64,000 nt of DNA from Brumimicrobium oceani (GTDB lineage: Bacteria > Bacteroidota > Bacteroidia > Flavobacteriales_D > Crocinitomicaceae). Where the stretch lies: assembly GCF_003143775.1 (NCBI RefSeq), contig NZ_QFRJ01000004.1, positions 62,001 to 126,000 on the forward strand, given 5' to 3'. A model generated the notes under the pieces. The model saw only the letters and a list, made by a program, of their open reading frames with translations, did not search any database and was not told the DNA's origin. Of the stretch, positions 1-64,000 are shown one piece after another. A program made the position numbers and the translations under genes. The stretch's first letter is position 1. Each line of letters begins with the position of its first letter.

Positions 1-473
1 CCGATGTAGAAAATAGTAAAACCGCTATCTCTTCTAATGTCTCCTGGAGCATACAAACCACCAACCATTGTAGAAATGTTCGGTTTTAATCCACCTACAC
101 CTAAAATGATTAATGCCAATCCCGTAAAGAAGGCCCAATCTTGCGGAATAGCCAAAACCCCGTGACCAATACACAGCAGGAGTCCACCGTACATTACCGT
201 CTTTTTTTGCCCTAAAAACTTGTCGGCAATCCACCCCCCTGGAATAGAAGCTACATAAACAAACATGGTATACCATCCATACAACCAAATTGCATCTTTA
301 CTGCTCCATCCTAATCCTGGGTCAACTGCGGTAGCAGAAGCTGCGATATATAAGGTAAGAATACCTCGCATTCCATAATATGAGAACCTTTCCCACATTT
401 CCGTAAAGAATAAAATAAACAATCCTACTGGATGTCCTAAGAACTCTTTTTTCACACTTGCATCTAAACTCAT
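1..473 (-). CDS. POT/PTR-family proton-dependent peptide transporter, N-terminal part
   Basis: This gene runs off the left edge of the window; only about 157 N-terminal codons are present. Translation from the ATG at 473 gives a polytopic membrane protein with the POT-family signature near residue 26 (FTEMWERFSYYGMRGIL, the ExxERFxYY motif used in proton coupling) and a later segment GGLKPNISTMVGG, typical of the same family. Such proteins import di- and tripeptides with protons across the inner membrane. The start is chosen because the ERFSYYG motif normally lies about 20-30 residues from the N-terminus. The neighbouring M1 aminopeptidase is divergent, which fits peptide use, though that link is inference. 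Confidence 0.9.
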   Translation of the reverse strand, partial: MSLDASVKKEFLGHPVGLFILFFTEMWERFSYYGMRGILTLYIAASATAVDPGLGWSSKDAIWLYGWYTMFVYVASIPGGWIADKFLGQKKTVMYGGLLLCIGHGVLAIPQDWAFFTGLALIILGVGGLKPNISTMVGGLYAPGDIRRDSGFTIFYI

Positions 474-812
474 ACTTGTTTCATTAGTATTTGGGTCGTG
501 AAAATAATTAAAATTATTGAGCCTTAGCCAAATTACGTTAATTTAGTTTAGGGAAGAAAGAAATACAATCTACAAAGCCTTCGTCATTTTAGAGATATTG
601 GTGGTCATCTTAATTCTGCAAACAAGATTCTAATACAAGAACAAAGGATATATTAACCAGGGAAATAGACACTTTTCTTACTTCAAAAAACACTAATGTT
701 CTAATTTTCATCTATCAAATAGACAACCCGATTCTGACCGACACTTCCCCTTTCGACGAAAAGGGTACGCGTTGATTTATAACAGCATTTAGCCACTCAA
801 TTTTCATTAGGC
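474..812. other. Spacer between divergent peptide transporter and aminopeptidase genes
   Basis: About 340 bases with no convincing reading frame. It must carry the promoter for the leftward transporter and the upstream part of the rightward aminopeptidase promoter. I see no long repeat or RNA structure in it. Confidence 0.5.
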
Positions 813-820
813 TACATTTG
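813..820 (+). promoter_or_regulatory. -7 box for the M1 aminopeptidase gene
   Basis: TACATTTG matches the Bacteroidota TAnnTTTG -7 consensus exactly. No clear TTG -33 element sits at the usual 19-21 base distance. It implies transcription starting near 827, about 60 bases before the ATG at 887, and argues against a start codon further upstream. Confidence 0.5.
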
Positions 821-886
821 AAAATCAACTCACTTATCGAATACCTCATAAATAGTCCTATTTTTACACTTTATAAACACTTAAGT

Positions 887-2779
887 ATGATTAAAAAAAT
901 TTTTACCGCATTTACAATTTTGGCTTTATTTTCGTGTAATCAAGAGGGAAATAAGGAGGAAACAACAGTTGAAAACAAAACAGAAGAAAATGAAGTTGTT
1001 GTGACAAACCACAGTTACGCCAGGCTAAATCAAGTTAGAACACTTCACATAGATTTAGAGTTAGCGCTGAACGTGCAAAACAAAACCATTGATGGTGTAG
1101 CGAGACACCGTGTAAAAAATGAAGGTTTCGACAAAGTCTATTTCGACATTAAAGACCTAGACATCAAAAAGGTTACCTTAGGTGCAAGAAACAACGAAAC
1201 AGAAACCCAATTCGAGATTGGTGAATATGACTCGCTTTTGGGCTCACCACTCATTGTAGACTTACAAGTGGGAGATTTATTTGTGAATGTTTACTACTCT
1301 ACTTCTCCAAATGCTGAGGCTCTTGGTTGGTTGGCACCTGAATTAACAGGAAGTGGAAAGTATCCATTCGTTTATACTCAAGGACAAGCCATTCTAACAA
1401 GAACTTGGATTCCAATTCAAGATACTCCTGAAAACAGAATTACTTATACAGCGACCGTGAAAGCTCCTGAGGGAATGTCAACAATTATGAGCGCTACAAA
1501 CCCTACTGAATTAAACGGAAATAATGAGTTTCGTCATGAAATGAAACAGCCTATCCCCTCCTATTTAATCGCATTGACTGCTGGGGAGTTAGAATACAGA
1601 AAGCTAGGTAAAAACTCTGGTGTTTATGCCGAACCACACATGATTGATGCCGCTGAAAAGGAATTTAAAGACATTCCGAAAATGATGATTGTTGCGGAAG
1701 AATTATATGGTAAATACCTTTGGGATGTCTACGATGTCTTGGTACTACCTTATTCTTTCCCATTTGGAGGAATGGAAAACCCAAGATTAACTTTCTTGAC
1801 TCCTACCCTCGTTGCAGGAGACGGAAGTTTAGTAAGCACTGTAGCTCATGAATTAGCGCATTCCTGGTCTGGAAACTTAGTTACCAATGCTTCATGGGAT
1901 GATTTCTGGTTGAATGAAGGGTTTACCGTATATTTTGAAAACAGAATAATGGAAGGAGTTTATGGTAAAGAAGTAGCTGATATGCTAGCAATAATTGAGC
2001 TGCAGGAATTAAAGGAAACTATTGCTGAAATGAATGCCCAAGGAAATGAAAAGGACACGCATTTGAAATTGGCGCTAGACAACAGGAACCCAGATGATGG
2101 AATGACTGACATTGCTTATGGGAAAGGTGCATTTTTCTTAAAAACACTGGAGAAAGAAGTGGGACGAGAAAAATTCGATGAATTCATTATCAAATATTTC
2201 AATGCACATAAATTTGGGACCTTAACTACAGAGGACTTTGTGAAATACCTCAACGAAAATCTTTTAACTCCCTTAAATGTTGAATTCAACACTGAAGAAT
2301 GGATTTACGGTGAAGGAATACCGGATAACATTGTGCAAGTTGAGTCCGAAAAATTTGCAATTGCAGAAAAATTAGCCAATAGTATTCTAGAAGGAAAAGG
2401 GATGCCTAAAGACTTGAAAAGAGCAGATAAAACAACGCAAGAATGGATGGCTTTTATTAGAGCATTTGATGGGAAATTAGACACAAACAAAATGATGGCC
2501 ATTGATAAGCAATTGAATTTCAAAGGAAGTGGAAATTCTGAAATTATGTCTGAATGGTATGTGTTAGGAATTAAAAACAACTACAAAGGAATTCGACCAG
2601 AAATGAAGGCCTTCTTAACGAAAGTGGGAAGAAGGAAATATTTGGAACCACTATACACAACTTTAGCAAATACTTCAGAAGAAAGTTTGGAATGGGGAAA
2701 ATCAGTTTACAAAGAAGCAAGACCGAATTATCACGCGATTTCTTTTAATACGGTGGATGAGATTTTGGGAGTAAATTAA
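887..2779 (+). CDS. M1-family metallo-aminopeptidase lipoprotein (LTA4 hydrolase-like)
   Basis: A 630-residue zinc aminopeptidase that removes N-terminal residues from peptides. The N-terminus MIKKIFTAFTILALFSC is a lipoprotein signal with lipobox LFSC, so it should be lipid-anchored in the envelope. The exopeptidase motif GGMEN is at residues 294-298, and the zinc site is HELAH at 321-325 with the third ligand Glu344 in LNEGF. The sequence around these motifs and the helical C-terminal third resemble the leukotriene A4 hydrolase branch of M1. A longer in-frame reading starting at 818 would hide the lipoprotein signal and overlap the promoter box, so 887 is preferred. It probably works with peptide uptake; no operon partner is seen. 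Confidence 0.93.
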   Translation: MIKKIFTAFTILALFSCNQEGNKEETTVENKTEENEVVVTNHSYARLNQVRTLHIDLELALNVQNKTIDGVARHRVKNEGFDKVYFDIKDLDIKKVTLGARNNETETQFEIGEYDSLLGSPLIVDLQVGDLFVNVYYSTSPNAEALGWLAPELTGSGKYPFVYTQGQAILTRTWIPIQDTPENRITYTATVKAPEGMSTIMSATNPTELNGNNEFRHEMKQPIPSYLIALTAGELEYRKLGKNSGVYAEPHMIDAAEKEFKDIPKMMIVAEELYGKYLWDVYDVLVLPYSFPFGGMENPRLTFLTPTLVAGDGSLVSTVAHELAHSWSGNLVTNASWDDFWLNEGFTVYFENRIMEGVYGKEVADMLAIIELQELKETIAEMNAQGNEKDTHLKLALDNRNPDDGMTDIAYGKGAFFLKTLEKEVGREKFDEFIIKYFNAHKFGTLTTEDFVKYLNENLLTPLNVEFNTEEWIYGEGIPDNIVQVESEKFAIAEKLANSILEGKGMPKDLKRADKTTQEWMAFIRAFDGKLDTNKMMAIDKQLNFKGSGNSEIMSEWYVLGIKNNYKGIRPEMKAFLTKVGRRKYLEPLYTTLANTSEESLEWGKSVYKEARPNYHAISFNTVDEILGVN

Positions 2780-2828
2780 TTCAAAATAAGAAGCTATAAC
2801 TTTTTGCTTTTGCGTTTATTCATTTTGA

Positions 2829-2867
2829 AAAAAAAGCCTGTTCATCAGCTAATGGACAGGCTTTTTT
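2829..2867. terminator. Bidirectional rho-independent terminator after the aminopeptidase gene
   Basis: A stem of AAAAAGCCTGT and its complement around a short loop, followed by a T run and preceded by an A run, so it can stop transcription on both strands. It lies about 50 bases after the aminopeptidase stop codon. Confidence 0.8.
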
Positions 2868-2885
2868 GTTTATCAGAAAAAATTA

Positions 2886-3200
2886 AAAAACTCTGACAGT
2901 TCCATTATTAACTCAATAACAAAACAGATTGGACCCTGCCAGAGTAATTTATTTTATTGGGTTACCAAGATAAGTCGTTAGGTATAACATATTAAGGCTA
3001 ATTAATAAACCCTTTCTCTTTTATTTAAAAATTATCCTTATTGAATATGAAAAAATCCCTCAGTCGTTTCACTTCATCGGAATGACAAGCTCGACAGAAA
3101 TTTGTTATGTTAGAGCATAACAAGTTGACGAGAGATCTCTTTTAATAATGGGACTAATGATCTAGATTGGTAACCCTATTAATTTATTCATTGAAATTTC
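2886..3200. repeat. Non-coding spacer with nested inverted repeats, possibly a small non-autonomous element
   Basis: No gene is supported here. Three structures are visible. ACTCTGACAG at 2890 pairs with CTGCCAGAGT ending at 2945. TTGGGTTACCAA near 2957-2968 is mirrored by TTGGTAACCC at 3167-3176, bounding about 220 bases. A hairpin TTGTTATG/CATAACAA lies near 3100-3122. The stretch around 3056-3090 (CCCTCAGTCGTTTCACTTC) resembles a dispersed repeat that I recall from other Bacteroidota genomes; that resemblance is from memory. Confidence 0.45.
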
Positions 3201-3239
3201 AGAACCTATTTACCCATAAAGACGCAATGAGTTGGGTTC

Positions 3240-3707
3240 CTACCGCGGGTGAGAAACCAATTTCAAAACCTCCAATAAATCCTCTTGATTCATAAAACTA
3301 TTGTTTTTGTAAACAACATCATTTCCAATCATTAAAACCGTACTGGGAAAACTAACTTCACCATTTTTCCTTGCCAATTGCATAGCCAATTGGTGCTTTC
3401 CCTCGTTTAAACCAGTAGGCTCATAAACAAAGCGCTTTCCTTTGTAAACAACATCCTCTTTGCTTTCTGCATTCAAGATCACCAAGTAATAATCTTTATT
3501 CAGAATTTCAGAAACAGAATCACTTTGTAAAACCTTATTTTCCATTCCCAAGCAAATCGAACACCAATCTGTTTTAATAAAGAACAAAACCGGACGTTCC
3601 TCAAAATACTGCAAACTGTCTAACTCATTTGCAGAATACACATTCAATTGCGCTTGCGAAAAAAGTGGTATTAAAAAAATTAAGAACAAGTAAATTTTTG
3701 TTTTCAT
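3240..3707 (-). CDS. Secreted thioredoxin-fold protein with CxxC motif
   Basis: A 155-residue protein with a signal peptide (MKTKIYLFLIFLIPLFSQAQ) followed by a thioredoxin-like domain. The active-site motif is DWCSIC, with Cys49 and Cys52, and a cis-proline-like FPST segment occurs near residue 125. It should act in the periplasm as a thiol-disulfide or metal-thiol protein; the substrate is unknown. It lies about 150 bases downstream of the TonB receptor on the same strand, so the two are probably co-transcribed. An in-frame start four codons upstream at 3719 is possible, but the shorter start gives the better signal peptide. Confidence 0.75.
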   Translation of the reverse strand: MKTKIYLFLIFLIPLFSQAQLNVYSANELDSLQYFEERPVLFFIKTDWCSICLGMENKVLQSDSVSEILNKDYYLVILNAESKEDVVYKGKRFVYEPTGLNEGKHQLAMQLARKNGEVSFPSTVLMIGNDVVYKNNSFMNQEDLLEVLKLVSHPR

Positions 3708-3860
3708 TGCTTTAATCATTTTTTAAATTAGAGTTAGCTCATACTTCATTTAAGAGTTTCCCGAAAATAGACTTCATTGAATGAATACTTTTTCTGGTGT
3801 TTAAATAGTTTTTCCATTCCAATCAATCGGAACGGAAAAACTGTTGTTTTCTTTCGAAGG

Positions 3861-6167
3861 CTATTTTATAGTATAACGCAATCCAAGAAATCCTCTTATT
3901 CCTTGATTTGGTCCATAAACATAAGCCGGATCAAAAACTAAACCATAAGGATTTTCCGCAGTTTGCATCACATCTCCATTGGCTTCATATTGTACATTCT
4001 GATCAAAGGGATCTTGCGTTCGAGCAATAATAAAAGGCTCACCTTTGGCTGGAGTCCAATTCAATAGATTTTTCACTCCACCAAATATAGACAATCCATT
4101 TTTGAAATCTTTTGTCACTTGAATATTTTGAATACTCCAAACAGGCGACTCAGGACTTCTAGGGTCGTTTTCGCTTAACAATGGTAGCTTCATCGGACCA
4201 TATAAGTTTCCTGTATAATCAATCTTAACCTTAGCTTTCGCAAATGTATACCCAATATTCCAAGTCATTGTGTACTCCTCTTGAAACTCTTGGCGTATTC
4301 TTTCTCCATCTTCAACACTAGAAACATCCATTACCGTTCCTCCAATACGCGCAGAAAGACCTTTGTAACGAATATCCATATTTAATGAAACTCCCTTAGA
4401 TTCAGCATAGCCGTCTAGGTTATCATAGATAATTAAGTTAGGGTCTGTTTCGTAATCAGGAATAATTTTATTATCAAAATAAGTGTAGAAAACAGTTGCA
4501 TCAAAATTAAGAAACAAGCCGTTTTTAAAGTTCAGTTTTTTCACAAAATTGATGTTACCATTCCAAGATGTTTCTGGTCGAATCTCACTTAAGATTACTA
4601 AATCTCTCGCTCCAGAGAGTGCAGCATGATCCTCTGTGAAAATATTTGCCACCCTATACCCCGAACCACCACTTAGTCGTAAAATGTTCAATTTGTTCGT
4701 GGAAGTCCATTTGTAATTTAAGCGCGGGGTAAAAATCGACCCGTGAATGGAATTGTAGTCATATCTCATCCCTAACAAAACGGTATTTTTTTCATTTAAT
4801 CTCCATTCATCTTGCAGAAAAACACCAGGAAGATAAGTCTCCGAAGGTTCATTTATAGTTTCTCCATTAACCAATGAATTTGTAGCACTTGTATTGTCGT
4901 CATAATAGGTGTAACGCATTGCACCTCCTAACAGTAAGTTATGTCTACCTAGCTTTTTATCCCATGTTAATTGTCCAAAACCAATATTTTGAACTCCATT
5001 ATAAGACATGTCTCCATAATAAGAATTTTGATCATGACCATTTGCACTAAACATCAACATTACTTTTTCATCAAATGGCAATTGATAGTTTCCAAAAACT
5101 TCCCATCGGCTGGTATATATGCTTTCCCCATAAAGTTCGCTTCCACCACGATAACCTGGAGTCCAATCCATATCTCCTCCCCATCTATCTTCGTATACAT
5201 AACGACCTGCAAAAGAGAATACACGGTTGTTTTTACGTTTTAAACTCCATTTATTGAAAATAGAAAAACGATCTTGCAAAGTAACATCTGTAAATCCGTC
5301 ATTGTTATTGTCAATCGGGTTGCTGTAATTGAAGTAATTCACCCCTACAAGTGTAGACAATCTACTTCCAATGTCAGCATGATATCCAAGATCAGCATTT
5401 ATTTCTCCCCAAGAGCTACCAAAAACTTCGCCTGTAAAAACGGGAGCATTCTGCGCTGATTTTGTGATCACATTTATTAATCCACCCACTGCTTCAGAGC
5501 CATACAGGGTTGAGGCAGGACCCTTTACAATCTCTACACGCTCTATTAATGCTTGAGGAATTCCGTTTAATCCATAAACAGATCCTAGACCACTAACAAT
5601 TGGCATTCCGTCAATCAAAATCATGGTGTAAGGACCTTCCAACCCATTGATATGAATATCTCCAGTGTTACAAACGCTACAATTTACTTGCGGACGAACC
5701 CCATTAACCGTCTGTAAAGACTCAAAAATTGAAGGAGTTGGATTTGATCTAAAAAACTCTTTAGAATACACCTCGATTGGAACTGGACTATCAGATTTAC
5801 GCACACTTCGCATTGTTCCAGAAATCACCACCTCATCAAAATTGGTGGTTATGGATTGTAATTTAAACACTACATTCACTCGGTTATTGTCTTTTAAAAC
5901 AACCGAAATGGTATCATTTAGAAAATCTGATGATCGAGAAATTAGTTGATATGATCCAGTAGGCAAACCAGAAATGGTAAACTCACCTGCGGCATTTGTG
6001 GTTGCGCCTTGGTTCATGCCTTCCACGACAATGTCAATCCATGCTAAACGTTCAGCATTCTTACTCTGAACCACCCCCATAATTGTCGTCTGCGCGAATA
6101 AACCAGTTGAACTGAACAACAAAAAGGCGGTGAAAATAGCTAAATGTAAATTATATTTAATATTCAT
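3861..6167 (-). CDS. TonB-dependent outer-membrane receptor with cysteine pair in the plug
   Basis: A 768-residue outer-membrane receptor that would import a ligand using TonB energy. After the signal peptide (ending LFAQ) come a carboxypeptidase-regulatory-like beta-sandwich at about residues 27-107, a plug domain at about 120-235 (INGLEGPYTMILIDGMPI and VEIVKGPASTLYGSEAVGG are typical) and a 22-strand-type barrel ending in an aromatic/basic C-terminus. The plug carries NCSVCNTGDIHI, with Cys163 and Cys166, an uncommon CxxC exposed near the ligand side. The downstream secreted thioredoxin-fold protein also has a CxxC. Receptors of this subgroup often sit near metal-handling genes, which suggests a metal or metal complex as ligand; this is inference. 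Confidence 0.9.
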   Translation of the reverse strand: MNIKYNLHLAIFTAFLLFSSTGLFAQTTIMGVVQSKNAERLAWIDIVVEGMNQGATTNAAGEFTISGLPTGSYQLISRSSDFLNDTISVVLKDNNRVNVVFKLQSITTNFDEVVISGTMRSVRKSDSPVPIEVYSKEFFRSNPTPSIFESLQTVNGVRPQVNCSVCNTGDIHINGLEGPYTMILIDGMPIVSGLGSVYGLNGIPQALIERVEIVKGPASTLYGSEAVGGLINVITKSAQNAPVFTGEVFGSSWGEINADLGYHADIGSRLSTLVGVNYFNYSNPIDNNNDGFTDVTLQDRFSIFNKWSLKRKNNRVFSFAGRYVYEDRWGGDMDWTPGYRGGSELYGESIYTSRWEVFGNYQLPFDEKVMLMFSANGHDQNSYYGDMSYNGVQNIGFGQLTWDKKLGRHNLLLGGAMRYTYYDDNTSATNSLVNGETINEPSETYLPGVFLQDEWRLNEKNTVLLGMRYDYNSIHGSIFTPRLNYKWTSTNKLNILRLSGGSGYRVANIFTEDHAALSGARDLVILSEIRPETSWNGNINFVKKLNFKNGLFLNFDATVFYTYFDNKIIPDYETDPNLIIYDNLDGYAESKGVSLNMDIRYKGLSARIGGTVMDVSSVEDGERIRQEFQEEYTMTWNIGYTFAKAKVKIDYTGNLYGPMKLPLLSENDPRSPESPVWSIQNIQVTKDFKNGLSIFGGVKNLLNWTPAKGEPFIIARTQDPFDQNVQYEANGDVMQTAENPYGLVFDPAYVYGPNQGIRGFLGLRYTIK

Positions 6168-6355
6168 AAATTTTATTTTTTTTACAAATATGTATTATTT
6201 TTAGACAAGGCTAAAAATTTAAGTAGGTAATATTAAAATATTTTATTTAAACAGACAAAAATTGGTGACTATCTATTATTTTACAGGGTCTTATGGTATT
6301 TTTTTTGGTTGGTTAAGACATTGGGGTTGAGTTTGGGGTTTAGATTGCGTATGAC

Positions 6356-6409
6356 GTTTTGTTGTTGTGTAGAGACGCACGGCCGTGCGTCTCTACACAA
6401 CAACAAAAC
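6356..6409. repeat. Perfect palindrome, REP-like, left of the RAYT gene
   Basis: Two arms of 27 bases meet at a central GGCC with no loop and no mismatch. The inner 20 bases, AGACGCACGGCCGTGCGTCT, recur in the palindrome at 7294-7345, while the outer parts of the arms differ (TTGTTGTTGTGT here). Such GC-rich palindromes beside a RAYT gene are its expected substrate. Confidence 0.85.
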
Positions 6410-6441
6410 ACAACAACAAAACACAACAACAAAACACAACC
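6397..6441. repeat. 13-base tandem repeat at the edge of the palindrome
   Basis: The unit ACAACAACAAAAC occurs three times in perfect head-to-tail order (6397-6409, 6410-6422, 6423-6435) and then breaks off. The first unit is also the outer end of the right palindrome arm, so the array seems to have grown from the palindrome's tail. Confidence 0.85.
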
Positions 6442-6665
6442 GATTCGAAATTCCCCATTTCAAAACGTTATGATTTCAAACAATCATTTATCGAATCATC
6501 AAAATAAAAATCATCAAATCAAACATTATTTCAATATAAATCCCTATTTTCAATACAAACAAAAATTGTTTTCACAAAACAAAACCATAACCACCTAAAT
6601 CAAATCAATAAATATTGGGGTTATCGTTTTCAGTTTTGTAATCATTCATTCTAAAAAACTGTACG

Positions 6666-7286
6666 ATGTCAGAAAAATATAAAAATAGATACAGAATCGA
6701 CTCCCATCGGAAACTCAATTGGAATTATTCTGCCAATGGTTATTATTTTATCACAATTATAACCCAAAACCGAATTTGCAATTTAGGTGAAATCAAGAAT
6801 AAAAAAATGATACATTCTGATTTTGGAAAAATTGTAAAAACTGAATTTGAAAAATCTTTTCAAATACGCAGCGAATTAATTCAACATGAAGATATTATAA
6901 TGCCAAATCACATTCACGCACTCGTTGAAATTAATCAATCCAAAAAAAGAAATGATTTAAAAATAAAAAAAGCACCGAAAAGGCAGGACTATCAACAAAA
7001 TCATGAAAATTTTCGGCACTTGAAAATCAAACGAAATCGTCCCATTCGCTTGCCTCAATCTATTTCTTCATTTATAGCGGGTTTCAAATCGTCAGTTAAC
7101 ACAAAAATTGATGATTATATCGATGAACATCAACTAAATATTCCGAAATTTAATCGAAAGAATCATTTTTTTCAACCCAATTATCACGACCATGTGGTAC
7201 GAAATCATGTAGAGTATCAGAATATAAAATATTATATCCGATTCAATCCTAAAAATTGGGGTTATGACAGATTGAAAGATGAATGA
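6666..7286 (+). CDS. REP-associated tyrosine transposase (RAYT, Y1/HUH family)
   Basis: A 206-residue single-domain HUH nuclease. The metal-binding motif is HIH at residues 82-84 within MPNHIHALVE. The likely nucleophile is Tyr190 in KYYIRFNP, the YIxxNP signature of RAYTs, preceded by HDHVVRNHVEY. These enzymes cut and join single-stranded DNA at REP hairpins. All catalytic elements look intact and the frame is open. The gene is framed by two perfect palindromes (6356-6409 and 7294-7345), the second starting 7 bases after the stop. The middle (about residues 95-125) is a lysine/arginine/asparagine-rich insertion. The coding sequence looks more A-rich than its neighbours, as is common for elements of this type. 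Confidence 0.92.
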   Translation: MSEKYKNRYRIDSHRKLNWNYSANGYYFITIITQNRICNLGEIKNKKMIHSDFGKIVKTEFEKSFQIRSELIQHEDIIMPNHIHALVEINQSKKRNDLKIKKAPKRQDYQQNHENFRHLKIKRNRPIRLPQSISSFIAGFKSSVNTKIDDYIDEHQLNIPKFNRKNHFFQPNYHDHVVRNHVEYQNIKYYIRFNPKNWGYDRLKDE

Positions 7287-7293
7287 TTGGGTT

Positions 7294-7345
7294 TTTACAC
7301 GACACGTAAAGACGCACGGCCGTGCGTCTTTACGTGTCGTGTAAA
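7294..7345. repeat. Perfect palindrome, REP-like, right of the RAYT gene
   Basis: Two 26-base arms meet at GGCC without mismatch. The inner 20 bases equal those of the palindrome at 6356-6409, while the outer arms (TTTACACGACACGT) are different yet still perfectly paired, so each copy has its own matching extension. It ends two bases from the A2M gene's stop codon and may also terminate that leftward transcript. Confidence 0.85.
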
Positions 7346-7346
7346 C

Positions 7347-10300
7347 CTACCTCCCAATTCTAACATCCATCACCCCACTATTCCCAGAAAACTTCGGTGC
7401 ATAATGACATTGGATCTCCGCAACTCCACTGTTGAAATTTCCGCTGTGTGTTGCATAAACTGTGTAGGTGAATTTATATGTTCCTTTTGGCATATTGTCC
7501 ACAAAATAATCCATAGCAACATCTTTCGGACTTTGATAATAATACAATCCTTTTCCGTAATTATATCCGCTTGTTGTCATTGTTGGTTCAAATCCAGCTG
7601 GACGTAAATCTTTAATGTGAACGAATTCTAAATCTCGGTCTACAGTTACGATTAATTCTATTTCGATTTTATCTCCAACTGTGAATGTAGAATCTACAAT
7701 TCCTTTCTCGTCTTTTGCTCCGGCTACAATTCGACGGTAGGTTTTTCGAATTTCCATCGATTTGTTCTGACTGCTTTTGATTTTTGATAATTCATCGGTG
7801 TATTGCCAATACATATTTAAAACACCCGGACTTTCATTAAATCTTTCTACTTCAACTGTTCCCAATTGAGGAGTAATTTCACTTCCTGTCCATTTGTTTT
7901 TCACTTGACCTAATCCTGGCGTCCACTCTACTTCTATTTCATCTTTTTGAGTTGTAGAATTGTAAACCAATTTTTGATTTCCAATTTTTAGATTTGGCTT
8001 TTTTGATGTACTTAAATAATCTTTTCCCGAAGAAAGAATCGCATAAACGGCATCTGCGGTTGCAACTCCTGTTTCCCAAGCGTTACTTTCTTTGTTGAGA
8101 ATTAACCACAAACGCATGTCGTCCATCATTTTTTCTGGAGCATCCATAACTTGGAAGAATGAAATAATCATGGCTTGACTCGCAATGTTGTTTTGATACC
8201 AATAATATCCTGAATTCTCGACCCAATACATTCCTAATTGTGAGTTTTTCTTTGCTCTGTCTTTTAAAGAAGCGTAAACCAACTGTGCCTTGTCATTGAT
8301 ATTCTCACTTTTAAAATACATTCCAATCATGGCTTGTAAATAAGGGTTGAATTTCGTCCAGTCTTTCTTTAATTTCTCTTGATAGAAATTCTCCACCTCA
8401 TCAATTGATTGGCTGTTTTCATTCTTAAAGAAAGTTCTAGAATACAACCAATAAACATCCATAGAAGATAAAGTATAGTTCTTTTTGTCTTTAATGTACT
8501 CTTCGTAATACTTAATTTGGTAATTCGCCAAATACTTTTCCGCTTTTTGAATCAATTGATCAGAGTTTGAAATCCCAATGCCTAATCGAATTAACTGTCC
8601 AAATCGTGTCAATAAGTTTTGGGTGATGTAAACATTCGATTTTCCACCACCAAACCATCCAAATCCGCCATCTGAATTTTGGTTTTTCTTGATTTCATTT
8701 AAAATATTCTGTTGATTATCCACCAACTGATTCAATTCAAATAATTGGGCAATTCTGCGACGCTGTTCTGCTTCGCTTTTGGCTTCCATTACCCAAGGTG
8801 TCTCTTTCAAAAGAATAGTTTTTAATTCTTCGTTTTTCTCTAATTCCGACAATAAAGCATCAGGAGATTTAGATTTCCATTGATTGAAAATCGTTTGAAT
8901 TTGTGGATTACTTTTCACAATATCTTCTGCAATGGCATTCGCATAATAGCTATTCACAAGGGAAGTTACACTTTGGTCATTTTGCTTACTCAAGTAAGGT
9001 AAGGCCATCACAGCATTCCAAGCCAAATTATCTGTGTATTCAATTGTAAACGATTTATTGTCTAAAGTGGAAGAGTTCTGATTTTTAAAAGAATCGAAAT
9101 CATGCGTTGTTTTCCCTGGCTCTCTCAATAAAACATGATTGGTTTCTGTAATCAAAACTCGATTACTTAAAACTGGAATCACATTTTTCTCTCCATCGCT
9201 AAAGTTTTCATTCGAAGCTGTAATTGTATATTGAATCACTTCTTGATTTCCAACATTCATATTCCAAATTACTTCTTGAGATTCTCCAGCAGCAATTGTT
9301 ACCATTTTACTCAAAGGTTGACGACCAATTAAATTCAATCTTTCCTCAGTTAACGGATTTTTCAGCATCAACATTACTTCTACTGTTTGCTCTTCTTTGG
9401 TTAAATTCACCACTTTTGCAGCAAAATCAATAACATCTCCTTGTCTCACAAATCTTGGAGCGTTGACTGTTACCATCAATTCTTTTTGAGCAACAACCTC
9501 CTTTTGGAATGTTCCAATCTGCATTTCTTGGTTGTGACCCAACATCAATAATTTCCATTTCGTTAATGATTCTGGCAAAGTAAAATTCAACACATAATCA
9601 TTAGAATCGTTGGAATAAATCGTTGGATAGAAGAATGCAGTTTCATTGAAATTAGTTCTTGGATTCAATGATTTTGTTGCAGACTCTCCTTGCTCACCGA
9701 ATGCAGAAGTGCTTTCATTCTCCATTTCTCCTGACGACACCTCATCACTTTCCATTTCTGCTACATCTGCTGATTCTTGTGAGGAAACAATATTATTTGA
9801 TCTTCCGGGTAGTCGGGAAATATCTTCTCTTGTTACCTTCTGACTGAAAGCACGATCATAATCATGAATAATTCTATATGGATTTTTTGTTTCAACATAC
9901 TTATACCTCAAATTATCTTGGTTCAGCATATTTCTCAATTCCCAATCCAGCCCACCAGATCCACTTCTATTCAATGATCGCGTCCAATTATTTGACCAAT
10001 CGACATAATAACCTCGAGAGTAGTATGGAAATAAACTCCAAGAATGTCCACGAAATTGATCCAATGAAGCATCATATAAAGTCGCTGCTAATTCCGATTT
10101 TACGAATTCTTGATTTTCGTCTTGAATGGTAAAACTCCATTGTTCTTTCTGACCTGGTTCTAACAAATCTCTAAAAGTTGAAGTTTTAATCTTTAATTCT
10201 TTATTACTGAATGGCACTTGAATTTGCTTTGTTATTCTATAGAAAACCCCGTTATTGAAAAGGACAACATCATAAGTCAAAACGCCTCTATCTTCTTCCT

Positions 10301-13300
10301 GAACGGTATAACATTTTGAGAATCTGTTTTTCAAATCCACCCATTCTCTACTTACTAATTCATCTTTTCTGTAGAAGGAAACCAACGCTTTTGCATTTTC
10401 GAAAGAAGAACCCACTTGGAAATCGACATCGTGACCTACTTTCACCTCATCGGCTGAAGTAAAACTCCACAAAGCATTGTGTTGAGGAATTTCCTTTGAT
10501 TTCACATCAATTACTTCTAGGTTGTGTTCCGCTTTGATGGTATCTCCATCGTTGCTTATGGAATGAAACTTCAACACATAATTTCCTTGTTCGTTGTTGA
10601 TCCAGTCATTCAACTTTAAAGAATCTCCAGAATTGAAAGGAACTGTTTTAATCAATTCTTCTTTGAATGATTTATCCTCAAATGCATTCCATTTCATATT
10701 TGGAAATAAGGTTGAAAATTCATCTTTTTCAAATTGAGAAACTTCGGTATTTTGCCAAATTCTATTTAAGAATTTCGGATTTGACTTTAATTGACAAACC
10801 TCAATTTCCCCACTGTAACTCTTTTGTTTCGCTCCTGAAAGATTCACCACATCAATTACTGCAAACTTCTGTTCATGGGTAAAGAATTTACTAGGCGCAT
10901 TAACTTGAATAGAAAGTCCAACTTTGCTTAAATTTAAGGACAATCTTTCTTCGTGTGTTTCTCCAGAAATGTCGATAACTTTTACTTTAACTTCATAAGT
11001 GTAGTAAGCATTTTCTACTGCATTTGGATCTACCTCAGCAAAAAAGTCAATGGTGAAATCTCCTTTTAGATCAGTTTTTACTGTATCTTCTTTCAACAAA
11101 TCGCCAGAAGATGGAGCATTATAATATCTCCAGTAACGGTTCCATTTTCTGTAAACCGTGTACGCTACTTGCGCATTTGAAATACCATATCCCGCAAAAG
11201 CTTTTGCGTTTCCTGTAATTGAAACCGTATTATTCAGTTTAGCTTCTTCTTTGGGTTGATTTAATTTCACTTCAAAAGTTGGGCGCTTGTATTCTTCTAC
11301 TGAAAACTGAATACTTGAAGAACCAAAGTTCACATCAGATTCACCCCTTGCGATCAAACTAAAATTCCCCAAAGAGGTAGACTTTGGTAATTGAAAACTA
11401 CCATCAATACTTCCAAATTCATTGGTAGTTAAAGTTTTCTTGTAAACCTCCTGATAAGCTGCATCTTTGAATAAAATTTCAACCTTCTTATTGGCTAAAA
11501 CCTTGTAATCGTTGTCCTTGCCTTGAAACAGAATTCCTTTGAAGTAAACTGTTTGACCCGGTCGATAAATTGAGCGATCCGTGAACAACTCAACACGGCT
11601 AATTTCCCTTTCTTCATTTGAAAACCTCATGTATTCACTCCCGTATAGCTGAGAGCTTTCGTATTCTACGGTGTAGGAAATCCCTCTTTTATCTGCTATT
11701 GAATGACTAAAAAGTCCGTCTTCATCCGTTTTTCCATTTTTAAAAGCAATCAAATCTCGACTTTTTCTGTAATCAGAATAAAAAAGCTCAACAGCTGCTC
11801 CTTTAATTGGCTCACCAGTTTTTTCATTAATAACCAAAACAGTAAACTCACCATTGTTAGATGTTGAAGTCGCACTCATTTCTGCGATGGTTAATTGAGT
11901 GAAATAAATCTGTTCATCATTCCAAGTTTTAGAATCTTTTGCCAGTTCACTTAAAGGTTTTTCATCTTTAGTGGCTACAATAAAGTAATGTCCAGGCTGT
12001 GAAATTTCATCCAAAAACAATTCAGTACTTCTTTCTTGGAATAACTGCAAGTTCTTTAAATATAGGTTTAAGGTCTTAACTAAAGTCAGTTTATTTTCAA
12101 AAGCATAATTTCTAAGATTACTATTTTTAAAAGGTTTGAAATCTTCTACTTTATAAATTCGAAGAACTTGATTAGAATAATTTCTGTGCTGAATTTTAAA
12201 AGGAATCTTTTTATCTAATCCGTAGACATTTGGCGCTGAAATACTGATTTCTTTATTTTCTATTATCGAAATTAACGAGGCAATTTCATGTTTGAAATCA
12301 TTATTCGGAAATTGCTTTAATTCAGCTGTTAATTCATCATGCGCTTCTTTCAATAATCCTTCAACTTTTGGATTATTCTGAAAATGGTACCCTTTTCCTT
12401 TTTTGTATTTGATTCTCGCTAATTCAAATAAGAATTTCGATCGTGCGGAAGTTGATTTGAAATATTCAAACTGTTCTTGCCAAGCTAAATTTACAGTCTC
12501 TTCATTATTAAAAGTCCTTTTTAAATAATGTAACCTTTGGTGAACAGCAGTGCTTAAATAATTTGGTTGATTTACATTATTCTTTTCAATGGCTTGAAAA
12601 AGAGTTAAAATTCGACCAGTTAAATTGTCCTTTGGAAAATCTAGCTCTATAAAATAAGGAGATTTTGAATACCATTCACTTTTATCTGAATTCGCATTCT
12701 TTAAACTTCCTCCATTTTGAATAACGGAAGATTCATACAAATTGATGAGTTGATATCCGACATAATCTGAAACAGTATTTAAAATAAAGAGGCTATCGTT
12801 TTCTTTAAGCAAAACTTCTTGAAATGGCTTAAAATCGTATTCGTTTAATTCACTTAATCGACTTTCTAATGATTCAATATTTTCCAAAATAAAATTATGT
12901 CGTACTGTATCTTCACTCAGATTTAAAGAGTCGTAAATTTTCAAATAAGTGGGACTCATCCATTGATAATTATTAAATGTCAATTGCTGAATCATTTGGA
13001 GTTGAGCAATTGAATTTGAAGGAGCAGGAAGCTCTTTTGTGCTTTCTAAAATTTTTAAATAAAGCGCTGCCCTTTCTTCTTTATCCAAAGGATTTAGCAT
13101 TCTTAAAAAATAGGGATATGCTTTTAAAAGCGTTGCGTAGTCTTTATCCGTTTTAGCTTTTTCTATTGCGGCCCACAACTCTGCCTGAGCCGCATTGGGC
13201 TGACGAACTTCAAGTAAGCTATCCACTTTTTGTAGCGGATGATCTTCTTGGCTAAAAGCATTGAATGATAAAATTATTGAGAATAAAATAATGAGATATT

Positions 13301-13310
13301 GAATATTCAT
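7347..13310 (-). CDS. Alpha-2-macroglobulin family protein, thioester-less
   Basis: A 1987-residue secreted protein (signal peptide MNIQYLIILFSIILSFNAFS). After an N-terminal helical region come MG domains, including the MG2-type motif DRSIYRPGQTVYFKG near residue 580, the conserved A2M segment LPESLTKWKLLMLGH near 1250, an alpha-alpha toroid (SDGGFGWFGGG, near 1540) and a C-terminal receptor-binding-like domain (TYKFTYTVYATHSG). Bacterial relatives are thought to trap proteases in the periplasm, sometimes with PBP1C. In thioester-bearing relatives a CxEQ motif sits after ALPYL; here the segment is ALPYLSKQNDQSVTS, with Asn1444-Asp-Gln-Ser and no cysteine. The frame is intact, so this is not decay. 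Protease trapping would have to be non-covalent. A partner gene is not adjacent. Confidence 0.9.
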   Translation of the reverse strand: MNIQYLIILFSIILSFNAFSQEDHPLQKVDSLLEVRQPNAAQAELWAAIEKAKTDKDYATLLKAYPYFLRMLNPLDKEERAALYLKILESTKELPAPSNSIAQLQMIQQLTFNNYQWMSPTYLKIYDSLNLSEDTVRHNFILENIESLESRLSELNEYDFKPFQEVLLKENDSLFILNTVSDYVGYQLINLYESSVIQNGGSLKNANSDKSEWYSKSPYFIELDFPKDNLTGRILTLFQAIEKNNVNQPNYLSTAVHQRLHYLKRTFNNEETVNLAWQEQFEYFKSTSARSKFLFELARIKYKKGKGYHFQNNPKVEGLLKEAHDELTAELKQFPNNDFKHEIASLISIIENKEISISAPNVYGLDKKIPFKIQHRNYSNQVLRIYKVEDFKPFKNSNLRNYAFENKLTLVKTLNLYLKNLQLFQERSTELFLDEISQPGHYFIVATKDEKPLSELAKDSKTWNDEQIYFTQLTIAEMSATSTSNNGEFTVLVINEKTGEPIKGAAVELFYSDYRKSRDLIAFKNGKTDEDGLFSHSIADKRGISYTVEYESSQLYGSEYMRFSNEEREISRVELFTDRSIYRPGQTVYFKGILFQGKDNDYKVLANKKVEILFKDAAYQEVYKKTLTTNEFGSIDGSFQLPKSTSLGNFSLIARGESDVNFGSSSIQFSVEEYKRPTFEVKLNQPKEEAKLNNTVSITGNAKAFAGYGISNAQVAYTVYRKWNRYWRYYNAPSSGDLLKEDTVKTDLKGDFTIDFFAEVDPNAVENAYYTYEVKVKVIDISGETHEERLSLNLSKVGLSIQVNAPSKFFTHEQKFAVIDVVNLSGAKQKSYSGEIEVCQLKSNPKFLNRIWQNTEVSQFEKDEFSTLFPNMKWNAFEDKSFKEELIKTVPFNSGDSLKLNDWINNEQGNYVLKFHSISNDGDTIKAEHNLEVIDVKSKEIPQHNALWSFTSADEVKVGHDVDFQVGSSFENAKALVSFYRKDELVSREWVDLKNRFSKCYTVQEEDRGVLTYDVVLFNNGVFYRITKQIQVPFSNKELKIKTSTFRDLLEPGQKEQWSFTIQDENQEFVKSELAATLYDASLDQFRGHSWSLFPYYSRGYYVDWSNNWTRSLNRSGSGGLDWELRNMLNQDNLRYKYVETKNPYRIIHDYDRAFSQKVTREDISRLPGRSNNIVSSQESADVAEMESDEVSSGEMENESTSAFGEQGESATKSLNPRTNFNETAFFYPTIYSNDSNDYVLNFTLPESLTKWKLLMLGHNQEMQIGTFQKEVVAQKELMVTVNAPRFVRQGDVIDFAAKVVNLTKEEQTVEVMLMLKNPLTEERLNLIGRQPLSKMVTIAAGESQEVIWNMNVGNQEVIQYTITASNENFSDGEKNVIPVLSNRVLITETNHVLLREPGKTTHDFDSFKNQNSSTLDNKSFTIEYTDNLAWNAVMALPYLSKQNDQSVTSLVNSYYANAIAEDIVKSNPQIQTIFNQWKSKSPDALLSELEKNEELKTILLKETPWVMEAKSEAEQRRRIAQLFELNQLVDNQQNILNEIKKNQNSDGGFGWFGGGKSNVYITQNLLTRFGQLIRLGIGISNSDQLIQKAEKYLANYQIKYYEEYIKDKKNYTLSSMDVYWLYSRTFFKNENSQSIDEVENFYQEKLKKDWTKFNPYLQAMIGMYFKSENINDKAQLVYASLKDRAKKNSQLGMYWVENSGYYWYQNNIASQAMIISFFQVMDAPEKMMDDMRLWLILNKESNAWETGVATADAVYAILSSGKDYLSTSKKPNLKIGNQKLVYNSTTQKDEIEVEWTPGLGQVKNKWTGSEITPQLGTVEVERFNESPGVLNMYWQYTDELSKIKSSQNKSMEIRKTYRRIVAGAKDEKGIVDSTFTVGDKIEIELIVTVDRDLEFVHIKDLRPAGFEPTMTTSGYNYGKGLYYYQSPKDVAMDYFVDNMPKGTYKFTYTVYATHSGNFNSGVAEIQCHYAPKFSGNSGVMDVRIGR

Positions 13311-13452
13311 GATGTGTTATTAAAGTGTTTTATCGTTTTGAATTCCTTGTGATGCAAAGAAAGTACCAATTGCATAAAGAACGAAATTGATAGTCTTAAA
13401 AATAAACAAAAAACACTTAATTATGAATTGGTTGGTGTGGGTTTTACTCAAA

Positions 13453-13620
13453 ACGGAAGGCGGATGACACAGATCTCCGAACGCAGATTGACACGGATTT
13501 CAAATCATTTAAACACCTTTTTTTTATTTTCCACCCACATAATAAAAAACCCGTGATAATCCGTGCTGCTAGCAGTTCTGCTGAGCTTGTCGATGCATCC
13601 GCGTCATCCGCGTTCCAATA
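13453..13620. repeat. Imperfect nested inverted repeats of a GCGGATGA type
   Basis: The spacer between the A2M and yidD genes holds CGGAAGGCGGATGACAC near 13454 mirrored by GTCATCCGCGTTCC near 13602-13614, and inside them CACGGATT near 13492 mirrored by AATCCGTG near 13557. Together they could fold into a long interrupted hairpin. The right half also holds CTGAGCTTGTCGATGC. No gene is supported in 13311-13643. Confidence 0.5.
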
Positions 13621-13643
13621 CAGCGCAAACAACCCCAAACAAT

Positions 13644-13895
13644 CTATGAATCTTTAGATTCTTTCTTCGGCACAGGATCATCACCAAAACCACCCCACGG
13701 GTGACAAGAACCAATTCTTTTTAACGCCATCCAACCGCCTTTCAACACTCCCCATTCTTTAATTGCATCTACAGAATATTGTGAACAAGTTGGATTGTAG
13801 CGACAATTCGCAGGAAATATAGGACTGATGATGTATTGATACAATCGAATCAAAACTATAAAAGGAAATCGTATGATTTTTTTGATTACTTCCAC
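13644..13895 (-). CDS. yidD: Membrane protein insertion efficiency factor YidD
   Basis: An 83-residue protein of the YidD family, which lies on the inner face of the cytoplasmic membrane and aids insertion of membrane proteins by YidC. The family signature is complete: [18 protein letters not shown], then a [19 protein letters not shown] block, with an amphipathic N-terminal helix ([17 protein letters not shown]). Length is normal. It follows two secreted-protein genes on the same strand with a 31-base gap, so it may end an operon. The usual neighbours rnpA and yidC are not here. Confidence 0.96.
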
Positions 13896-13926
13896 GGTGT
13901 AAATTTACGGATTTTATGGGAGGAAT

Positions 13927-14622
13927 CTAATCCAAATAAGCACTATAAAAAACATCCATCTCTACCTTCTCAAACAATCCACTCTCCATAAAAAGCTCAA
14001 TATAATCAACAATTCCCATTGCATCTTCGATCGGTGTTTCAACACTATTAAAATTGGGTTTTACTCTTTGCAATTCAATTGACGCCAAAAATCTATTTAC
14101 CGCCTTAGCACTTGTTGCTGTTTTTGGAATAAAACTAATTTTTCTTCCATAAGTAAATGCAAGAATTTGTTCTTGATTTTCTTGTAAAACAATCGGTCCA
14201 GCAATACTAACAAAAGGTGAAAGCCTGAGCTGTTTTAATGCTTCAGAATTTCTCAAATCAAATGGTAAACTATCTTTCCTCGCTACAAACAAAACACAAG
14301 GGCTGAATCCAGATTGTCCATTTATTGTTTCTGCTTCATATTTTAATAAAACTGTATCTTCATAATTCTTGTAGCTTATAAATAACCCAAGAGAATCCAA
14401 CAAAGCACTTATTTGAATAATACTCGCTTGAGGTGACAAGTTGTTGCTTTCAAAATGGATTGGTTTTACTTTTACATAGAGTTCATGGGGACGTAAAGGG
14501 TAATAGACCCTTTCGCCATTTTGATAAAAGTAATGTTCAAAGTTCTGATGATCTTCTTGCGAATAAGACGTATTTCCAATGATTACAAACAAGAAGAGTA
14601 AAAAGCTATAATGGTATTTCAT
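13927..14622 (-). CDS. Secreted protein of unknown function, resembling a protease propeptide
   Basis: A 231-residue protein with a signal peptide (MKYHYSFLLFLFVIIGNTSYSQ). I do not recognise the family with certainty. The mature N-terminus (FYQNGERVYYPLRPHELYVK) and the end (ELFMESGLFEKVEMDV) look like the beginning and end of the propeptide found on Bacteroidota subtilisin-like S8 proteases, yet no catalytic domain follows and the stop codon is clear. It may be a stand-alone inhibitor-like domain or the remnant of a protease gene. It lies 10 bases after another secreted-protein gene and 31 bases before yidD. Confidence 0.6.
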   Translation of the reverse strand: MKYHYSFLLFLFVIIGNTSYSQEDHQNFEHYFYQNGERVYYPLRPHELYVKVKPIHFESNNLSPQASIIQISALLDSLGLFISYKNYEDTVLLKYEAETINGQSGFSPCVLFVARKDSLPFDLRNSEALKQLRLSPFVSIAGPIVLQENQEQILAFTYGRKISFIPKTATSAKAVNRFLASIELQRVKPNFNSVETPIEDAMGIVDYIELFMESGLFEKVEMDVFYSAYLD

Positions 14623-14632
14623 AATCTCCCAC

Positions 14633-15331
14633 TTAATTCATTCCTTTTTTGTACCTCCCCACCTCTATATCAAAAACGTATTCTCCCATTTCAATTTCAA
14701 TATTCCTCCCTGTTAAATCAGATAAGAATAATGAGCCGTTTTCATCGATTTCAACAATAAAACTGTAGCCATAATGTTTAGTAATATTTGTAGAGAGAGC
14801 AACGGCGCCTTGACTAACATTCTTTACTCGAAATATTCTTTCCTTAGATAGAATGTCCCAAACTTCATATTGACTAAACGCTTGCCAGCCACTCCCTATA
14901 CCATAAGGTTTGGGAACAGGAGGTTTTGAAGAACAATTCCATTTGCGGTGCAAGAACATTTCCTTCACACCATCTTGATTAAGATCAATGGAATCAACAA
15001 TCTCAACTTTCTCTTTTCTACATTTTATTTTAAGATCTGTGGAGTGATAGCTTTGAACAAATAAAGAACGGCTATTAGAATCTCGAGGAACTGAGTCAAT
15101 CGGAGAACTTAGGGAATGGACCTCATTACTTCTTCGAAAGTAATCGTTACTATGCAAGTTTTCAAGCTGAATTGAATCGGTTCGATTGTTCAGTTTGAAA
15201 ACAAAATAAGAATCAATAGACTCAATTGTATTTCCAAAGGAATCAGTGAAAACAATCTCATTTTTATCTTTCTGAGCATATCCTAAAAAGGAGATAAAAA
15301 GCAATACGGTAATCTGAAATAATCTGCACAT
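14633..15331 (-). CDS. Secreted protein of unknown function
   Basis: A 232-residue protein with an N-terminal signal peptide (MCRLFQITVLLFISFLGYAQ) and no family I can name. The segment DLNQDGVKEMFLHRKWNCS resembles a calcium-binding FG-GAP or EF-hand-like DxNxDG loop, and the rest looks beta-rich. It is the first of three closely spaced leftward genes ending in yidD; the next gene begins 10 bases on. Role unknown. Confidence 0.6.
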   Translation of the reverse strand: MCRLFQITVLLFISFLGYAQKDKNEIVFTDSFGNTIESIDSYFVFKLNNRTDSIQLENLHSNDYFRRSNEVHSLSSPIDSVPRDSNSRSLFVQSYHSTDLKIKCRKEKVEIVDSIDLNQDGVKEMFLHRKWNCSSKPPVPKPYGIGSGWQAFSQYEVWDILSKERIFRVKNVSQGAVALSTNITKHYGYSFIVEIDENGSLFLSDLTGRNIEIEMGEYVFDIEVGRYKKGMN

Positions 15332-15439
15332 AATATTTGTGTATTAAGAATAAAGCGCTTCTCAATAAAGCGCTAAAACACAATGTACATTCAGGAGCTA
15401 AATCGGTTCATTACTATGTGCATTTTAAACCTTGAAAAT

Positions 15440-15472
15440 AAAAAAAGGGATTTTCTTTGATTAGAAAATCCC
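15440..15472 (-). terminator. Rho-independent terminator downstream of the glutamate-synthase-like gene
   Basis: GGGATTTTCT and AGAAAATCCC form a perfect 10-base stem with a 6-base loop. Read leftward it is followed by a run of seven T, so it should end the transcript of the gene at 15581-17191. Confidence 0.75.
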
Positions 15473-15504
15473 ATTATTAATCTCAAGGTCAAATTCAAAC
15501 TTGA

Positions 15505-15550
15505 TCTCGCCCCACGCTACCGCGAGATTCCATCTCGTGGTCGTGGTAAT
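15505..15550 (-). repeat. Dispersed hairpin repeat, copy 1
   Basis: Read leftward, CCACGAGATGGAATCTCGCGG forms a hairpin and is followed by GTAGCGTGG. A closely related copy lies at 46731-46765 in the other orientation. The two copies differ in the stem by a paired A-T to C-G change, which keeps the hairpin intact. Confidence 0.7.
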
Positions 15551-15557
15551 CTAAAAT

Positions 15558-15597
15558 TTCATAATTCACAGTAGCCCAAGCTACTGTAATTTATGAA
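15558..15597. repeat. Inverted repeat overlapping the end of the glutamate-synthase-like gene
   Basis: TTCATAATTCACAGTAG at 15558-15574 faces CTACTGTAATTTATGAA at 15581-15597, 17-base arms with two mismatches and a six-base loop. The right arm includes the last codons and stop of the leftward gene. It may act as a 3' stabilising hairpin. Confidence 0.65.
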
Positions 15598-17191
15598 GTT
15601 TTATTCCCCAACTTTCCATATCTGCATTGGCAAAATCAAGTCTATACTTTGTAGGTATTCCACCTTCTACCAACATAGAACCGTAATCAATTGATGGGAA
15701 AAGCTCCTCATAAGTGATCATTTCATTCAAGGAAATACGGCGATAAATATGAGAACGAGTTAAGTTTTTAGTTTCATCCAACCCAGATGCTCCTAGAAGT
15801 TCAACATAATTTTTCACCAATTTGGTATGGTATTCGGCTACCCGCACTTTCTTATCTTTCACTACAAGTCCCACAGAGAGTTCTTTTTTCTGCGTCGCTA
15901 CACCTGACGGACATTCGTTTGTGTTACAAATTAAGGCCTGAATACATCCCAAAGCCATCATCATCGCACGTGCCTGGTAACAAGCATCTGCCCCAAGAGC
16001 CATAGCTCTTGCTACGTGAAAAGATGAGGTGATTTTTCCTGACGCAATAATTTTAATGTGCTCACGTATTCCTAAGCCATTCAAAATATTGTGAACAAAG
16101 TCTAAACCATCTATCATAGGAGCACCTACATAGTTACTAAACTCAGGTGGTGCAGCTCCTGTTCCACCTTCACCCCCATCAACCGCGATATAGTCTGGGT
16201 AGATATCTAAGTGAATCATCGCTTTACAGATAGCAATAAATTCACTTTTATGACCTATACACAACTTAAAACCAATTGGTTTTCCACCAGATAAATCTCT
16301 TAATTTCTTAATGAACTTTATCATCTCCACAGGCGTATCAAATGCCGAATGAAAAGGAGGAGAAGCAACTACAGTATGTGGTTTAACGTTACGAATTCTG
16401 GCAATTTCCTCAGAGTTTTTTGAAGCAGGTAATATACCTCCATGCCCTGGTTTTGCACCTTGAGAAAGTTTTACCTCAATCATTTTAACACTCTCAATTT
16501 TGGACTTTTCTGCAAAAAGCTCAGGATTGAAATTCCCTTCCTCATCCCTGCATCCAAAGTATCCAGTACCTATTTGCCAAATTAAATCCCCACCATGCTT
16601 AAGGTGATAGTCACTTAGCCCTCCTTCACCAGTGTTGTGAGCAAAACCTCCTATTTTCGCACCACCGTTTAAGGCCTCAACAGCATTCGAACTTAAAGAG
16701 CCCAAACTCATCGCGGAAATATTTAAAATACTTGAAGAATATGGTTGTTTACAATCCTTGTTTCCAATCTTCACCCTCGGATCATGATTTAAAGTATCAA
16801 ATGCCTTTGGAGCAACGGAATGACACATCCACTCATAACCCTCTGCATATAAATCAAGCTGAGTTCCAAATGGAATAGTATCTCGAACACTCTTCGCACG
16901 CTGATAAATTGCCGACCTATCCAAACGATTGAAAGGTCTACCATCAATATCTGATTCAATAAAGTATTGATACATCTTTGGCCTTAATTCCTCCATTACG
17001 TAACGTAATCGACCCAAAAGCGGGTAAATCCTCCGTATAGATTGCTTCGTTTGAAACATATCTATATACCCCATAATTGTCAAGAGCATCACAACCGCAA
17101 ATGCAACCAACCAATACATACTCACCAAAATAGAAAGTGCAAGTGTAGCAACAACTAACAACAAACTAATAATTACGAATTTTCTTCTCAT
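15581..17191 (-). CDS. FMN-binding glutamate synthase-like family protein, membrane-anchored
   Basis: A 536-residue protein made of an N-terminal hydrophobic hairpin (about residues 8-45) and a domain like the FMN/iron-sulfur synthase domain of glutamate synthase. Conserved blocks are ISAMSLGSLSSNAVEALN, GGFAHNTGEGGLSDYH, VKLSQGAKPGHGGILP and YIAVDGGEGGTGAAP, and the cysteine-bearing region after LGADACYQARAMM suits the 3Fe-4S ligands. It lacks the glutaminase domain and has no GltD partner nearby, so it is not the standard enzyme; the reaction of this short family is not established. A terminator lies 110 bases downstream and it appears to be transcribed alone. Confidence 0.88.
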   Translation of the reverse strand: MRRKFVIISLLLVVATLALSILVSMYWLVAFAVVMLLTIMGYIDMFQTKQSIRRIYPLLGRLRYVMEELRPKMYQYFIESDIDGRPFNRLDRSAIYQRAKSVRDTIPFGTQLDLYAEGYEWMCHSVAPKAFDTLNHDPRVKIGNKDCKQPYSSSILNISAMSLGSLSSNAVEALNGGAKIGGFAHNTGEGGLSDYHLKHGGDLIWQIGTGYFGCRDEEGNFNPELFAEKSKIESVKMIEVKLSQGAKPGHGGILPASKNSEEIARIRNVKPHTVVASPPFHSAFDTPVEMIKFIKKLRDLSGGKPIGFKLCIGHKSEFIAICKAMIHLDIYPDYIAVDGGEGGTGAAPPEFSNYVGAPMIDGLDFVHNILNGLGIREHIKIIASGKITSSFHVARAMALGADACYQARAMMMALGCIQALICNTNECPSGVATQKKELSVGLVVKDKKVRVAEYHTKLVKNYVELLGASGLDETKNLTRSHIYRRISLNEMITYEELFPSIDYGSMLVEGGIPTKYRLDFANADMESWGIKLHKLQ

Positions 17192-17268
17192 AATTTAACT
17201 CCTTTAGGTACTATTATACTCTTTAGTTTATCAAACTTAATAAATCAATTAACAATTTACATAAGGTT

Positions 17269-17412
17269 TTAGTTCTTTGGAAAAAGAAAGAAAACCAACG
17301 GAATGATAAAAGTAAATATAAAATAGTAATTAGTGCCCTGAACGCCCAACATAAAAAGTATTTCTATTAAAATAGAAATTTTGAAAAGCAGAATTAGCCA
17401 AACATATACCAT
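17269..17412 (-). CDS. Possible small two-helix membrane protein
   Basis: From the ATG at 17412 a 47-residue frame starts MVYVWLILLFKISILIEILF and ends PLVFFLFPKN, enough for two membrane segments. An upstream GTG would extend it to 67 residues. There is no family match I know, no clear promoter, and AT-rich DNA easily yields such frames by chance. It is listed only as a candidate. Confidence 0.2.
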   Translation of the reverse strand: MVYVWLILLFKISILIEILFMLGVQGTNYYFIFTFIIPLVFFLFPKN

Positions 17413-17771
17413 TGAAATACAAGCTCTATTAAATTCAAAATAGAATATTTGTTCAGAATAAATTAATAGCACATTACTTCAAAAAGTCACTTCAAAGACC
17501 TTAAAAATTCTTTTCTCCCTTTTTAATTATAGAAAGGGTACTTGCCTTTTCACCAATTACTAAAAACTAACAAACAAATCTATTTAGGACTGACATAAAA
17601 TCTAAGCAACCTGGTTGCACTAGAAAGCTTCTATTCTCGGCTTCTGAAGCTTAAACAGCTAGAAGAAGAAGAATTTTATAATTATCCCCCTCGTTTTGTC
17701 CCATTCATTCACAATCGGTTGGCTGATAAAAGGATTTAAAATAAAATAAGTAGGATTAAAAGATTTTTAAC

Positions 17772-17779
17772 TATCTTTG
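17772..17779 (+). promoter_or_regulatory. -7 box of the rpsF-rpsR-rplI operon
   Basis: TATCTTTG matches TAnnTTTG exactly and lies 25 bases before the rpsF ATG. No TTG at the usual distance was seen, so the -33 element is weak or absent. Confidence 0.65.
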
Positions 17780-17804
17780 TCGCCTTAATTAAAAACATAA
17801 TAAT

Positions 17805-18164
17805 ATGAATAACTACGAGACTGTTTTCATTTTAACTCCCGTTTTGTCAGAAGATCAGACAAAGGAAGCAGTAAAGAAGTTTGAAGAAGAGATTAAATCT
17901 CTTGGCGGAAAACTAACTAATTCTGAGTCTTGGGGCTTGAAAAAATTGGCTTATCCAATTCAGAAAAAAACAACCGGATTTTATTTCCTTTTAGAATTTG
18001 AAGGAGAAGGAAACCTTGTTTCTGAATTAGAAGTGACTTTCAAACGTGACGAGCGTGTAATGCGTTTCTTAACTGTAAAAATGGACAAGCACCACAAAGA
18101 GTGGGCTGAAAAAAGAAAGTCAAGAATGAAAAATGCAAAACCTGCAAAGGCTGAAGCAAAGTAA
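17805..18164 (+). CDS. rpsF: 30S ribosomal protein S6
   Basis: The 119-residue protein opens with [13 protein letters not shown] and contains [20 protein letters not shown], diagnostic of S6, which binds 16S rRNA together with S18 on the small-subunit platform. The lysine/alanine-rich tail after residue 100 is usual. It is the first gene of rpsF-rpsR-rplI, with rpsR 31 bases downstream. In many bacteria an S6:S18-binding leader controls this operon; the leader here seems only about 20 bases long, so I cannot support that here. Confidence 0.98.
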
Positions 18165-18195
18165 TTAAAGTAAAGAACCAAAAAAAATTGCAATT

Positions 18196-18456
18196 ATGGC
18201 ACAAGATGTAAGATATTTATCGCCGGTAAACATTGACATTAAAAAGGACAAATACTGTCGTTTTAAGAAAAGCGGAATCAAATTCGTAGACTACAAAGAC
18301 GCTAACTTTTTATTGAAACTCTTAAACGAACAAGGTAAGATTTTACCACGTCGTATCACAGGGACTTCTTCTAAGTTTCAAAGTAGAGTGAACAAGGCTG
18401 TTAAACGTGCTCGTCACATAGCGATCCTTCCATACGTTGGAGATCAATTAAGATAA
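18196..18456 (+). CDS. rpsR: 30S ribosomal protein S18
   Basis: The 86-residue protein carries FVDYKDANFLLKLLNEQGKI and the basic end RARHIAILPYVGDQL, diagnostic of S18, partner of S6. There is one N-terminal cysteine only, so it is not a zinc-ribbon variant. It lies between rpsF and rplI with spacings of about 31 bases on each side, which indicates one operon. Confidence 0.98.
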   Translation: MAQDVRYLSPVNIDIKKDKYCRFKKSGIKFVDYKDANFLLKLLNEQGKILPRRITGTSSKFQSRVNKAVKRARHIAILPYVGDQLR

Positions 18457-18487
18457 GCCTATATATTAACACATTAAAAAGACAATT

Positions 18488-18934
18488 ATGGAAATCATAT
18501 TAAAGAAAAATGTCGATAAACTGGGTTACAAAGACGATATCGTTGAAGTAAAACCTGGATATGCACTTAACTTCCTAATCCCACAAGGATACGGAACAGT
18601 GGCTACAAAGTCAACAAAAAAAGCGCATGAAGAAGTTTTGAGACAACGTTCTCATAAAGAAGATAAAATCAAAGAAGAAGCTGCAGAAGTTGCTAAGAAA
18701 ATTGAAGGTGTTACCATCAAGATTGGAGCAAAAGTTGGAGAGAATGGACGTATTTTCGGTTCTGTTAACACAATTCAGTTAGCTGAAATGTTAAAAGCTG
18801 AAGGTATCGATGTTGACAGAAGATCTTTGAAAATTGTAGAAGAGCCAATTAAAGAAGTTGGAACGTATACAGGAATCGCAAACCTTCACAAAGAAGTTTC
18901 TGCTGAATTCAAATTTGAAGTAATCGAAGAGTAA
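18488..18934 (+). CDS. rplI: 50S ribosomal protein L9
   Basis: The 148-residue protein has the L9 N-terminal domain (VDKLGYKDDIVEVKPGYALN), a long lysine/glutamate-rich central helix (about residues 45-80) and the C-terminal rRNA-binding domain (GRIFGSVNTIQLAEML). L9 sits at the base of the L1 stalk and influences frame maintenance. Length and layout are normal. It is last in the operon and is followed within 20 bases by a strong terminator. Confidence 0.98.
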   Translation: MEIILKKNVDKLGYKDDIVEVKPGYALNFLIPQGYGTVATKSTKKAHEEVLRQRSHKEDKIKEEAAEVAKKIEGVTIKIGAKVGENGRIFGSVNTIQLAEMLKAEGIDVDRRSLKIVEEPIKEVGTYTGIANLHKEVSAEFKFEVIEE

Positions 18935-18952
18935 TCTTTGTAAACAATACTA

Positions 18953-18988
18953 AAAAAACCGTCCCGAGTAATCGAGGACGGTTTTTTT
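18953..18988. terminator. Bidirectional terminator between rplI and the SpoU methyltransferase gene
   Basis: AAAAAACCGTCC and GGACGGTTTTTT form a 12-base stem, with T tracts on both strands. It serves the rightward rplI operon and the convergent leftward genes. Confidence 0.88.
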
Positions 18989-18998
18989 ATGCAATTCT

Positions 18999-19466
18999 TT
19001 ATGGCAATTTTGTTGGAAGTTTCGATATTCTATCGTGCATCACAATGCTACCTGCCACAGCAACATTCAACGAATTTGTTCCTGGCAATTGTATTAAATC
19101 ATGACATCTATCCAGCACTTCTTCCGGTAAACCATTGTCCTCAGCGCCCAATAGATATACTGCACGTGGAGTATGTTCATATTCGGACAATAACTCAGCA
19201 CGTTCATCCAACTCTACACCAACAAGCTTGCTGTTGTATGGAATATGCTTGTAAAAGTCATCAAAATCATCATAATGAAACAAGGGAATCTCACGCCAAG
19301 ACTTCAAGACATCTGAAGTCTGCTTTTTATAACTTTTGCCTATCGTAAAAATATAAGAAGCCCCTAAAATATATGCTGACCTCCAAAGCGTTCCAATATT
19401 ATGTCCGCGTTTGTGTTGCATAATTCCAATACCAAAATAATTAGCTTCATCTGCCTTAACCTTCAT
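18999..19466 (-). CDS. SpoU/TrmH-family RNA 2'-O-ribose methyltransferase
   Basis: A 155-residue single-domain SPOUT methyltransferase. The three family motifs are present: HNIGTLWRSAYILGA, AVYLLGAEDNGLPEEVL and IQLPGTNSLNVAVAGSIVMHD, the last forming the trefoil knot that binds S-adenosylmethionine. It should methylate a ribose in tRNA or rRNA; the target cannot be read from the sequence. It has no extra N-terminal RNA-binding domain. It follows the DoxX gene by 25 bases on the same strand and shares the terminator with rplI. Confidence 0.9.
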   Translation of the reverse strand: MKVKADEANYFGIGIMQHKRGHNIGTLWRSAYILGASYIFTIGKSYKKQTSDVLKSWREIPLFHYDDFDDFYKHIPYNSKLVGVELDERAELLSEYEHTPRAVYLLGAEDNGLPEEVLDRCHDLIQLPGTNSLNVAVAGSIVMHDRISKLPTKLP

Positions 19467-19491
19467 AATTTCTAAGTATAAAATAAGCGCT

Positions 19492-19902
19492 TTAATTTCT
19501 AATTAAACGGTCTACTGAAAAGTTCCCCGGTCCCATTAGAAATATCGCTACATATCCCACCAAATATGCTAAAGGCAGCTCTATTTTACCGAAAGCATCT
19601 CCACTATGAACAACAAACACTGCAACAGCCATAGTAACGATTAAAGGAACAATAGCATATCTAGTAAAAAGTCCAGCAGCAACGAGAATTGCACAAACAA
19701 CTTCCGCAAAAACAGCCAAAATTAAAGAGAAGGTAGCTCCTATTCCAAATGGATCTGGAAATTGGATTTCTCCATTTCCAAAAAGCACTTGCCATTTACC
19801 CAGTCCATGTTCATAAAACATCGCTAATCCAAAAACTAATCTGAGCAGCAAAGCGCTAATATCATTTCCATATCTAATTTCTGTTACACTCCTTCTCATC
19901 AA
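19492..19902 (-). CDS. DoxX-family membrane protein
   Basis: A 136-residue protein with four predicted membrane segments. The pattern RLVFGLAMFYEHGLGKW, then GIGATFSLILAVFAEVVCAILVAAGLFTR, is typical of DoxX, where the H-G-K and AE-C residues are conserved. The biochemical role of most DoxX proteins is unclear; some act in redox or oxidative-stress membrane complexes. It begins a two-gene leftward unit with the SpoU methyltransferase. Confidence 0.88.
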   Translation of the reverse strand: MMRRSVTEIRYGNDISALLLRLVFGLAMFYEHGLGKWQVLFGNGEIQFPDPFGIGATFSLILAVFAEVVCAILVAAGLFTRYAIVPLIVTMAVAVFVVHSGDAFGKIELPLAYLVGYVAIFLMGPGNFSVDRLIRN

Positions 19903-20044
19903 TATTGTTTTTTTTATTTTTCCGATAAAATTTAAGATGTCTCTGCATTCTTAAAAGGTAAAACTAATTAGCATTGACACTTCTCTGTAAATATAAATAT
20001 AAATCCAAAACTAAAGGAGAGATAAGGAATAACTGACAAAGAAA

Positions 20045-20076
20045 TTGACTTTAAACCCTACTTATATGTAACTTTG
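20045..20076 (+). promoter_or_regulatory. Promoter of the HEAT-like gene
   Basis: TTG at 20045-20047 and TAACTTTG at 20069-20076 are separated by 21 bases, close to the Bacteroidota consensus TTG-N19-TAnnTTTG. The start codon is at 20093, leaving a short leader. Confidence 0.75.
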
Positions 20077-20092
20077 TAAAAAAGATAATAAC

Positions 20093-20659
20093 ATGGCATC
20101 AGCAGAAAGAGCAGCAGAACAAAGAGCAAAAATTAAGAGCATTCTCAAGGATATTAATACGGGAGATGAGAAGAAGATTATTGATGGATTGAAAGCTTTA
20201 AAGGTAAATGGTGATGACAATGTAATTACGCCAATTATAGATATCTGGAATAAAGGTGTTTCCCCAAACGCAGAACAAGAAATTATTACATTTATTGGGG
20301 ACATTAAATCGACATCGAGCGCTCAAACAATTATGGATGTCCTACTCAACAATGAATACAGTAAAATCCATTTACCGCTCTTATCAACAGTTTGGAATAG
20401 CAAAGTTGACTATTCAGAATACATTGTAGATTTCGTTTCAATAGCCGTTCAAAATGACTTTTTAGTAGCATTAGAATGTTTAACCATAATTGAAAACATG
20501 GAAGGACCATTCGAGGAACATCACATTTTAGATGCTGAGATTATATTAAGAGAATTTGCTGAGAAACATAACGAAGAAAAAGCAGAAGAAGAGAAAAAAG
20601 TTCAAATGATTTTAGAAATTTCTAAATTGGTGAAGTCTTTTGATGATCAGATCATGTAG
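20093..20659 (+). CDS. HEAT-repeat-like cytoplasmic protein of unknown function
   Basis: A 188-residue, almost wholly helical, acidic protein without signal peptide or membrane segment. Alternating helices such as IIDGLKALKVNGDDNVITPI and IITFIGDIKSTSSAQTIMDV suggest two to three HEAT-like repeats, a scaffold for protein contacts. The C-terminus is charged (HNEEKAEEEKKVQ). I recall similar unnamed proteins in Flavobacteriales, but no function. It has its own promoter and is flanked by leftward genes, so it is transcribed alone. Confidence 0.75.
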   Translation: MASAERAAEQRAKIKSILKDINTGDEKKIIDGLKALKVNGDDNVITPIIDIWNKGVSPNAEQEIITFIGDIKSTSSAQTIMDVLLNNEYSKIHLPLLSTVWNSKVDYSEYIVDFVSIAVQNDFLVALECLTIIENMEGPFEEHHILDAEIILREFAEKHNEEKAEEEKKVQMILEISKLVKSFDDQIM

Positions 20660-20690
20660 GTTTTACGGCTTTATTGATTGGAAATAAGAT

Positions 20691-20790
20691 CGGAAATAAA
20701 AAACAGAGTCTCAAACCATTGCCTTCGACAAAGTTAGTCAACGAAAAAGACTTCGAAAACTGAAGTTGTCGAAGGCACCGGAAATAAAAG
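20691..20790. repeat. Inverted-repeat element bounded by short direct repeats
   Basis: GCCTTCGACAA at 20721-20731 is mirrored by TTGTCGAAGGC at 20766-20776. CGGAAATAAAA appears at 20691 and again at 20779, bracketing the structure. This looks like a small inserted hairpin element with a duplicated flank. The GCCTTCGACAA type of arm is common among bacterial dispersed repeats. Confidence 0.55.
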
Positions 20791-20800
20791 TAATTCTATA

Positions 20801-21415
20801 TTAAAACAAACCATTAATTTCCGCATCAATTGCAGAAATTATTCTTCCCAAATCCTCAGGGTTTTCATGGTAGTTATTATTGTCCACGTCTACAATAATC
20901 ATCTTGCCTTTATCATAAGTACTAATCCACGCTTCATATCTTTCATTCAAACGTTTCAAGTAATCTAAACGGATGGACTCTTCGTATTCACGTCCTCTTT
21001 TTTGAATCTGATTTACCAAAGTGGGTACACTCGCTCTCAAATAAATCAATAAATCTGGGGCGGAAACAAAAGACTCAATTAGGTTAAATAAAGAAAAATA
21101 ATTTTCAAAATCTCTTGTCGTCATCAAGCCCATTGAATGAAGGTTAGGCGCAAAAATATATGCATCTTCATATATCGTTCGGTCTTGAATAACCACTTTG
21201 TCGGTTTGTTGAATCTCTTGAATCTGAGTAAATCTACTGTTCAGATAATACACTTGCAGGTTAAAAGACCAACGTTGCATGTCTTCATAAAAATCATTCA
21301 AATATGGATTTTGAGACACATTTTCATAATGTGTTTCCCAGCCATAATGTTTAGATAGTAACTCCGTTAAAGTTGTTTTTCCTGACCCTATATTTCCTGC
21401 AACTGCAATATGCAT
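20801..21415 (-). CDS. Deoxynucleoside kinase
   Basis: A 204-residue kinase that phosphorylates deoxynucleosides with ATP or another NTP in nucleotide salvage. The P-loop is GNIGSGKTT at residues 7-15, the catalytic DR motif lies in VIQDRTIYEDAYIF, and the lid is arginine-rich (QIQKRGREYEESI). The layout is that of the dCK/dGK/dNK family rather than thymidine kinase type II. Substrate preference cannot be read by eye. It lies about 55 bases downstream of the secreted protein gene on the same strand, so co-transcription is possible. Confidence 0.9.
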   Translation of the reverse strand: MHIAVAGNIGSGKTTLTELLSKHYGWETHYENVSQNPYLNDFYEDMQRWSFNLQVYYLNSRFTQIQEIQQTDKVVIQDRTIYEDAYIFAPNLHSMGLMTTRDFENYFSLFNLIESFVSAPDLLIYLRASVPTLVNQIQKRGREYEESIRLDYLKRLNERYEAWISTYDKGKMIIVDVDNNNYHENPEDLGRIISAIDAEINGLF

Positions 21416-21469
21416 AATTCAACTTATTAAATGATGGACTAAAATACTAATATTGTTTTAAAATGAGAG

Positions 21470-22288
21470 TTACTTCAGCCTAATTAATGAATATTTACTT
21501 ACCCCTTTCTTATCTTTCAAGTAAACTTTGTTTCCAAACACACGCAGTTCCTCAATTCCCTCCTTAGGAAGAGTTACGGACTCCTCTTTATTCAATTTCA
21601 TGTTGAATCTAACAATTGAATCTTTCTCTAAAATGTAAAGGTACTTTTCGGTCGGATATACCTGCAAAGCACTTTCATAAGGATACTTTCTAATCAAACT
21701 TCCATAATAGTCAAAAACAAATAAACCTACTCCTTCATAAAACAGAAACAATTGATTTTGTCTCTCTACCATAGTACTAGGCATATCACTGTAGGTAATT
21801 GCCATCAGGTTGGATATCTCAGATCGAGCTACGCTAGAATTAACGCCTTCAAACCGAACTAAACGTGCGTTTTGTTCATCGAAAACCCAAAAGCGGTTTG
21901 TCTGATCTGAATAACAAACTTGAGTAGCAAACCCAATGCTCAACTGTGCTAGGTCTATTTTACCCTCCTGGAAAGAAAGGGTATTATCCAAGAAACCAAT
22001 ACTTTGCTGGTTTTCAGAAAAAATTAATGTTTTTAAGGAATGTCGGGCGTCAATTTTCGAAATATTTCCAAATCCCTTTCGGCTTTGAGTAAAACTGAGA
22101 TTAAAATTGGTGTCTAGCTTATGCAATGTTCCCTGCTCTGAAATTATTAATTCCTCTAAAGGTGAAATATCCCAAGCTTCAATATTTCTGTTTAAATATT
22201 CCCTTTCAAGCTTCCATTCCAAAGTTTGAGCCAAGGAGTTAGCGGCCAATTGAAAGATTATTAGCGAGGAAAGAATTAATGTTTTCAT
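21470..22288 (-). CDS. Secreted beta-propeller-like protein, coupled to the GH3 gene
   Basis: A 272-residue protein with signal peptide MKTLILSSLIIFQLAANSLA and repeated short strand pairs such as TNRFWVFDEQNARLVRF and YGSLIRKYPYESALQVYPTE, which suggest a beta-propeller. I do not know a function. Its ATG overlaps the stop of the upstream GH3 gene by four bases (ATGA), so translation is coupled and the two products are made together. Whether they act together is not known. Confidence 0.7.
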   Translation of the reverse strand: MKTLILSSLIIFQLAANSLAQTLEWKLEREYLNRNIEAWDISPLEELIISEQGTLHKLDTNFNLSFTQSRKGFGNISKIDARHSLKTLIFSENQQSIGFLDNTLSFQEGKIDLAQLSIGFATQVCYSDQTNRFWVFDEQNARLVRFEGVNSSVARSEISNLMAITYSDMPSTMVERQNQLFLFYEGVGLFVFDYYGSLIRKYPYESALQVYPTEKYLYILEKDSIVRFNMKLNKEESVTLPKEGIEELRVFGNKVYLKDKKGVSKYSLIRLK

Positions 22289-23820
22289 GCTTCCTTCACT
22301 TCAATAACAGTGCTAGACTTTAATTTAAGCACCTCCTCCAATATTTTCCTGTCATTTGACAATCGCGGAACCTTATGTTGACCACCCAATTTACCTTTAC
22401 TTTTCAACCAATTTTCAAACAAATTAGGTTCGGCTTTGTGAACAATTGGAAAGTTTAAAGTTAAATTCTTCGTTCGTTTAGCATCATAATCGGAATTAAG
22501 TTCTCTTAAAGTATCATCTAATATTTGCGAAAACTCCTCCATGTTATCAGGTTCTTTGTTGAACTCAACAATCCATTCATGTCCTCCCTGTTTTCCTTCC
22601 TCCATATAAACTGGACAAGCGGTGTAATCTTTTAGCAAGGCATGGGTCTTTTCACAGGCAACCCTTATGGCATTATCAGTATTATCAACAATCACCTCTT
22701 CACCAAACACATTGATAAAATGCTTAGTTCTTCCAGTAACTTTAACCCTGTAAGGCTTAATGCTCGTAAACTTAACCGTGTCCCCCAAAATATACCTCCA
22801 CAAGCCTCCATTTGTAGAAATAACTAGTGCGTAATTTTTATTTAGTTCTATATCTTTTAAACCGATAACTGTTTCAGAAGCCGTTCCCTTGTATGCATTC
22901 ATTGGAATAAATTCGAAAAATATACCATAATCAAGCATCAATAGTAAATCACCATCCAATTCATCTTGAATACCAAAAAAACCCTCGGACGCGTTGTATG
23001 ACTCAATATAATGCATATCCTGATGCGGAATAATTCTATTGAACTCTTTTTCGTAAGGTTTAAAGCTTACCCCACCGTGCATAAAAAGTTCTAAGTTTGG
23101 CCAAACTTCCCTGATGTCTGTTTTCCCAGATTTTTCTAAAATTCGATTCATTAAAACCAATGTCCAACTTGGCACACCAGAAATACTAGATACATCTTCA
23201 TACATCGTTTCTTCTGCCAGCTTTTCAATTTTTTCCTCCCATTCACTCATCAATGCCGTTTCTCGCGATGGAATTCTTTTAATTTCTACCCACCAAGGTA
23301 AATTCTTTAAAATAATTGAGGACAAATCACCGGTATAACTATCTGGCCGAAGCTTGTTCTGTTCGGCTGTTCCACCAACAACTAAGTGCTTACCTTTATA
23401 CAATTTGGTATTTGGAAATTGAGAATAGTAAATAGCCAAAAGGTCTTTCCCCCCTTTATAATGGCACTCTTCCAAGGAATCTTTCGTAACAGGAATAAAT
23501 TTACTTCTATCGGAAGTTGTACCTGAAGATTTTGCAAACCACTGTGTTTCTCCTGGCCACAAAACATCTTCCTCTCCAGCAACCTCACGCTCCACCCACT
23601 CTTTTACATTGTCATAATCTTGAAGAGGGACAAGCCTTTTAAATTCGTCATAATGATTAATATCATCGAACCCGTATTGTTTTCCAAAAACTGTTTTACG
23701 ACCACTTAAAATAAGGCGTTCGAACCATTCCTTCTGAACCTCAACAGGATGCATTCTGAATAAATCGATTTGATGAATTCGTTTTTTTATTATCCACCCG
23801 AAAATTGAATTAAACGGCAT
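22285..23820 (-). CDS. GH3 auxin-responsive promoter family protein (acyl-adenylase fold)
   Basis: A 511-residue protein of the GH3 family, whose plant members adenylate a carboxylic acid and join it to an amino acid. Seen here are the N-terminal helices (RIHQIDLFRMHPVEVQKEW), the ATP-binding loop FAKSSGTTSDRSKFIPVT, a segment YNASEGFFGIQDE, and GLWRYILGDTVKFTS with the conserved Y-x-LGD. Length is typical of bacterial members. Substrates of bacterial GH3 proteins are not established to my knowledge. It is the first gene of a coupled pair with the secreted protein that follows. Confidence 0.9.
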   Translation of the reverse strand: MPFNSIFGWIIKKRIHQIDLFRMHPVEVQKEWFERLILSGRKTVFGKQYGFDDINHYDEFKRLVPLQDYDNVKEWVEREVAGEEDVLWPGETQWFAKSSGTTSDRSKFIPVTKDSLEECHYKGGKDLLAIYYSQFPNTKLYKGKHLVVGGTAEQNKLRPDSYTGDLSSIILKNLPWWVEIKRIPSRETALMSEWEEKIEKLAEETMYEDVSSISGVPSWTLVLMNRILEKSGKTDIREVWPNLELFMHGGVSFKPYEKEFNRIIPHQDMHYIESYNASEGFFGIQDELDGDLLLMLDYGIFFEFIPMNAYKGTASETVIGLKDIELNKNYALVISTNGGLWRYILGDTVKFTSIKPYRVKVTGRTKHFINVFGEEVIVDNTDNAIRVACEKTHALLKDYTACPVYMEEGKQGGHEWIVEFNKEPDNMEEFSQILDDTLRELNSDYDAKRTKNLTLNFPIVHKAEPNLFENWLKSKGKLGGQHKVPRLSNDRKILEEVLKLKSSTVIEVKEA

Positions 23821-23946
23821 ATCTTAATTTTTCTTGCATGAAGATACAAAGAACGACGAATAAATTTAGAATAAAAAGAATCTTTTTTAACAACCTTTGG
23901 TGCAATTCCTGCGTCTATAGATTGGGTTTATTAACGATTTATTTTG

Positions 23947-23980
23947 AAAAAGGCTATGTTCTTAGGGATATAGCCTTTTT
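23947..23980 (+). terminator. Hairpin with T run in the GH3-der spacer
   Basis: AAAAAGGCTAT and ATAGCCTTTTT form an 11-base stem with a 12-base loop and a T run. It looks like a terminator, yet no rightward gene ends before it and the GH3 gene starts upstream of it on the other strand, so its purpose is unclear. Confidence 0.6.
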
Positions 23981-24074
23981 TATTGATCCTAGAAACAGAG
24001 AAAAGGCGAGCTGCCATTTTTTTAAATTGGATATTTTTTTTGAGTATTAAAGCAGAAGAGAAAGCGAGTATATA

Positions 24075-24113
24075 AACAAAAAAGTGGCTAAACATAAAAT
24101 ATTTAGCCACTTT
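24075..24113 (-). terminator. Terminator of the era-der unit
   Basis: AAAGTGGCTAAA and TTTAGCCACTTT form a perfect 12-base stem with a 9-base loop. Read leftward it is followed by a T run, 15 bases past the der stop. Confidence 0.85.
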
Positions 24114-24127
24114 AGTAATGAGTTTTC

Positions 24128-25435
24128 TTACTTTTTTCTAATAAAAATTCTTACTGGAACCCCTTCAAAATCAAAATGCATTCTAATTTTATTCTCCAAA
24201 AATCGCTTATAGCTATCTGGGATATATTGAGGTAAATTACTATAAAAAGCAAAAGCCGGAGCATGCGTTGGGAGTTGTGTAATGTATTTAATGTTAACAT
24301 ACTTCCCTTTAAGTGATGGAGGCGGGAAATGAGCAATTTCATTTTGCATCACTTCATTTAAAACTGAGGTCTGAATTTTCTTCACCCTGTTATTGTACAC
24401 CTTCATAGCTACTTCTAGTGCCTTATGAATACGTTGCTTAGTTACAGCTGATGTAAAAACAATTGGAACGTCATTAAAAGGAGCAAGCTGCTCTCGAATT
24501 CGCTCCTCAGCTTCCTTAGTTGATTGTGTTCCCTTGTTCTCAATCAAGTCCCACTTATTGACTAAAACAACTATTCCTTTATGATTTTTTTCACACATGT
24601 AAAAGATGTTCAAGTCTTGTTTTTGAATGCCTTCAGTTGCATCGATCATAAAAATACAAACATCTGCACTTTCAATCGTTCGCACGGATCTAAGAACAGA
24701 ATAGTATTCTATGTCCTCTTGTACCTTTGCACGTTTTCTAATTCCCGCTGTATCTATTAAAACAAAATCAAAACCAAATGCAGAATATCTAGTATTCACC
24801 GCATCTCTGGTGGTTCCTGAAATAGGAGTTACGATATTCCTTTCCTCACCAATTAGAGCATTCGCCAAAGAAGACTTCCCTACATTAGGCTTACCCACAA
24901 TCGCAAAACGTGGGAGTTCACTATCAGACTCTATCTCTTTAGATTGAAATTCCTTTACAATATCATCTAACAATTCTCCAGTCCCAGAGCCACTTGCCGC
25001 AGCAATATCATATACATCACCTACACCTAAAGACCAGAACTCTGAGGACAATCCCACTCGACCAGTGTTATCCACTTTGTTCGCTGCCAAGAAAACTTTC
25101 TTATTAGAAGCTCGCAACAGTTTCGCTACTTTATCATCAAGGTCCGTTACACCTGTTGTTACATCCACAACAAAAATAATTACATTCGCCTCTTCAATGG
25201 CCAATTCGACTTGTTTCCGAATTTCCTGCTCAAACACATCATCAGAACCTCTAACGTATCCACCTGTATCAATTACAGAATACTCATATCCGATCCATTC
25301 TCCTTTACCGTAAATTCTATCTCTAGTTACTCCACTCATTTCTTCAACGATGGCATTTCTAGACTCTGTTAAACGGTTAAATAATGTTGACTTACCAACA
25401 TTTGGTCTACCAACAATTGCTACTATATTACTCAT
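24128..25435 (-). CDS. der: Ribosome biogenesis GTPase Der (EngA)
   Basis: A 435-residue protein with two tandem GTPase domains and a KH-like C-terminal domain. Domain 1 has [14 protein letters not shown] and DTGGY, domain 2 has [22 protein letters not shown] and NKWD. The end (RIFIRKK) is the usual Der C-terminus. Der is needed for assembly of the 50S subunit. It follows era after a two-base gap, so the two assembly GTPases form one operon. Confidence 0.97.
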
Positions 25436-25437
25436 AA

Positions 25438-26313
25438 TTAGTACCCATATTTTTTTAATTTACCATCGTTATTGCGCCAATCTTTATCCACCTTAACGAA
25501 AGTCTCGAGAAACACATGCTTATCCACAAATTTCTCTATGTCTTTGCGGCTGTCGATCCCGATATACTTTAATTGTCTTCCTTTGGCACCAATCAGAATC
25601 CCTTTTTGAGAATCTCTTTCAACTATAATATTGGCCCTAATTCGAATTATATCCTCTTCCTCCACATAATCTGTAACTTCCACTTCACAAGCGTAAGGAA
25701 CTTCCTTTTTCAAATTCAAAAATATCTTCTCGCGAATAATTTCTGAAATAAAGAAGCGCATCGGACGATCAGATATAGCCTCTTTGTCAAAGAATGCCGG
25801 TGAGTCAGGAAGCTTATCTAAAATTAAATTCAAAATAGGCTCTACATTAAACTTATGTAAAGCAGAAATAGGTAAAACGGTAGCATTTGGCAATTCTTTA
25901 GACCAATACTCCAAGCGTTCCGCAACCACTTTTTGATCCTTCAGGTCTACCTTATTTACTAAGCAAATCACTGGAACATTAAGCAATTTAATTCTTTCCA
26001 ATGTTTCTTTATGGTTCATTGTATTTTCAAAAATATCAGTAATGAAAAGCAAGACATCAGCATCCTTAATAGAGGAGTCTACATACTTCATCATTGATTC
26101 ATGCAAGCCATAAGCCGCATTAACTACTCCAGGTGTATCAGAGAAAACTATTTGATAGTCCTCATGATTTAAAATACCACGAATCCTATGACGCGTGGTT
26201 TGGGCTTTTGATGTTACAATAGAAAGTTTCTCGCCTAAAAGGCGATTCATTAATGTAGATTTCCCCACATTAGGACTTCCAACTATATTCACAAAACCAG
26301 ATTTATGACTCAT
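25438..26313 (-). CDS. era: Ribosome assembly GTPase Era
   Basis: The 291-residue protein has an N-terminal GTPase domain ([26 protein letters not shown]) and a C-terminal KH domain with the conserved [15 protein letters not shown]-type region and [15 protein letters not shown]. Era binds the 3' end of 16S rRNA and acts in 30S assembly. It precedes der by two bases. The start at 26313 places the P-loop at the usual distance. Confidence 0.97.
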
Positions 26314-26359
26314 ATATAAATTTTATTATTTGCTAAATTGCAAAATAAATTGGTATAAA

Positions 26360-26391
26360 AAAAGGGCTGCCGAATAGATCAGACAGCCCTT
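26360..26391 (-). terminator. Terminator of the large ribosomal protein cluster
   Basis: AAGGGCTG and CAGCCCTT form a stem with a 14-base loop. Read leftward, a T-rich tract follows. It lies 32 bases past the rplQ stop and before the era gene. Confidence 0.8.
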
Positions 26392-26422
26392 AATATTTTA
26401 ACACAATAGGTTTATACCAATC

Positions 26423-27121
26423 CTATTTAGCTTTTTTTTCAACTAACTCTTTAGCTTGTTTCACCCATTCTTCGGACTCAATTCGATCTTCGCTTATACC
26501 CTCGATCTCCGACATTTTCGTAATGTCTTCAGCCGTTAAAGAAGCAATATCTTCAAACTTACTGAAACCTGCGTCTACTAGCTCTTTCGCGTAAACTGGG
26601 CCGATTCCTTTAATTTTAGTTAAGTCATCACCAACACTCTTAGCTTCTTTCTTTTCAGTAGATTTAGTTTCCTCAGCATTTGCATCCGTAGAAGCATTAG
26701 TTGTTCCACCTCCTCTTCTTGAACGACGCGTTTTCTTTTCTTTTGGTTCTTTCGTCATCAAATCATTGAAATCTACCAATTCGATCATACACATTTCAGC
26801 ATTATCACCTAAACGGTTACCAATACGAATGATACGCAAATATCCTCCTGGTCTGTCAGCAATTTTAGGTGAAATCTCTCTGAACAATTCAGTTGTTGCT
26901 TCTTTACTCTGTAAGTATTTAAATACTATACGTCTAGAGTGTGTTGAATCAGTTTTAGATTTCGTTAGCAAAGGCTCTAGATAAACACGAAGTGCTTTTG
27001 CTTTTGCTACGGTTGTATTAATTCTTTTGTGTTCTATAAGTGAACAAGCCATATTAGAAAGCATTGCTTTTCTGTGTGCAGATGTTCTACTTAAACTATT
27101 ATTTTTCTTACCGTGTCTCAT
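26423..27121 (-). CDS. rplQ: 50S ribosomal protein L17 with C-terminal helix-hairpin-helix extension
   Basis: A 232-residue form of L17. Residues 1 to about 125 are the normal protein ([41 protein letters not shown]). A basic, then alanine/threonine-rich linker leads to an extra domain at about 165-232 with [20 protein letters not shown], a helix-hairpin-helix, and [15 protein letters not shown]. Many bacterial L17 proteins are about 120 residues long. The extension might touch rRNA or DNA; I recall similar additions in other Bacteroidota. It is the last gene of the ribosomal cluster. Confidence 0.96.
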
Positions 27122-27142
27122 TTTAAAGTCTTATATCAGTTT

Positions 27143-28135
27143 TTACTCTTTGTCTAATTTATACTTAGACGTATTCATTCCAAACGACAATCCTTTAGCA
27201 TCAACAAGATCTTCAAGTTCTGTAAGGGATTTTTTACCAAAGTTTCTAAACTTCAATAAGTCGTTTTTATTATAGACTACCAAATCTCCTAAGGTATCTA
27301 CGTCGGCAGCTTTCAAACAGTTAAGCGCACGAACTGATAAGTCCAAGTCAACTAACTTTGTTTTCAACAATTGACGCATGTGTAGCGAAGTCTCATCAAA
27401 CTCTTCAGTTTCAGATTTGATTTCACTATCCAACGTTATACGCTCATCAGAGAAAAGCATAAAGTGATGGATAAGGATTTTTGCAGCTTCTTGCAAAGCA
27501 TCTTTAGGATGAATAGAGCCATCTGTTTGGATGTCAAAGATTAATTTTTCATAATCTGTTTTTTGCTCTACACGGAAGTTCTCAACAGTAAATTTCACAT
27601 TTTTAATTGGTGTGAAAATCGAGTCGATAAAAATTGTTCCAAAAGGTGCGTTAGCTGTTTTATTCTCTTCAGCAGGAACGTAACCTCTTCCCTTAATTAT
27701 CTTTAGTTCAATATCTAATTTTACTGAAGCATCCATGTTACAAAGAACCATATCTGGGTTCAAAACTTGGAATGCAGTAGTAAATTTACCGATATCACCC
27801 GCAGTGAAAGTATCTTGACCTCCAACAGAGATGATCACAGTTTCTTCGTCTTGATCTTCGATTTGTTGCTTAAAACGAACTTGTTTTAAGTTCAAAACGA
27901 TTTCAGTTACGTCTTCTACTACACCTTTGATTGTAGAAAACTCGTGATCTACCCCTTCAATACGAATTGAAGATATTGCAAAGCCTTCTAGTGAGGAAAG
28001 TAATATACGTCTTAAAGCGTTTCCAACAGTGATTCCATAACCTGGCTCTAACGGACGAAACTCGAATTGACCTTCGTGTGCGTTAGATTCAATCATGATC
28101 ACCTTGTCCGGCTTTTGAAAATCTAAAATAGCCAT
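27143..28135 (-). CDS. rpoA: RNA polymerase alpha subunit
   Basis: A 330-residue alpha subunit. The N-terminal dimerisation domain has [20 protein letters not shown] and [19 protein letters not shown], and the C-terminal domain has [19 protein letters not shown], which contacts UP elements and activators. Length and layout are normal. It lies between rpsD and rplQ, as in most alpha operons, with 16-21 base gaps. Confidence 0.98.
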
Positions 28136-28151
28136 AATAATAAATTAATTT

Positions 28152-28757
28152 TTATTTAGAATATAATTCTACAATCAGTTGTTCCTTTATGTTTTCAGGA
28201 ATCATTTCTCTTGATGGAGTGCTCATTACTGTTCCAGACATTGAGCTAGAATCCCAGTTCAACCAATCATAATTAGTAGTCTTTGAAGCAATAGAATTTG
28301 TAATCGCCTCTAAAGATTTAGATTTCTCACGTACACCTACCACATCCCCTTCACGAAGAGAATAAGAAGGAATGTTCACTAGATTACCGTTAACAGTAAT
28401 GTGCTTATGAGAAACAAATTGACGTGCAGCGCTACGTGTAGGAGCAATACCTAAACGATAAACTGTGTTATCTAAACGTGACTCACAAAGAATTAACAAG
28501 TTCTCACCTGTAATTCCCTTCATTGCAGATGCTTTCTTAAATAAATTCAAAAACTGACGCTCTAAAATACCGTAAGTATATTTAGCTTTTTGTTTTTCAG
28601 TTAACTGGATAGAGTACTCAGATTGTTTTCCTCTTCTCTTGTTTGGTCCGTGTTGACCTGGTCCGTAACTTCTTTTTTCCAGTGCTTTGTCTGGGCCAAA
28701 AATTGGTTCTCTAAATCTACGAGCAATTTTCGACTTTGGTCCTGTATATCTTGCCAT
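28152..28757 (-). CDS. rpsD: 30S ribosomal protein S4
   Basis: A 201-residue S4, one of the primary 16S-binding proteins. It has the start [19 protein letters not shown] and an S4 RNA-binding domain ([25 protein letters not shown]). No zinc-finger cysteines are present near the N-terminus, so it is the zinc-free type. A 77-base gap separates it from rpsK, the longest in this part of the cluster; no regulatory hairpin was evident in it. Confidence 0.98.
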
Positions 28758-28834
28758 TTCAAATAATTATTGTGAGGCACTGTGAATTAAGGCATCTTCC
28801 TTCGCCAGTGTGACTCCCCTTGTTGTTTATAAAA

Positions 28835-29221
28835 TTATACTCTTCTACGTTTCGGTGGACGACAACCATTGTGTGGTAATGGAGTAACATCATTAATTTC
28901 TGTTACCTCAATTCCTGAATTGTGTATTGCACGAATTGCTGACTCTCTTCCTGAACCAGGTCCTTTAACAAATACTTTTACCTTACGTAATCCGAAGTCA
29001 TGAGCTTCTCTAGCACACTCTTCAGCCGCAACTTGTGCAGCATAAGGAGTATTCTTTTTAGAACCTTTGAAGCCCATTTTTCCTGCAGAGGACCAAGAAA
29101 TAACTTGTCCTTGTGCATTGGTTAAAGAAATAATGACATTGTTGAAGGTAGCTTGGATATGCGCTTCACCAATTGCATCTACTTTAACATTTTTCTTCTT
29201 CTTTTGATTAGACTTTGCCAT
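28835..29221 (-). CDS. rpsK: 30S ribosomal protein S11
   Basis: A 128-residue S11 with [40 protein letters not shown] and the conserved end [12 protein letters not shown]11 shapes the mRNA exit region of the 30S platform. It follows rpsM by 12 bases. Confidence 0.98.
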
Positions 29222-29233
29222 ATTAAATACTAA

Positions 29234-29608
29234 TTATTTCGTTGCTTTTTTCTTATTCGCAACAGTTTTTCTTCTACCTTTTCTTGTTCTAGAGTTGTTC
29301 TTAGTACGTTGTCCTCTTAAAGGTAAACCAGATCTATGTCTAACTCCTCTGTAACAACCAATATCCATTAAACGTTTGATGTTTAACTGAACTTCTGAAC
29401 GTAATGCTCCCTCAACTTTAATTTCGTTAATGGTTGTACGAATAAGACCAATTTGGTCATCATCCCAGTCTGATACTTTGATGTTTTCGTCAATACCATT
29501 CGCTTTTAAAATCTCTTGTGCTTTACTACGTCCAATACCAAAGATATATGTTAATCCAATAACACCTCTTTTGTTTTTTGGTAGATCTATTCCTGCAATT
29601 CTCGCCAT
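29234..29608 (-). CDS. rpsM: 30S ribosomal protein S13
   Basis: A 124-residue S13 with [14 protein letters not shown] (helix-two-turn-helix region) and [19 protein letters not shown]. The basic tail reaches the P-site tRNA region. It is the first gene after rpmJ, with a 16-base gap. Confidence 0.98.
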
Positions 29609-29624
29609 AACTTTTACAATTATC

Positions 29625-29741
29625 TTATCCTTGTCGTTGTTTTAACTTCGGATTTTTTTTGTTTATAACGTAAACTCTTCCTTTTCGTTTTACGATTTTG
29701 CAATCTTCCGATCGCTTTTTAACTGAAGCTCTTACTTTCAT
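29625..29741 (-). CDS. rpmJ: 50S ribosomal protein L36
   Basis: A 38-residue frame starting [20 protein letters not shown] and ending NPKLKQRQG, which is L36. It lies in the usual place between infA and rpsM. Only one cysteine is present, so the zinc ribbon of the C+ type is missing; this fits the zinc-independent form. The gene is so short that it is easily missed. Confidence 0.96.
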
Positions 29742-29774
29742 TTTACTTTCTATTTATGCGTCTTAAACGCTCAC

Positions 29775-29993
29775 CTATTTATATCTAAATGTGATCCTCC
29801 CTTTTGTTAAATCATAAGGGGACATTTCTACTTTGACACGATCTCCTGGTAAAATTTTGATGTAATACATCCTCATCTTTCCAGAAATGTGCGCGGTAAT
29901 TATATGACCATTCTCCAACTCAACTCTAAACATTGCGTTAGATAATGATTCTATAATTGTTCCGTCTTGTTCTATTGATTGTTGTTTAGCCAT
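29775..29993 (-). CDS. infA: Translation initiation factor IF-1
   Basis: The 72-residue protein is a single OB fold. [20 protein letters not shown] and [19 protein letters not shown] are highly conserved in IF-1, which fills the A site during initiation. It lies 14 bases after secY and 33 bases before rpmJ. Confidence 0.98.
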
Positions 29994-30007
29994 TTATCTT
30001 AGTTAAA

Positions 30008-31312
30008 TTACATTCCAGACATTTCGCCTTGAGTACGACGTCCTCTAATTTTAGTCCCTTCCATTAACCCATCATAATGACGGTTTAGTAAGTAAGATTC
30101 TATCTGCTGTAAAGTATCCAAAACAACACCTACCATAATCAACAAAGAAGTTCCACCAAAGAATAGTGCAAATCCATCACCTACACCAAACTGCACTGCA
30201 ATCGCAGGAATAATAGCAATAATAGCTAAAAATACAGATCCCGGTAATGTGATTTTTGACACCAAGTTGTCGATGTAACCAGCAGTTTCATCCCCCGGAC
30301 GAACCCCAGGAATAAACCCACCATTTCTCTTCATATCATCCGCCATCTTTTTAGGATTGATCATTATCGCAGTATAGAAATACGTGAAAACGATAATCAA
30401 GACAAACAAAACGAGATTATACCAAAGTCCAAAAATACCAAAGTTCTGTTCAATGAACATTACTGGTACTGTCATTATTGCTTGCGCAAAGATAATTGGC
30501 ATAACTCCTGAAGCATTTACTTTAATTGGTAAGTAAGAACGTGCACCTTGTGCATCAACAGCACCGCCCCTTGCTCCAGCCACACGCTTAGCATAATTCA
30601 TAGGGATTTTTCGAACCCCTTGAACAATCAAAACAGTCACCATTACAATCAGCATAAAGACGATTACTTCAATGATCACAATAAGGAATGAATGCTGTGC
30701 AGTTTCTGCTACAAACGATTGTGGCAGTCGCGCAATAATTCCTACTGTAATCAAAAGAGAGATACCGTTTCCTACACCTTTATCAGTAATTCTTTCACCT
30801 AACCAAACAGCGAACATTGCCCCAGCGACAAGCACTAGAACAGATTGTGTCCACCACAGAGGTGAATTAATGAATGCTTCTGGGATAGCGTTTTTACCTG
30901 CCACATATAGCGACAAGTAACCAGGAGCTTGCACAGCACAGATAATAATGGTTAAAATACGCGTATAGTTATTTATACGCTTACGACCACTTTCACCTTC
31001 TTGTTGCATCTTTTGAACCGCTGGAACCGCCATTCCCATCAACTGCATAATAATAGAGGCAGAAATGTAAGGCATAATTCCTAAGGCCAAGAACGAAGCA
31101 TTCGTAAACCCTCCACCAGAAAGCAAACCTAAGAGGCCTTCAATAGTACCAGCGTCTGCTCCATCTGATGCCAGCTTGGAACTATCTACACCTGGCAATA
31201 CAATAAACGATCCGATTCGGAAAACAAGAATAAGGGAAAAGGTTATTAATAACCTTTTCCTTAGTTCTTCAACTTTCCAAATATTACTTATATTATCTAT
31301 TAGTTTCTTCAT
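30008..31312 (-). CDS. secY: Protein translocase subunit SecY
   Basis: A 434-residue, ten-helix channel of the Sec translocon. MKKLIDNISNIWKVEELRKR is a typical SecY N-terminus, and the cytoplasmic loop QEGESGRKRINNYTR and GGFIPGVRPGD are conserved. A longer in-frame start at 31354 would overlap the end of rplO by 16 bases and add a non-conserved leader, so the ATG at 31312 is preferred. It sits between rplO and infA as in most bacteria. Confidence 0.96.
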   Translation of the reverse strand: MKKLIDNISNIWKVEELRKRLLITFSLILVFRIGSFIVLPGVDSSKLASDGADAGTIEGLLGLLSGGGFTNASFLALGIMPYISASIIMQLMGMAVPAVQKMQQEGESGRKRINNYTRILTIIICAVQAPGYLSLYVAGKNAIPEAFINSPLWWTQSVLVLVAGAMFAVWLGERITDKGVGNGISLLITVGIIARLPQSFVAETAQHSFLIVIIEVIVFMLIVMVTVLIVQGVRKIPMNYAKRVAGARGGAVDAQGARSYLPIKVNASGVMPIIFAQAIMTVPVMFIEQNFGIFGLWYNLVLFVLIIVFTYFYTAIMINPKKMADDMKRNGGFIPGVRPGDETAGYIDNLVSKITLPGSVFLAIIAIIPAIAVQFGVGDGFALFFGGTSLLIMVGVVLDTLQQIESYLLNRHYDGLMEGTKIRGRRTQGEMSGM

Positions 31313-31338
31313 CTGGGTAAAATAGTTTGCAAAGTTAA

Positions 31339-31785
31339 TTAGATTTCTGAACAATCACCACCTTTCGACTCAATTTCTGCTTTTGCAGTTGCCGAAAATT
31401 TGTGAGCAGAAACGCTAATTTTTGCTTTTAGTTCACCTCTACCAAGGATTTTAACTAATTCTCTATTTCCTAATAGCCCATTTTGACGTAGTACTTCAGG
31501 ATTAATTTCAGTAAGATTTTTACGATCAACCAAAGTTTGAATAACATCCAGGTTTACTGCTTTGTATTCAACTCTATTAATATTCGTAAAACCGTATTTA
31601 GGTACACGTCTTTGAAGTGGCATTTGTCCACCCTCAAAACCGATTTTCTTACTGTAACCTGATCTTGATTTAGCACCTTTATGACCACGCGTAGCTGTTC
31701 CACCATATCCAGAACCTTGTCCTCTTCCGATTCGGCGCTGGCTGTGTGTAGAACCCTTAGCTGGTTTTAAATTATTTAAACTCAT
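31339..31785 (-). CDS. rplO: 50S ribosomal protein L15
   Basis: A 148-residue L15 with the basic glycine-rich N-terminal extension RRIGRGQGSGYGGTATRGHK, which penetrates 23S rRNA, and the folded domain LLGNRELVKILGRGELK. It lies 20 bases after rpmD and 26 bases before secY. Confidence 0.98.
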   Translation of the reverse strand: MSLNNLKPAKGSTHSQRRIGRGQGSGYGGTATRGHKGAKSRSGYSKKIGFEGGQMPLQRRVPKYGFTNINRVEYKAVNLDVIQTLVDRKNLTEINPEVLRQNGLLGNRELVKILGRGELKAKISVSAHKFSATAKAEIESKGGDCSEI

Positions 31786-31805
31786 TGCTTTTCAGTTTTT
31801 ATGTT

Positions 31806-31985
31806 TTACTCAACTACTTCAACTAAGTGTTGAACTTTAGCGATCATACCCATAACTTGAGGAGTTGCTTCCTTTTCGATCGTATGATTCATTTTTCTTA
31901 ATCCTAATGCTTTTACCGTGTCTTTTTGACGTTGTGTTCGGTTAATAGCACTTCTTACAAGTTTAATTTTTACTGTCTTTGCCAT
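31806..31985 (-). CDS. rpmD: 50S ribosomal protein L30
   Basis: A 59-residue frame, [20 protein letters not shown] to LVEVVE, with the L30 signature [13 protein letters not shown]. It lies between rpsE and rplO, its usual position, with gaps of 11 and 20 bases. It is easily overlooked because of its length. Confidence 0.97.
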
Positions 31986-31996
31986 TATAAATTATA

Positions 31997-32515
31997 TTAA
32001 CCGTTAAACACTTGTTCCATGGTAATACCACGTTGTTTAGCAACAGAAAACGCATCTCTCATTTGAGCTAATGCATCGATTGTAGCTTTAACAACATTCT
32101 GTGGATTAGATGAACCTTGCGATTTTGCCAAAACATTATGGATTCCTGCACTCTCCAATACAGCACGCATTGCACCACCTGCAATAACTCCTGTACCTTC
32201 TGATGCTGGCTTGAGTAAAACTCTTGCTCCACTAAACTTACCTTTCTGTGTGTGTGGCACAGTATTGTTAATGATTGGAACACGAATTAAGTTCTTTTTC
32301 GCATCATCAATTCCTTTTGAAATTGCTTCTGTTACTTCATTTGCTTTACCTAATCCTTGACCTACGATTCCGTTTTCATTACCAACCACTACGATTGCTG
32401 AGAAACTGAACGTACGTCCACCTTTGGTTACCTTTGTAACTCTGTTAATTCCTACTAACTTATCTACAAGTTCTAAGTCAGCTGGTTTAACGTGATTATT
32501 AATTTTTGCTGCCAT
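31997..32515 (-). CDS. rpsE: 30S ribosomal protein S5
   Basis: A 172-residue S5 with [20 protein letters not shown] (the double-stranded RNA-binding-like domain that affects accuracy) and the C-terminal domain [20 protein letters not shown]. It follows rplR by four bases. Confidence 0.98.
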
Positions 32516-32519
32516 TTTC

Positions 32520-32873
32520 TTAAAGTTTTAGTCCACCTTCTCTTGCTCCATCAGCAAGTGATTTTACTCTACCATGATATAAATAACCATTACGGTCAAA
32601 TTTCACTGCTGCTATATCGGCTTTTAACGCTTTTTCAGCGATCATTTTACCTACAAACGCAGCTTGCTCGATTTTCGGAAGGTTTTCACATTCTTTTTGT
32701 CCTTGAGATGAAGCAGAAACCAAAGTCTCTCCTTTCAAATCATTGATTACCTGAGCATAAATTTGCTTGTTACTTCTATACACAGTTAATCTAGGAAGTG
32801 TCTCAGTACCCGTCAAATTCTTACGGATACGTTTTTTTATCTTAGCTCTTCTAGCTATTTTACTAAATGCCAT
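32520..32873 (-). CDS. rplR: 50S ribosomal protein L18
   Basis: A 117-residue L18, a 5S rRNA-binding protein, with [34 protein letters not shown] and [20 protein letters not shown], all conserved. It lies between rplF and rpsE. Confidence 0.98.
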
Positions 32874-32890
32874 TTTTTCTTAAATTAAGA

Positions 32891-33442
32891 TTATTTACCT
32901 GCGGCTTTACCTGCTTTTCTTCTCACATACTCCCCTTGGAAGCGGATACCTTTTCCTTTGTATGGTTCAGGTTTACGGAAGGAACGAATTTTGGCAGCTA
33001 CGTGTCCTAACAGTTGTTTATCATATGACTCTAGAGTCACAACTGGTGCTTTACCTTTAGCGGTTTCTGCAGATACCTTAACTTCTTGAGGAATTTCGAA
33101 AACAATAGGGTGAGAATGTCCAACAGACATTGTCAAAATCTGACCTTGAGCATCAGCTCTAAATCCAACTCCTATTACTTCTAATACCTTCTTAAACCCT
33201 TCCGAAACACCTTCAACCATATTACTTACCAATGATCTAGAAAGACCATGCTTAGCTCTTGTTGCTGGGGCGTCTGATGCGCGGTTAAATGTGATTACTC
33301 CATCCTCGATTTGAGCAGTGATTTCTGGATCCATTTCGTGAGTGATCTCACCTTTAGGTCCTTTCACTGTCACGAGTTGTCCATCCATTTTAATTTCTAC
33401 TCCACTCGGGATACTTACTGGGGATTTACCTATCCTTGACAT
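32891..33442 (-). CDS. rplF: 50S ribosomal protein L6
   Basis: A 183-residue L6 with the start SRIGKSPVSIPSGVEIK and the conserved C-terminal rRNA-binding segment IRSFRKPEPYKGKGIRFQGE. Two similar alpha/beta domains are apparent. L6 lies near the sarcin-ricin loop and factor site. It is 17 bases from rplR and 21 from rpsH. Confidence 0.98.
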   Translation of the reverse strand: MSRIGKSPVSIPSGVEIKMDGQLVTVKGPKGEITHEMDPEITAQIEDGVITFNRASDAPATRAKHGLSRSLVSNMVEGVSEGFKKVLEVIGVGFRADAQGQILTMSVGHSHPIVFEIPQEVKVSAETAKGKAPVVTLESYDKQLLGHVAAKIRSFRKPEPYKGKGIRFQGEYVRRKAGKAAGK

Positions 33443-33463
33443 TGCTTATTACTACTTTATAAA

Positions 33464-33862
33464 TTAATAAACGTAACAAAGAACTTCACCACCAACTTTT
33501 TGTACTCTCGCTTCTTTATCAGTCATCAAACCTTTTGATGTAGATATAATTGCGATTCCCAAACCGTTTAATACACGTGGTAATTCCTTTGAATTACTAT
33601 ACTTTCTTAATCCTGGAGATGAAACACGTTGCAATTTAGTAATTGCAGGAACTCTCGTTGAAGGATTATATTTAAGTGCAATCTTAATTATTCCTTGTTT
33701 ATCGTCTTCTTCCACTTTATAGTTTGCGATGTATCCTTTTTCAAAAAGAATTTTCGCCATTGCTACTTTAGTGTTTGAAGAAGGCATTTCAACAACTTTC
33801 TTAGTCACACTGCTCGCATTTCTTATGCGAGTCAAAAAATCTGCTATTGGATCTGTATTCAT
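33464..33862 (-). CDS. rpsH: 30S ribosomal protein S8
   Basis: A 132-residue S8 with [19 protein letters not shown] and the C-terminal [20 protein letters not shown], both diagnostic. S8 binds the central domain of 16S rRNA and in other bacteria represses the spc operon. No S8-site-like structure was evident in the short gap upstream of rplE. Confidence 0.98.
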
Positions 33863-33881
33863 AACTTTTCTAACTATAAGA

Positions 33882-34151
33882 TTACCAACTTGCTTTTTTA
33901 ATTCCTGGTATTTTACCAGAAAGAGCCATTTCTCTAAACGTCACCCTTGACAGTCCAAATTGTCTCATATAACCTCTTGGACGACCAGTTAAATTACAAC
34001 GATTGTGTAGTCTAACTTTGGATGAGTTTGCTGGCAATTTTTGAAGTGCTTCCCAGTCACCAGCGTCTTTAAGCGCTTGGCGCTTATCAGCATACTTAGC
34101 AACCATTGCTTCTCTTTTGCGCTCACGCGCTTTCATTGATTCTTTTGCCAT
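33882..34151 (-). CDS. rpsN: 30S ribosomal protein S14
   Basis: An 89-residue S14 with [20 protein letters not shown] and the C-terminal [13 protein letters not shown]. Only one cysteine is present, so it is not the zinc-binding short form. A longer reading from 34187 would overlap rplE; the ATG at 34151 gives the conserved start [14 protein letters not shown] and a four-base gap, so it is chosen. Confidence 0.97.
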
Positions 34152-34155
34152 CTTA

Positions 34156-34707
34156 TTACTTTTTTGTAAATGGAAATTTAAATGCATCTAACAATGCTTT
34201 TGCTTCTTCATCTGATTCTGATGACGTCACAAAAGTAATATCCATTCCTAAGATTTTGTTTACTTTATCGATATCGATTTCCGGAAAAATAATATGTTCT
34301 TTAACCCCCATATTAAAGTTTCCACGACCGTCAAACCCTCTTGCTGGAACTCCTTTGAAGTCACGTGTACGAGGTAGAGCGATTGAAATCAAACGATCTA
34401 AAAATTCATACATGATATCTCCACGTAGAGTTACCTTCGTTCCAATTGGCATTCCTTTTCTTAACTTAAAGTTAGAAACGTCTTTCTTTGAAACTGTCGC
34501 TACTGGCTTTTGACCTGTAATTGCGGTAATATCTTCGATTGCTCCATCAATGATTTTCTTATCAGCTACTGCCTCACCAATACCTTGAGAAATAACAATT
34601 TTCTCAATTCTTGGTACGCGCATTACAGATTTGAAACCGAATTGTTCCTTCAAAGCTGGAATAACTTCCGCTTTGTACTGCTGTCTAAGTCTTGGTGTAT
34701 AACTCAT
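34156..34707 (-). CDS. rplE: 50S ribosomal protein L5
   Basis: A 183-residue L5, a 5S rRNA-binding protein, with [18 protein letters not shown] and [20 protein letters not shown]. Its ATG overlaps the rplX stop by one base (TAATG), so translation is coupled. Confidence 0.98.
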
Positions 34708-35024
34708 TACTTAATTTCTTCTCCTGATTTCTTAGCGAATCGAACTAGCTTTCCATCCTTGTTTTTCTTACGACCAACTCTTGTTGGTTCGTTATTGAAA
34801 ACAAGCATGAGGTTGGAAATGTGAAGTCCCGCTTCTTTCTCCACAATACCACCTTGAGGGTTCGCTGCATCTGGTTTAGTGTGACGCTTTACAACGTTCA
34901 CACCTTCCACAAGCACACGATCTTTATTCCTGTCTATTGATAGGACTTTTCCGTCCTGACCACGATGCTCACCACTAATTACCTTAACGGTGTCACCTAC
35001 TTTAATGTGTAATTTCTTTTGCAT
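34707..35024 (-). CDS. rplX: 50S ribosomal protein L24
   Basis: A 105-residue L24 with the KOW motif [20 protein letters not shown] and [21 protein letters not shown]24 is an assembly initiator of the 50S subunit. It is one base overlapped with rplE and 11 bases after rplN. Confidence 0.98.
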
Positions 35025-35035
35025 GATTTTAAGTT

Positions 35036-35404
35036 TTAAAGCACTTCTGGTGCTAATGAAACAATCTTCATGTAATTCTTATCACGCAGCTCTCTAGCAA
35101 CTGGCCCAAAAATACGAGTTCCTCTCATTTCATTTGCTGTGTTAAGTATAACGACAGCATTATCATCGAATCGAATATAAGAACCATCTGGACGACGGAT
35201 TTCTTTTTTCGTTCTTACTACCACAGCCGTAGCTACTTGTCCTTTTTTGACATTACCAGAGGGCATTGCGCTCTTGACAGACACCACTATTCTATCTCCA
35301 ATAGAAGCGTAACGACGTTTTGTACCTCCGAGAACTCGGATACACAATACCTCTTTCGCTCCACTATTGTCGGCTACTGCAAGTCTTGATTCTTGTTGTA
35401 TCAT
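35036..35404 (-). CDS. rplN: 50S ribosomal protein L14
   Basis: A 122-residue L14 starting [20 protein letters not shown], with [20 protein letters not shown] and the end [11 protein letters not shown]. It forms a bridge to the 30S subunit. It follows rpsQ by 10 bases. Confidence 0.98.
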
Positions 35405-35414
35405 TTCTTAATGA

Positions 35415-35672
35415 TTATTTGGCTCTTTCTAAAATTTCTACTAATCTCCAATTCTTTGTCTTAGACAAAGGTCGGCACTCACGAATACGTACTGTATCAC
35501 CAATGTTACAGTCATTTTTTTCATCGTGGGCTACAAATTTAGTAGATTTTTTAATAAACTTACCATATTTCAGGTGTTTTACTTTTCGTTCAACTGTAAT
35601 TACGATAGATTTCTCCATCAAATCACTAGTTACAACACCAGTTCTTTCTTTTCTTAAATGTTGATTTTCCAT
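35415..35672 (-). CDS. rpsQ: 30S ribosomal protein S17
   Basis: An 85-residue OB-fold S17 with [40 protein letters not shown] and [20 protein letters not shown]. An upstream in-frame start at 35696 adds eight residues not usual for S17, so 35672 is preferred. That leaves a 26-base gap from rpmC. Confidence 0.96.
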
Positions 35673-35698
35673 ATCAAGGCATTTTCTAAATTGCAAGC

Positions 35699-35893
35699 TT
35701 AAGCTTGCTTGTTTCTTTTAGTCAATTCCGTATTCAATCTTGCGATAGTCTTTCTCAACGACTTAATTTGCATTGGGTTCTCCAATGGAGACACTTTGTG
35801 AGTCAAAGTAATTTTACCAATTTTTTCAGTCGTTGCGTCTAGACGATCTTTAAGATCGCTTAAGGACAATTGAGTGATTTCTTCTTGTTTCAT
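35699..35893 (-). CDS. rpmC: 50S ribosomal protein L29
   Basis: A 64-residue, two-helix L29 ([20 protein letters not shown], then [18 protein letters not shown]). L29 lies at the tunnel exit, near the SRP and trigger factor site. It is between rplP and rpsQ, as usual. Confidence 0.97.
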
Positions 35894-35902
35894 TTGTTTT
35901 AA

Positions 35903-36331
35903 TTATTTTCCTGGAACTACATAGTCGTTACGAGTAACGAATTTACATTTTACAGGAAGCTTTTGTGCTGCTAAACGAAGAGCTTCTTTTGCTGTTTCGT
36001 AAGGAACCCCATCGGCTTCAAATAAAATACGTCCTGGCTTAACAACAGCAACCCAGTGACTTGGCGCACCTTTCCCTTTACCCATACGAACCTCTGCAGG
36101 CTTAGACGTAACTGGCTTGTCCGGAAAAATACGAATCCAAACTTTTCCCTCTCTCTTCATGTATCTCGTAACGGCTATACGTGAAGCTTCGATTTGTCTG
36201 GATGTAATCCATGCTGGCTCCAAGGTTTTCAACCCAAAAGATCCAAATGCTACAGTGCTTCCTCTATGAGCAATACCTGTATTTCTTCCCTTTTGCGCTT
36301 TTCTAAATTTGGTTTTCTTTGGTGATAACAT
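35903..36331 (-). CDS. rplP: 50S ribosomal protein L16
   Basis: A 142-residue L16 with the start [17 protein letters not shown] and [20 protein letters not shown], then [21 protein letters not shown]16 supports the A-site and 5S region. It follows rpsC by 25 bases. Confidence 0.98.
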
Positions 36332-36356
36332 CTTTCAGTACTTTTTAAGATTCTAC

Positions 36357-37064
36357 TTATTTTTTCTTTCTCTTAGGACCGCCTCGGCGACCACCTTTCT
36401 TTTGAGACTCAAGCCCAATGTTAGGTGAAAGATCACGTTTACCAAAAATCTCACCTTTACAAATCCATACCTTAATTCCGATACGACCGTATGTTGTGTG
36501 AGCTTCAGCTAATGCATAATCAATATCTGCTCTGAATGTATGTAATGGTGTTCTTCCATCCTTGTACATTTCATCACGTGCCATCTCAGCACCGTTCAAA
36601 CGACCAGATATCTTAACTTTGATTCCTTCTGCACCCATTCTCATAGTAGAAGCAACTGACATTTTGATAGCTCTTCTGAAAGAGATACGCGCCTCAATTT
36701 GACGAGCAATGTTATCCGCAACTAAATGAGCATCCAATTCTGGACGTTTGATCTCAAATATATTAATTTGGATTTCCTTGTTAGTCAATTTCTTTAACTC
36801 CTCTTTCAATTTATCTACCTCTTGACCACCTTTACCAATAATCACTCCTGGACGTGAAGTATTGATTGTAACAGTAACCAATTTTAAAGTTCTCTCGATG
36901 ATAATTTTAGAAATACTAGCTCGTGATAAACGGGCATTTAAGTACTTTCTAATCTTATCGTCTTCAACAATTTTATCCGCATAGTCAGATCCCCCGTACC
37001 AGTTAGAATCCCAACCGTGGATATAACCTAATCTATTTCCTATTGGATTAGTTTTTTGTCCCAT
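36357..37064 (-). CDS. rpsC: 30S ribosomal protein S3
   Basis: A 235-residue S3 with the start [20 protein letters not shown], a KH domain ([20 protein letters not shown]) and the C-terminal domain [20 protein letters not shown]3 lines the mRNA entry. It lies 3 bases after rplV. Confidence 0.98.
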
Positions 37065-37067
37065 TTC

Positions 37068-37466
37068 CTAATTTTTAACTCCGTCCACAACTATACGCAC
37101 GTGGTTGGATCGTTTTCTAATTCTATTCGCTCTACCTTGAGCCCTTGGCTGAATTCTCTTCAACATTCCGGCTTGTGAAACTTCAATAGTTTTCACAATT
37201 AACTCTTCATCCTCCAAGCTTTTGTCTTCATTTTTAACTTCCCAATTAGCAATTGCAGAACGCAATAACGTTGAAAGGCTTTTAGAAGCTTCTTTTGGAT
37301 TATGTTGTAGTATATTTAGCGCCTTATTTACTTCTACTCCTCTAACAAGATCAGCAACTAATCTCATTTTTCTTGGAGCAATAGGAGAGTTTTTAAGCGA
37401 TGCAAATGCAATCGACTTATTTTCTTCCTTTCTTTGTTCGGCTTTTAATCTTTTTCTAGCACCCAT
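37068..37466 (-). CDS. rplV: 50S ribosomal protein L22
   Basis: A 132-residue L22 with KNSPIAPRKMRLVADLVRGV and the long beta-hairpin end (LKRIQPRAQGRANRIRKRSN) that lines the peptide tunnel. A basic N-terminal extension of about 18 residues precedes the usual start. It lies between rpsS and rpsC. Confidence 0.98.
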   Translation of the reverse strand: MGARKRLKAEQRKEENKSIAFASLKNSPIAPRKMRLVADLVRGVEVNKALNILQHNPKEASKSLSTLLRSAIANWEVKNEDKSLEDEELIVKTIEVSQAGMLKRIQPRAQGRANRIRKRSNHVRIVVDGVKN

Positions 37467-37481
37467 GATATGAAGTTTTAG

Positions 37482-37760
37482 TTATCTTCTTTTATCTTTT
37501 TTATTACCGCCATGACCTCTGAAGCTACGCGTTGGCGCAAACTCTCCGAACTTATGACCTACCATATTCTCAGTACAAAATACTGGTATAAACTTATTAC
37601 CATTGTGTACCGCTATTGTAAACCCAACAAAATCAGGAGTAATTGTAGAGGCACGAGACCAAGTTTTAATTACACTCTTAGATTTTGAGGACTGTGCTGA
37701 TTCTACTTTTTGCACCAATTTATAGTGTACAAATGGTGGTTTTTTTAATGACCTACTCAT
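37482..37760 (-). CDS. rpsS: 30S ribosomal protein S19
   Basis: A 92-residue S19 with [18 protein letters not shown] and [20 protein letters not shown] followed by FRGHG. It works with S13 in the 30S head. It lies three bases after rplB. Confidence 0.98.
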
Positions 37761-37763
37761 ATC

Positions 37764-38588
37764 CTATTTCTTTCTTTTCTCGATGATAAACTTATCTGAA
37801 TATTTCTTAGCAGAACGCGTTTTGTATCCTTTTGCAGGTATACCATTACGTGATCTTGGGTGTCCACCTGAGTGACGACCTTCACCACCACCCATTGGGT
37901 GATCGACAGGGTTCATCACAACCCCTCTAACACGAGGACGACGGCCTAACCATCTTGAACGACCAGCCTTACCAGAAACAGACAAACTGTGATTATGGTT
38001 AGATACTGAACCGATAGAAGCAAGACAAGTAGTTAAAATCATACGCACCTCGCTTGAAGGCATTTTAAGAATACCGTACTTACCTTCTCTGGCAATAAGT
38101 TGAGCAGATGTTCCAGCACCACGTGCGATAACCCCTCCTTTTCCAGGTGTCATCTCCACATTGTGAACAGTAGTTCCTAAAGGTATGTCAGCGATAAACA
38201 TCGCATTACCTGTATTAGGTGTAGCATTCTTTCCTGACACAACAGTGTCCCCAACTTCTAATCCCTCCGGCGCAATAATGTAACGCTTCTCACCATCTTT
38301 GTAGAAAAGTAAAGCAATATTTGCTGTACGATTTGGATCGTACTCAATACTTTTTACTGTGGCAGGAATATCCATCTTATCTCTTTTAAAATCGATAATA
38401 CGATACTTCTGCTTGTGACCACCACCGATATAACGCATTGTCATACGACCAGAATTGTTTCGTCCACCAGACTTCTTTCTTGAAGCAAGTAGAGATTTTT
38501 CTGGACGTGACGTCGTTATTTCAGAATAATCACTGATGAGTTTGTGTCTCTGCCCTGGAGTTGTAGGCTTGAATTTTTTAAGACTCAT
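37764..38588 (-). CDS. rplB: 50S ribosomal protein L2
   Basis: A 274-residue L2 with the peptidyl-transferase-near segment [20 protein letters not shown] and the start [20 protein letters not shown]2 is needed for subunit joining and peptidyl transfer. The invariant histidine in the GRHSGG-type segment is present. It follows rplW by 13 bases. Confidence 0.98.
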
Positions 38589-38601
38589 TTCTTTTAATTA
38601 A

Positions 38602-38898
38602 TTAAACATTAGTAAACAGATCAATCGTCTCTCCTTCTGCAACCGTAACAATAGCTTTTTTGAATTTACTACTGCGTTGCTCAACGATACCTTTGTTAGT
38701 AAACTTAACAGAGGGTTTTCCACCGCCATAATTCATCGTACGAACAGCTTCCACTGTTACGCCATAGATGTTCTCGACGGCCTTTTTAATTTCAATCTTA
38801 TTAGCTCTATGATCTACCACGAACGTAAAACGATTATTCATTTCACTATCCATTGTAGCTTTTTCTGTAATAAGAGGCTTTTTTATAATTGCGTTCAT
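38602..38898 (-). CDS. rplW: 50S ribosomal protein L23
   Basis: A 98-residue L23 with NAIIKKPLITEKATMDSEMN and VDHRANKIEIKKAVENIYGV. It lies at the tunnel exit and docks trigger factor and SRP. The ATG at 38898 is chosen; a frame extending two codons upstream would need a TTG start directly after the rplD stop. Confidence 0.96.
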   Translation of the reverse strand: MNAIIKKPLITEKATMDSEMNNRFTFVVDHRANKIEIKKAVENIYGVTVEAVRTMNYGGGKPSVKFTNKGIVEQRSSKFKKAIVTVAEGETIDLFTNV

Positions 38899-38904
38899 CA
38901 CCAA

Positions 38905-39531
38905 TTAGTTTAAAATCTTTTCAATTACGTCAACTGCATCTTTTGCAATTACAACTTTTCTTGCATTCAACACATCGTAAGTGTTAAGTGAGTCAGCAGA
39001 CACCACCTTTGTATTTTTAAGGTTTTTTGCTGCTTTATAAGCATTGTCGCTATCGTTTCCAACAACAAACAAAACTTTCTCATTTTCCAATTTCAACGCT
39101 GTCAAAACTGATATAAACTCCTTTGTTTTTGGTGTGTCAAATCTAAGTCCATCAAGTACATAAATACTCTCTTCTTTAGCCTTAAGAGACAATGCAGATC
39201 TTCTTGCTACTCTTTTCAACTTAGTGTTAAGTTTGAAACGGTAGTTTCTTGGACGTGGTCCAAATGCACGACCTCCACCTCTAAAGATAGGACTTTTAAT
39301 AGAACCAGCACGTGCTGTACCTGTTCCTTTTTGCTTTTTGATTTTTCTAGTACTTCCTGAAATGTCTGCTCTCTCTTTAGACTTGTGCGTACCCTGACGT
39401 TGGTTCGCCAAGTATTGCTTTACATCTAAATAAATCGCGTGATCATTTGGCTCAATTGCATAAATTGAGTCAGATAATGTTACCTTATCTGAAGTAGCTT
39501 TACCTTTTGTATCTAATACTTTTGCTTCCAT
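38905..39531 (-). CDS. rplD: 50S ribosomal protein L4
   Basis: A 208-residue L4 with the tunnel loop GTARAGSIKSPIFRGGGRAF and the C-terminal Rossmann-like part. In enterobacteria L4 represses the S10 operon; nothing here shows such a site. Its ATG overlaps the rplC stop by one base. Confidence 0.98.
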   Translation of the reverse strand: MEAKVLDTKGKATSDKVTLSDSIYAIEPNDHAIYLDVKQYLANQRQGTHKSKERADISGSTRKIKKQKGTGTARAGSIKSPIFRGGGRAFGPRPRNYRFKLNTKLKRVARRSALSLKAKEESIYVLDGLRFDTPKTKEFISVLTALKLENEKVLFVVGNDSDNAYKAAKNLKNTKVVSADSLNTYDVLNARKVVIAKDAVDVIEKILN

Positions 39532-40145
39532 TACTTCTCAATTATTACTGTTGAACCTTTAGCTCCTGGGATAGAACCTTTAACTACTAAAATATTTTTA
39601 TCAGCTAGAACTTTGATAACTTGTAGGTTTTCAATCGTAACTCTAACGTTACCAGTCTGCCCTGCCATCTTTTTTCCTTTAAATACACGTCCCGGTGTAG
39701 AAGCTGCTCCAATAGAACCCGGAGCTCTTTTCATGCTTTGTTGACCATGAGAAGTTTCCGAACCTCCGAACCCGTGGCGTTTTACAACACCTTGGAATCC
39801 TTTACCCTTTGATGTACCTGATACACTTACCAATTCTCCTTCAGTAAATAATGAAGCATCAACAACTTCACCTGCTTTCAAGTCTTGTTCGAAACCATCG
39901 AATTCAACTATTTCACTTTTAGGTGTTGTTTTTGCTTTTTTAAAGTGACCTTTCAATGCATTCGGAGTGTTTTTTTCTTTACGCTCTCCGAATCCAAGTT
40001 GGATAGCATTATAGCCATCTCTGTCACTTGTTTTCACTTGTGTTACTACACAAGGACCAGCTTCTATCACTGTGCATGGTGTTGCCTTACCCTCGACACT
40101 GTAGACACTAGTCATTCCGACTTTTCTTCCAATAATTCCTGGCAT
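39531..40145 (-). CDS. rplC: 50S ribosomal protein L3
   Basis: A 204-residue L3 with the start [18 protein letters not shown] and the conserved [20 protein letters not shown]. The loop [16 protein letters not shown] is near the peptidyl-transferase centre. It is 16 bases after rpsJ and coupled to rplD. Confidence 0.98.
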
Positions 40146-40161
40146 TCTTTCTTTATTATAA

Positions 40162-40467
40162 TTAAACTTTAATTTCTACGTCAACACCACTTGGTAACTC
40201 TAAACGCATTAATGCATCAACAGTTTTTGAAGACGAACTATAAATATCCAACAATCTCTTGAAAGAACATAATTCGAATTGCTCACGTGCTTTTTTGTTA
40301 ACGTGTGGTGATTTCAATACAGTATAAATTCTTTTGTGCGTTGGTAATGGAATTGGACCACTAACTACAGCTCCAGTAGTTTTAACTGTTTTAACGATTT
40401 TCTCAGCTGACTTGTCAACCAAGTTGTAATCGTAAGACTTTAATTTTATTCTAATTTTTTGACTCAT
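40162..40467 (-). CDS. rpsJ: 30S ribosomal protein S10
   Basis: A 101-residue S10 with [40 protein letters not shown] and [17 protein letters not shown]10 also joins NusB in antitermination. In this genome it directly follows fusA by 10 bases; tuf, which often lies between, is absent. Confidence 0.98.
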
Positions 40468-40477
40468 TACTTATAGA

Positions 40478-42586
40478 TTAAGCTGTAACATTTCCTTTAA
40501 TTTTCTCGATAACACTATCTGCAATGTTTTTTGGGCAGATATCATAGTGTGAGAACTCCATAGTTGAAGTTGCACGACCTGAAGATACTGTTCTCAGAGT
40601 GGTTACATAACCGAACATTTCTGAAAGTGGTACGTGAGCCTTTACAACCTTTGCACCGTGACGGTCATCCATTCCTTGCATTTGACCACGTCTTCTATTT
40701 AAATCGGCAACTACATCCCCCATATTTTCTTCTGGAGTAACAACCTCTAATTTCATGATTGGCTCAAGAAGTTGTGGGTTTGTTTTAGGAACTGCATGAC
40801 GATACGCCATTTTTGCTGCTACCTCAAATGATAGAGAATCTGAATCGACTGCGTGGAATGAACCATCAACCAATTCTACTTTAAGTGAATCCATTGGATA
40901 TCCTGCAAGAACACCGTTCTTCATTGCAGTTTCAAATCCTTTTTGTACAGAAGGAATATATTCACGAGGAACGTTACCACCTTTAATACTATTGATAAAC
41001 TCTAAACCTAATTTTTCTTTATCTTCCTGCGGACTAATCTTCACTACAATATCAGCAAATTTACCACGACCACCTGACTGTTTCTTGTAAGTTTCTCTGT
41101 GATCTACAGGAGTAGAAATCTGCTCTTTGTAAGATACCTGAGGCTCACCTTCATTAACTTCCACTTTAAATTCACGCTTCAAACGCTCGATAAGAACTTC
41201 AAGGTGCAACTCTCCCATTCCTGAGATAATAGTTTGACCTGAATCTTCATTTGAAGTGATTTGGAATGTTGGGTCTTCTTCAGATAATTTATTTAATCCA
41301 ACAGATAACTTATCTACATCAGCTTTAGTTTTTGGCTCGATAGCGATTCCAATAACTGGATCCGGGAAGTCCATAGACTCAAGTACAATTGGGTGTTTTT
41401 CATCACACAAAGTATCCCCAGTACGAATATCTTTAAATCCAACCGCTGCTCCGATATCTCCACAATCTAGCAAATCAATTGCGTTTTGCTTGTTTGAGTG
41501 CATTTGGAACAAACGAGAGATACGTTCCTTTTTGTTCGTACGTGTATTATAAACATAAGAACCCGCTGAAATTTGTCCAGAATAAGTTCTAACGAAACAT
41601 AAACGACCTACGAAAGGATCCGTAGCAATTTTAAATGCTAATGCTGCCATTGGCTCATCTGGGCTTGGTTTTCTAGCCTCAGTCTCACCAGAATCAGGGT
41701 TTGTTCCTTCAATTGCTTCAACATCTAAAGGAGATGGTAAGAAAGCCATAACGGCATCCAAAAGCGTTTGAACACCTTTGTTCTTGAACGCTGAACCACA
41801 CATAATAGGTGTGATCGACATAGATACTGTAGATTTTCTAATCGCAGTAATCATTTCCTCCTCAGTAATTGAATCTGAATCTTCGAAGAATTTCTCCATC
41901 AAAGCATCATCTGATTCAGCTACAGTTTCGATAAGGTAGTTTCTATATTCCGCTACCTGCTCTTTCATGTCTTCTGGCATATCTACCTCAGTCCAAGTCA
42001 TCCCTAGATCCTCTTCATTCCAAACAAATGCTTTGTTTACAATAAGGTCTACAACTCCTCTAAAAGTATCTTCTGAACCAATAGGCAATTGAAGCGGCAC
42101 TGGTGTACCTCCTAATCTTTCTTTAATTTGGTTTACCGTTCCCAAAAAGTCTGCACCTGCACGGTCCATTTTATTCACGAAACCAATTCTTGGAACACCG
42201 TATTTATCCGCTTGTCTCCATACAGTCTCTGACTGAGGTTCAACACCTGAAGACGCACAAAATAGTGCTACTGCACCATCCAATACACGCAAAGAACGCT
42301 CTACCTCTACGGTAAAATCAACGTGACCTGGGGTATCAATGATATTAATTTTATACTCTTTATCCAAGTAAGTCCAAGAAGCAGTTGTAGCAGCAGAAGT
42401 AATTGTAATACCTCTTTCTTGCTCTTGCTCCATCCAGTCCATTACCGATGCTCCGTCATGCGTCTCACCCAACTTGTGACTTATTCCTGTATAATAAAGA
42501 ATACGCTCTGTAGTTGTGGTTTTCCCCGCATCTACGTGAGCCATAATCCCGATGTTTCTTGTATATTTTAAATCTCTTTTTGCCAT
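40478..42586 (-). CDS. fusA: Elongation factor G
   Basis: A 702-residue translocase. The GTPase domain has [29 protein letters not shown] and [10 protein letters not shown]. Later domains show [20 protein letters not shown] and the domain IV loop near [20 protein letters not shown]. Length is normal for the standard EF-G. It sits between rpsG and rpsJ within the cluster. Confidence 0.98.
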
Positions 42587-42595
42587 AACTTATCT

Positions 42596-43066
42596 TTAGA
42601 ATCTGAAGTGAGAGAATGCTTTATTGGCTTCTGCCATTCTTAAAGTATCTTCTTTTTTCTTGTATGCACCACCTTCTTCTTTAGAAGCAGCAATAAACTC
42701 GTTCGCTAAACGCTGAGCCATTGTTTTTTCGTTACGCTTACGAGAGAAAGTAATCATCCACTTCATCGCTAATGATTGTTTTCTTCCTTCACGCACAGGA
42801 GTAGGTATCTGGAAAGTCGCCCCACCAACACGTCTACTTCTTACCTCTACACTTGGAGTAATGTTTTCGATTGCTTTTTTAAACACATCCAAACCTTTTT
42901 GGTCTTCCAATTTACTTTCAACGATGTCAATTGCATCATAAAAAATCTTGAAAGCAGTGTTTTTCTTACCGTCAAGCATCAAGTTATTAACAAACTTCGT
43001 TACTTGAACGTCATTAAATTTTGGATCCGGAAGGATCTCAATTTTTTTGGCCTTTTTTCTTCTCAT
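42596..43066 (-). CDS. rpsG: 30S ribosomal protein S7
   Basis: A 156-residue S7 with [18 protein letters not shown] and [21 protein letters not shown]7 nucleates the 30S head and in enterobacteria controls the str operon. It lies 10 bases after rpsL and 9 bases before fusA. Confidence 0.98.
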
Positions 43067-43076
43067 GACTTACGTT

Positions 43077-43451
43077 TTATTTTTTAGGTCTCTTAGTTCC
43101 ATACTTAGAACGACGTTGTGTTCTCCCTTCAACACCCGCGGTATCTTCTGCACCACGAACGATATGATATCGAACACCAGGAAGATCTTTTACTCTTCCT
43201 CCTCGAACCAATACCATCGAGTGCTCTTGAAGGTTGTGACCTTCCCCACCGATGTAAGCATTGACTTCCTTACCATTTGTTAAACGTACTCTGGCTACTT
43301 TTCTCATAGCTGAGTTAGGCTTCTTAGGTGTAGTGGTGTACACACGCACACATACTCCTTTACGCTGCGGACAAGAATCAAGTGCTGCTGACTTGCTTTT
43401 TCTCACCGGCGCTGTTCTTCCCTTGCGCACTAACTGTTGTATAGTTGGCAT
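43077..43451 (-). CDS. rpsL: 30S ribosomal protein S12
   Basis: A 124-residue S12 that governs decoding accuracy. [31 protein letters not shown] and [20 protein letters not shown] are conserved. The two lysines at the usual streptomycin-resistance positions (in PKKPNSA and GGRVKDLPG) are unchanged, so the sequence is that of a sensitive form. It is the first gene of the whole cluster. Confidence 0.98.
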
Positions 43452-43507
43452 ATTTTTACATTAAATTTTTACAATAAATAACTTCCCCAAAACTACTTTG
43501 AGGGCTG

Positions 43508-43537
43508 CAAAAATAAATATATAAATTTAGAATCCAA
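43508..43537 (-). promoter_or_regulatory. Promoter of the str-S10-spc-alpha ribosomal cluster
   Basis: Read leftward, TTG (complement of 43535-43537) is followed after 19 bases by TATTTTTG (complement of 43508-43515), a full match to TTG-N19-TAnnTTTG. It leaves a leader of about 50 bases before rpsL. No other clear consensus promoter was seen between genes of the cluster. Confidence 0.8.
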
Positions 43538-43885
43538 TAGATAATCAATAAAACTTACTGATTTTTAACAAAGAAGTGTTGATTGTTTTTCTCTGCTTGT
43601 GTTTTAATTGATTTTTAAAAGCAGATTTTCTACTCAAAAAAAAGCACTTAAAATATGATTTATGGCCTTAAGAATTCCCTTTGGGAAAGGAATAAACTTA
43701 AATTAGTAGAACACAAATGTAAAAGTTTTTTTGGATAATACTCAAATTTAAATATTCAAATTAAATAAGAAAACTAAAGGATGATTTTATTAGTTTGAGA
43801 AACAATTAATTACGCTTTTTTCTTTGGGGTATAAAACTATTCATTGGATGTTTGGGGTAAGAGTCTCCTGTAGATAGCCTCTGAA

Positions 43886-43957
43886 TTCGCAGATGTTTTT
43901 AAGTTGCTGTGCTCGTTGTTTTCTCCCGCGGACTTTCGCAGATTTCGCAGAAAAAAT
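43886..43957 (+). repeat. Direct repeat copy A (CCCGCGGA type)
   Basis: TTCGCAGATGTTTTT, then GCTGTGCTCGTTGTTTTCTC and CCGCGGACTTTCGCAGAT. The same order of motifs recurs at 44097-44169 with few changes, about 210 bases away. Confidence 0.75.
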
Positions 43958-44096
43958 TTGGTAGGCTGGTTTGCAATAGGTGGTCGTTTAAAAATGTTCT
44001 CGCAGGATGTCATTAAGTTCACAAGTTAGGGGCTGATTTGGTTCATTGATTTGTAGTGGGTAAATTGTTAAAAAAGCTTCCGCAGATTATTGCTGA

Positions 44097-44169
44097 TTTC
44101 GCAGATGTTTTTTTTTTTTGGGACGCTGTGCTCATTGTTTTCTCCCGCGGATTTTCGCAGATAAAAAAA
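44097..44169 (+). repeat. Direct repeat copy B (CCCGCGGA type)
   Basis: It repeats copy A: TTCGCAGATG with a longer T run, then GCTGTGCTCATTGTTTTCTC and CCGCGGATTTTCGCAGAT. Across the 36-base core only two bases differ from copy A. Confidence 0.75.
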
Positions 44170-44403
44170 TGATTTGGCTGAATGGAATAATTGGTGGAGT
44201 CCTTAAATCTAGATTTGTCAGAACAGTAAAAGTGAGTTCGTGGAAATATAAAACTATTTTCATTTGAAATGCTTTCAGAGGAATAAAGCGTGTACGTGAG
44301 ATAACATTAGTTTACTGCCACTCCATAATTCTCAATAATGAAGCATAAAATCAATTCGAAATGAAAAAGAAATCTAAAAACAAATAACATCAAAGGTTAT
44401 TTT

Positions 44404-44411
44404 TATCTTTG
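44404..44411 (+). promoter_or_regulatory. -7 box immediately before the PcrA/UvrD gene
   Basis: TATCTTTG matches TAnnTTTG but ends only five bases before the ATG at 44417. If used, transcription would begin at or next to the start codon. There is no clear -33 element. Confidence 0.45.
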
Positions 44412-44416
44412 TTCCT

Positions 44417-46705
44417 ATGGATTATTTAGACGGATTAAACGAAAGTCAACGCAAGGCTGTTGAACATATTGATGGCCCAATGATGGTAATTGCAGGAGCA
44501 GGTTCAGGTAAGACTCGGGTACTTACCTATCGCATTGCTCATCTTTTGAGAAATGGCGTTGATGCGTTCAGTATTCTAGCCCTAACATTTACCAACAAGG
44601 CTGCAAAGGAAATGAAGGAGCGTATCAATTCTATTGTTGGCGGAAATGAGTCTATGAATATTACCATGGGAACCTTCCACTCTGTTTTTGCCCGAATATT
44701 AAGATATAATTCGGACAAACTGGGTTATCCCTCGAATTTCACGATCTACGACACTCAAGATTCTCGGAGTTTAATTAAAGCCATTGTTAAAGAGTTTGGA
44801 CTCGACGACAAGGTTTACAAACCCAATGCAGTTCAAGGAAGAATATCCAGTGCAAAGAACAACTTGATTTCCCCTGCTGCATACGAAGCCAATGTAGAAA
44901 TTGTCTCCGAAGACAGAATGTCTAGAAAGCCAGAAATTTTCAGAATATATAAGGAGTATGCGAAAAGATGTTTTCAGGCAGGCGCTATGGATTTTGATGA
45001 TCTTTTGTATCAAACCAATGTTTTGCTGAGAGACTTTCCCGAGGTATTGCATTTTTACCAGCAAAAGTTCAAATATGTTTTGGTAGATGAGTACCAAGAC
45101 ACCAATTATTCTCAATATTTGATCGTAAAGAAATTAGCTGCGGTTTATGAAAACATTTGTGTGGTTGGGGATGACGCCCAGAGTATTTATTCTTTCCGTG
45201 GGGCAAACATTGAAAACATTTTAAACTTCAAAAAAGATTACCCCGATTTCGACATGTTTAAATTGGAGCAAAACTACAGAAGCACAAGCAACATAGTTAA
45301 AGCGGCAAACTCTATTATTAAAAGAAATAAAGATCAAATCCAAAAAGATGTTTGGACCTCAAACAATGAAGGAGGGAAAATTAATATTATTCGCTGCTTA
45401 ACTGATAACGAAGAAGGTCGGGTAATCACAAATAGGATTTTTGACATAAAACAAAATGAAGGAGCTGACTATAAAGATTTTGCGATTCTCTACAGAACGA
45501 ATGCACAATCTAGGTCTTTTGAGGAATCTTTAAGAAAGTTGAACTTACCTTATAAAATATATGGTGGGCTTTCATTTTACCAGAGAAAAGAAATTAAAGA
45601 CTTAATTGCTTATTTCAGGTTGGCTGCAAATCCAAAAGATGAGGAAGCATTAAAACGAGTAATTAATTATCCGAAAAGAGGAATTGGAAAAACATCCATG
45701 GACAGTGTAATATTAGCCGCTCGCCAATATGATGTATCCATTTGGGATGTTATTTCAGACTTTCATAGATACCCTGTTTCAATTGGTGCTGGAGCAAGAA
45801 ACAAAATGGCGCAATTTGCACTTAAAATTCAAAGTTATGCTGCTCAAATGGACACTTCACCTGCTTATGATTTAGCAAATAATGTTGCACAGTCTTCTGG
45901 AATTTTAAAAGATTTATACGATGACAAATCTCCTGAAGGAGTAACACGTTATGAAAATATTCAGGAGCTACTGGCCGGGATAAAAGAATTTTCTGTTCAA
46001 CAGGAAGAAAAAGACGAGATGGGAACATTAAGTGACTTCTTAATAGACGTTGCTTTACTAACCGATGCTGACAAGGAGACCGAAGAAGACAAGAACACTA
46101 TTACATTAATGACAATTCACGCGTCAAAAGGATTGGAATTTCCTCATGTTTTTATTGTTGGGTTAGAAGAAAATTTATTTCCTTCTCAACTGTCTTTAAC
46201 TTCAAGGACGGAGCTGGAAGAAGAACGAAGATTATTTTATGTTGCAGTTACAAGAGCCGAAAAAACATGTACACTTTCTTACGTAGTGAGCCGTTATCGC
46301 TGGGGACAATTGGTTACAGCAGAACCAAGCCGATTTATAGATGAAGTAGATAAAAGCTATGTAAATATAGAAAATGATACCAGAGGTCGTTCTGGAGGAA
46401 GGTCCTTGAGTGGTTATCAGCGCCCATCCGAAGAGAGAACGAAAGGCTTTGGACAAATGGGAACAGGCAATCGGAACCTTAGACCTGTGAAAGAGACAAG
46501 TTCTGTATCATCGAAAAGTAAAACTGGTGGAGGAACCACGGAAAATTTAAAAGTAGGATTTAATGTAGAACACGCACGTTTCGGAAAAGGAAAAGTCACT
46601 GCTCTGGTTGGAGCTGGATCTGACCAAAAAGCAACTGTTTTCTTCCCAAGGGTTGGACAGAAGACCTTGATTTTGAAATTTGCAAAGTTGACTGTTGTAG
46701 AGTAG
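44417..46705 (+). CDS. UvrD/PcrA-type superfamily 1 DNA helicase
   Basis: A 762-residue 3'-5' helicase for repair and removal of obstacles. Motif I is AGAGSGKTRVLTYR (residues 26-39), motif II is VLVDEYQDTNYSQY (near 220), motif III VVGDDAQSIYSFRG, motif IV LEQNYRST, motif V LMTIHASKGLEF and motif VI EERRLFYVAVTRA. The C-terminal 50 residues (VEHARFGKGKVTALVG) form the Tudor-like domain found in PcrA, so it is closer to PcrA than to Rep. Length is normal. It appears to be transcribed alone. Confidence 0.95.
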   Translation: MDYLDGLNESQRKAVEHIDGPMMVIAGAGSGKTRVLTYRIAHLLRNGVDAFSILALTFTNKAAKEMKERINSIVGGNESMNITMGTFHSVFARILRYNSDKLGYPSNFTIYDTQDSRSLIKAIVKEFGLDDKVYKPNAVQGRISSAKNNLISPAAYEANVEIVSEDRMSRKPEIFRIYKEYAKRCFQAGAMDFDDLLYQTNVLLRDFPEVLHFYQQKFKYVLVDEYQDTNYSQYLIVKKLAAVYENICVVGDDAQSIYSFRGANIENILNFKKDYPDFDMFKLEQNYRSTSNIVKAANSIIKRNKDQIQKDVWTSNNEGGKINIIRCLTDNEEGRVITNRIFDIKQNEGADYKDFAILYRTNAQSRSFEESLRKLNLPYKIYGGLSFYQRKEIKDLIAYFRLAANPKDEEALKRVINYPKRGIGKTSMDSVILAARQYDVSIWDVISDFHRYPVSIGAGARNKMAQFALKIQSYAAQMDTSPAYDLANNVAQSSGILKDLYDDKSPEGVTRYENIQELLAGIKEFSVQQEEKDEMGTLSDFLIDVALLTDADKETEEDKNTITLMTIHASKGLEFPHVFIVGLEENLFPSQLSLTSRTELEEERRLFYVAVTRAEKTCTLSYVVSRYRWGQLVTAEPSRFIDEVDKSYVNIENDTRGRSGGRSLSGYQRPSEERTKGFGQMGTGNRNLRPVKETSSVSSKSKTGGGTTENLKVGFNVEHARFGKGKVTALVGAGSDQKATVFFPRVGQKTLILKFAKLTVVE

Positions 46706-47003
46706 AGACTAAATTATTACCAAGAATAAGACCAAGACCACGAGCTACAAGCTCGCGGTAGCTTGGTAATCTACAAGCTCGTGGTAGCTTGGTAGCTTGG
46801 GCTCTTCGAACACGGATTTTCACAGGTTTTTGGCTCGAATGCTGTTCTTCAATTACGAAATAAGAATGGTTTAATCACGAACTGCTCGCCTCGCTAAAAT
46901 GGAACGCTGAACTTCGTTACTTTCGGTAGACCTGATCACCGAAATCTTCCTACAGCAATGTGGATTTGGTTAACATTCGAAATTCATAAATCGTAATTTT
47001 CCA
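46706..47003. other. Repeat-bearing spacer after the helicase gene
   Basis: About 300 bases without a gene. The left third is a hairpin repeat (46731-46800); the rest shows fragments such as ACACGGATTTTCACAGG that recall other spacers of this window. No terminator of the usual form follows the helicase gene. Confidence 0.5.
46731..46800 (+). repeat. Dispersed hairpin repeat, copy 2, with a partial second unit
   Basis: CCACGAGCTACAAGCTCGCG and GTAGCTTGG match copy 1 at 15505-15550, with the stem pair A-T replaced by C-G. A partial unit TACAAGCTCGTGGTAGCTTG follows, and TAGCTTGG is repeated once more at the end. Confidence 0.7.
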
Positions 47004-48383
47004 TTATTTGACCGTTGGAATTTCCCAATTTTCAATTGACATTTCGAAGATGTCTAAACTCGATTTATCGCCTTGAATTCTGTAGGTGGAAACGACTGCT
47101 TTTTTCAAGTTTTCGAAGTATCTAAAGAAAATATCATCGTTTACAGTATTAAAATCTGCTCCTAAGTTTACTGGAGTAGACCATTCGTTTCCTCTGTTCT
47201 CTGTAACGTAAATATCATAGTCCCCCATTCCTTTATACCCGTTTGAGGAGAAGAATAAAAAGCGTCCGTCTGGTGTGATGAACGGAGTTGTTTCGTTGCT
47301 TGTTGTGTTTACAGTCATTGGTAGTTTTTTGGCTGTCCCCCAATCTCTTCCAACTTTATGGACAACGTAAATGTCAGATTGTGATTTTTCTCCATCTCTG
47401 TCACTTATGAAATACATTGTGTTTCCATCGGCTGTTAAAGTTGGTGCTCCGTCAAAAAAGGAAGTGTTTATGGATTTATTTTTAATTGCTCTCGGCGAAC
47501 TCCATTTGTCTTCTTTGGTTTTCTTGGCAGTAAAAATATCAGAGCCTCGGGTCTGCTTTTTAACATTGGCAACAGAAGTATTAACGGTTAGGTAAAGTTC
47601 TAATCCGTCTGCTGTAATATGGTTAATCGCATCAAAACCATCGCTATTCAACCTATTTAAATCGTTTGTTACTTTCCCCCAAGTTTTACTTTCATCGTCC
47701 CACTTTGCATAATAAATATCTTCGAAGAAACGCTGATCGTCAGGATTTACATTTCCTCCTTTTGTATCTGGTCTTCTCGAAACGATAAAAGCTTCTTTTC
47801 CGTCGTTTGACATCACCAAGTTATAATCATCATAACCTGAATTAATTTTTTCATCTAGGAGCTTTTTCTCAAAAACGGTTTCCAATTGAGATACAGAGTC
47901 TGCAAACTTTAATTCATCTAATAAACCATTGATGTTGTAAGCCCTATTCTTAGCATTTGAAAGTAAACCCTGTGCTTTTACATAATTAATTGCAGCAGAA
48001 TCAAGTAGATTTTGACGGTGATAAGCTTTGCCCATTAAGTAAAGTAAATCTCCGTCAACTTCACCTGCTAGAGCTTCAGCGATTCTGGCATATTTTAGGG
48101 CATAGCCAAAATTATCCATTTTGTAATGCGACTCCCCAATCCAATATGCGGCTTTTGAGCTATATTGATCTCTCACATAGGCTTCACGAAATCTTCTTAG
48201 CGCATCCCGTGTTCGACCTTTTGAAAATTCTTTTTTACCCTCTTCTAAAAAGTATAAAGAAGTTGTTCTGTCGATAATCGAAGAAGTTGAATCTGGCGGT
48301 AAAACATCATTGTCAAGCTCACTAATTTCAGCATTCGCATTGAATATGAAGGTTGAAAACAAAAGGGTATATATCAGTTTCAT
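47004..48383 (-). CDS. TPR and PD40 beta-propeller envelope protein
   Basis: A 459-residue protein with signal peptide MKLIYTLLFSTFIFNANA. TPR-like helices occupy about residues 45-150 (GKKEFSKGRTRDALRRFREA, YWIGESHYKMDNFGYALKYA). A WD40-like PD40 propeller follows at about 190-450, with repeats such as GAPTLTADGNTMYFISDRDG and TTPFITPDGRFLFFSSNGYK. Bacteroidota proteins with this order often end in an OmpA peptidoglycan-binding domain, as in the type IX secretion protein PorE; here none follows. Role unknown, but a periplasmic scaffold is likely. A -7 box TATCTTTG lies at 48467-48474 on the same strand. Confidence 0.85.
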   Translation of the reverse strand: MKLIYTLLFSTFIFNANAEISELDNDVLPPDSTSSIIDRTTSLYFLEEGKKEFSKGRTRDALRRFREAYVRDQYSSKAAYWIGESHYKMDNFGYALKYARIAEALAGEVDGDLLYLMGKAYHRQNLLDSAAINYVKAQGLLSNAKNRAYNINGLLDELKFADSVSQLETVFEKKLLDEKINSGYDDYNLVMSNDGKEAFIVSRRPDTKGGNVNPDDQRFFEDIYYAKWDDESKTWGKVTNDLNRLNSDGFDAINHITADGLELYLTVNTSVANVKKQTRGSDIFTAKKTKEDKWSSPRAIKNKSINTSFFDGAPTLTADGNTMYFISDRDGEKSQSDIYVVHKVGRDWGTAKKLPMTVNTTSNETTPFITPDGRFLFFSSNGYKGMGDYDIYVTENRGNEWSTPVNLGADFNTVNDDIFFRYFENLKKAVVSTYRIQGDKSSLDIFEMSIENWEIPTVK

Positions 48384-48466
48384 AAGTAATAATAGTATTT
48401 GAAATCTAAACTTGTTTTAATTAAATAAAGTTGCTTTTGAAGCATATCACTATTCTAAAATCCTAC

Positions 48467-48474
48467 CAAAGATA
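48467..48474 (-). promoter_or_regulatory. -7 box of the TPR/PD40 gene
   Basis: Read leftward, TATCTTTG is an exact TAnnTTTG match, about 84 bases before the start codon at 48383. No TTG at the proper distance was seen. Confidence 0.45.
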
Positions 48475-48524
48475 AAAAAATGTGTGGAGAGAGGACCGTT
48501 TTACAATCAGAATAATCCAGTGTT

Positions 48525-49421
48525 TCACTCATCCAATTCATTATCAGCAGATTTTAATTCTATTTCTTGATTATCGGCATAGATATTTGAGCTTAAATCG
48601 ACCAAATCGTGCATTGCAATTGTGGCTGCCACGATGGTTAAAATAGGTGCAATGGAAGCCAGCATCCAAAGTAAAAACTGGAATAAACTAGTACCTAATG
48701 TTTTGTAAGGATGTTCTAAGAAATTACTATAGTTTACCATTTCACCTAGGTCTACTGGAACTAAAATAAAAATGGAATAAATACTCCCAATAGCAATGGC
48801 TAAGCCCCTGTGATTTCGAATAAAATGAATACTTTGATCGATATCTAACCTTCTTCTTTCGTTAATGTAATCGATAAAGCTGAAGCCATAATAAAAGAAA
48901 CCAATTGCAAAAGTGAGATAGAAAAATGGTGATTGATGTACTTCATCCCAACCTAAAGCAGAAACAAGTAATATGAGTAGAAAAAAGATATATTCCCACA
49001 TTACGTTTCTCATGGCAATGCGCAAACCTCTTTTTACATCATGTAAAGTTTGTTGTAAACTGAAAGGATATTTGTTGTTTGTTAATTTCTTTTCTACGAC
49101 TTGGGAAATTATTGAGATCAATGGAGAAAGCACCACAACTACAATATATTTTGCAAATTTCATCAGGATGAGTCCGATAGAAATACTCAGCAACATTTTA
49201 AGAAGAAACCAAATCGTTTCATTCATATTGGTACATTCTAGACAACCTTGCTCTTCTGACCAACCTGCTTGCCATGATGCAAATTGACTTCCCACATAAT
49301 AAATCAGCAGCATCAACAAAGCGGGAATTGGCAAATACCAATACAATTTATGTGTTTTGATAAACCTAATGGCTTTCCAATAACTTCTGATGCCTAAAGC
49401 GAAATGTTTGAAGAATTTCAT
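48525..49421 (-). CDS. EI24-domain (CysZ-like) membrane protein
   Basis: A 298-residue protein with about six membrane segments, starting FKHFALGIRSYWKAIRFIKT. The central part IVVVVLSPLISIISQVVEKK and the amphipathic helix near NVMWEYIFFLLILLVSALG fit the EI24/CysZ family; CysZ proteins carry sulfate in some bacteria. A loop CLECTN holds a CxxC near residue 60. No cysteine-synthesis genes are nearby, so a sulfate role is not shown. It is upstream of the TPR/PD40 gene on the same strand with a gap of about 140 bases containing that gene's own promoter. Confidence 0.85.
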   Translation of the reverse strand: MKFFKHFALGIRSYWKAIRFIKTHKLYWYLPIPALLMLLIYYVGSQFASWQAGWSEEQGCLECTNMNETIWFLLKMLLSISIGLILMKFAKYIVVVVLSPLISIISQVVEKKLTNNKYPFSLQQTLHDVKRGLRIAMRNVMWEYIFFLLILLVSALGWDEVHQSPFFYLTFAIGFFYYGFSFIDYINERRRLDIDQSIHFIRNHRGLAIAIGSIYSIFILVPVDLGEMVNYSNFLEHPYKTLGTSLFQFLLWMLASIAPILTIVAATIAMHDLVDLSSNIYADNQEIELKSADNELDE

Positions 49422-49622
49422 TAGTGATTTTGAATTATGCAGCTAAGTTAGGAAGGATAATTTTTATGAAGTCATACAACTGGAGATAAAATTAATGTTA
49501 CAAATCCTTATGTTCCTCTTTTTTTTATGTTCCTCTTTTTTTTCTGAGCAGGTATTTCTAGTGATCTTTAGCCTTAAAGCACATAGCCCAATACCTAAAG
49601 CTATAAATTCACTCTAATTTAG

Positions 49623-49630
49623 TATCTTTG
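49623..49630 (+). promoter_or_regulatory. -7 box of purB
   Basis: TATCTTTG matches TAnnTTTG and lies 36 bases before the ATG at 49666. The -33 element is not clear. Confidence 0.6.
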
Positions 49631-49665
49631 CATTTTTTAATATTGAATATTTTAATAAACGCGCA

Positions 49666-51009
49666 ATGGAATTGAATACACTCACTGCAATCTCTCCAAT
49701 TGATGGAAGATACAGAAGAAAAGTTGAAGAACTAAGCCCTTACTTTTCAGAATTTGGATTGATAAAATACAGGGTATTGGTAGAAATTGAATACTTTATC
49801 GCAATGGTAAATTCTGGGGTTTCTCCATTGGCTGATTTTCCAAAAGATAAGTTTGATGATTTACGTGCAATCTATAAAAACTTCGCTGAAGAAGATGCAC
49901 TCCTTATTAAGAAAACGGAAAGAACAACAAACCACGATGTAAAAGCGGTAGAGTATTTTGTGAAAGAAAAGTTTGAAGGACTTGGTTTAGAAAAATACTT
50001 GGAGTTTGTTCATTTTGGATTGACTTCTCAAGACATCAATAATACATCAGTTCCATTATCAATGAAAAATGCCGTAGAAGAAGTTTATCTTCCTGCGTTG
50101 AACGAGGTATTGGACATGTTGGCAAAATACGCTAAAGATTGGGCTGATGTTCCAATGTTGGCAAAAACACATGGTCAGCCAGCTTCTCCTACTCGTTTAG
50201 GAAAAGAGATTTTGGTATTCCATGAAAGACTTTCAATTCAAATAGAGCAGTTGAAAGCTGTTCCTTACTCTGCTAAATTTGGTGGAGCAACAGGAAACCT
50301 AAATGCGCATCACGTAGCATTTCCAAACGATGATTGGAAATCATTTGCAAACCATTTTGTGAGTGAACACCTAGGATTATCAAGAAGTCAAACGACCACA
50401 CAAATTGAGCACTACGATAATTTAGCAGCACTTTTCGATGCAATGAAACGCATCAATAACATTTTGATTGATCTAGACAGAGATATGTGGACTTACATTT
50501 CTATGGATTATTTCAAGCAAAAATTGAAAGAAGGAGAAGTTGGTTCTAGCGCAATGCCACACAAGGTGAATCCAATCGATTTTGAAAATTCGGAAGGAAA
50601 CTTAGGAATTTCAACAGCGATTTTGGAACATTTGGCAAGTAAATTACCTATTTCAAGATTACAACGTGACTTAACAGATTCTACTGTATTGAGAAATGTT
50701 GGTGTTCCATTAAGCCATTCTTTAATTGCATTTAAATCGACTTTAAATGGTCTACAGAAGCTATTGATTAACGAAGAGGCTATTGAGGCAGATTTAGAAA
50801 ATAATTGGGCTGTTGTAGCAGAAGCGATTCAAACAATCTTGAGAAGAGAAGGCTTCCCAAAGCCTTATGAAGCGCTAAAAGGATTGACACGCAAGAATGA
50901 GAAAGTAACGAAAGATACTGTTCATACTTTTGTTGAGACTTTAGATGTTTCGGATGATATTAAGGAGGAGTTGAAGGCGATTACTCCACAAAACTATACA
51001 GGGATTTAG
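49666..51009 (+). CDS. purB: Adenylosuccinate lyase
   Basis: A 447-residue fumarase-superfamily lyase that acts twice in purine synthesis: it splits SAICAR and adenylosuccinate, releasing fumarate. The start LNTLTAISPIDGRYRRKVEE is typical of the PurB subgroup found in Proteobacteria and Bacteroidota. The signature SSAMPHKVNPIDFENSEGN (near residue 300) and the catalytic histidine region KTHGQPASPTRLG are present. It has its own promoter and a downstream terminator. Confidence 0.97.
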   Translation: MELNTLTAISPIDGRYRRKVEELSPYFSEFGLIKYRVLVEIEYFIAMVNSGVSPLADFPKDKFDDLRAIYKNFAEEDALLIKKTERTTNHDVKAVEYFVKEKFEGLGLEKYLEFVHFGLTSQDINNTSVPLSMKNAVEEVYLPALNEVLDMLAKYAKDWADVPMLAKTHGQPASPTRLGKEILVFHERLSIQIEQLKAVPYSAKFGGATGNLNAHHVAFPNDDWKSFANHFVSEHLGLSRSQTTTQIEHYDNLAALFDAMKRINNILIDLDRDMWTYISMDYFKQKLKEGEVGSSAMPHKVNPIDFENSEGNLGISTAILEHLASKLPISRLQRDLTDSTVLRNVGVPLSHSLIAFKSTLNGLQKLLINEEAIEADLENNWAVVAEAIQTILRREGFPKPYEALKGLTRKNEKVTKDTVHTFVETLDVSDDIKEELKAITPQNYTGI

Positions 51010-51137
51010 TTTTTTACCTTGGTGTCTTCTGCAAGCTCTGTCACCGCAAAACAACCCCTTTGGCGGAGTCCCCGGAAGAACTCTGCTTCGAAAGTGTTGA
51101 AGAGCGTAAATCAAGATTGAAATCAAAATATTTATTA

Positions 51138-51170
51138 GAAAGTGTTCAGACTAAGTTTGGACACTTTTTT
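51138..51170 (+). terminator. Terminator in the spacer after purB
   Basis: AAAGTGTTCA pairs with TTGGACACTTT (one G-T pair) and is followed by a T run. It lies about 130 bases past the purB stop; the stretch between shows no gene. Confidence 0.75.
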
Positions 51171-51255
51171 CATTTATGGCTAAAAAGTTCCGCCATGTTC
51201 CAAGAGAATTGTATATTCGTTAAAAGATAGCTTTTTAGAATTCTCAAAACTAACA

Positions 51256-52875
51256 ATGCGAAATACACTTTTACATCTTACGTTATTTGTTCTGTTTAGC
51301 TTTATTGGCAAATTGAATTACGCACAAGTCATTGCGGACTTTGATGATATTTCAATATTTTTTGGTGACAAACAAAAGTCTGGATCAAATGTTGAAAGTT
51401 TATTAAAAACTGAATCCGATCAATTGATTTGTGTTCAAAATGAGCTTTCTTTTTCCAATGTATTTTCTAGGAACAACTCTAAATATGCTTTTAATTTTAT
51501 CACTGATTATAAAATACCAGAGGCGCATCCCATAACTTTTTACGGAAATGGTAAGAAATCTAGTCTCACACATTACAGTGTTTTGGGGGATAACATTCTT
51601 GGTATTTCTTCGCAAACAGCATTTCTGAACAAAGAGCAAAAATTATATTTCCATTTCATCAATTTATCCTCTCAAGGCAAATCGAATCATGGTTTTCCGG
51701 TTAAAGATTATTTTTTCATCAATGGAGAGGTTGACTTATCTGAAATTACAGTCGTGAGCAGTCAAGATAAAAACTATGCTTCCATGATTTACATCCATGA
51801 ATCAGCACCAGAAAATTATAAAAACATAAAATACCTAAATTTCAAGAACAACTCTCCCCTGCCCCAAAGCGGAAACTTTATTTACCCCTTCCCTCCCGAT
51901 GAATTTGAATTTTTAGATTTCTATATTAAAGATGAAAGTACTCAATACATCACTTCTGGACATTTTTTAAAAAATGTAACAACAAAAAACTGGAACCAAC
52001 AATCGAAATACTACAAATCTATTACGGTTGGTGAAATAAAGAATCAGAAATTTAGTTATGTTACTATCGAGGACGAGGGAAAATTCTATTCACAACTAGA
52101 AGTAAATAATTTGTCTGATCAAATTACGATAAGTGGATTATACGCTTCTTTCATAGACGCCAATATTGAAGGTGTGTTTACTGCAAAAATCACAGAAGAT
52201 GGGACAATTGTAGACAAGCAATACTCCCCATTCTCTAACGACGTAATTTCAACTATCGCAACTTACAATTTGGATTTCCTAAATGATCAAAACACTATTA
52301 AAAATGAATACCTAGGATTTGAAATTATAGAATTCTATGCTACAAAAGATGGATATTTGGGAATGGCAGAGTTTAAAGCTTTAGAGTACAGATATGGAAG
52401 CGCCGATGTTCCGGGTGCAACAAACACCGTAGATTCCTACTACTGGAGCAATGACCTAATCGTTTTTAAAATAAATTCTGATGGTCATATTGTTTGGGAC
52501 AGGACAATCCCCAAATACCAGAGATCTATAAATGACGGAGGCTATCATTTATCAAGCGCAAGTTATTTAGATGCCAAAAAGCTGCACATTTTCTTTAATG
52601 ACAACCTGCTTAACTATGACCAAGATGGAGACTACAATAGAAACGGAGATTTCCCATATGCCACTCAATTTAATGCTGGAAAAAATACCATAGCCCATGT
52701 TTCTCTTAACCTTGAAGATGGATTTTTAGAAAGGAAGAGTACCATTGGCAAAGAGGAAACCAATTTGTTATTTGTTCCTCTTCTTGCCACACCATTTCCC
52801 GCTACTAAAAAATTAATGATTTACGGCAGAACAGGAAATAAGCAAAAGTTAGGCAGTATTAGTTTCCCCGATTGA
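51256..52875 (+). CDS. Secreted protein of unknown function, probably a beta-propeller
   Basis: A 539-residue protein with a signal peptide (HLTLFVLFSFIGKLNYAQ). No catalytic motif is recognised. Repeated strand-turn segments such as DNILGISSQTAFLNKEQKL, NSDGHIVWDRTIPKYQRS and GTIVDKQYSPFSNDV suggest a beta-propeller or similar repeat fold. No type IX sorting tail is seen at the C-terminus. It stands alone between purB and the outer-membrane barrel gene. Function unknown. Confidence 0.65.
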   Translation: MRNTLLHLTLFVLFSFIGKLNYAQVIADFDDISIFFGDKQKSGSNVESLLKTESDQLICVQNELSFSNVFSRNNSKYAFNFITDYKIPEAHPITFYGNGKKSSLTHYSVLGDNILGISSQTAFLNKEQKLYFHFINLSSQGKSNHGFPVKDYFFINGEVDLSEITVVSSQDKNYASMIYIHESAPENYKNIKYLNFKNNSPLPQSGNFIYPFPPDEFEFLDFYIKDESTQYITSGHFLKNVTTKNWNQQSKYYKSITVGEIKNQKFSYVTIEDEGKFYSQLEVNNLSDQITISGLYASFIDANIEGVFTAKITEDGTIVDKQYSPFSNDVISTIATYNLDFLNDQNTIKNEYLGFEIIEFYATKDGYLGMAEFKALEYRYGSADVPGATNTVDSYYWSNDLIVFKINSDGHIVWDRTIPKYQRSINDGGYHLSSASYLDAKKLHIFFNDNLLNYDQDGDYNRNGDFPYATQFNAGKNTIAHVSLNLEDGFLERKSTIGKEETNLLFVPLLATPFPATKKLMIYGRTGNKQKLGSISFPD

Positions 52876-52940
52876 TTTTAAACCTGTAAAGCATAAGTAA
52901 AGAATAAGATAAAATAAAGTCTTAATTGACTTGTTCTTTT

Positions 52941-52948
52941 TACTTTTG
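52941..52948 (+). promoter_or_regulatory. -7 box of the barrel-waaA operon
   Basis: TACTTTTG matches TAnnTTTG and lies 30 bases before the ATG at 52978. A TTG at 52926-52928 is too close to serve as a standard -33 element. Confidence 0.55.
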
Positions 52949-52977
52949 CGGATAGCGGAAAATCAAAAACACGACAA

Positions 52978-53772
52978 ATGGAAAAACACGCAATAACAAA
53001 TACCATTACATTGAATCAGAAATTTCTTTTCTTGATTTTCGCACTCTTAATTATTAGCGCAGAAGCAAAGGCACAAAGAGATGTAAGCGAAGCTATTTCC
53101 ACGCCTTACGTAGGTATTCATTATGGCCCCAATTGGACAGGCGGAGACTTAAAAGATCGCTATGGATTTACCAATACAATTGGGACACACACAGGGTATA
53201 AAACGAAAAGAAATTGGGTTTATGGAATTGATGCTAACTTTACTTTTGGAAGTGACGTAAAAATTGAAGGTATTATCCAAAATCTTAAGGACGAAAAAGG
53301 TCAAATTATTAATACCTCTGGAACTCCCGCCATTGTATTATTAATGAATAGAGGCTTTAATGTTAATGCCTCAGTGAGCAAGATTATTCCCATCGGAAAA
53401 TCAAATCCAAACTCTGGTATAATGATTCAACTTACTGCAGGATATGTTTGGCATAAGCTAAGGATTGAAACCCAAGAGGATGAAGTTCCCCAATTGCAAG
53501 GAGATTATTTACTGGGGTATGACAGACTGACCACTGGTTTTAACACTTCTCAGTTTATTGGCTATAACTTTATGGCAGACCGTGGAATACTCAACTTTTA
53601 TGCTGGAGCTTATTTCCAACAAGGTTTTACAGTTAACCAGAGAGATTTATTTTGGGACCACCCCAATGAAAAAGTGAGCAAAGACTTGCGAATGGAGCAA
53701 ATGTTTGGTTTGCGTGTAGGTTGGTTAATTCCAATTTACAAACGACAAGTAAAAGACTATTATTACAATTAG
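52978..53772 (+). CDS. Outer-membrane beta-barrel protein of unknown function
   Basis: A 264-residue protein with an extended N-terminus, a signal peptide ending AEAKAQ, and alternating amphipathic strands such as YVGIHYGPNWTGGD, IMIQLTAGYVWHKL, ILNFYAGAYFQQGF and MFGLRVGWLIPIYK, as in eight- to ten-strand barrels. The gene for the Kdo transferase waaA starts four bases after its stop, so they are co-translated from one mRNA. I recall this pairing in other Bacteroidota, which would suggest a role in lipopolysaccharide or outer-membrane biogenesis; this is inference. Confidence 0.75.
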   Translation: MEKHAITNTITLNQKFLFLIFALLIISAEAKAQRDVSEAISTPYVGIHYGPNWTGGDLKDRYGFTNTIGTHTGYKTKRNWVYGIDANFTFGSDVKIEGIIQNLKDEKGQIINTSGTPAIVLLMNRGFNVNASVSKIIPIGKSNPNSGIMIQLTAGYVWHKLRIETQEDEVPQLQGDYLLGYDRLTTGFNTSQFIGYNFMADRGILNFYAGAYFQQGFTVNQRDLFWDHPNEKVSKDLRMEQMFGLRVGWLIPIYKRQVKDYYYN

Positions 53773-53776
53773 GAAT

Positions 53777-54994
53777 ATGCTTTACACTTTAGGCATCTAC
53801 TTTTATGGTTTTCTATTAAAACTAGGATCTCTTTTTCATCCAAAGGCCAAAAAATGGGTTAATGGAAGAAAGAACTTTTGGAATAAAATCCCCCATCTTT
53901 CAAATCAAAACCTTGTTTGGTTTCATTGTGCTTCTTTAGGAGAATACGATCAAGGAAAACCCATAATGGAAGCTTGGAAAAAAGCTCATCCCAAAGATTT
54001 TATTTTAGTTAGCTTTTTTAGTCCATCTGGATATGAAAACGTAAAAGACAAATCTGTTGGAGATTACACATGTTACCTTCCTTTAGACACAAAGAAAAAT
54101 GCAAAAAAGTTCATGCAACACTTCAAACCAAGCGTTGTGTTTTTTGTGAAATACGAAATTTGGGTTAATCACTTAAAAGCGGCAAAGAAAAGTGGGGCTA
54201 AACTATACTCTGTCAGTGCCTCCTTTAGAAAAAACCACCGCTTCTTCCAGTGGTATGGGGGAACCTTCAGAAAAGCATTGTTTTTATTTGACCATATTTT
54301 TGTTCAGTATCCTCTAAGTAAAGAGTTACTATCAAAGATAGGGGTCCAAAATGTGACCGTTTCGGGCGACACACGATATGATCGTGTTGCTCAGAGGGCA
54401 GAGGAAGAAAAGGAGAACAGCATAATTGCTCCCTGGGCTAAAAACGAATCTATTTTCGTGATAGGGAGTTCTTGGCCTGATGATGAAGAGATGATTCTTC
54501 CTTATATGAATGACTATAAAATTAACACGAAGGTCATCATCGCTCCCCATGAGATAGATCGCGCACATATTCAGGAAATCATCGATCGTTTAAAAGTAAG
54601 CTATCAACTGTATACTAATATCCAAAACGGAGAAGAGCTAAAACGCCACACCCAAGTACTCATTCTAGACTGCATAGGTGTTTTAGCAGATGCCTACAGG
54701 TATGGAAATATCGCTTATGTTGGCGGAGGATTTGGAACGGGCTTGCACAACATATTAGAACCCGCTTCATTTGGTTTACCCGTAATTTTTGGCCCCATTC
54801 ATAAAAAGTTTCCTGAAGCTCAGGAGTTCATAAATAACGGAATTGCCAAGAGCTGCGATGAAAACAAATCCTTTTTTGAAGCCTACACCTTATTCGCAAA
54901 GACCCCGTCTATTCAAACACAAGTGAAAGAGTTTATTGCCAGTAAACGAGGCGCAACTCAAATAGTGATGGAGGAAATTCAGTCATCTGAGTAA
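53777..54994 (+). CDS. waaA: 3-deoxy-D-manno-octulosonic acid (Kdo) transferase
   Basis: A 405-residue inner-membrane glycosyltransferase that adds Kdo to lipid A precursor using CMP-Kdo. An N-terminal membrane anchor (LYTLGIYFYGFLLKLGSLF) is followed by WFHCASLGEYDQGKPIMEAW, where the glutamate in SLGE is the conserved catalytic residue, and the C-terminal domain has NIAYVGGGFGTGLHNILEPA. Domain layout and length are normal. It is the second gene of an operon with the barrel protein. Confidence 0.95.
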   Translation: MLYTLGIYFYGFLLKLGSLFHPKAKKWVNGRKNFWNKIPHLSNQNLVWFHCASLGEYDQGKPIMEAWKKAHPKDFILVSFFSPSGYENVKDKSVGDYTCYLPLDTKKNAKKFMQHFKPSVVFFVKYEIWVNHLKAAKKSGAKLYSVSASFRKNHRFFQWYGGTFRKALFLFDHIFVQYPLSKELLSKIGVQNVTVSGDTRYDRVAQRAEEEKENSIIAPWAKNESIFVIGSSWPDDEEMILPYMNDYKINTKVIIAPHEIDRAHIQEIIDRLKVSYQLYTNIQNGEELKRHTQVLILDCIGVLADAYRYGNIAYVGGGFGTGLHNILEPASFGLPVIFGPIHKKFPEAQEFINNGIAKSCDENKSFFEAYTLFAKTPSIQTQVKEFIASKRGATQIVMEEIQSSE

Positions 54995-55223
54995 TTTTGT
55001 ATGCTTCTAGTTCTGAATTTTAGGGGAAATCCCGTTTCCATAATCATTCTTCTTTTTCAAATTGTAACTCAACGCTAGGCTCACATTCTTCAAGTCTAGA
55101 AGCGCCCCACCACAACCTCGATTGAATATCTTTAATCAGTAATTCCATGATTACAAAATGGAAAATCAGACATTACGGTAAGAAATCTAAATACAAGAAA
55201 CAGAAAGTAATTGCACAATCCAT
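54995..55223. other. Spacer after waaA with one doubtful leftward small frame
   Basis: The only point of note is a leftward 34-residue frame at 55044-55148 (starting MELLIKDIQSRLWWGASRLE). It has no strong ribosome site or known relative, so it is discussed under findings and not called as a gene. Confidence 0.4.
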
Positions 55224-55253
55224 TTGCGTTTTAAAGAAAAACTGCTAATTTAG
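55224..55253 (+). promoter_or_regulatory. Promoter of the IS200-like degenerate gene
   Basis: TTG at 55224-55226 and TAATTTAG at 55246-55253 are 19 bases apart. Spacing fits the Bacteroidota consensus exactly and the -7 box departs from TAnnTTTG by one base. The ATG is at 55282. Confidence 0.6.
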
Positions 55254-55281
55254 TTATCACTAACACTTTAAATCAAAAAAC

Positions 55282-55734
55282 ATGGATAATCTAGATCAAG
55301 TTCACTGTCATGCATGGATACATTGCTTGATATCAACAAAGGATGAAACACCATCAATTCAACTTCATTTTAAGGAAGAACTTCACGAGTTGATTCAAGC
55401 TACATTTTCAAGCATGGGTTCAACCGTTAGGATAATTAACAGTTCTCCAACACATTTGAATTGTTTATTCAATCTTAACCCCTCAAAATCTGTTCAAGAA
55501 ATTATAGACAAAGTCAGAGATGTATCTTCTCAATTCATAAACTCAAAAACAGGAGTTGATAAGCAATCTATTTGGGAAGAAGATTTTAGTTGTATTTCAG
55601 TAGATGCCACGAATATAGAAGAAGTTTACAGCTTTATAAGGGACCAAGAAATAAGAAATCTACAAAACAACAACATCAGTGAGTTTTCTCAATTTTTAGA
55701 AGTTCATGGTGTAGATCTCGAGGCCGCAGAATAG
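55282..55734 (+). CDS. IS200/TnpA-like (Y1 HUH) protein lacking catalytic residues
   Basis: A 150-residue protein that aligns, from memory, along its full length with Bacteroidota IS200-type TnpA transposases: LHFKEELHELIQATFSSMGS, then the HUH region, then KSVQEIIDKVRDVSSQFIN, IWEEDFSCISVD and FIRDQEIRN. In active enzymes the HUH region reads PDHIH; here it is PTHLN, so the second metal histidine is Asn60. The usual nucleophile in YxxxQ is Phe118 (FIRDQ, Gln122 kept). The frame is intact and has its own promoter, and I see no IS end hairpins. It is probably a host protein that kept the fold and perhaps DNA binding but not cleavage. Pseudogene is less likely because there are no stops or frameshifts. 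Confidence 0.7.
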   Translation: MDNLDQVHCHAWIHCLISTKDETPSIQLHFKEELHELIQATFSSMGSTVRIINSSPTHLNCLFNLNPSKSVQEIIDKVRDVSSQFINSKTGVDKQSIWEEDFSCISVDATNIEEVYSFIRDQEIRNLQNNNISEFSQFLEVHGVDLEAAE

Positions 55735-55750
55735 TACCAACAAAACAAAA

Positions 55751-55794
55751 CCCTCCAAAGTCAGTCTGCTTATTGCGTGACGAAACTTGGAGGG
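55751..55794. terminator. Hairpin terminator between convergent genes
   Basis: CCCTCCAA at 55751-55758 pairs with TTGGAGGG at 55787-55794, with an inner GTCA/TGAC pairing. Read leftward, a T-rich tract (TTTTGTTTTG) follows, so it suits best the end of the Bax-inhibitor-like gene's transcript. Confidence 0.65.
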
Positions 55795-55853
55795 TATTGT
55801 ATTAAAAGATATTTTATAGAGGAATAACACCTCAAACAGCATTCCGTTAGGGT

Positions 55854-56585
55854 TTATTCTCTTCCACCTAACAGGTGTAATAATGACATAAACAAGTTGA
55901 TGAATAAAATATAAAGAGTTAAACCACCCATTAAGCTTGCTTTGGCTTTATCCTCGGAAGAAACAGAAGCATCTAGAGCTATTGCTTTCAAGCGTTGCAT
56001 TTCCCAAGCTGTTAAACCTGTAAAAACAAATACTCCAACGATTGAAATGAGGTAAGCTAACCACTCACTGTTCATGAACATGTTTACAATGGCAGCAATA
56101 AAAATCCCTATGAATGCCATGTACAACAGACTTCCCATTTTTGATAGGTCGACTGAAGTGGTATAGCCCAGTATCGCCATTGCACCAAAAGCACCTGCTG
56201 TAACGAAGAATGTTATTGCAATATCTCCCATACTGTAAACAAAAAAGATAGAGGCCAAACTAGCTCCAATCAATGAAGAGTACAATACAAAAAGTCCAAC
56301 CAATGCCGGAAGTGAAAAACTTCTGTACTTTGCTTGAATTAAAAATACCAATGCTAAAGGTGAGAAGGCTACAACATAAAACAAAGGACTAACAGAACCT
56401 GTTTCAGCGTTTATGAACCATTCCATAAATAATCCAGAACTTGCTAAATACCAAGAAACAACACCTGAAACTAAGAGTGCCATAAACATATAGGTATAAA
56501 CTCCAGTAAAGAATTCCTTAACCTGCTGCTTAGTCGCTGTTTGATTAATTTGTGAATCAAACGATGAATCAATGTAATTTTCCAT
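55854..56585 (-). CDS. Bax inhibitor-1/YccA family membrane protein
   Basis: A 243-residue protein with seven hydrophobic segments, of the BI-1/TMBIM family. The conserved region GLTAWEMQRLKAIA and the C-terminal LMGGLTLYILFINLFMSLLH are typical; relatives act as pH-sensitive calcium leak channels or regulate the protease FtsH. The final segment LLHLLGGRE is short and lacks the aspartate pair seen in some members. A -7 box lies at 56610-56617. It is transcribed alone. Confidence 0.92.
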   Translation of the reverse strand: MENYIDSSFDSQINQTATKQQVKEFFTGVYTYMFMALLVSGVVSWYLASSGLFMEWFINAETGSVSPLFYVVAFSPLALVFLIQAKYRSFSLPALVGLFVLYSSLIGASLASIFFVYSMGDIAITFFVTAGAFGAMAILGYTTSVDLSKMGSLLYMAFIGIFIAAIVNMFMNSEWLAYLISIVGVFVFTGLTAWEMQRLKAIALDASVSSEDKAKASLMGGLTLYILFINLFMSLLHLLGGRE

Positions 56586-56609
56586 TTTTTATTTAAAATT
56601 TATTAGGTA

Positions 56610-56617
56610 CAAATATA
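56610..56617 (-). promoter_or_regulatory. -7 box of the Bax-inhibitor-like gene
   Basis: Read leftward, TATATTTG is an exact TAnnTTTG match, 25 bases before the ATG. The -33 element is weak. Confidence 0.6.
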
Positions 56618-56695
56618 CGAAAATTCAAGATTATAAAATACCTAAGACTTGCAATCCAATATGAATTAACAATAATTTCTTATTTCAATGAAAAC

Positions 56696-57091
56696 CTACC
56701 ACCCTTCATCATCTTCATTTTCCCAATGAAGAAAAGAATCCAATACTCGGCGTTCTTTTTTACTGGGCTTACCCGTACCGTGACCGCGATAAGCACTTTG
56801 GGAAGCCTGATAGAGTTTATATTTTTCAATTTCTTCCACTGGGGTAATATCTATCAAATGGTCTTCTACTAATTTAGCCCCCACTCTATTTTTGAGCAAG
56901 GCTTTCACTTTATAGGTAAAAACGGAGGTATGTTTGACTATCCCAATTTCATCTCCCACCTTCACCTCGCGCGCGGGCTTAATTCCCTCGCCGTTAAGCT
57001 TCACCTTCCCTTTCTTCACTAACTCTGTAGCTATTGAACGGGTTTTACATAAGCGCGTAAACCAAATAAACTTATCTATTCTTACACTCAT
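56696..57091 (-). CDS. S4-domain RNA-binding protein, Hsp15-like
   Basis: A 131-residue protein with an N-terminal S4 domain (RIDKFIWFTRLCKTRSIATE, KKGKVKLNGEGIKPAREVKV) and a basic tail (GTGKPSKKERRVLDSF). This is the arrangement of Hsp15 (HslR), which binds stalled 50S subunits carrying peptidyl-tRNA. Its start overlaps the end of the YjbR-like gene by four bases, so translation is coupled. It is the last of three leftward genes. Confidence 0.9.
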   Translation of the reverse strand: MSVRIDKFIWFTRLCKTRSIATELVKKGKVKLNGEGIKPAREVKVGDEIGIVKHTSVFTYKVKALLKNRVGAKLVEDHLIDITPVEEIEKYKLYQASQSAYRGHGTGKPSKKERRVLDSFLHWENEDDEGW

Positions 57092-57444
57092 TGGCTTAAT
57101 TCTTTTTGAATTTTTTTCGAAAATGATTTGAAGACAAGATCATAAGAATGATCTATTAACTCATAAATCAATGAGTCTGGAACATCCTCGTTAAAAGAGA
57201 GGGTATTCCAATGTTTTTTACTCATGTGATAGCCTGGAGTAATTCCAGTAAAATCTGACCTTAACTCCAGCGCCCTTTCCGGGTCGCATTTTAAGTTACA
57301 AGACTTTTCTCTATCTTCCCTTAAACTCAAAAGAGCGAACATTTTATTGTTCACTCTAAAGACTAAAGTTACATCATCAAAAGGAAGCGCTTCATCCACA
57401 TGTGCCTTACTCAAGCAATATTCACGAAACGTTTCCAGATTCAT
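57088..57444 (-). CDS. MmcQ/YjbR family DNA-binding-like protein
   Basis: A 118-residue protein of the MmcQ/YjbR family with the conserved CDPERALELRSDFTGITPGY and HMSKKHWNTLSFNEDVPDSL. The fold is like that of the double-wing DNA-binding motif, but the function is poorly known. It lies 9 bases after the desaturase gene and overlaps the Hsp15-like gene by four bases, so the three form an operon. Confidence 0.92.
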   Translation of the reverse strand: MNLETFREYCLSKAHVDEALPFDDVTLVFRVNNKMFALLSLREDREKSCNLKCDPERALELRSDFTGITPGYHMSKKHWNTLSFNEDVPDSLIYELIDHSYDLVFKSFSKKIQKELSQ

Positions 57445-57453
57445 TCTATAATT

Positions 57454-58551
57454 TTAAAGTTGATCTTGATTACCCAATTTCTTCAACATCATCGCATGGC
57501 TTTTAATTGCAGAGCCAAATGTTTTTTCGGAATTATATGGTAAACCAAACTCTTCAGCTGTTTCGCGCACAATTTTAGATATCCTTTTATAATGTACATG
57601 ACATATATTTGGAAACAAGTGATGTTCTACTTGAAAGTTCAATCCTCCAACATACCATGAAAGGATTTTACTATCTGGTGCGAAATTACAAGTATTGATT
57701 AACTGACTTACAGCCCAATCTGCTTTGATATTACCCGTTTCATCCGGCATTGGGAAATTAGATGTAGGAACAACGTGAGCTGATTGAAAAATCAATCCCA
57801 AGATTACGCCCGTCATGAAATGCATTAGTAAAAACCCAAGTACAGTGAAGTACCATGCTACTGGAGAGAAAATTAAAGGTAGAACTAAGAAAATCACGTG
57901 GTACAGCACTTTATGCACAACAATTTTAGAAATTATTCTTGAGAAACTCGCACCTTCAGTCTTTGTTAAACCTAGCTTTTTGTATCTTATTGCTTGTTTA
58001 AAATCTTTTACTGTACACCACAAAATGGTCATCAGCCCATAAAGAAACCACGCATAGTAATGTTGATATTTATGAAATGGTTTTCTTTCTTCATGCGGAC
58101 TAAACCTTAATACTGAACCAGGATCGATATCCTCATCCATTCCAGATACATTGGTATAAGTATGGTGCAAAACATTATGCTGAATCCTCCACATAGCATC
58201 ACTCCCCCCTACCACAGAAATTAAATCTCCCATAAGGTTATTAACAAATTTGCTTTTTGAGTAAGCGCCGTGATTAGCATCATGCATAATAGAGAGTCCT
58301 ATTCCTGACATTCCCAGTGCCATCAAGGCCCACATAAGTAGAGAAAGCCAAACAGACTCTACAACGGTAAGAATCATAAAATAAGGGACGAGGTAAAGGG
58401 CAAGCATAAATATTGATTTGATTACCATAGACGCGTTTCCGTATTTAGTAGAGTTTGTGTCTTTAAAGTGTTTTCTCACTTTTTTTTGTAGTGTTTTATA
58501 GAAATCTACATTACTTGTATTTCTATCAAACTTGATATTTGTATAATCCAT
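57454..58551 (-). CDS. Membrane fatty acid (acyl-lipid or acyl-CoA) desaturase
   Basis: A 365-residue di-iron desaturase. The three histidine boxes are HDANH (residues 90-94), HNVLHH (125-130) and QVEHH (307-311), with four hydrophobic segments. A glutamine in the last box is typical of front-end (delta-5/delta-6-like) desaturases, but bacterial members vary in position specificity and no cytochrome b5 domain is fused here. It adjusts membrane fluidity. A strong promoter lies just upstream, and it begins the operon with YjbR- and Hsp15-like genes. Confidence 0.93.
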   Translation of the reverse strand: MDYTNIKFDRNTSNVDFYKTLQKKVRKHFKDTNSTKYGNASMVIKSIFMLALYLVPYFMILTVVESVWLSLLMWALMALGMSGIGLSIMHDANHGAYSKSKFVNNLMGDLISVVGGSDAMWRIQHNVLHHTYTNVSGMDEDIDPGSVLRFSPHEERKPFHKYQHYYAWFLYGLMTILWCTVKDFKQAIRYKKLGLTKTEGASFSRIISKIVVHKVLYHVIFLVLPLIFSPVAWYFTVLGFLLMHFMTGVILGLIFQSAHVVPTSNFPMPDETGNIKADWAVSQLINTCNFAPDSKILSWYVGGLNFQVEHHLFPNICHVHYKRISKIVRETAEEFGLPYNSEKTFGSAIKSHAMMLKKLGNQDQL

Positions 58552-58587
58552 AATTAAATTTTAAAATTGCTTTAGCATAAGCGTTTG

Positions 58588-58618
58588 CAAAGTTAGGAAA
58601 ATTAATTCTTTTTAACAA
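58588..58618 (-). promoter_or_regulatory. Promoter of the desaturase operon
   Basis: Read leftward, TTG (complement of 58616-58618) is followed after 20 bases by TAACTTTG (complement of 58588-58595), a full match to the Bacteroidota consensus. The leader to the ATG at 58551 is about 30 bases. Confidence 0.78.
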
Positions 58619-58920
58619 TATGAAGATGCCTCGCTAAAATCGTCTTAAAGCACAAAGCGCAATAATGACGCCAACATTCTTTTCAAGTCAAAAAAAGTCC
58701 AATTCCTTCATATTCATTCCCACCATCAACGTTTTGTAACTAGAAGTTATTATGCATCCCCTACTTTTTATTTGTAGTTGAATGCTCATACTATTTAAGG
58801 GAGAGGACAATGATTGTATTGTAAAACAAGGAGATAATCCAAGTGTTCTAACTGAAACTGACTTATGTCTCTTTAGAACATAAATGTTTGTTTTTCTCCG
58901 CTAAAAATAGAATAAATCAA
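58619..58920. other. Spacer between the divergent desaturase and mrp genes
   Basis: About 300 bases with no gene, repeat or RNA structure that I can support beyond the flanking promoter signals. Confidence 0.5.
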
Positions 58921-58928
58921 TACTTTTG
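58921..58928 (+). promoter_or_regulatory. -7 box of the mrp operon
   Basis: TACTTTTG matches TAnnTTTG and lies 18 bases before the ATG at 58947. This makes an alternative start at 58926 (TTG, inside the box) very unlikely. No proper -33 element was seen. Confidence 0.6.
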
Positions 58929-58946
58929 AGGAACAAAACAAGAGTT

Positions 58947-59999
58947 ATGGAAATTACAAGAGAAAAAGTTTTAGAAGCATTAGGAAATGTTATAGAGCCA
59001 GACCTTAAAAAAGATATAGTATCTCAAAACTTAGTGGATAATTTACAGATTGATGGAAATAAAATAACCCTTTCCGTGAATGTTGTGAACCCAGCAATGC
59101 ATGCAAGAAAAAGAATGCAAGAAGCGGTTACTTTCACTTTAAAAAGAATATTAGGAGACGAAATTGAGGTAGAGACCGCTGTAAAAGGAATGTCTACTGA
59201 GGCAAAAGGGTCAAGAAGAAAGGTTTTACCCGAAGTAAAAAACATTGTAGCCATTGCCTCTGGAAAAGGTGGAGTAGGAAAATCTACAATTACTGCCAAC
59301 TTAGCTGGCGGACTTGCGAAAGCGGGTTACAAAGTTGGAATTGTAGATGCAGACATTTACGGACCCTCTATGCCCACTATGTTTGATGTGGTTGGTGCAC
59401 GACCTGCTTCTATTGACGTAGAAGGAGAAACAAAAATGACACCTGTTATTTCTTATGGAATATCAATAATGTCTATAGGGTTCTTCACGGAACAAGACGA
59501 TGCCGTTGTTTGGCGTGGTCCTATGGCTGCAAAGGCGTTAACTCAAATGTTTACAGACACACACTGGGGAGAGTTAGATTATTTATTAATCGATTTACCT
59601 CCAGGCACAGGAGACATACACTTGTCATTGGTTCAGAACATTCCATTAGATGGAGCAATCATCGTTTCCACTCCTCAAGAGGTCGCTTTAGCGGATGCAA
59701 GAAAAGGTGTTAACATGTTCCAGTTAGACACAATAAAAGTACCTGTTTTGGGACTTATTGAAAATATGGCGTGGTTTACTCCAGAAGAATTACCAGAATA
59801 TAAATACTATATTTTTGGTAGAGATGGGGTAAAGAATCTAGCAAGAGGAATGAACCAAAGATTCTTGGGTCACGTCCCATTAGTTCAAAGCGTTCGTGAA
59901 TCCGGGGATATTGGAAGACCTGCAGTAATGCAACAAAACACAATTGTTTCTGAGGCTTTTGATGAATTAGTTCGTAAGTTTGTGGAGATAACAAAGTAA
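58947..59999 (+). CDS. Mrp/ApbC iron-sulfur cluster carrier ATPase
   Basis: A 350-residue P-loop ATPase of the Mrp/NBP35 family that carries or assembles Fe-S clusters. An N-terminal MIP18-like domain (ITREKVLEALGNVIEPDLKK) precedes the deviant Walker A ASGKGGVGKSTITANL, with DADIYGPSMPTMF, LIDLPPGTGDIHLSLVQ and VLGLIENMAWF. The C-terminal CxxC common in the family is not evident here: the segment after ENMAWFTPEELPEYKYYIFG lacks both cysteines. It is followed 10 bases later by a NifU-like gene, which supports an Fe-S role. Confidence 0.93.
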   Translation: MEITREKVLEALGNVIEPDLKKDIVSQNLVDNLQIDGNKITLSVNVVNPAMHARKRMQEAVTFTLKRILGDEIEVETAVKGMSTEAKGSRRKVLPEVKNIVAIASGKGGVGKSTITANLAGGLAKAGYKVGIVDADIYGPSMPTMFDVVGARPASIDVEGETKMTPVISYGISIMSIGFFTEQDDAVVWRGPMAAKALTQMFTDTHWGELDYLLIDLPPGTGDIHLSLVQNIPLDGAIIVSTPQEVALADARKGVNMFQLDTIKVPVLGLIENMAWFTPEELPEYKYYIFGRDGVKNLARGMNQRFLGHVPLVQSVRESGDIGRPAVMQQNTIVSEAFDELVRKFVEITK

Positions 60000-60009
60000 A
60001 AAGAAGTAC

Positions 60010-60276
60010 ATGTCTAAAGGAATAGAAACATTAGAAGACGCGGTAATCAAAGCGCTCGACCAGTTGCGACCGTTTTTAGAACAGGATGGCGGCGATATGG
60101 AGTTGGTTGAAATAACGGACGACAAAGTGGTTCGTGTTAAACTTTTAGGAGCCTGTAGAGACTGCTCAATGAGCGCAATGACTATGAAAGCAGGTCTTGA
60201 AGAAGCTGTTAAAAAAGCTGCTCCGGAGATCTTGAGGGTTGAGGCGGTAGATCCCGCAGAAAACTTTATTAACTAA
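60010..60276 (+). CDS. NifU C-terminal-domain (Nfu-type) Fe-S scaffold protein
   Basis: An 88-residue Nfu domain. ALDQLRPFLEQDGGDMELVE and the cluster-binding motif GACRDCSMSAMTMKAGLEEA (CxxC) are diagnostic. Such proteins bind a 4Fe-4S cluster and pass it to target enzymes. It lies just after mrp and 16 bases before the DgkA-like gene, so mrp and it form a cluster-delivery pair. Confidence 0.95.
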   Translation: MSKGIETLEDAVIKALDQLRPFLEQDGGDMELVEITDDKVVRVKLLGACRDCSMSAMTMKAGLEEAVKKAAPEILRVEAVDPAENFIN

Positions 60277-60292
60277 ACAGTAAGACTAAAAT

Positions 60293-60628
60293 ATGCTTGG
60301 ATTTAATCATGCTTTTCGTGGTTTACTCCAAATGTTTCGATCTGAAAGAAACTTTAAAATACATATTTTAATCTTTGCTTTTGTTGCTGCACTAGGGATC
60401 TATTTCAACATCTCTTTCAGCGATTGGACTTCCATTTTACTGGTTAGCGGCTTAGTGTTATCATTAGAGGTAATCAACTCCGCAATAGAGAAGGTCTGTG
60501 ATTTGTACTCGACAGAAAAGAGCGAAAAAATCAAAAACATAAAAGACATAAGCGCAGGGGCAGTTTTAATAGCTGCCCTTTTTGCTGTCGTGATCGGGAT
60601 GATGGTGTTTTTCCCATATTTCGAATAA
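60293..60628 (+). CDS. DgkA-family diacylglycerol/undecaprenol kinase
   Basis: A 111-residue, three-helix membrane kinase. The signature SLEVINSAIEKVCDL (the ExxNxxxE active-site motif) and KIKNIKDISAGAVLIAAL are conserved. Gram-negative members phosphorylate diacylglycerol, Gram-positive ones undecaprenol; the sequence alone does not settle which. It follows the Nfu-type gene on the same strand by 16 bases. Confidence 0.94.
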   Translation: MLGFNHAFRGLLQMFRSERNFKIHILIFAFVAALGIYFNISFSDWTSILLVSGLVLSLEVINSAIEKVCDLYSTEKSEKIKNIKDISAGAVLIAALFAVVIGMMVFFPYFE

Positions 60629-60699
60629 CTGAAATATTCCCATATTAAGTTGTTAGTTTATTTTATTAAGATTTACTATCTTGAAAAAAAATTATTGAC

Positions 60700-61542
60700 A
60701 TGAAAAAAATACTTGTACCTACAGACTTTTCAGAATATGCTTTAAACGCGGCTAAACTGGCTGCGAGTATTGCCAAGAAATTTGACGCACGAATTTACTT
60801 CCTGCACGTAGTTTCTATGCCACAATATGCCACTGGGATAATGCCAGGACAATCTGGTCAAGATATCGCGGAAGGCTTATTCATATTAAAAAAAGTAAAA
60901 ATGGATTTTCAGAAATTGCTTGCGCAAGATTTTCTGGAAGGTGTAAATGTTGCCACTGCTATTCAATATAATGGAGTTTACGAATCCATCGTAAATCAAG
61001 CCAAAAAACATGAGATAGATTTAATCGTGATGGGAACTCACGGCTCTTCTGGTTATGTGAACGACTTCTTTATCGGAAGCAACACAGACAAAATTGTTCG
61101 TTTGTCAGAAACCCCAGTAATCACTACGCGCGAAGAAGTGCTAAATCCAAAATTTGAGAAAATAGTTTTTGCCAGTGACTTTGCAGATGGTGTTGGAAGT
61201 TCTTTTAGAAAGATTGCCGATATAGCAGACAAACTAGAAGCAACGGTAGAATTAGTAAGAATAATAACGAGAGATGACTTTTACTTCTCAGGTCCGATGC
61301 TAGATGCCATGGAAATATTCGCCAAAGATCATGGGCTATCGAACTACAATTGCCATGTTTTTGCTGCGGAAAGTGTTCAAATTGGAATTAATGAGTTTGC
61401 AAAACGTAAAAATGCGGATTTAATTACAACAATTACACAAGGTCGAAGAGGTCTCGCACGTTTGTTTAATGGCTCAGTAACGAGTGATATCATGAAATCT
61501 AGTCCACTTCCTGTTTTATCCATTCGATTAGAAAAAAAATAA
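60700..61542 (+). CDS. Universal stress protein with two Usp domains
   Basis: A 280-residue tandem UspA protein. Domain 1 starts KKILVPTDFSEYALNAAKLA and has the nucleotide-binding loop VMGTHGSSGYVNDFFIGSNT. Domain 2 starts near residue 150 (FEKIVFASDFADGVGSSFRK) and ends in a degenerate loop TQGRRGLARLFNGSVTSDIM. Domain 1 keeps the GxHG-x(9)-G(S/T) pattern of ATP-binding Usp proteins. It is about 70 bases after the DgkA-like gene and may have its own promoter, but no exact box was found. Confidence 0.92.
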   Translation: MKKILVPTDFSEYALNAAKLAASIAKKFDARIYFLHVVSMPQYATGIMPGQSGQDIAEGLFILKKVKMDFQKLLAQDFLEGVNVATAIQYNGVYESIVNQAKKHEIDLIVMGTHGSSGYVNDFFIGSNTDKIVRLSETPVITTREEVLNPKFEKIVFASDFADGVGSSFRKIADIADKLEATVELVRIITRDDFYFSGPMLDAMEIFAKDHGLSNYNCHVFAAESVQIGINEFAKRKNADLITTITQGRRGLARLFNGSVTSDIMKSSPLPVLSIRLEKK

Positions 61543-61605
61543 TCCATTGATTATATGACGTTTGCAAAAAAGATTGATTTTTTTTTATTTTTTTTCAATT
61601 TTCAT

Positions 61606-61637
61606 TTGGTTTAAAAGAAATAAAATCTCTATATTTG
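61606..61637 (+). promoter_or_regulatory. Promoter of the tRNA-Asn gene
   Basis: TTG at 61606-61608 and TATATTTG at 61630-61637, 21 bases apart, match the Bacteroidota consensus. It leaves a precursor leader of about 80 bases before the mature tRNA. Confidence 0.72.
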
Positions 61638-61724
61638 CACTCGCAGTTGAGAAAATGATTTTTTTAAAAAGAACAAGATTTCAACTTTAGATTATAACCA
61701 GAACACACATTAAAAGGAATATAT

Positions 61725-61798
61725 TCCTCCTTAGCTCAGCTGGTTAGAGCATCTGACTGTTAATCAGAGGGTCCTAGGTTCGAGTCCTAGAGGAGGAG
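61725..61798 (+). tRNA. tRNA-Asn (anticodon GTT)
   Basis: The acceptor stem TCCTCCT/AGGAGGA, D arm GCTC...GAGC, anticodon stem TCTGA/TCAGA with loop CTGTTAA (anticodon GTT at 61759-61761), and T arm CTAGG/CCTAG with TTCGAGT are all present. CCA is not encoded. It is a single-gene unit with promoter and terminator. Confidence 0.97.
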
Positions 61799-61799
61799 C

Positions 61800-61833
61800 A
61801 AAAAGCCAGCGTATTTTATACGTTGGCTTTTTT
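61800..61833 (+). terminator. Terminator of the tRNA-Asn gene
   Basis: AAAAAGCCAGCGTA and TACGTTGGCTTTTT form a long stem (one G-T pair) with a T run, starting one base after the tRNA. Confidence 0.85.
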
Positions 61834-61874
61834 GTTATATCAAAGGTTTCAGGCTCTATGCGAAATACCGTGGG

Positions 61875-61996
61875 TAATCAATTTTACGCCTAAGAAAATT
61901 GATTAGATATAATACAAACCCCCAACAAAATCCTAAAGAATCATAAATCACAACATAATTCACGTGTTCTATGTGATGACCTTCACATCAGAACAC
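61875..61996. repeat. Two hairpins in the tRNA-mgtE spacer
   Basis: TAATCAATTTT at 61875-61885 and AAAATTGATTA at 61895-61905 are perfect 11-base arms. GTGTTCTATGTGA at 61964-61976 faces TCACATCAGAACAC at 61983-61996 with one bulge. The rest of 61834-62074 has no gene. Neither hairpin has a T run fitting a terminator of mgtE. Confidence 0.5.
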
Positions 61997-62074
61997 CTCT
62001 GACGCACAAGGTGTACGAAGGTTTTGCTATTCTTTGCTACTCTTTACACATCGATATCAAGACTGCACTCCTAC

Positions 62075-63415
62075 TTAAAATCCAAAATACCAACTGGCAA
62101 TGCTAAAGTAAATAATTACCCCACTAATATCGGCTATTGAAGTAATCAAAGGGGCGCTTGCTGTTGCAGGATCTAGTTTTAGTTTGGTGAATACAAAAGG
62201 AAGTAGCAATCCAACTGTGCTCCCCATAAGAACGGTTAAGGTCATTGTTAGGGCAACTACAACAATCACTTCCGGAGCTCGAAAACTAGCTACTAAAGCA
62301 ACTCCTGCGGCCATTGTGAGCCCTAGGAATAATGAAACAACCAACTCTTTCCCTATTAATTTGTACCAATCAGACATTTTAACATCTCCCATGGCTAGCG
62401 ATCGAATCATTAGGGTTGCAGTTTGAGAACCTGCATTTCCGCCACTATCAATGAGTAATGGAAGAAAGAAAACCAATGCGACAACCGATTGAATGACATT
62501 TTCGAAACTTTCTAATACTGCTCCTGAGAAAAGATTCATAAACACCAAAGCCAATAACCAAAAGACACGGTTTTTATACAAATCAAAAATCCTTGCTTTC
62601 AAGGGATTTGTGACAGAGCTTTGCATGGCACCGAATTTATGGAAATCCTCTGAGCTTTCTGCATCGGCAATATCCATGATATCATCAAAAGTTACAATAC
62701 CAATAAGCACCCCTTCTTCACTCACAACAGGCAATGCTACCCTATCATAATTTTTAAACATCTTTATGGCTTCTTCTTGATCATCGGTTGCATTCAAGGC
62801 AACAAATTGATGATTAATTAAATTATTTACTGCTTGATTTGGATCTGCCAAAAGCAATTCCTTTATTCTTAAATCATCGAGTAATTTCCAATTTTCGTCA
62901 ACGATATAAATTACGTTTAATGTTTCTGAATCGTGACCGTATTGACGAATATGCTGAAAAGTATCAATTACGGTGAACTCTGGCTGAACAGCAACATATT
63001 CGGTCGTCATTAATCGACCTATACTGTCCTTGGGATAACCCAAAAGCTGATTGGTAATTGCTCTTTGTTCTGGCGAAAGATATTGGATGAGTTTCTGTGC
63101 AACTTCTCCTGGAAGCTCCGCTAAAAAAGCAGTTCTATCATCGGGTTCTATATCATTAAGAAGTCGCGCTATTTTTGAAGCATTTTCTGCTAAGCCTTCA
63201 ATTATTTCTTGTCGCTTATCTTGAGAAAGCCTTTTAAAAACATCTTTGGTTTGTTCGTTGTCCAGTAATCTAAAAATGATAATCTTGTCGCGTTCTGCGA
63301 GCTCCTCAAGAAGTTCAGCAACATCATAAGGCTCAATTCGCCCGACTTCTTTTTTTAGTGCTTTCCATTTACCCTCTTTAATCAAGTCGATTAAGCGTGT
63401 TTTTATTTCATTCAT
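62075..63415 (-). CDS. mgtE: MgtE-family magnesium transporter
   Basis: A 446-residue Mg2+ channel. The cytoplasmic N domain (LAERDKIIIFRLLDNEQTKD) is followed by two CBS domains (GRLMTTEYVAVQPEFTVIDT and GVLIGIVTFDDIMDIADAES) and a five-helix membrane domain with FFLPLLIDSGGNAGSQTATL, the conserved pore region. The ATG at 63415 (MNEIKTRLIDLIKEGKW) fits the family better than a start nine codons upstream at 63442. Magnesium bound between the cytoplasmic domains closes the channel in characterised members. Confidence 0.95.
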   Translation of the reverse strand: MNEIKTRLIDLIKEGKWKALKKEVGRIEPYDVAELLEELAERDKIIIFRLLDNEQTKDVFKRLSQDKRQEIIEGLAENASKIARLLNDIEPDDRTAFLAELPGEVAQKLIQYLSPEQRAITNQLLGYPKDSIGRLMTTEYVAVQPEFTVIDTFQHIRQYGHDSETLNVIYIVDENWKLLDDLRIKELLLADPNQAVNNLINHQFVALNATDDQEEAIKMFKNYDRVALPVVSEEGVLIGIVTFDDIMDIADAESSEDFHKFGAMQSSVTNPLKARIFDLYKNRVFWLLALVFMNLFSGAVLESFENVIQSVVALVFFLPLLIDSGGNAGSQTATLMIRSLAMGDVKMSDWYKLIGKELVVSLFLGLTMAAGVALVASFRAPEVIVVVALTMTLTVLMGSTVGLLLPFVFTKLKLDPATASAPLITSIADISGVIIYFSIASWYFGF

Positions 63416-63581
63416 CTTGGTCAACTTTAAAATGCACACCAATAACAGGAAAATTTAATTGGTTCACAACAGATACAAGAAGAATAGCTGCTTTAAAAAC
63501 TAATCAACATGAAAATAAAAATCTATAAAAATTTAAGAATACCATCTTATTTATGGAGATTAGGTCTGTATAAGGCCCCCC

Positions 63582-64000
63582 CTATTTACCTTCATTCCAA
63601 TAGTAACTATCGGGATAGATGCGTTCACCAAAAATTGCTGTCCCCACTCTTATAATTGTTGCTCCTTCTTGTATTGCAATTTCTAAATCACCGCTCATTC
63701 CCATTGAGAGTTCTTTCAAATCCACATTTGGAAGTTGCAGAGCCGTCGCTTCTTCTTGAATACTTTTCAAGAGTTTAAAACATTTTCTCACCTTTTCTGG
63801 CTCAGAACTGAACAATCCGATAGTCATTAAACCCTTGATATGAATATTATTGAATTTTGAAACCTTTTTAATTAAATCAAGAGCGTTTTCTGGAGCAACA
63901 CCAAACTTACTTTCTTCATAAGAAGTGTTTACTTGAACATAAATATCAATTTCCTTTTTCTCAAATTTCAATCTTTGATACAGCTTCTCTGCCAATTCAT
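63582..64000 (-). CDS. YggS/PROSC-family PLP-binding protein, C-terminal part
   Basis: This gene enters from the right edge; about 139 C-terminal codons are visible. VQVNTSYEESKFGVAPENAL, SMGMSGDLEIAIQEGATIIR and VGTAIFGER are the family's second half, in which SMGMSxD and the GTAIFG end bind the PLP phosphate. The PLP lysine lies in the missing N-terminal part. Such proteins keep PLP and amino-acid balance. The spacer to mgtE (63416-63581) shows nothing notable. Confidence 0.93.
   Translation of the reverse strand, partial: ELAEKLYQRLKFEKKEIDIYVQVNTSYEESKFGVAPENALDLIKKVSKFNNIHIKGLMTIGLFSSEPEKVRKCFKLLKSIQEEATALQLPNVDLKELSMGMSGDLEIAIQEGATIIRVGTAIFGERIYPDSYYWNEGK

Follow-up and report, generated by a model that had tools for sequence, protein, structure and literature searches.

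What becomes of a Y1/HUH transposase protein when the residues of its cleavage reaction have been replaced? The question is raised by a gene of Brumimicrobium oceani located at positions 55282–55734 of the 64,000-nucleotide stretch of contig NZ_QFRJ01000004.1 that was analysed here and is referred to as the window. The open reading frame lies on the + strand, as do all features below unless stated otherwise, starts with ATG and encodes 150 amino acids. The original prediction regarded the gene as encoding a stand-alone homologue of IS200-type transposases, which has lost its catalytic residues and has been domesticated as a protein binding hairpin DNA or RNA. The frame is clean, as had been described.

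The affiliation of the product with the Y1/HUH family was assessed by a profile search and by structure prediction. The Pfam profile Y1_Tnp (PF01797) matches residues 11–122 with an E value of 2.6e-13 (50.6 bits, cut-off 23). The same profile matches the orthologue from Brumimicrobium glaciale IC156, which shares 63% identity with the window protein over 147 residues with zero internal gaps, with an E value of 5.5e-14. In its own genome the window protein is the sole Y1_Tnp match of the profile search at E ≤ 0.01. It stays below the cut-off of the NCBIfam IS200 transposase equivalog (38.2 vs 55 bits), which two relatives with intact catalytic residues, L046 and L005, exceed (76.8 and 62.9). 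The AlphaFold model, built with 44 family sequences, has a pLDDT of 89.6, with residues 1–10 being poorly modelled (mean pLDDT 60). All 30 PDB chains that match the model in Foldseek at E ≤ 0.001 are Y1 transposases or the TnpAREP structure 4er8, and they include IS608, ISDra2 and the ISDra2 Y132F mutant 2xo6. The TM-scores are moderate (0.56–0.64 by query length), and the rmsd is 4.8–15.9 in the first 30 rows. A model from the two orthologues only, with a low pLDDT of 58.7, gave the same top family and the same order of the main elements, which weakly suggests, given its low confidence, that the fold is not merely imposed by the relatives. The search of the PDB by sequence returned nothing relevant, and PADLOC gave weak matches alone (E 0.006–0.01). 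The Y1/HUH homology is thus borne out by the Pfam match and by the match of the predicted fold to IS608 and ISDra2.

The loss of catalytic residues is evident from the comparison with the relatives. Nearly all relatives read contain a DH[VI]H or NHVH-type motif together with WQ and YIxNQxxHH, and both HUH histidines and the tyrosine are kept in 94 of the 94 other relatives. This set consists of 30 loci less the two orthologues, 17 sequences from the family-level homologue search, which covered 240 genomes, and 9 and 40 further stretches. It includes short or contig-edge pieces (L063, L065, L099, L111, L117) and sequences with in-frame stops (L076, L118, L119); seven further matches from the 240-genome search are outside it. 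In one homology search 70 of the 73 matches were read, the two orthologues among them, the excluded ones being a contig-edge piece, a sequence with an in-frame stop and a 54-residue fragment. In the window protein, the HUH motif, DH[VI]H in most relatives, is reduced to the relict T57-H58-L59-N60 (55450–55461), identical in the orthologue, and the HxH metal pair is absent in both proteins. The relict Y motif (55633–55659) reads F118-IRDQ(122)-EIRN instead of the YIxNQxxHH of most relatives: the glutamine of YxxxQ is present as Q122, and the nucleophilic tyrosine and the His-His pair are gone in both orthologues. The translation confirms T57, HLN (H58, N60), Phe118 and Gln122 as they had been read in the window protein. 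Positions T57, N60, F118 and Q122 are all common to the B. glaciale protein, as are HLN and Phe118 as motifs, in an orthologue collection that yielded two members in total. At the third site, W98-E99 (55573–55578), the tryptophan is found in 93 of 93 relatives and the following position is Gln in 92 of 93, with Glu99 in both orthologues.

Further changes were observed near the N-terminus. Residues C9, H10 and C15 are new and common to both orthologues, and they lie beside H8 and H14; H14 is regarded as old because His occupies this position in 58 of the 94 rows of the relatives' alignment. The window protein has a single tyrosine, Y116; since B. glaciale has Phe there, this residue was rejected as a substitute nucleophile.

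The replacements H60N, D57T and Y118F, seen in the window protein and in the orthologue, agree with the predicted loss of the catalytic residues. In the part of PMC8266576 that is cited here, changing Tyr to Phe in two TnpAREP proteins (Y130F and Y125F) left no cleavage product, and in a third the mutant Y115F yielded no strand-transfer product. Since these Tyr-to-Phe mutants are inactive, the change to F118 should by analogy abolish cleavage by itself. The window protein is probably unable to cleave or join DNA. One could instead think of an enzyme with altered chemistry, in which H58, N60 and Q122 hold the metal and another residue acts as the nucleophile; H58, W98 and Q122 are indeed retained in both orthologues, and C9, H10 and C15 could form a metal site with H8 and H14. 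However, zero tyrosines are common to the two orthologues, and residues 1–10 are poorly modelled. Furthermore, conservation among the relatives reaches 70% or more in 38 columns; both orthologues retain the conserved residue in 14 of these, one orthologue alone departs from it in a single column, and both depart in 23, two of the latter trivially (the start Met of the relatives and the end of the C-terminus). An altered enzyme is considered the least probable of the explanations discussed here.

The origin of the gene was sought among the known groups of Y1 proteins. According to the part of Quentin et al. 2018 (PMC6006769) used here, TnpAY1 subclass 1.2 has the signature Y---Q--HH, occurs in low copy, mostly in Bacteroidetes and Cyanobacteria, and is generally found without IS200 terminal structures. 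The relatives of the window protein look like members of this subclass and not like IS200 elements, and their similarity to the window protein suggests that the latter descends from this group. The window protein resembles the subclass, as portrayed there, in its size of about 150 amino acids, its Y1 core with a C-terminal tail (E134 and L139 kept), its low copy number, the lack of IS ends and its occurrence in Bacteroidetes; it differs in reading THLN / WE / F---Q--RN in place of the subclass signature DH[VI]H-like / WQ / Y---Q--HH and in being strongly acidic. Descent from an IS200 transposon, as originally assumed, is not supported, as the signature borne by the relatives is that of subclass 1.2, a stand-alone group. 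The missing IS ends are consequently little evidence of domestication, because the ancestor was probably stand-alone already. In a tree of 45 rows, with midpoint root and with L063 and L011 omitted, the two orthologues form one clade (100/100) whose stem measures 1.89 changes per column, compared with 0.58 between them, the placement of this long branch being unsure. The long stem and the short distance between the orthologues point to a phase of rapid change with constraint afterwards.

Within the genus, other subclass 1.2-like genes were encountered. Three congeners carry an intact gene of this kind with catalytic residues kept (L005, L006, L009) near the end of a gene that we take to be leuS, which is apparently a second fixed locus for such genes in Brumimicrobium. 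Orthology of these three genes with the window gene was ruled out, as they are at another locus and share 31–33% identity with it. In the subclass 1.2-like members L020, L025, L083, L084 and L096 of congeners, and also in L093, NHVH or NHLH replaces DH[VI]H.

The gene is present in 2 of the 10 Brumimicrobium genomes searched. In both species it lies between an upstream neighbour (53777–54994), presumably encoding a waaA-type Kdo transferase, and a downstream neighbour on the opposite strand (55854–56585, −), which we take to encode a BI-1/YccA-type membrane protein. The comparison of the gene neighbourhoods thus revealed a fixed chromosomal locus with the same order, waaA, the gene, BI-1, in B. 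oceani and B. glaciale. In five congeners (G003, G001, G005, G002 and G008) waaA and BI-1 adjoin without an open reading frame of at least 50 amino acids between them; an unrelated gene occupies this place in G009 and G006, and G007 has a different gene after waaA. When the waaA loci of the eight genus genomes without the gene were searched by tblastn, no remnant was detected (all matches E ≥ 1.5). When eight neighbouring proteins of six genomes were concatenated, the resulting tree, rooted on G002 by choice, placed the two gene-bearing species as sisters (99/99); in a tree of waaA alone, with ten genomes, the branching among these two and G003 stayed unresolved. The empty sites in five congeners and the sister relationship of the hosts imply that a single gain in their common ancestor, followed by vertical inheritance, is the simplest history. 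Scanning of genome contigs with two 7-residue patterns, which reach close relatives only, found B. glaciale alone. No further close homologue was detected in the order, class and phylum samples (399, 395 and 395 genomes, with E limits of 1e-24, 1e-24 and 1e-26), the scan of viral contigs gave no relative, and two plasmid records gave matches of 20–23% only. Two other observations concern the surrounding genes. The waaA frame of congener G009 (L043) contains one in-frame TAA, which is either a sequencing error or the mark of a broken gene. A 539-amino-acid protein encoded at window positions 51256–52875 diverges fast, with 67% identity to B. glaciale and 37% to G005, its neighbours being mostly slower.

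The low number of gene-bearing genomes, 2 of 10, together with a dN that is the highest among the 13 genes compared, would fit a non-functional relic that is being lost and is open in both species by chance. The mode of divergence between the orthologues argues against this. The NG86 method gives a dN of 0.264, a dS of 1.93 and a dN/dS of 0.14, and LWL85 a dN/dS of 0.29; across the methods dN is 0.25–0.26 and dS 0.85–1.93. The ratio pN/pS is 0.33 (95% bootstrap 0.24–0.45), the differences by codon position are 0.31/0.18/0.46, and there is no indel inside the 147 aligned codons. In a neutral simulation of the same divergence, in which indels were ignored, about 7 stops arose, 1 of 2000 runs remained free of stops and the mean identity fell to 8%. 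The promoter and leader, described below, are also similar in both species. A dN/dS below one had been proposed as a check, and although all 94 relatives keep HxH and Tyr, this copy shows purifying selection and not neutral drift. A relic is therefore improbable, even if a short-lived gene is still conceivable given two orthologues only and the highest dN. Two stretches of the gene, 9 and 7 codons long (55297–55323 and 55453–55473), are identical in DNA to the orthologue despite the high synonymous divergence. The shuffle p value is 0.035 for the longest identical run and 0.007 for the two longest (0.25 and 0.28 in the BI-1 comparison), in a test made post hoc; a constraint at the nucleotide level is possible.

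A promoter of the gene's own with 19-base spacing had been proposed. A putative Bacteroidota-type promoter, TTTG-N19-TAATTTAG, is indeed present at 55223–55253, assigned by a consensus that we assume for this phylum. Ahead of the B. glaciale orthologue lies TTTG-N18-TAACTTAG, likewise followed by the 5′ leader, so that the promoter-like TTTG-N18/19-TAANTTAG is common to both species. By itself, the pattern does not stand out from chance, with 2 matches in the window vs 3.76 expected. The 5′ leader ATCACTAAC...AAATCAAAA (55254–55281) resembles that of the orthologue, and the DNA further upstream does not. On the other side of the gene, the claim that no IS end hairpins are visible holds for IS ends, but a hairpin does exist at 55742–55803 (no strand assigned). 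It is terminator-like and is assigned to the convergent BI-1 gene, possibly also serving the window gene. A like hairpin precedes BI-1 in species without the gene, most clearly in G003 and G002, and the interpretation of the hairpin as an IS end or REP was ruled out on this ground. Between waaA and BI-1 no IS end hairpins or element borders were detected; the only structures there are the hairpin of the BI-1 terminator and some weak inverted repeats. At this locus no REP-like repeat lies beside the gene.

The composition of the protein bears on whether it still binds nucleic acid. Over the aligned core the net charge is −11 in the window protein and −10 in the orthologue, compared with a mean of +4.4 (sd 2.9, minimum −3) in the 91 relatives that have 120 residues or more in this core, L106 being excluded. 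The pI is about 4.9 in the two orthologues vs a median of 9.1 in the relatives. Glu22 (55345–55347), also Glu in the B. glaciale protein, stands where 88 of the 91 relatives have Arg. At position 79, Lys occurs in 93 of 93 relatives, but one orthologue has Arg and the other Gln. Residues R22 and K79 may contact DNA in the relatives. The acidic shift and the change of the conserved R22 to Glu argue against nucleic-acid binding of the ancestral type; composition is an indirect indication, and a local basic patch could still bind. The function originally suggested, binding of hairpin DNA or RNA, is thus disfavoured. The protein might nevertheless be dead as an enzyme and still recognise a DNA or RNA hairpin without cutting it, acting as a repressor or chaperone. 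This would accord with the retained fold in the predicted structure, with the entry title of 2xo6, according to which ISDra2 Y132F was crystallised with left-end DNA, an indication that a Tyr-to-Phe transposase keeps its hold on DNA, and with the two DNA-identical codon blocks (p about 0.007 in the post hoc shuffle). It is opposed by the charge, by the Glu in place of both R22 and Q99 in the two orthologues, by the failure to retain K79 as Lys and by the lack of a repeated hairpin at the locus beyond the BI-1 terminator and the weak inverted repeats. We regard a hairpin-binding role as rather unlikely, though clearly less so than a relic.

We slightly favour the explanation that a dead HUH fold descended from subclass 1.2-like HUH proteins has been repurposed as an acidic binding or scaffold protein. 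A copy would have entered the intergenic site between waaA and BI-1 in the common ancestor of B. oceani and B. glaciale. The cleavage chemistry would then have been lost wholly through H60N, which replaced the second metal-ligand His, D57T at the Asp before the HUH motif, Y118F, which replaced the nucleophile, and the loss of the His-His pair after the Y motif. The protein would have turned from basic to strongly acidic, while the fold, W98, H58, Q122, the promoter and the leader would have been retained under purifying selection. The ancestral hairpin binding was probably given up. TnpA is dimeric, and the compact HUH body of sheet and helices may have been kept as a small, perhaps dimeric scaffold whose partner would be a protein or a ligand. 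Together with H8 and H14, residues C9, H10 and C15 might bind this partner or a metal. The retention of W98, H58 and Q122 could also be a sign that a site for metal or nucleic acid is still in place. The further-reaching version, a full conversion to a regulator or scaffold that neither catalyses nor binds nucleic acid, in which H8-C9-H10...H14-C15 may hold a metal or partner and which would represent a cellular 'pseudo-HUH' family, is offered tentatively and seems somewhat doubtful. Domestication itself is a fair inference from the shared losses, the dN/dS below one and the fixed locus in two species; the IS200 origin and the hairpin binding that had been attached to it are not upheld.

Judged from sequence, the window gene encodes a conserved, acidic and catalytically dead protein that branched off from an HUH subclass already known and distinct from IS elements; two species were found to have it. 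The protein shares the predicted fold and the Pfam domain with the IS200/IS605 TnpA proteins of IS608 and ISDra2 but, unlike them, has neither catalytic Tyr, HxH nor IS ends, is a single copy and stays below the NCBIfam IS200 cut-off. With TnpAREP/RAYT, as far as described in the cited part of PMC8266576, it has in common that it is a stand-alone, host-retained protein of the Y1 fold, in line with the match to 4er8; unlike TnpAREP, which has the catalytic Tyr and cleaves REP hairpins, it lacks the Tyr and adjoins no REP-like repeat. Inactivated HUH nucleases are known from the origin-binding domains of papilloma- and polyomavirus replication proteins, which are reported to have passed from an enzymatic to a structural role (PMC6668415, cited in part). 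Those domains differ in belonging to another HUH branch, in being part of a protein with a helicase domain and in binding origins, as their name says. Among the matches listed in a search of open-licence papers, no report of a conserved catalytically dead Y1 protein was recognised, which is weak evidence that none exists. In the sections of PMC6006769 drawn on here, the main analysis is restricted to the 722 of 924 sequences in which the core is complete and neither motif is missing, the absence of motifs is read as a sign of non-function, and 5 of 10 class 3 members have no conserved HuH or Y motif. One motif-less Y1/HUH protein under selection implies that the sequences set aside by this survey, so far as it is represented here, may hold real genes. 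At the locus described, selection has maintained such a protein at one chromosomal position through the separation of two species. Among cellular proteins it would parallel the inactivated HUH domains of papilloma- and polyomaviruses, and it would provide a clean test of what the HUH fold is capable of without its chemistry.
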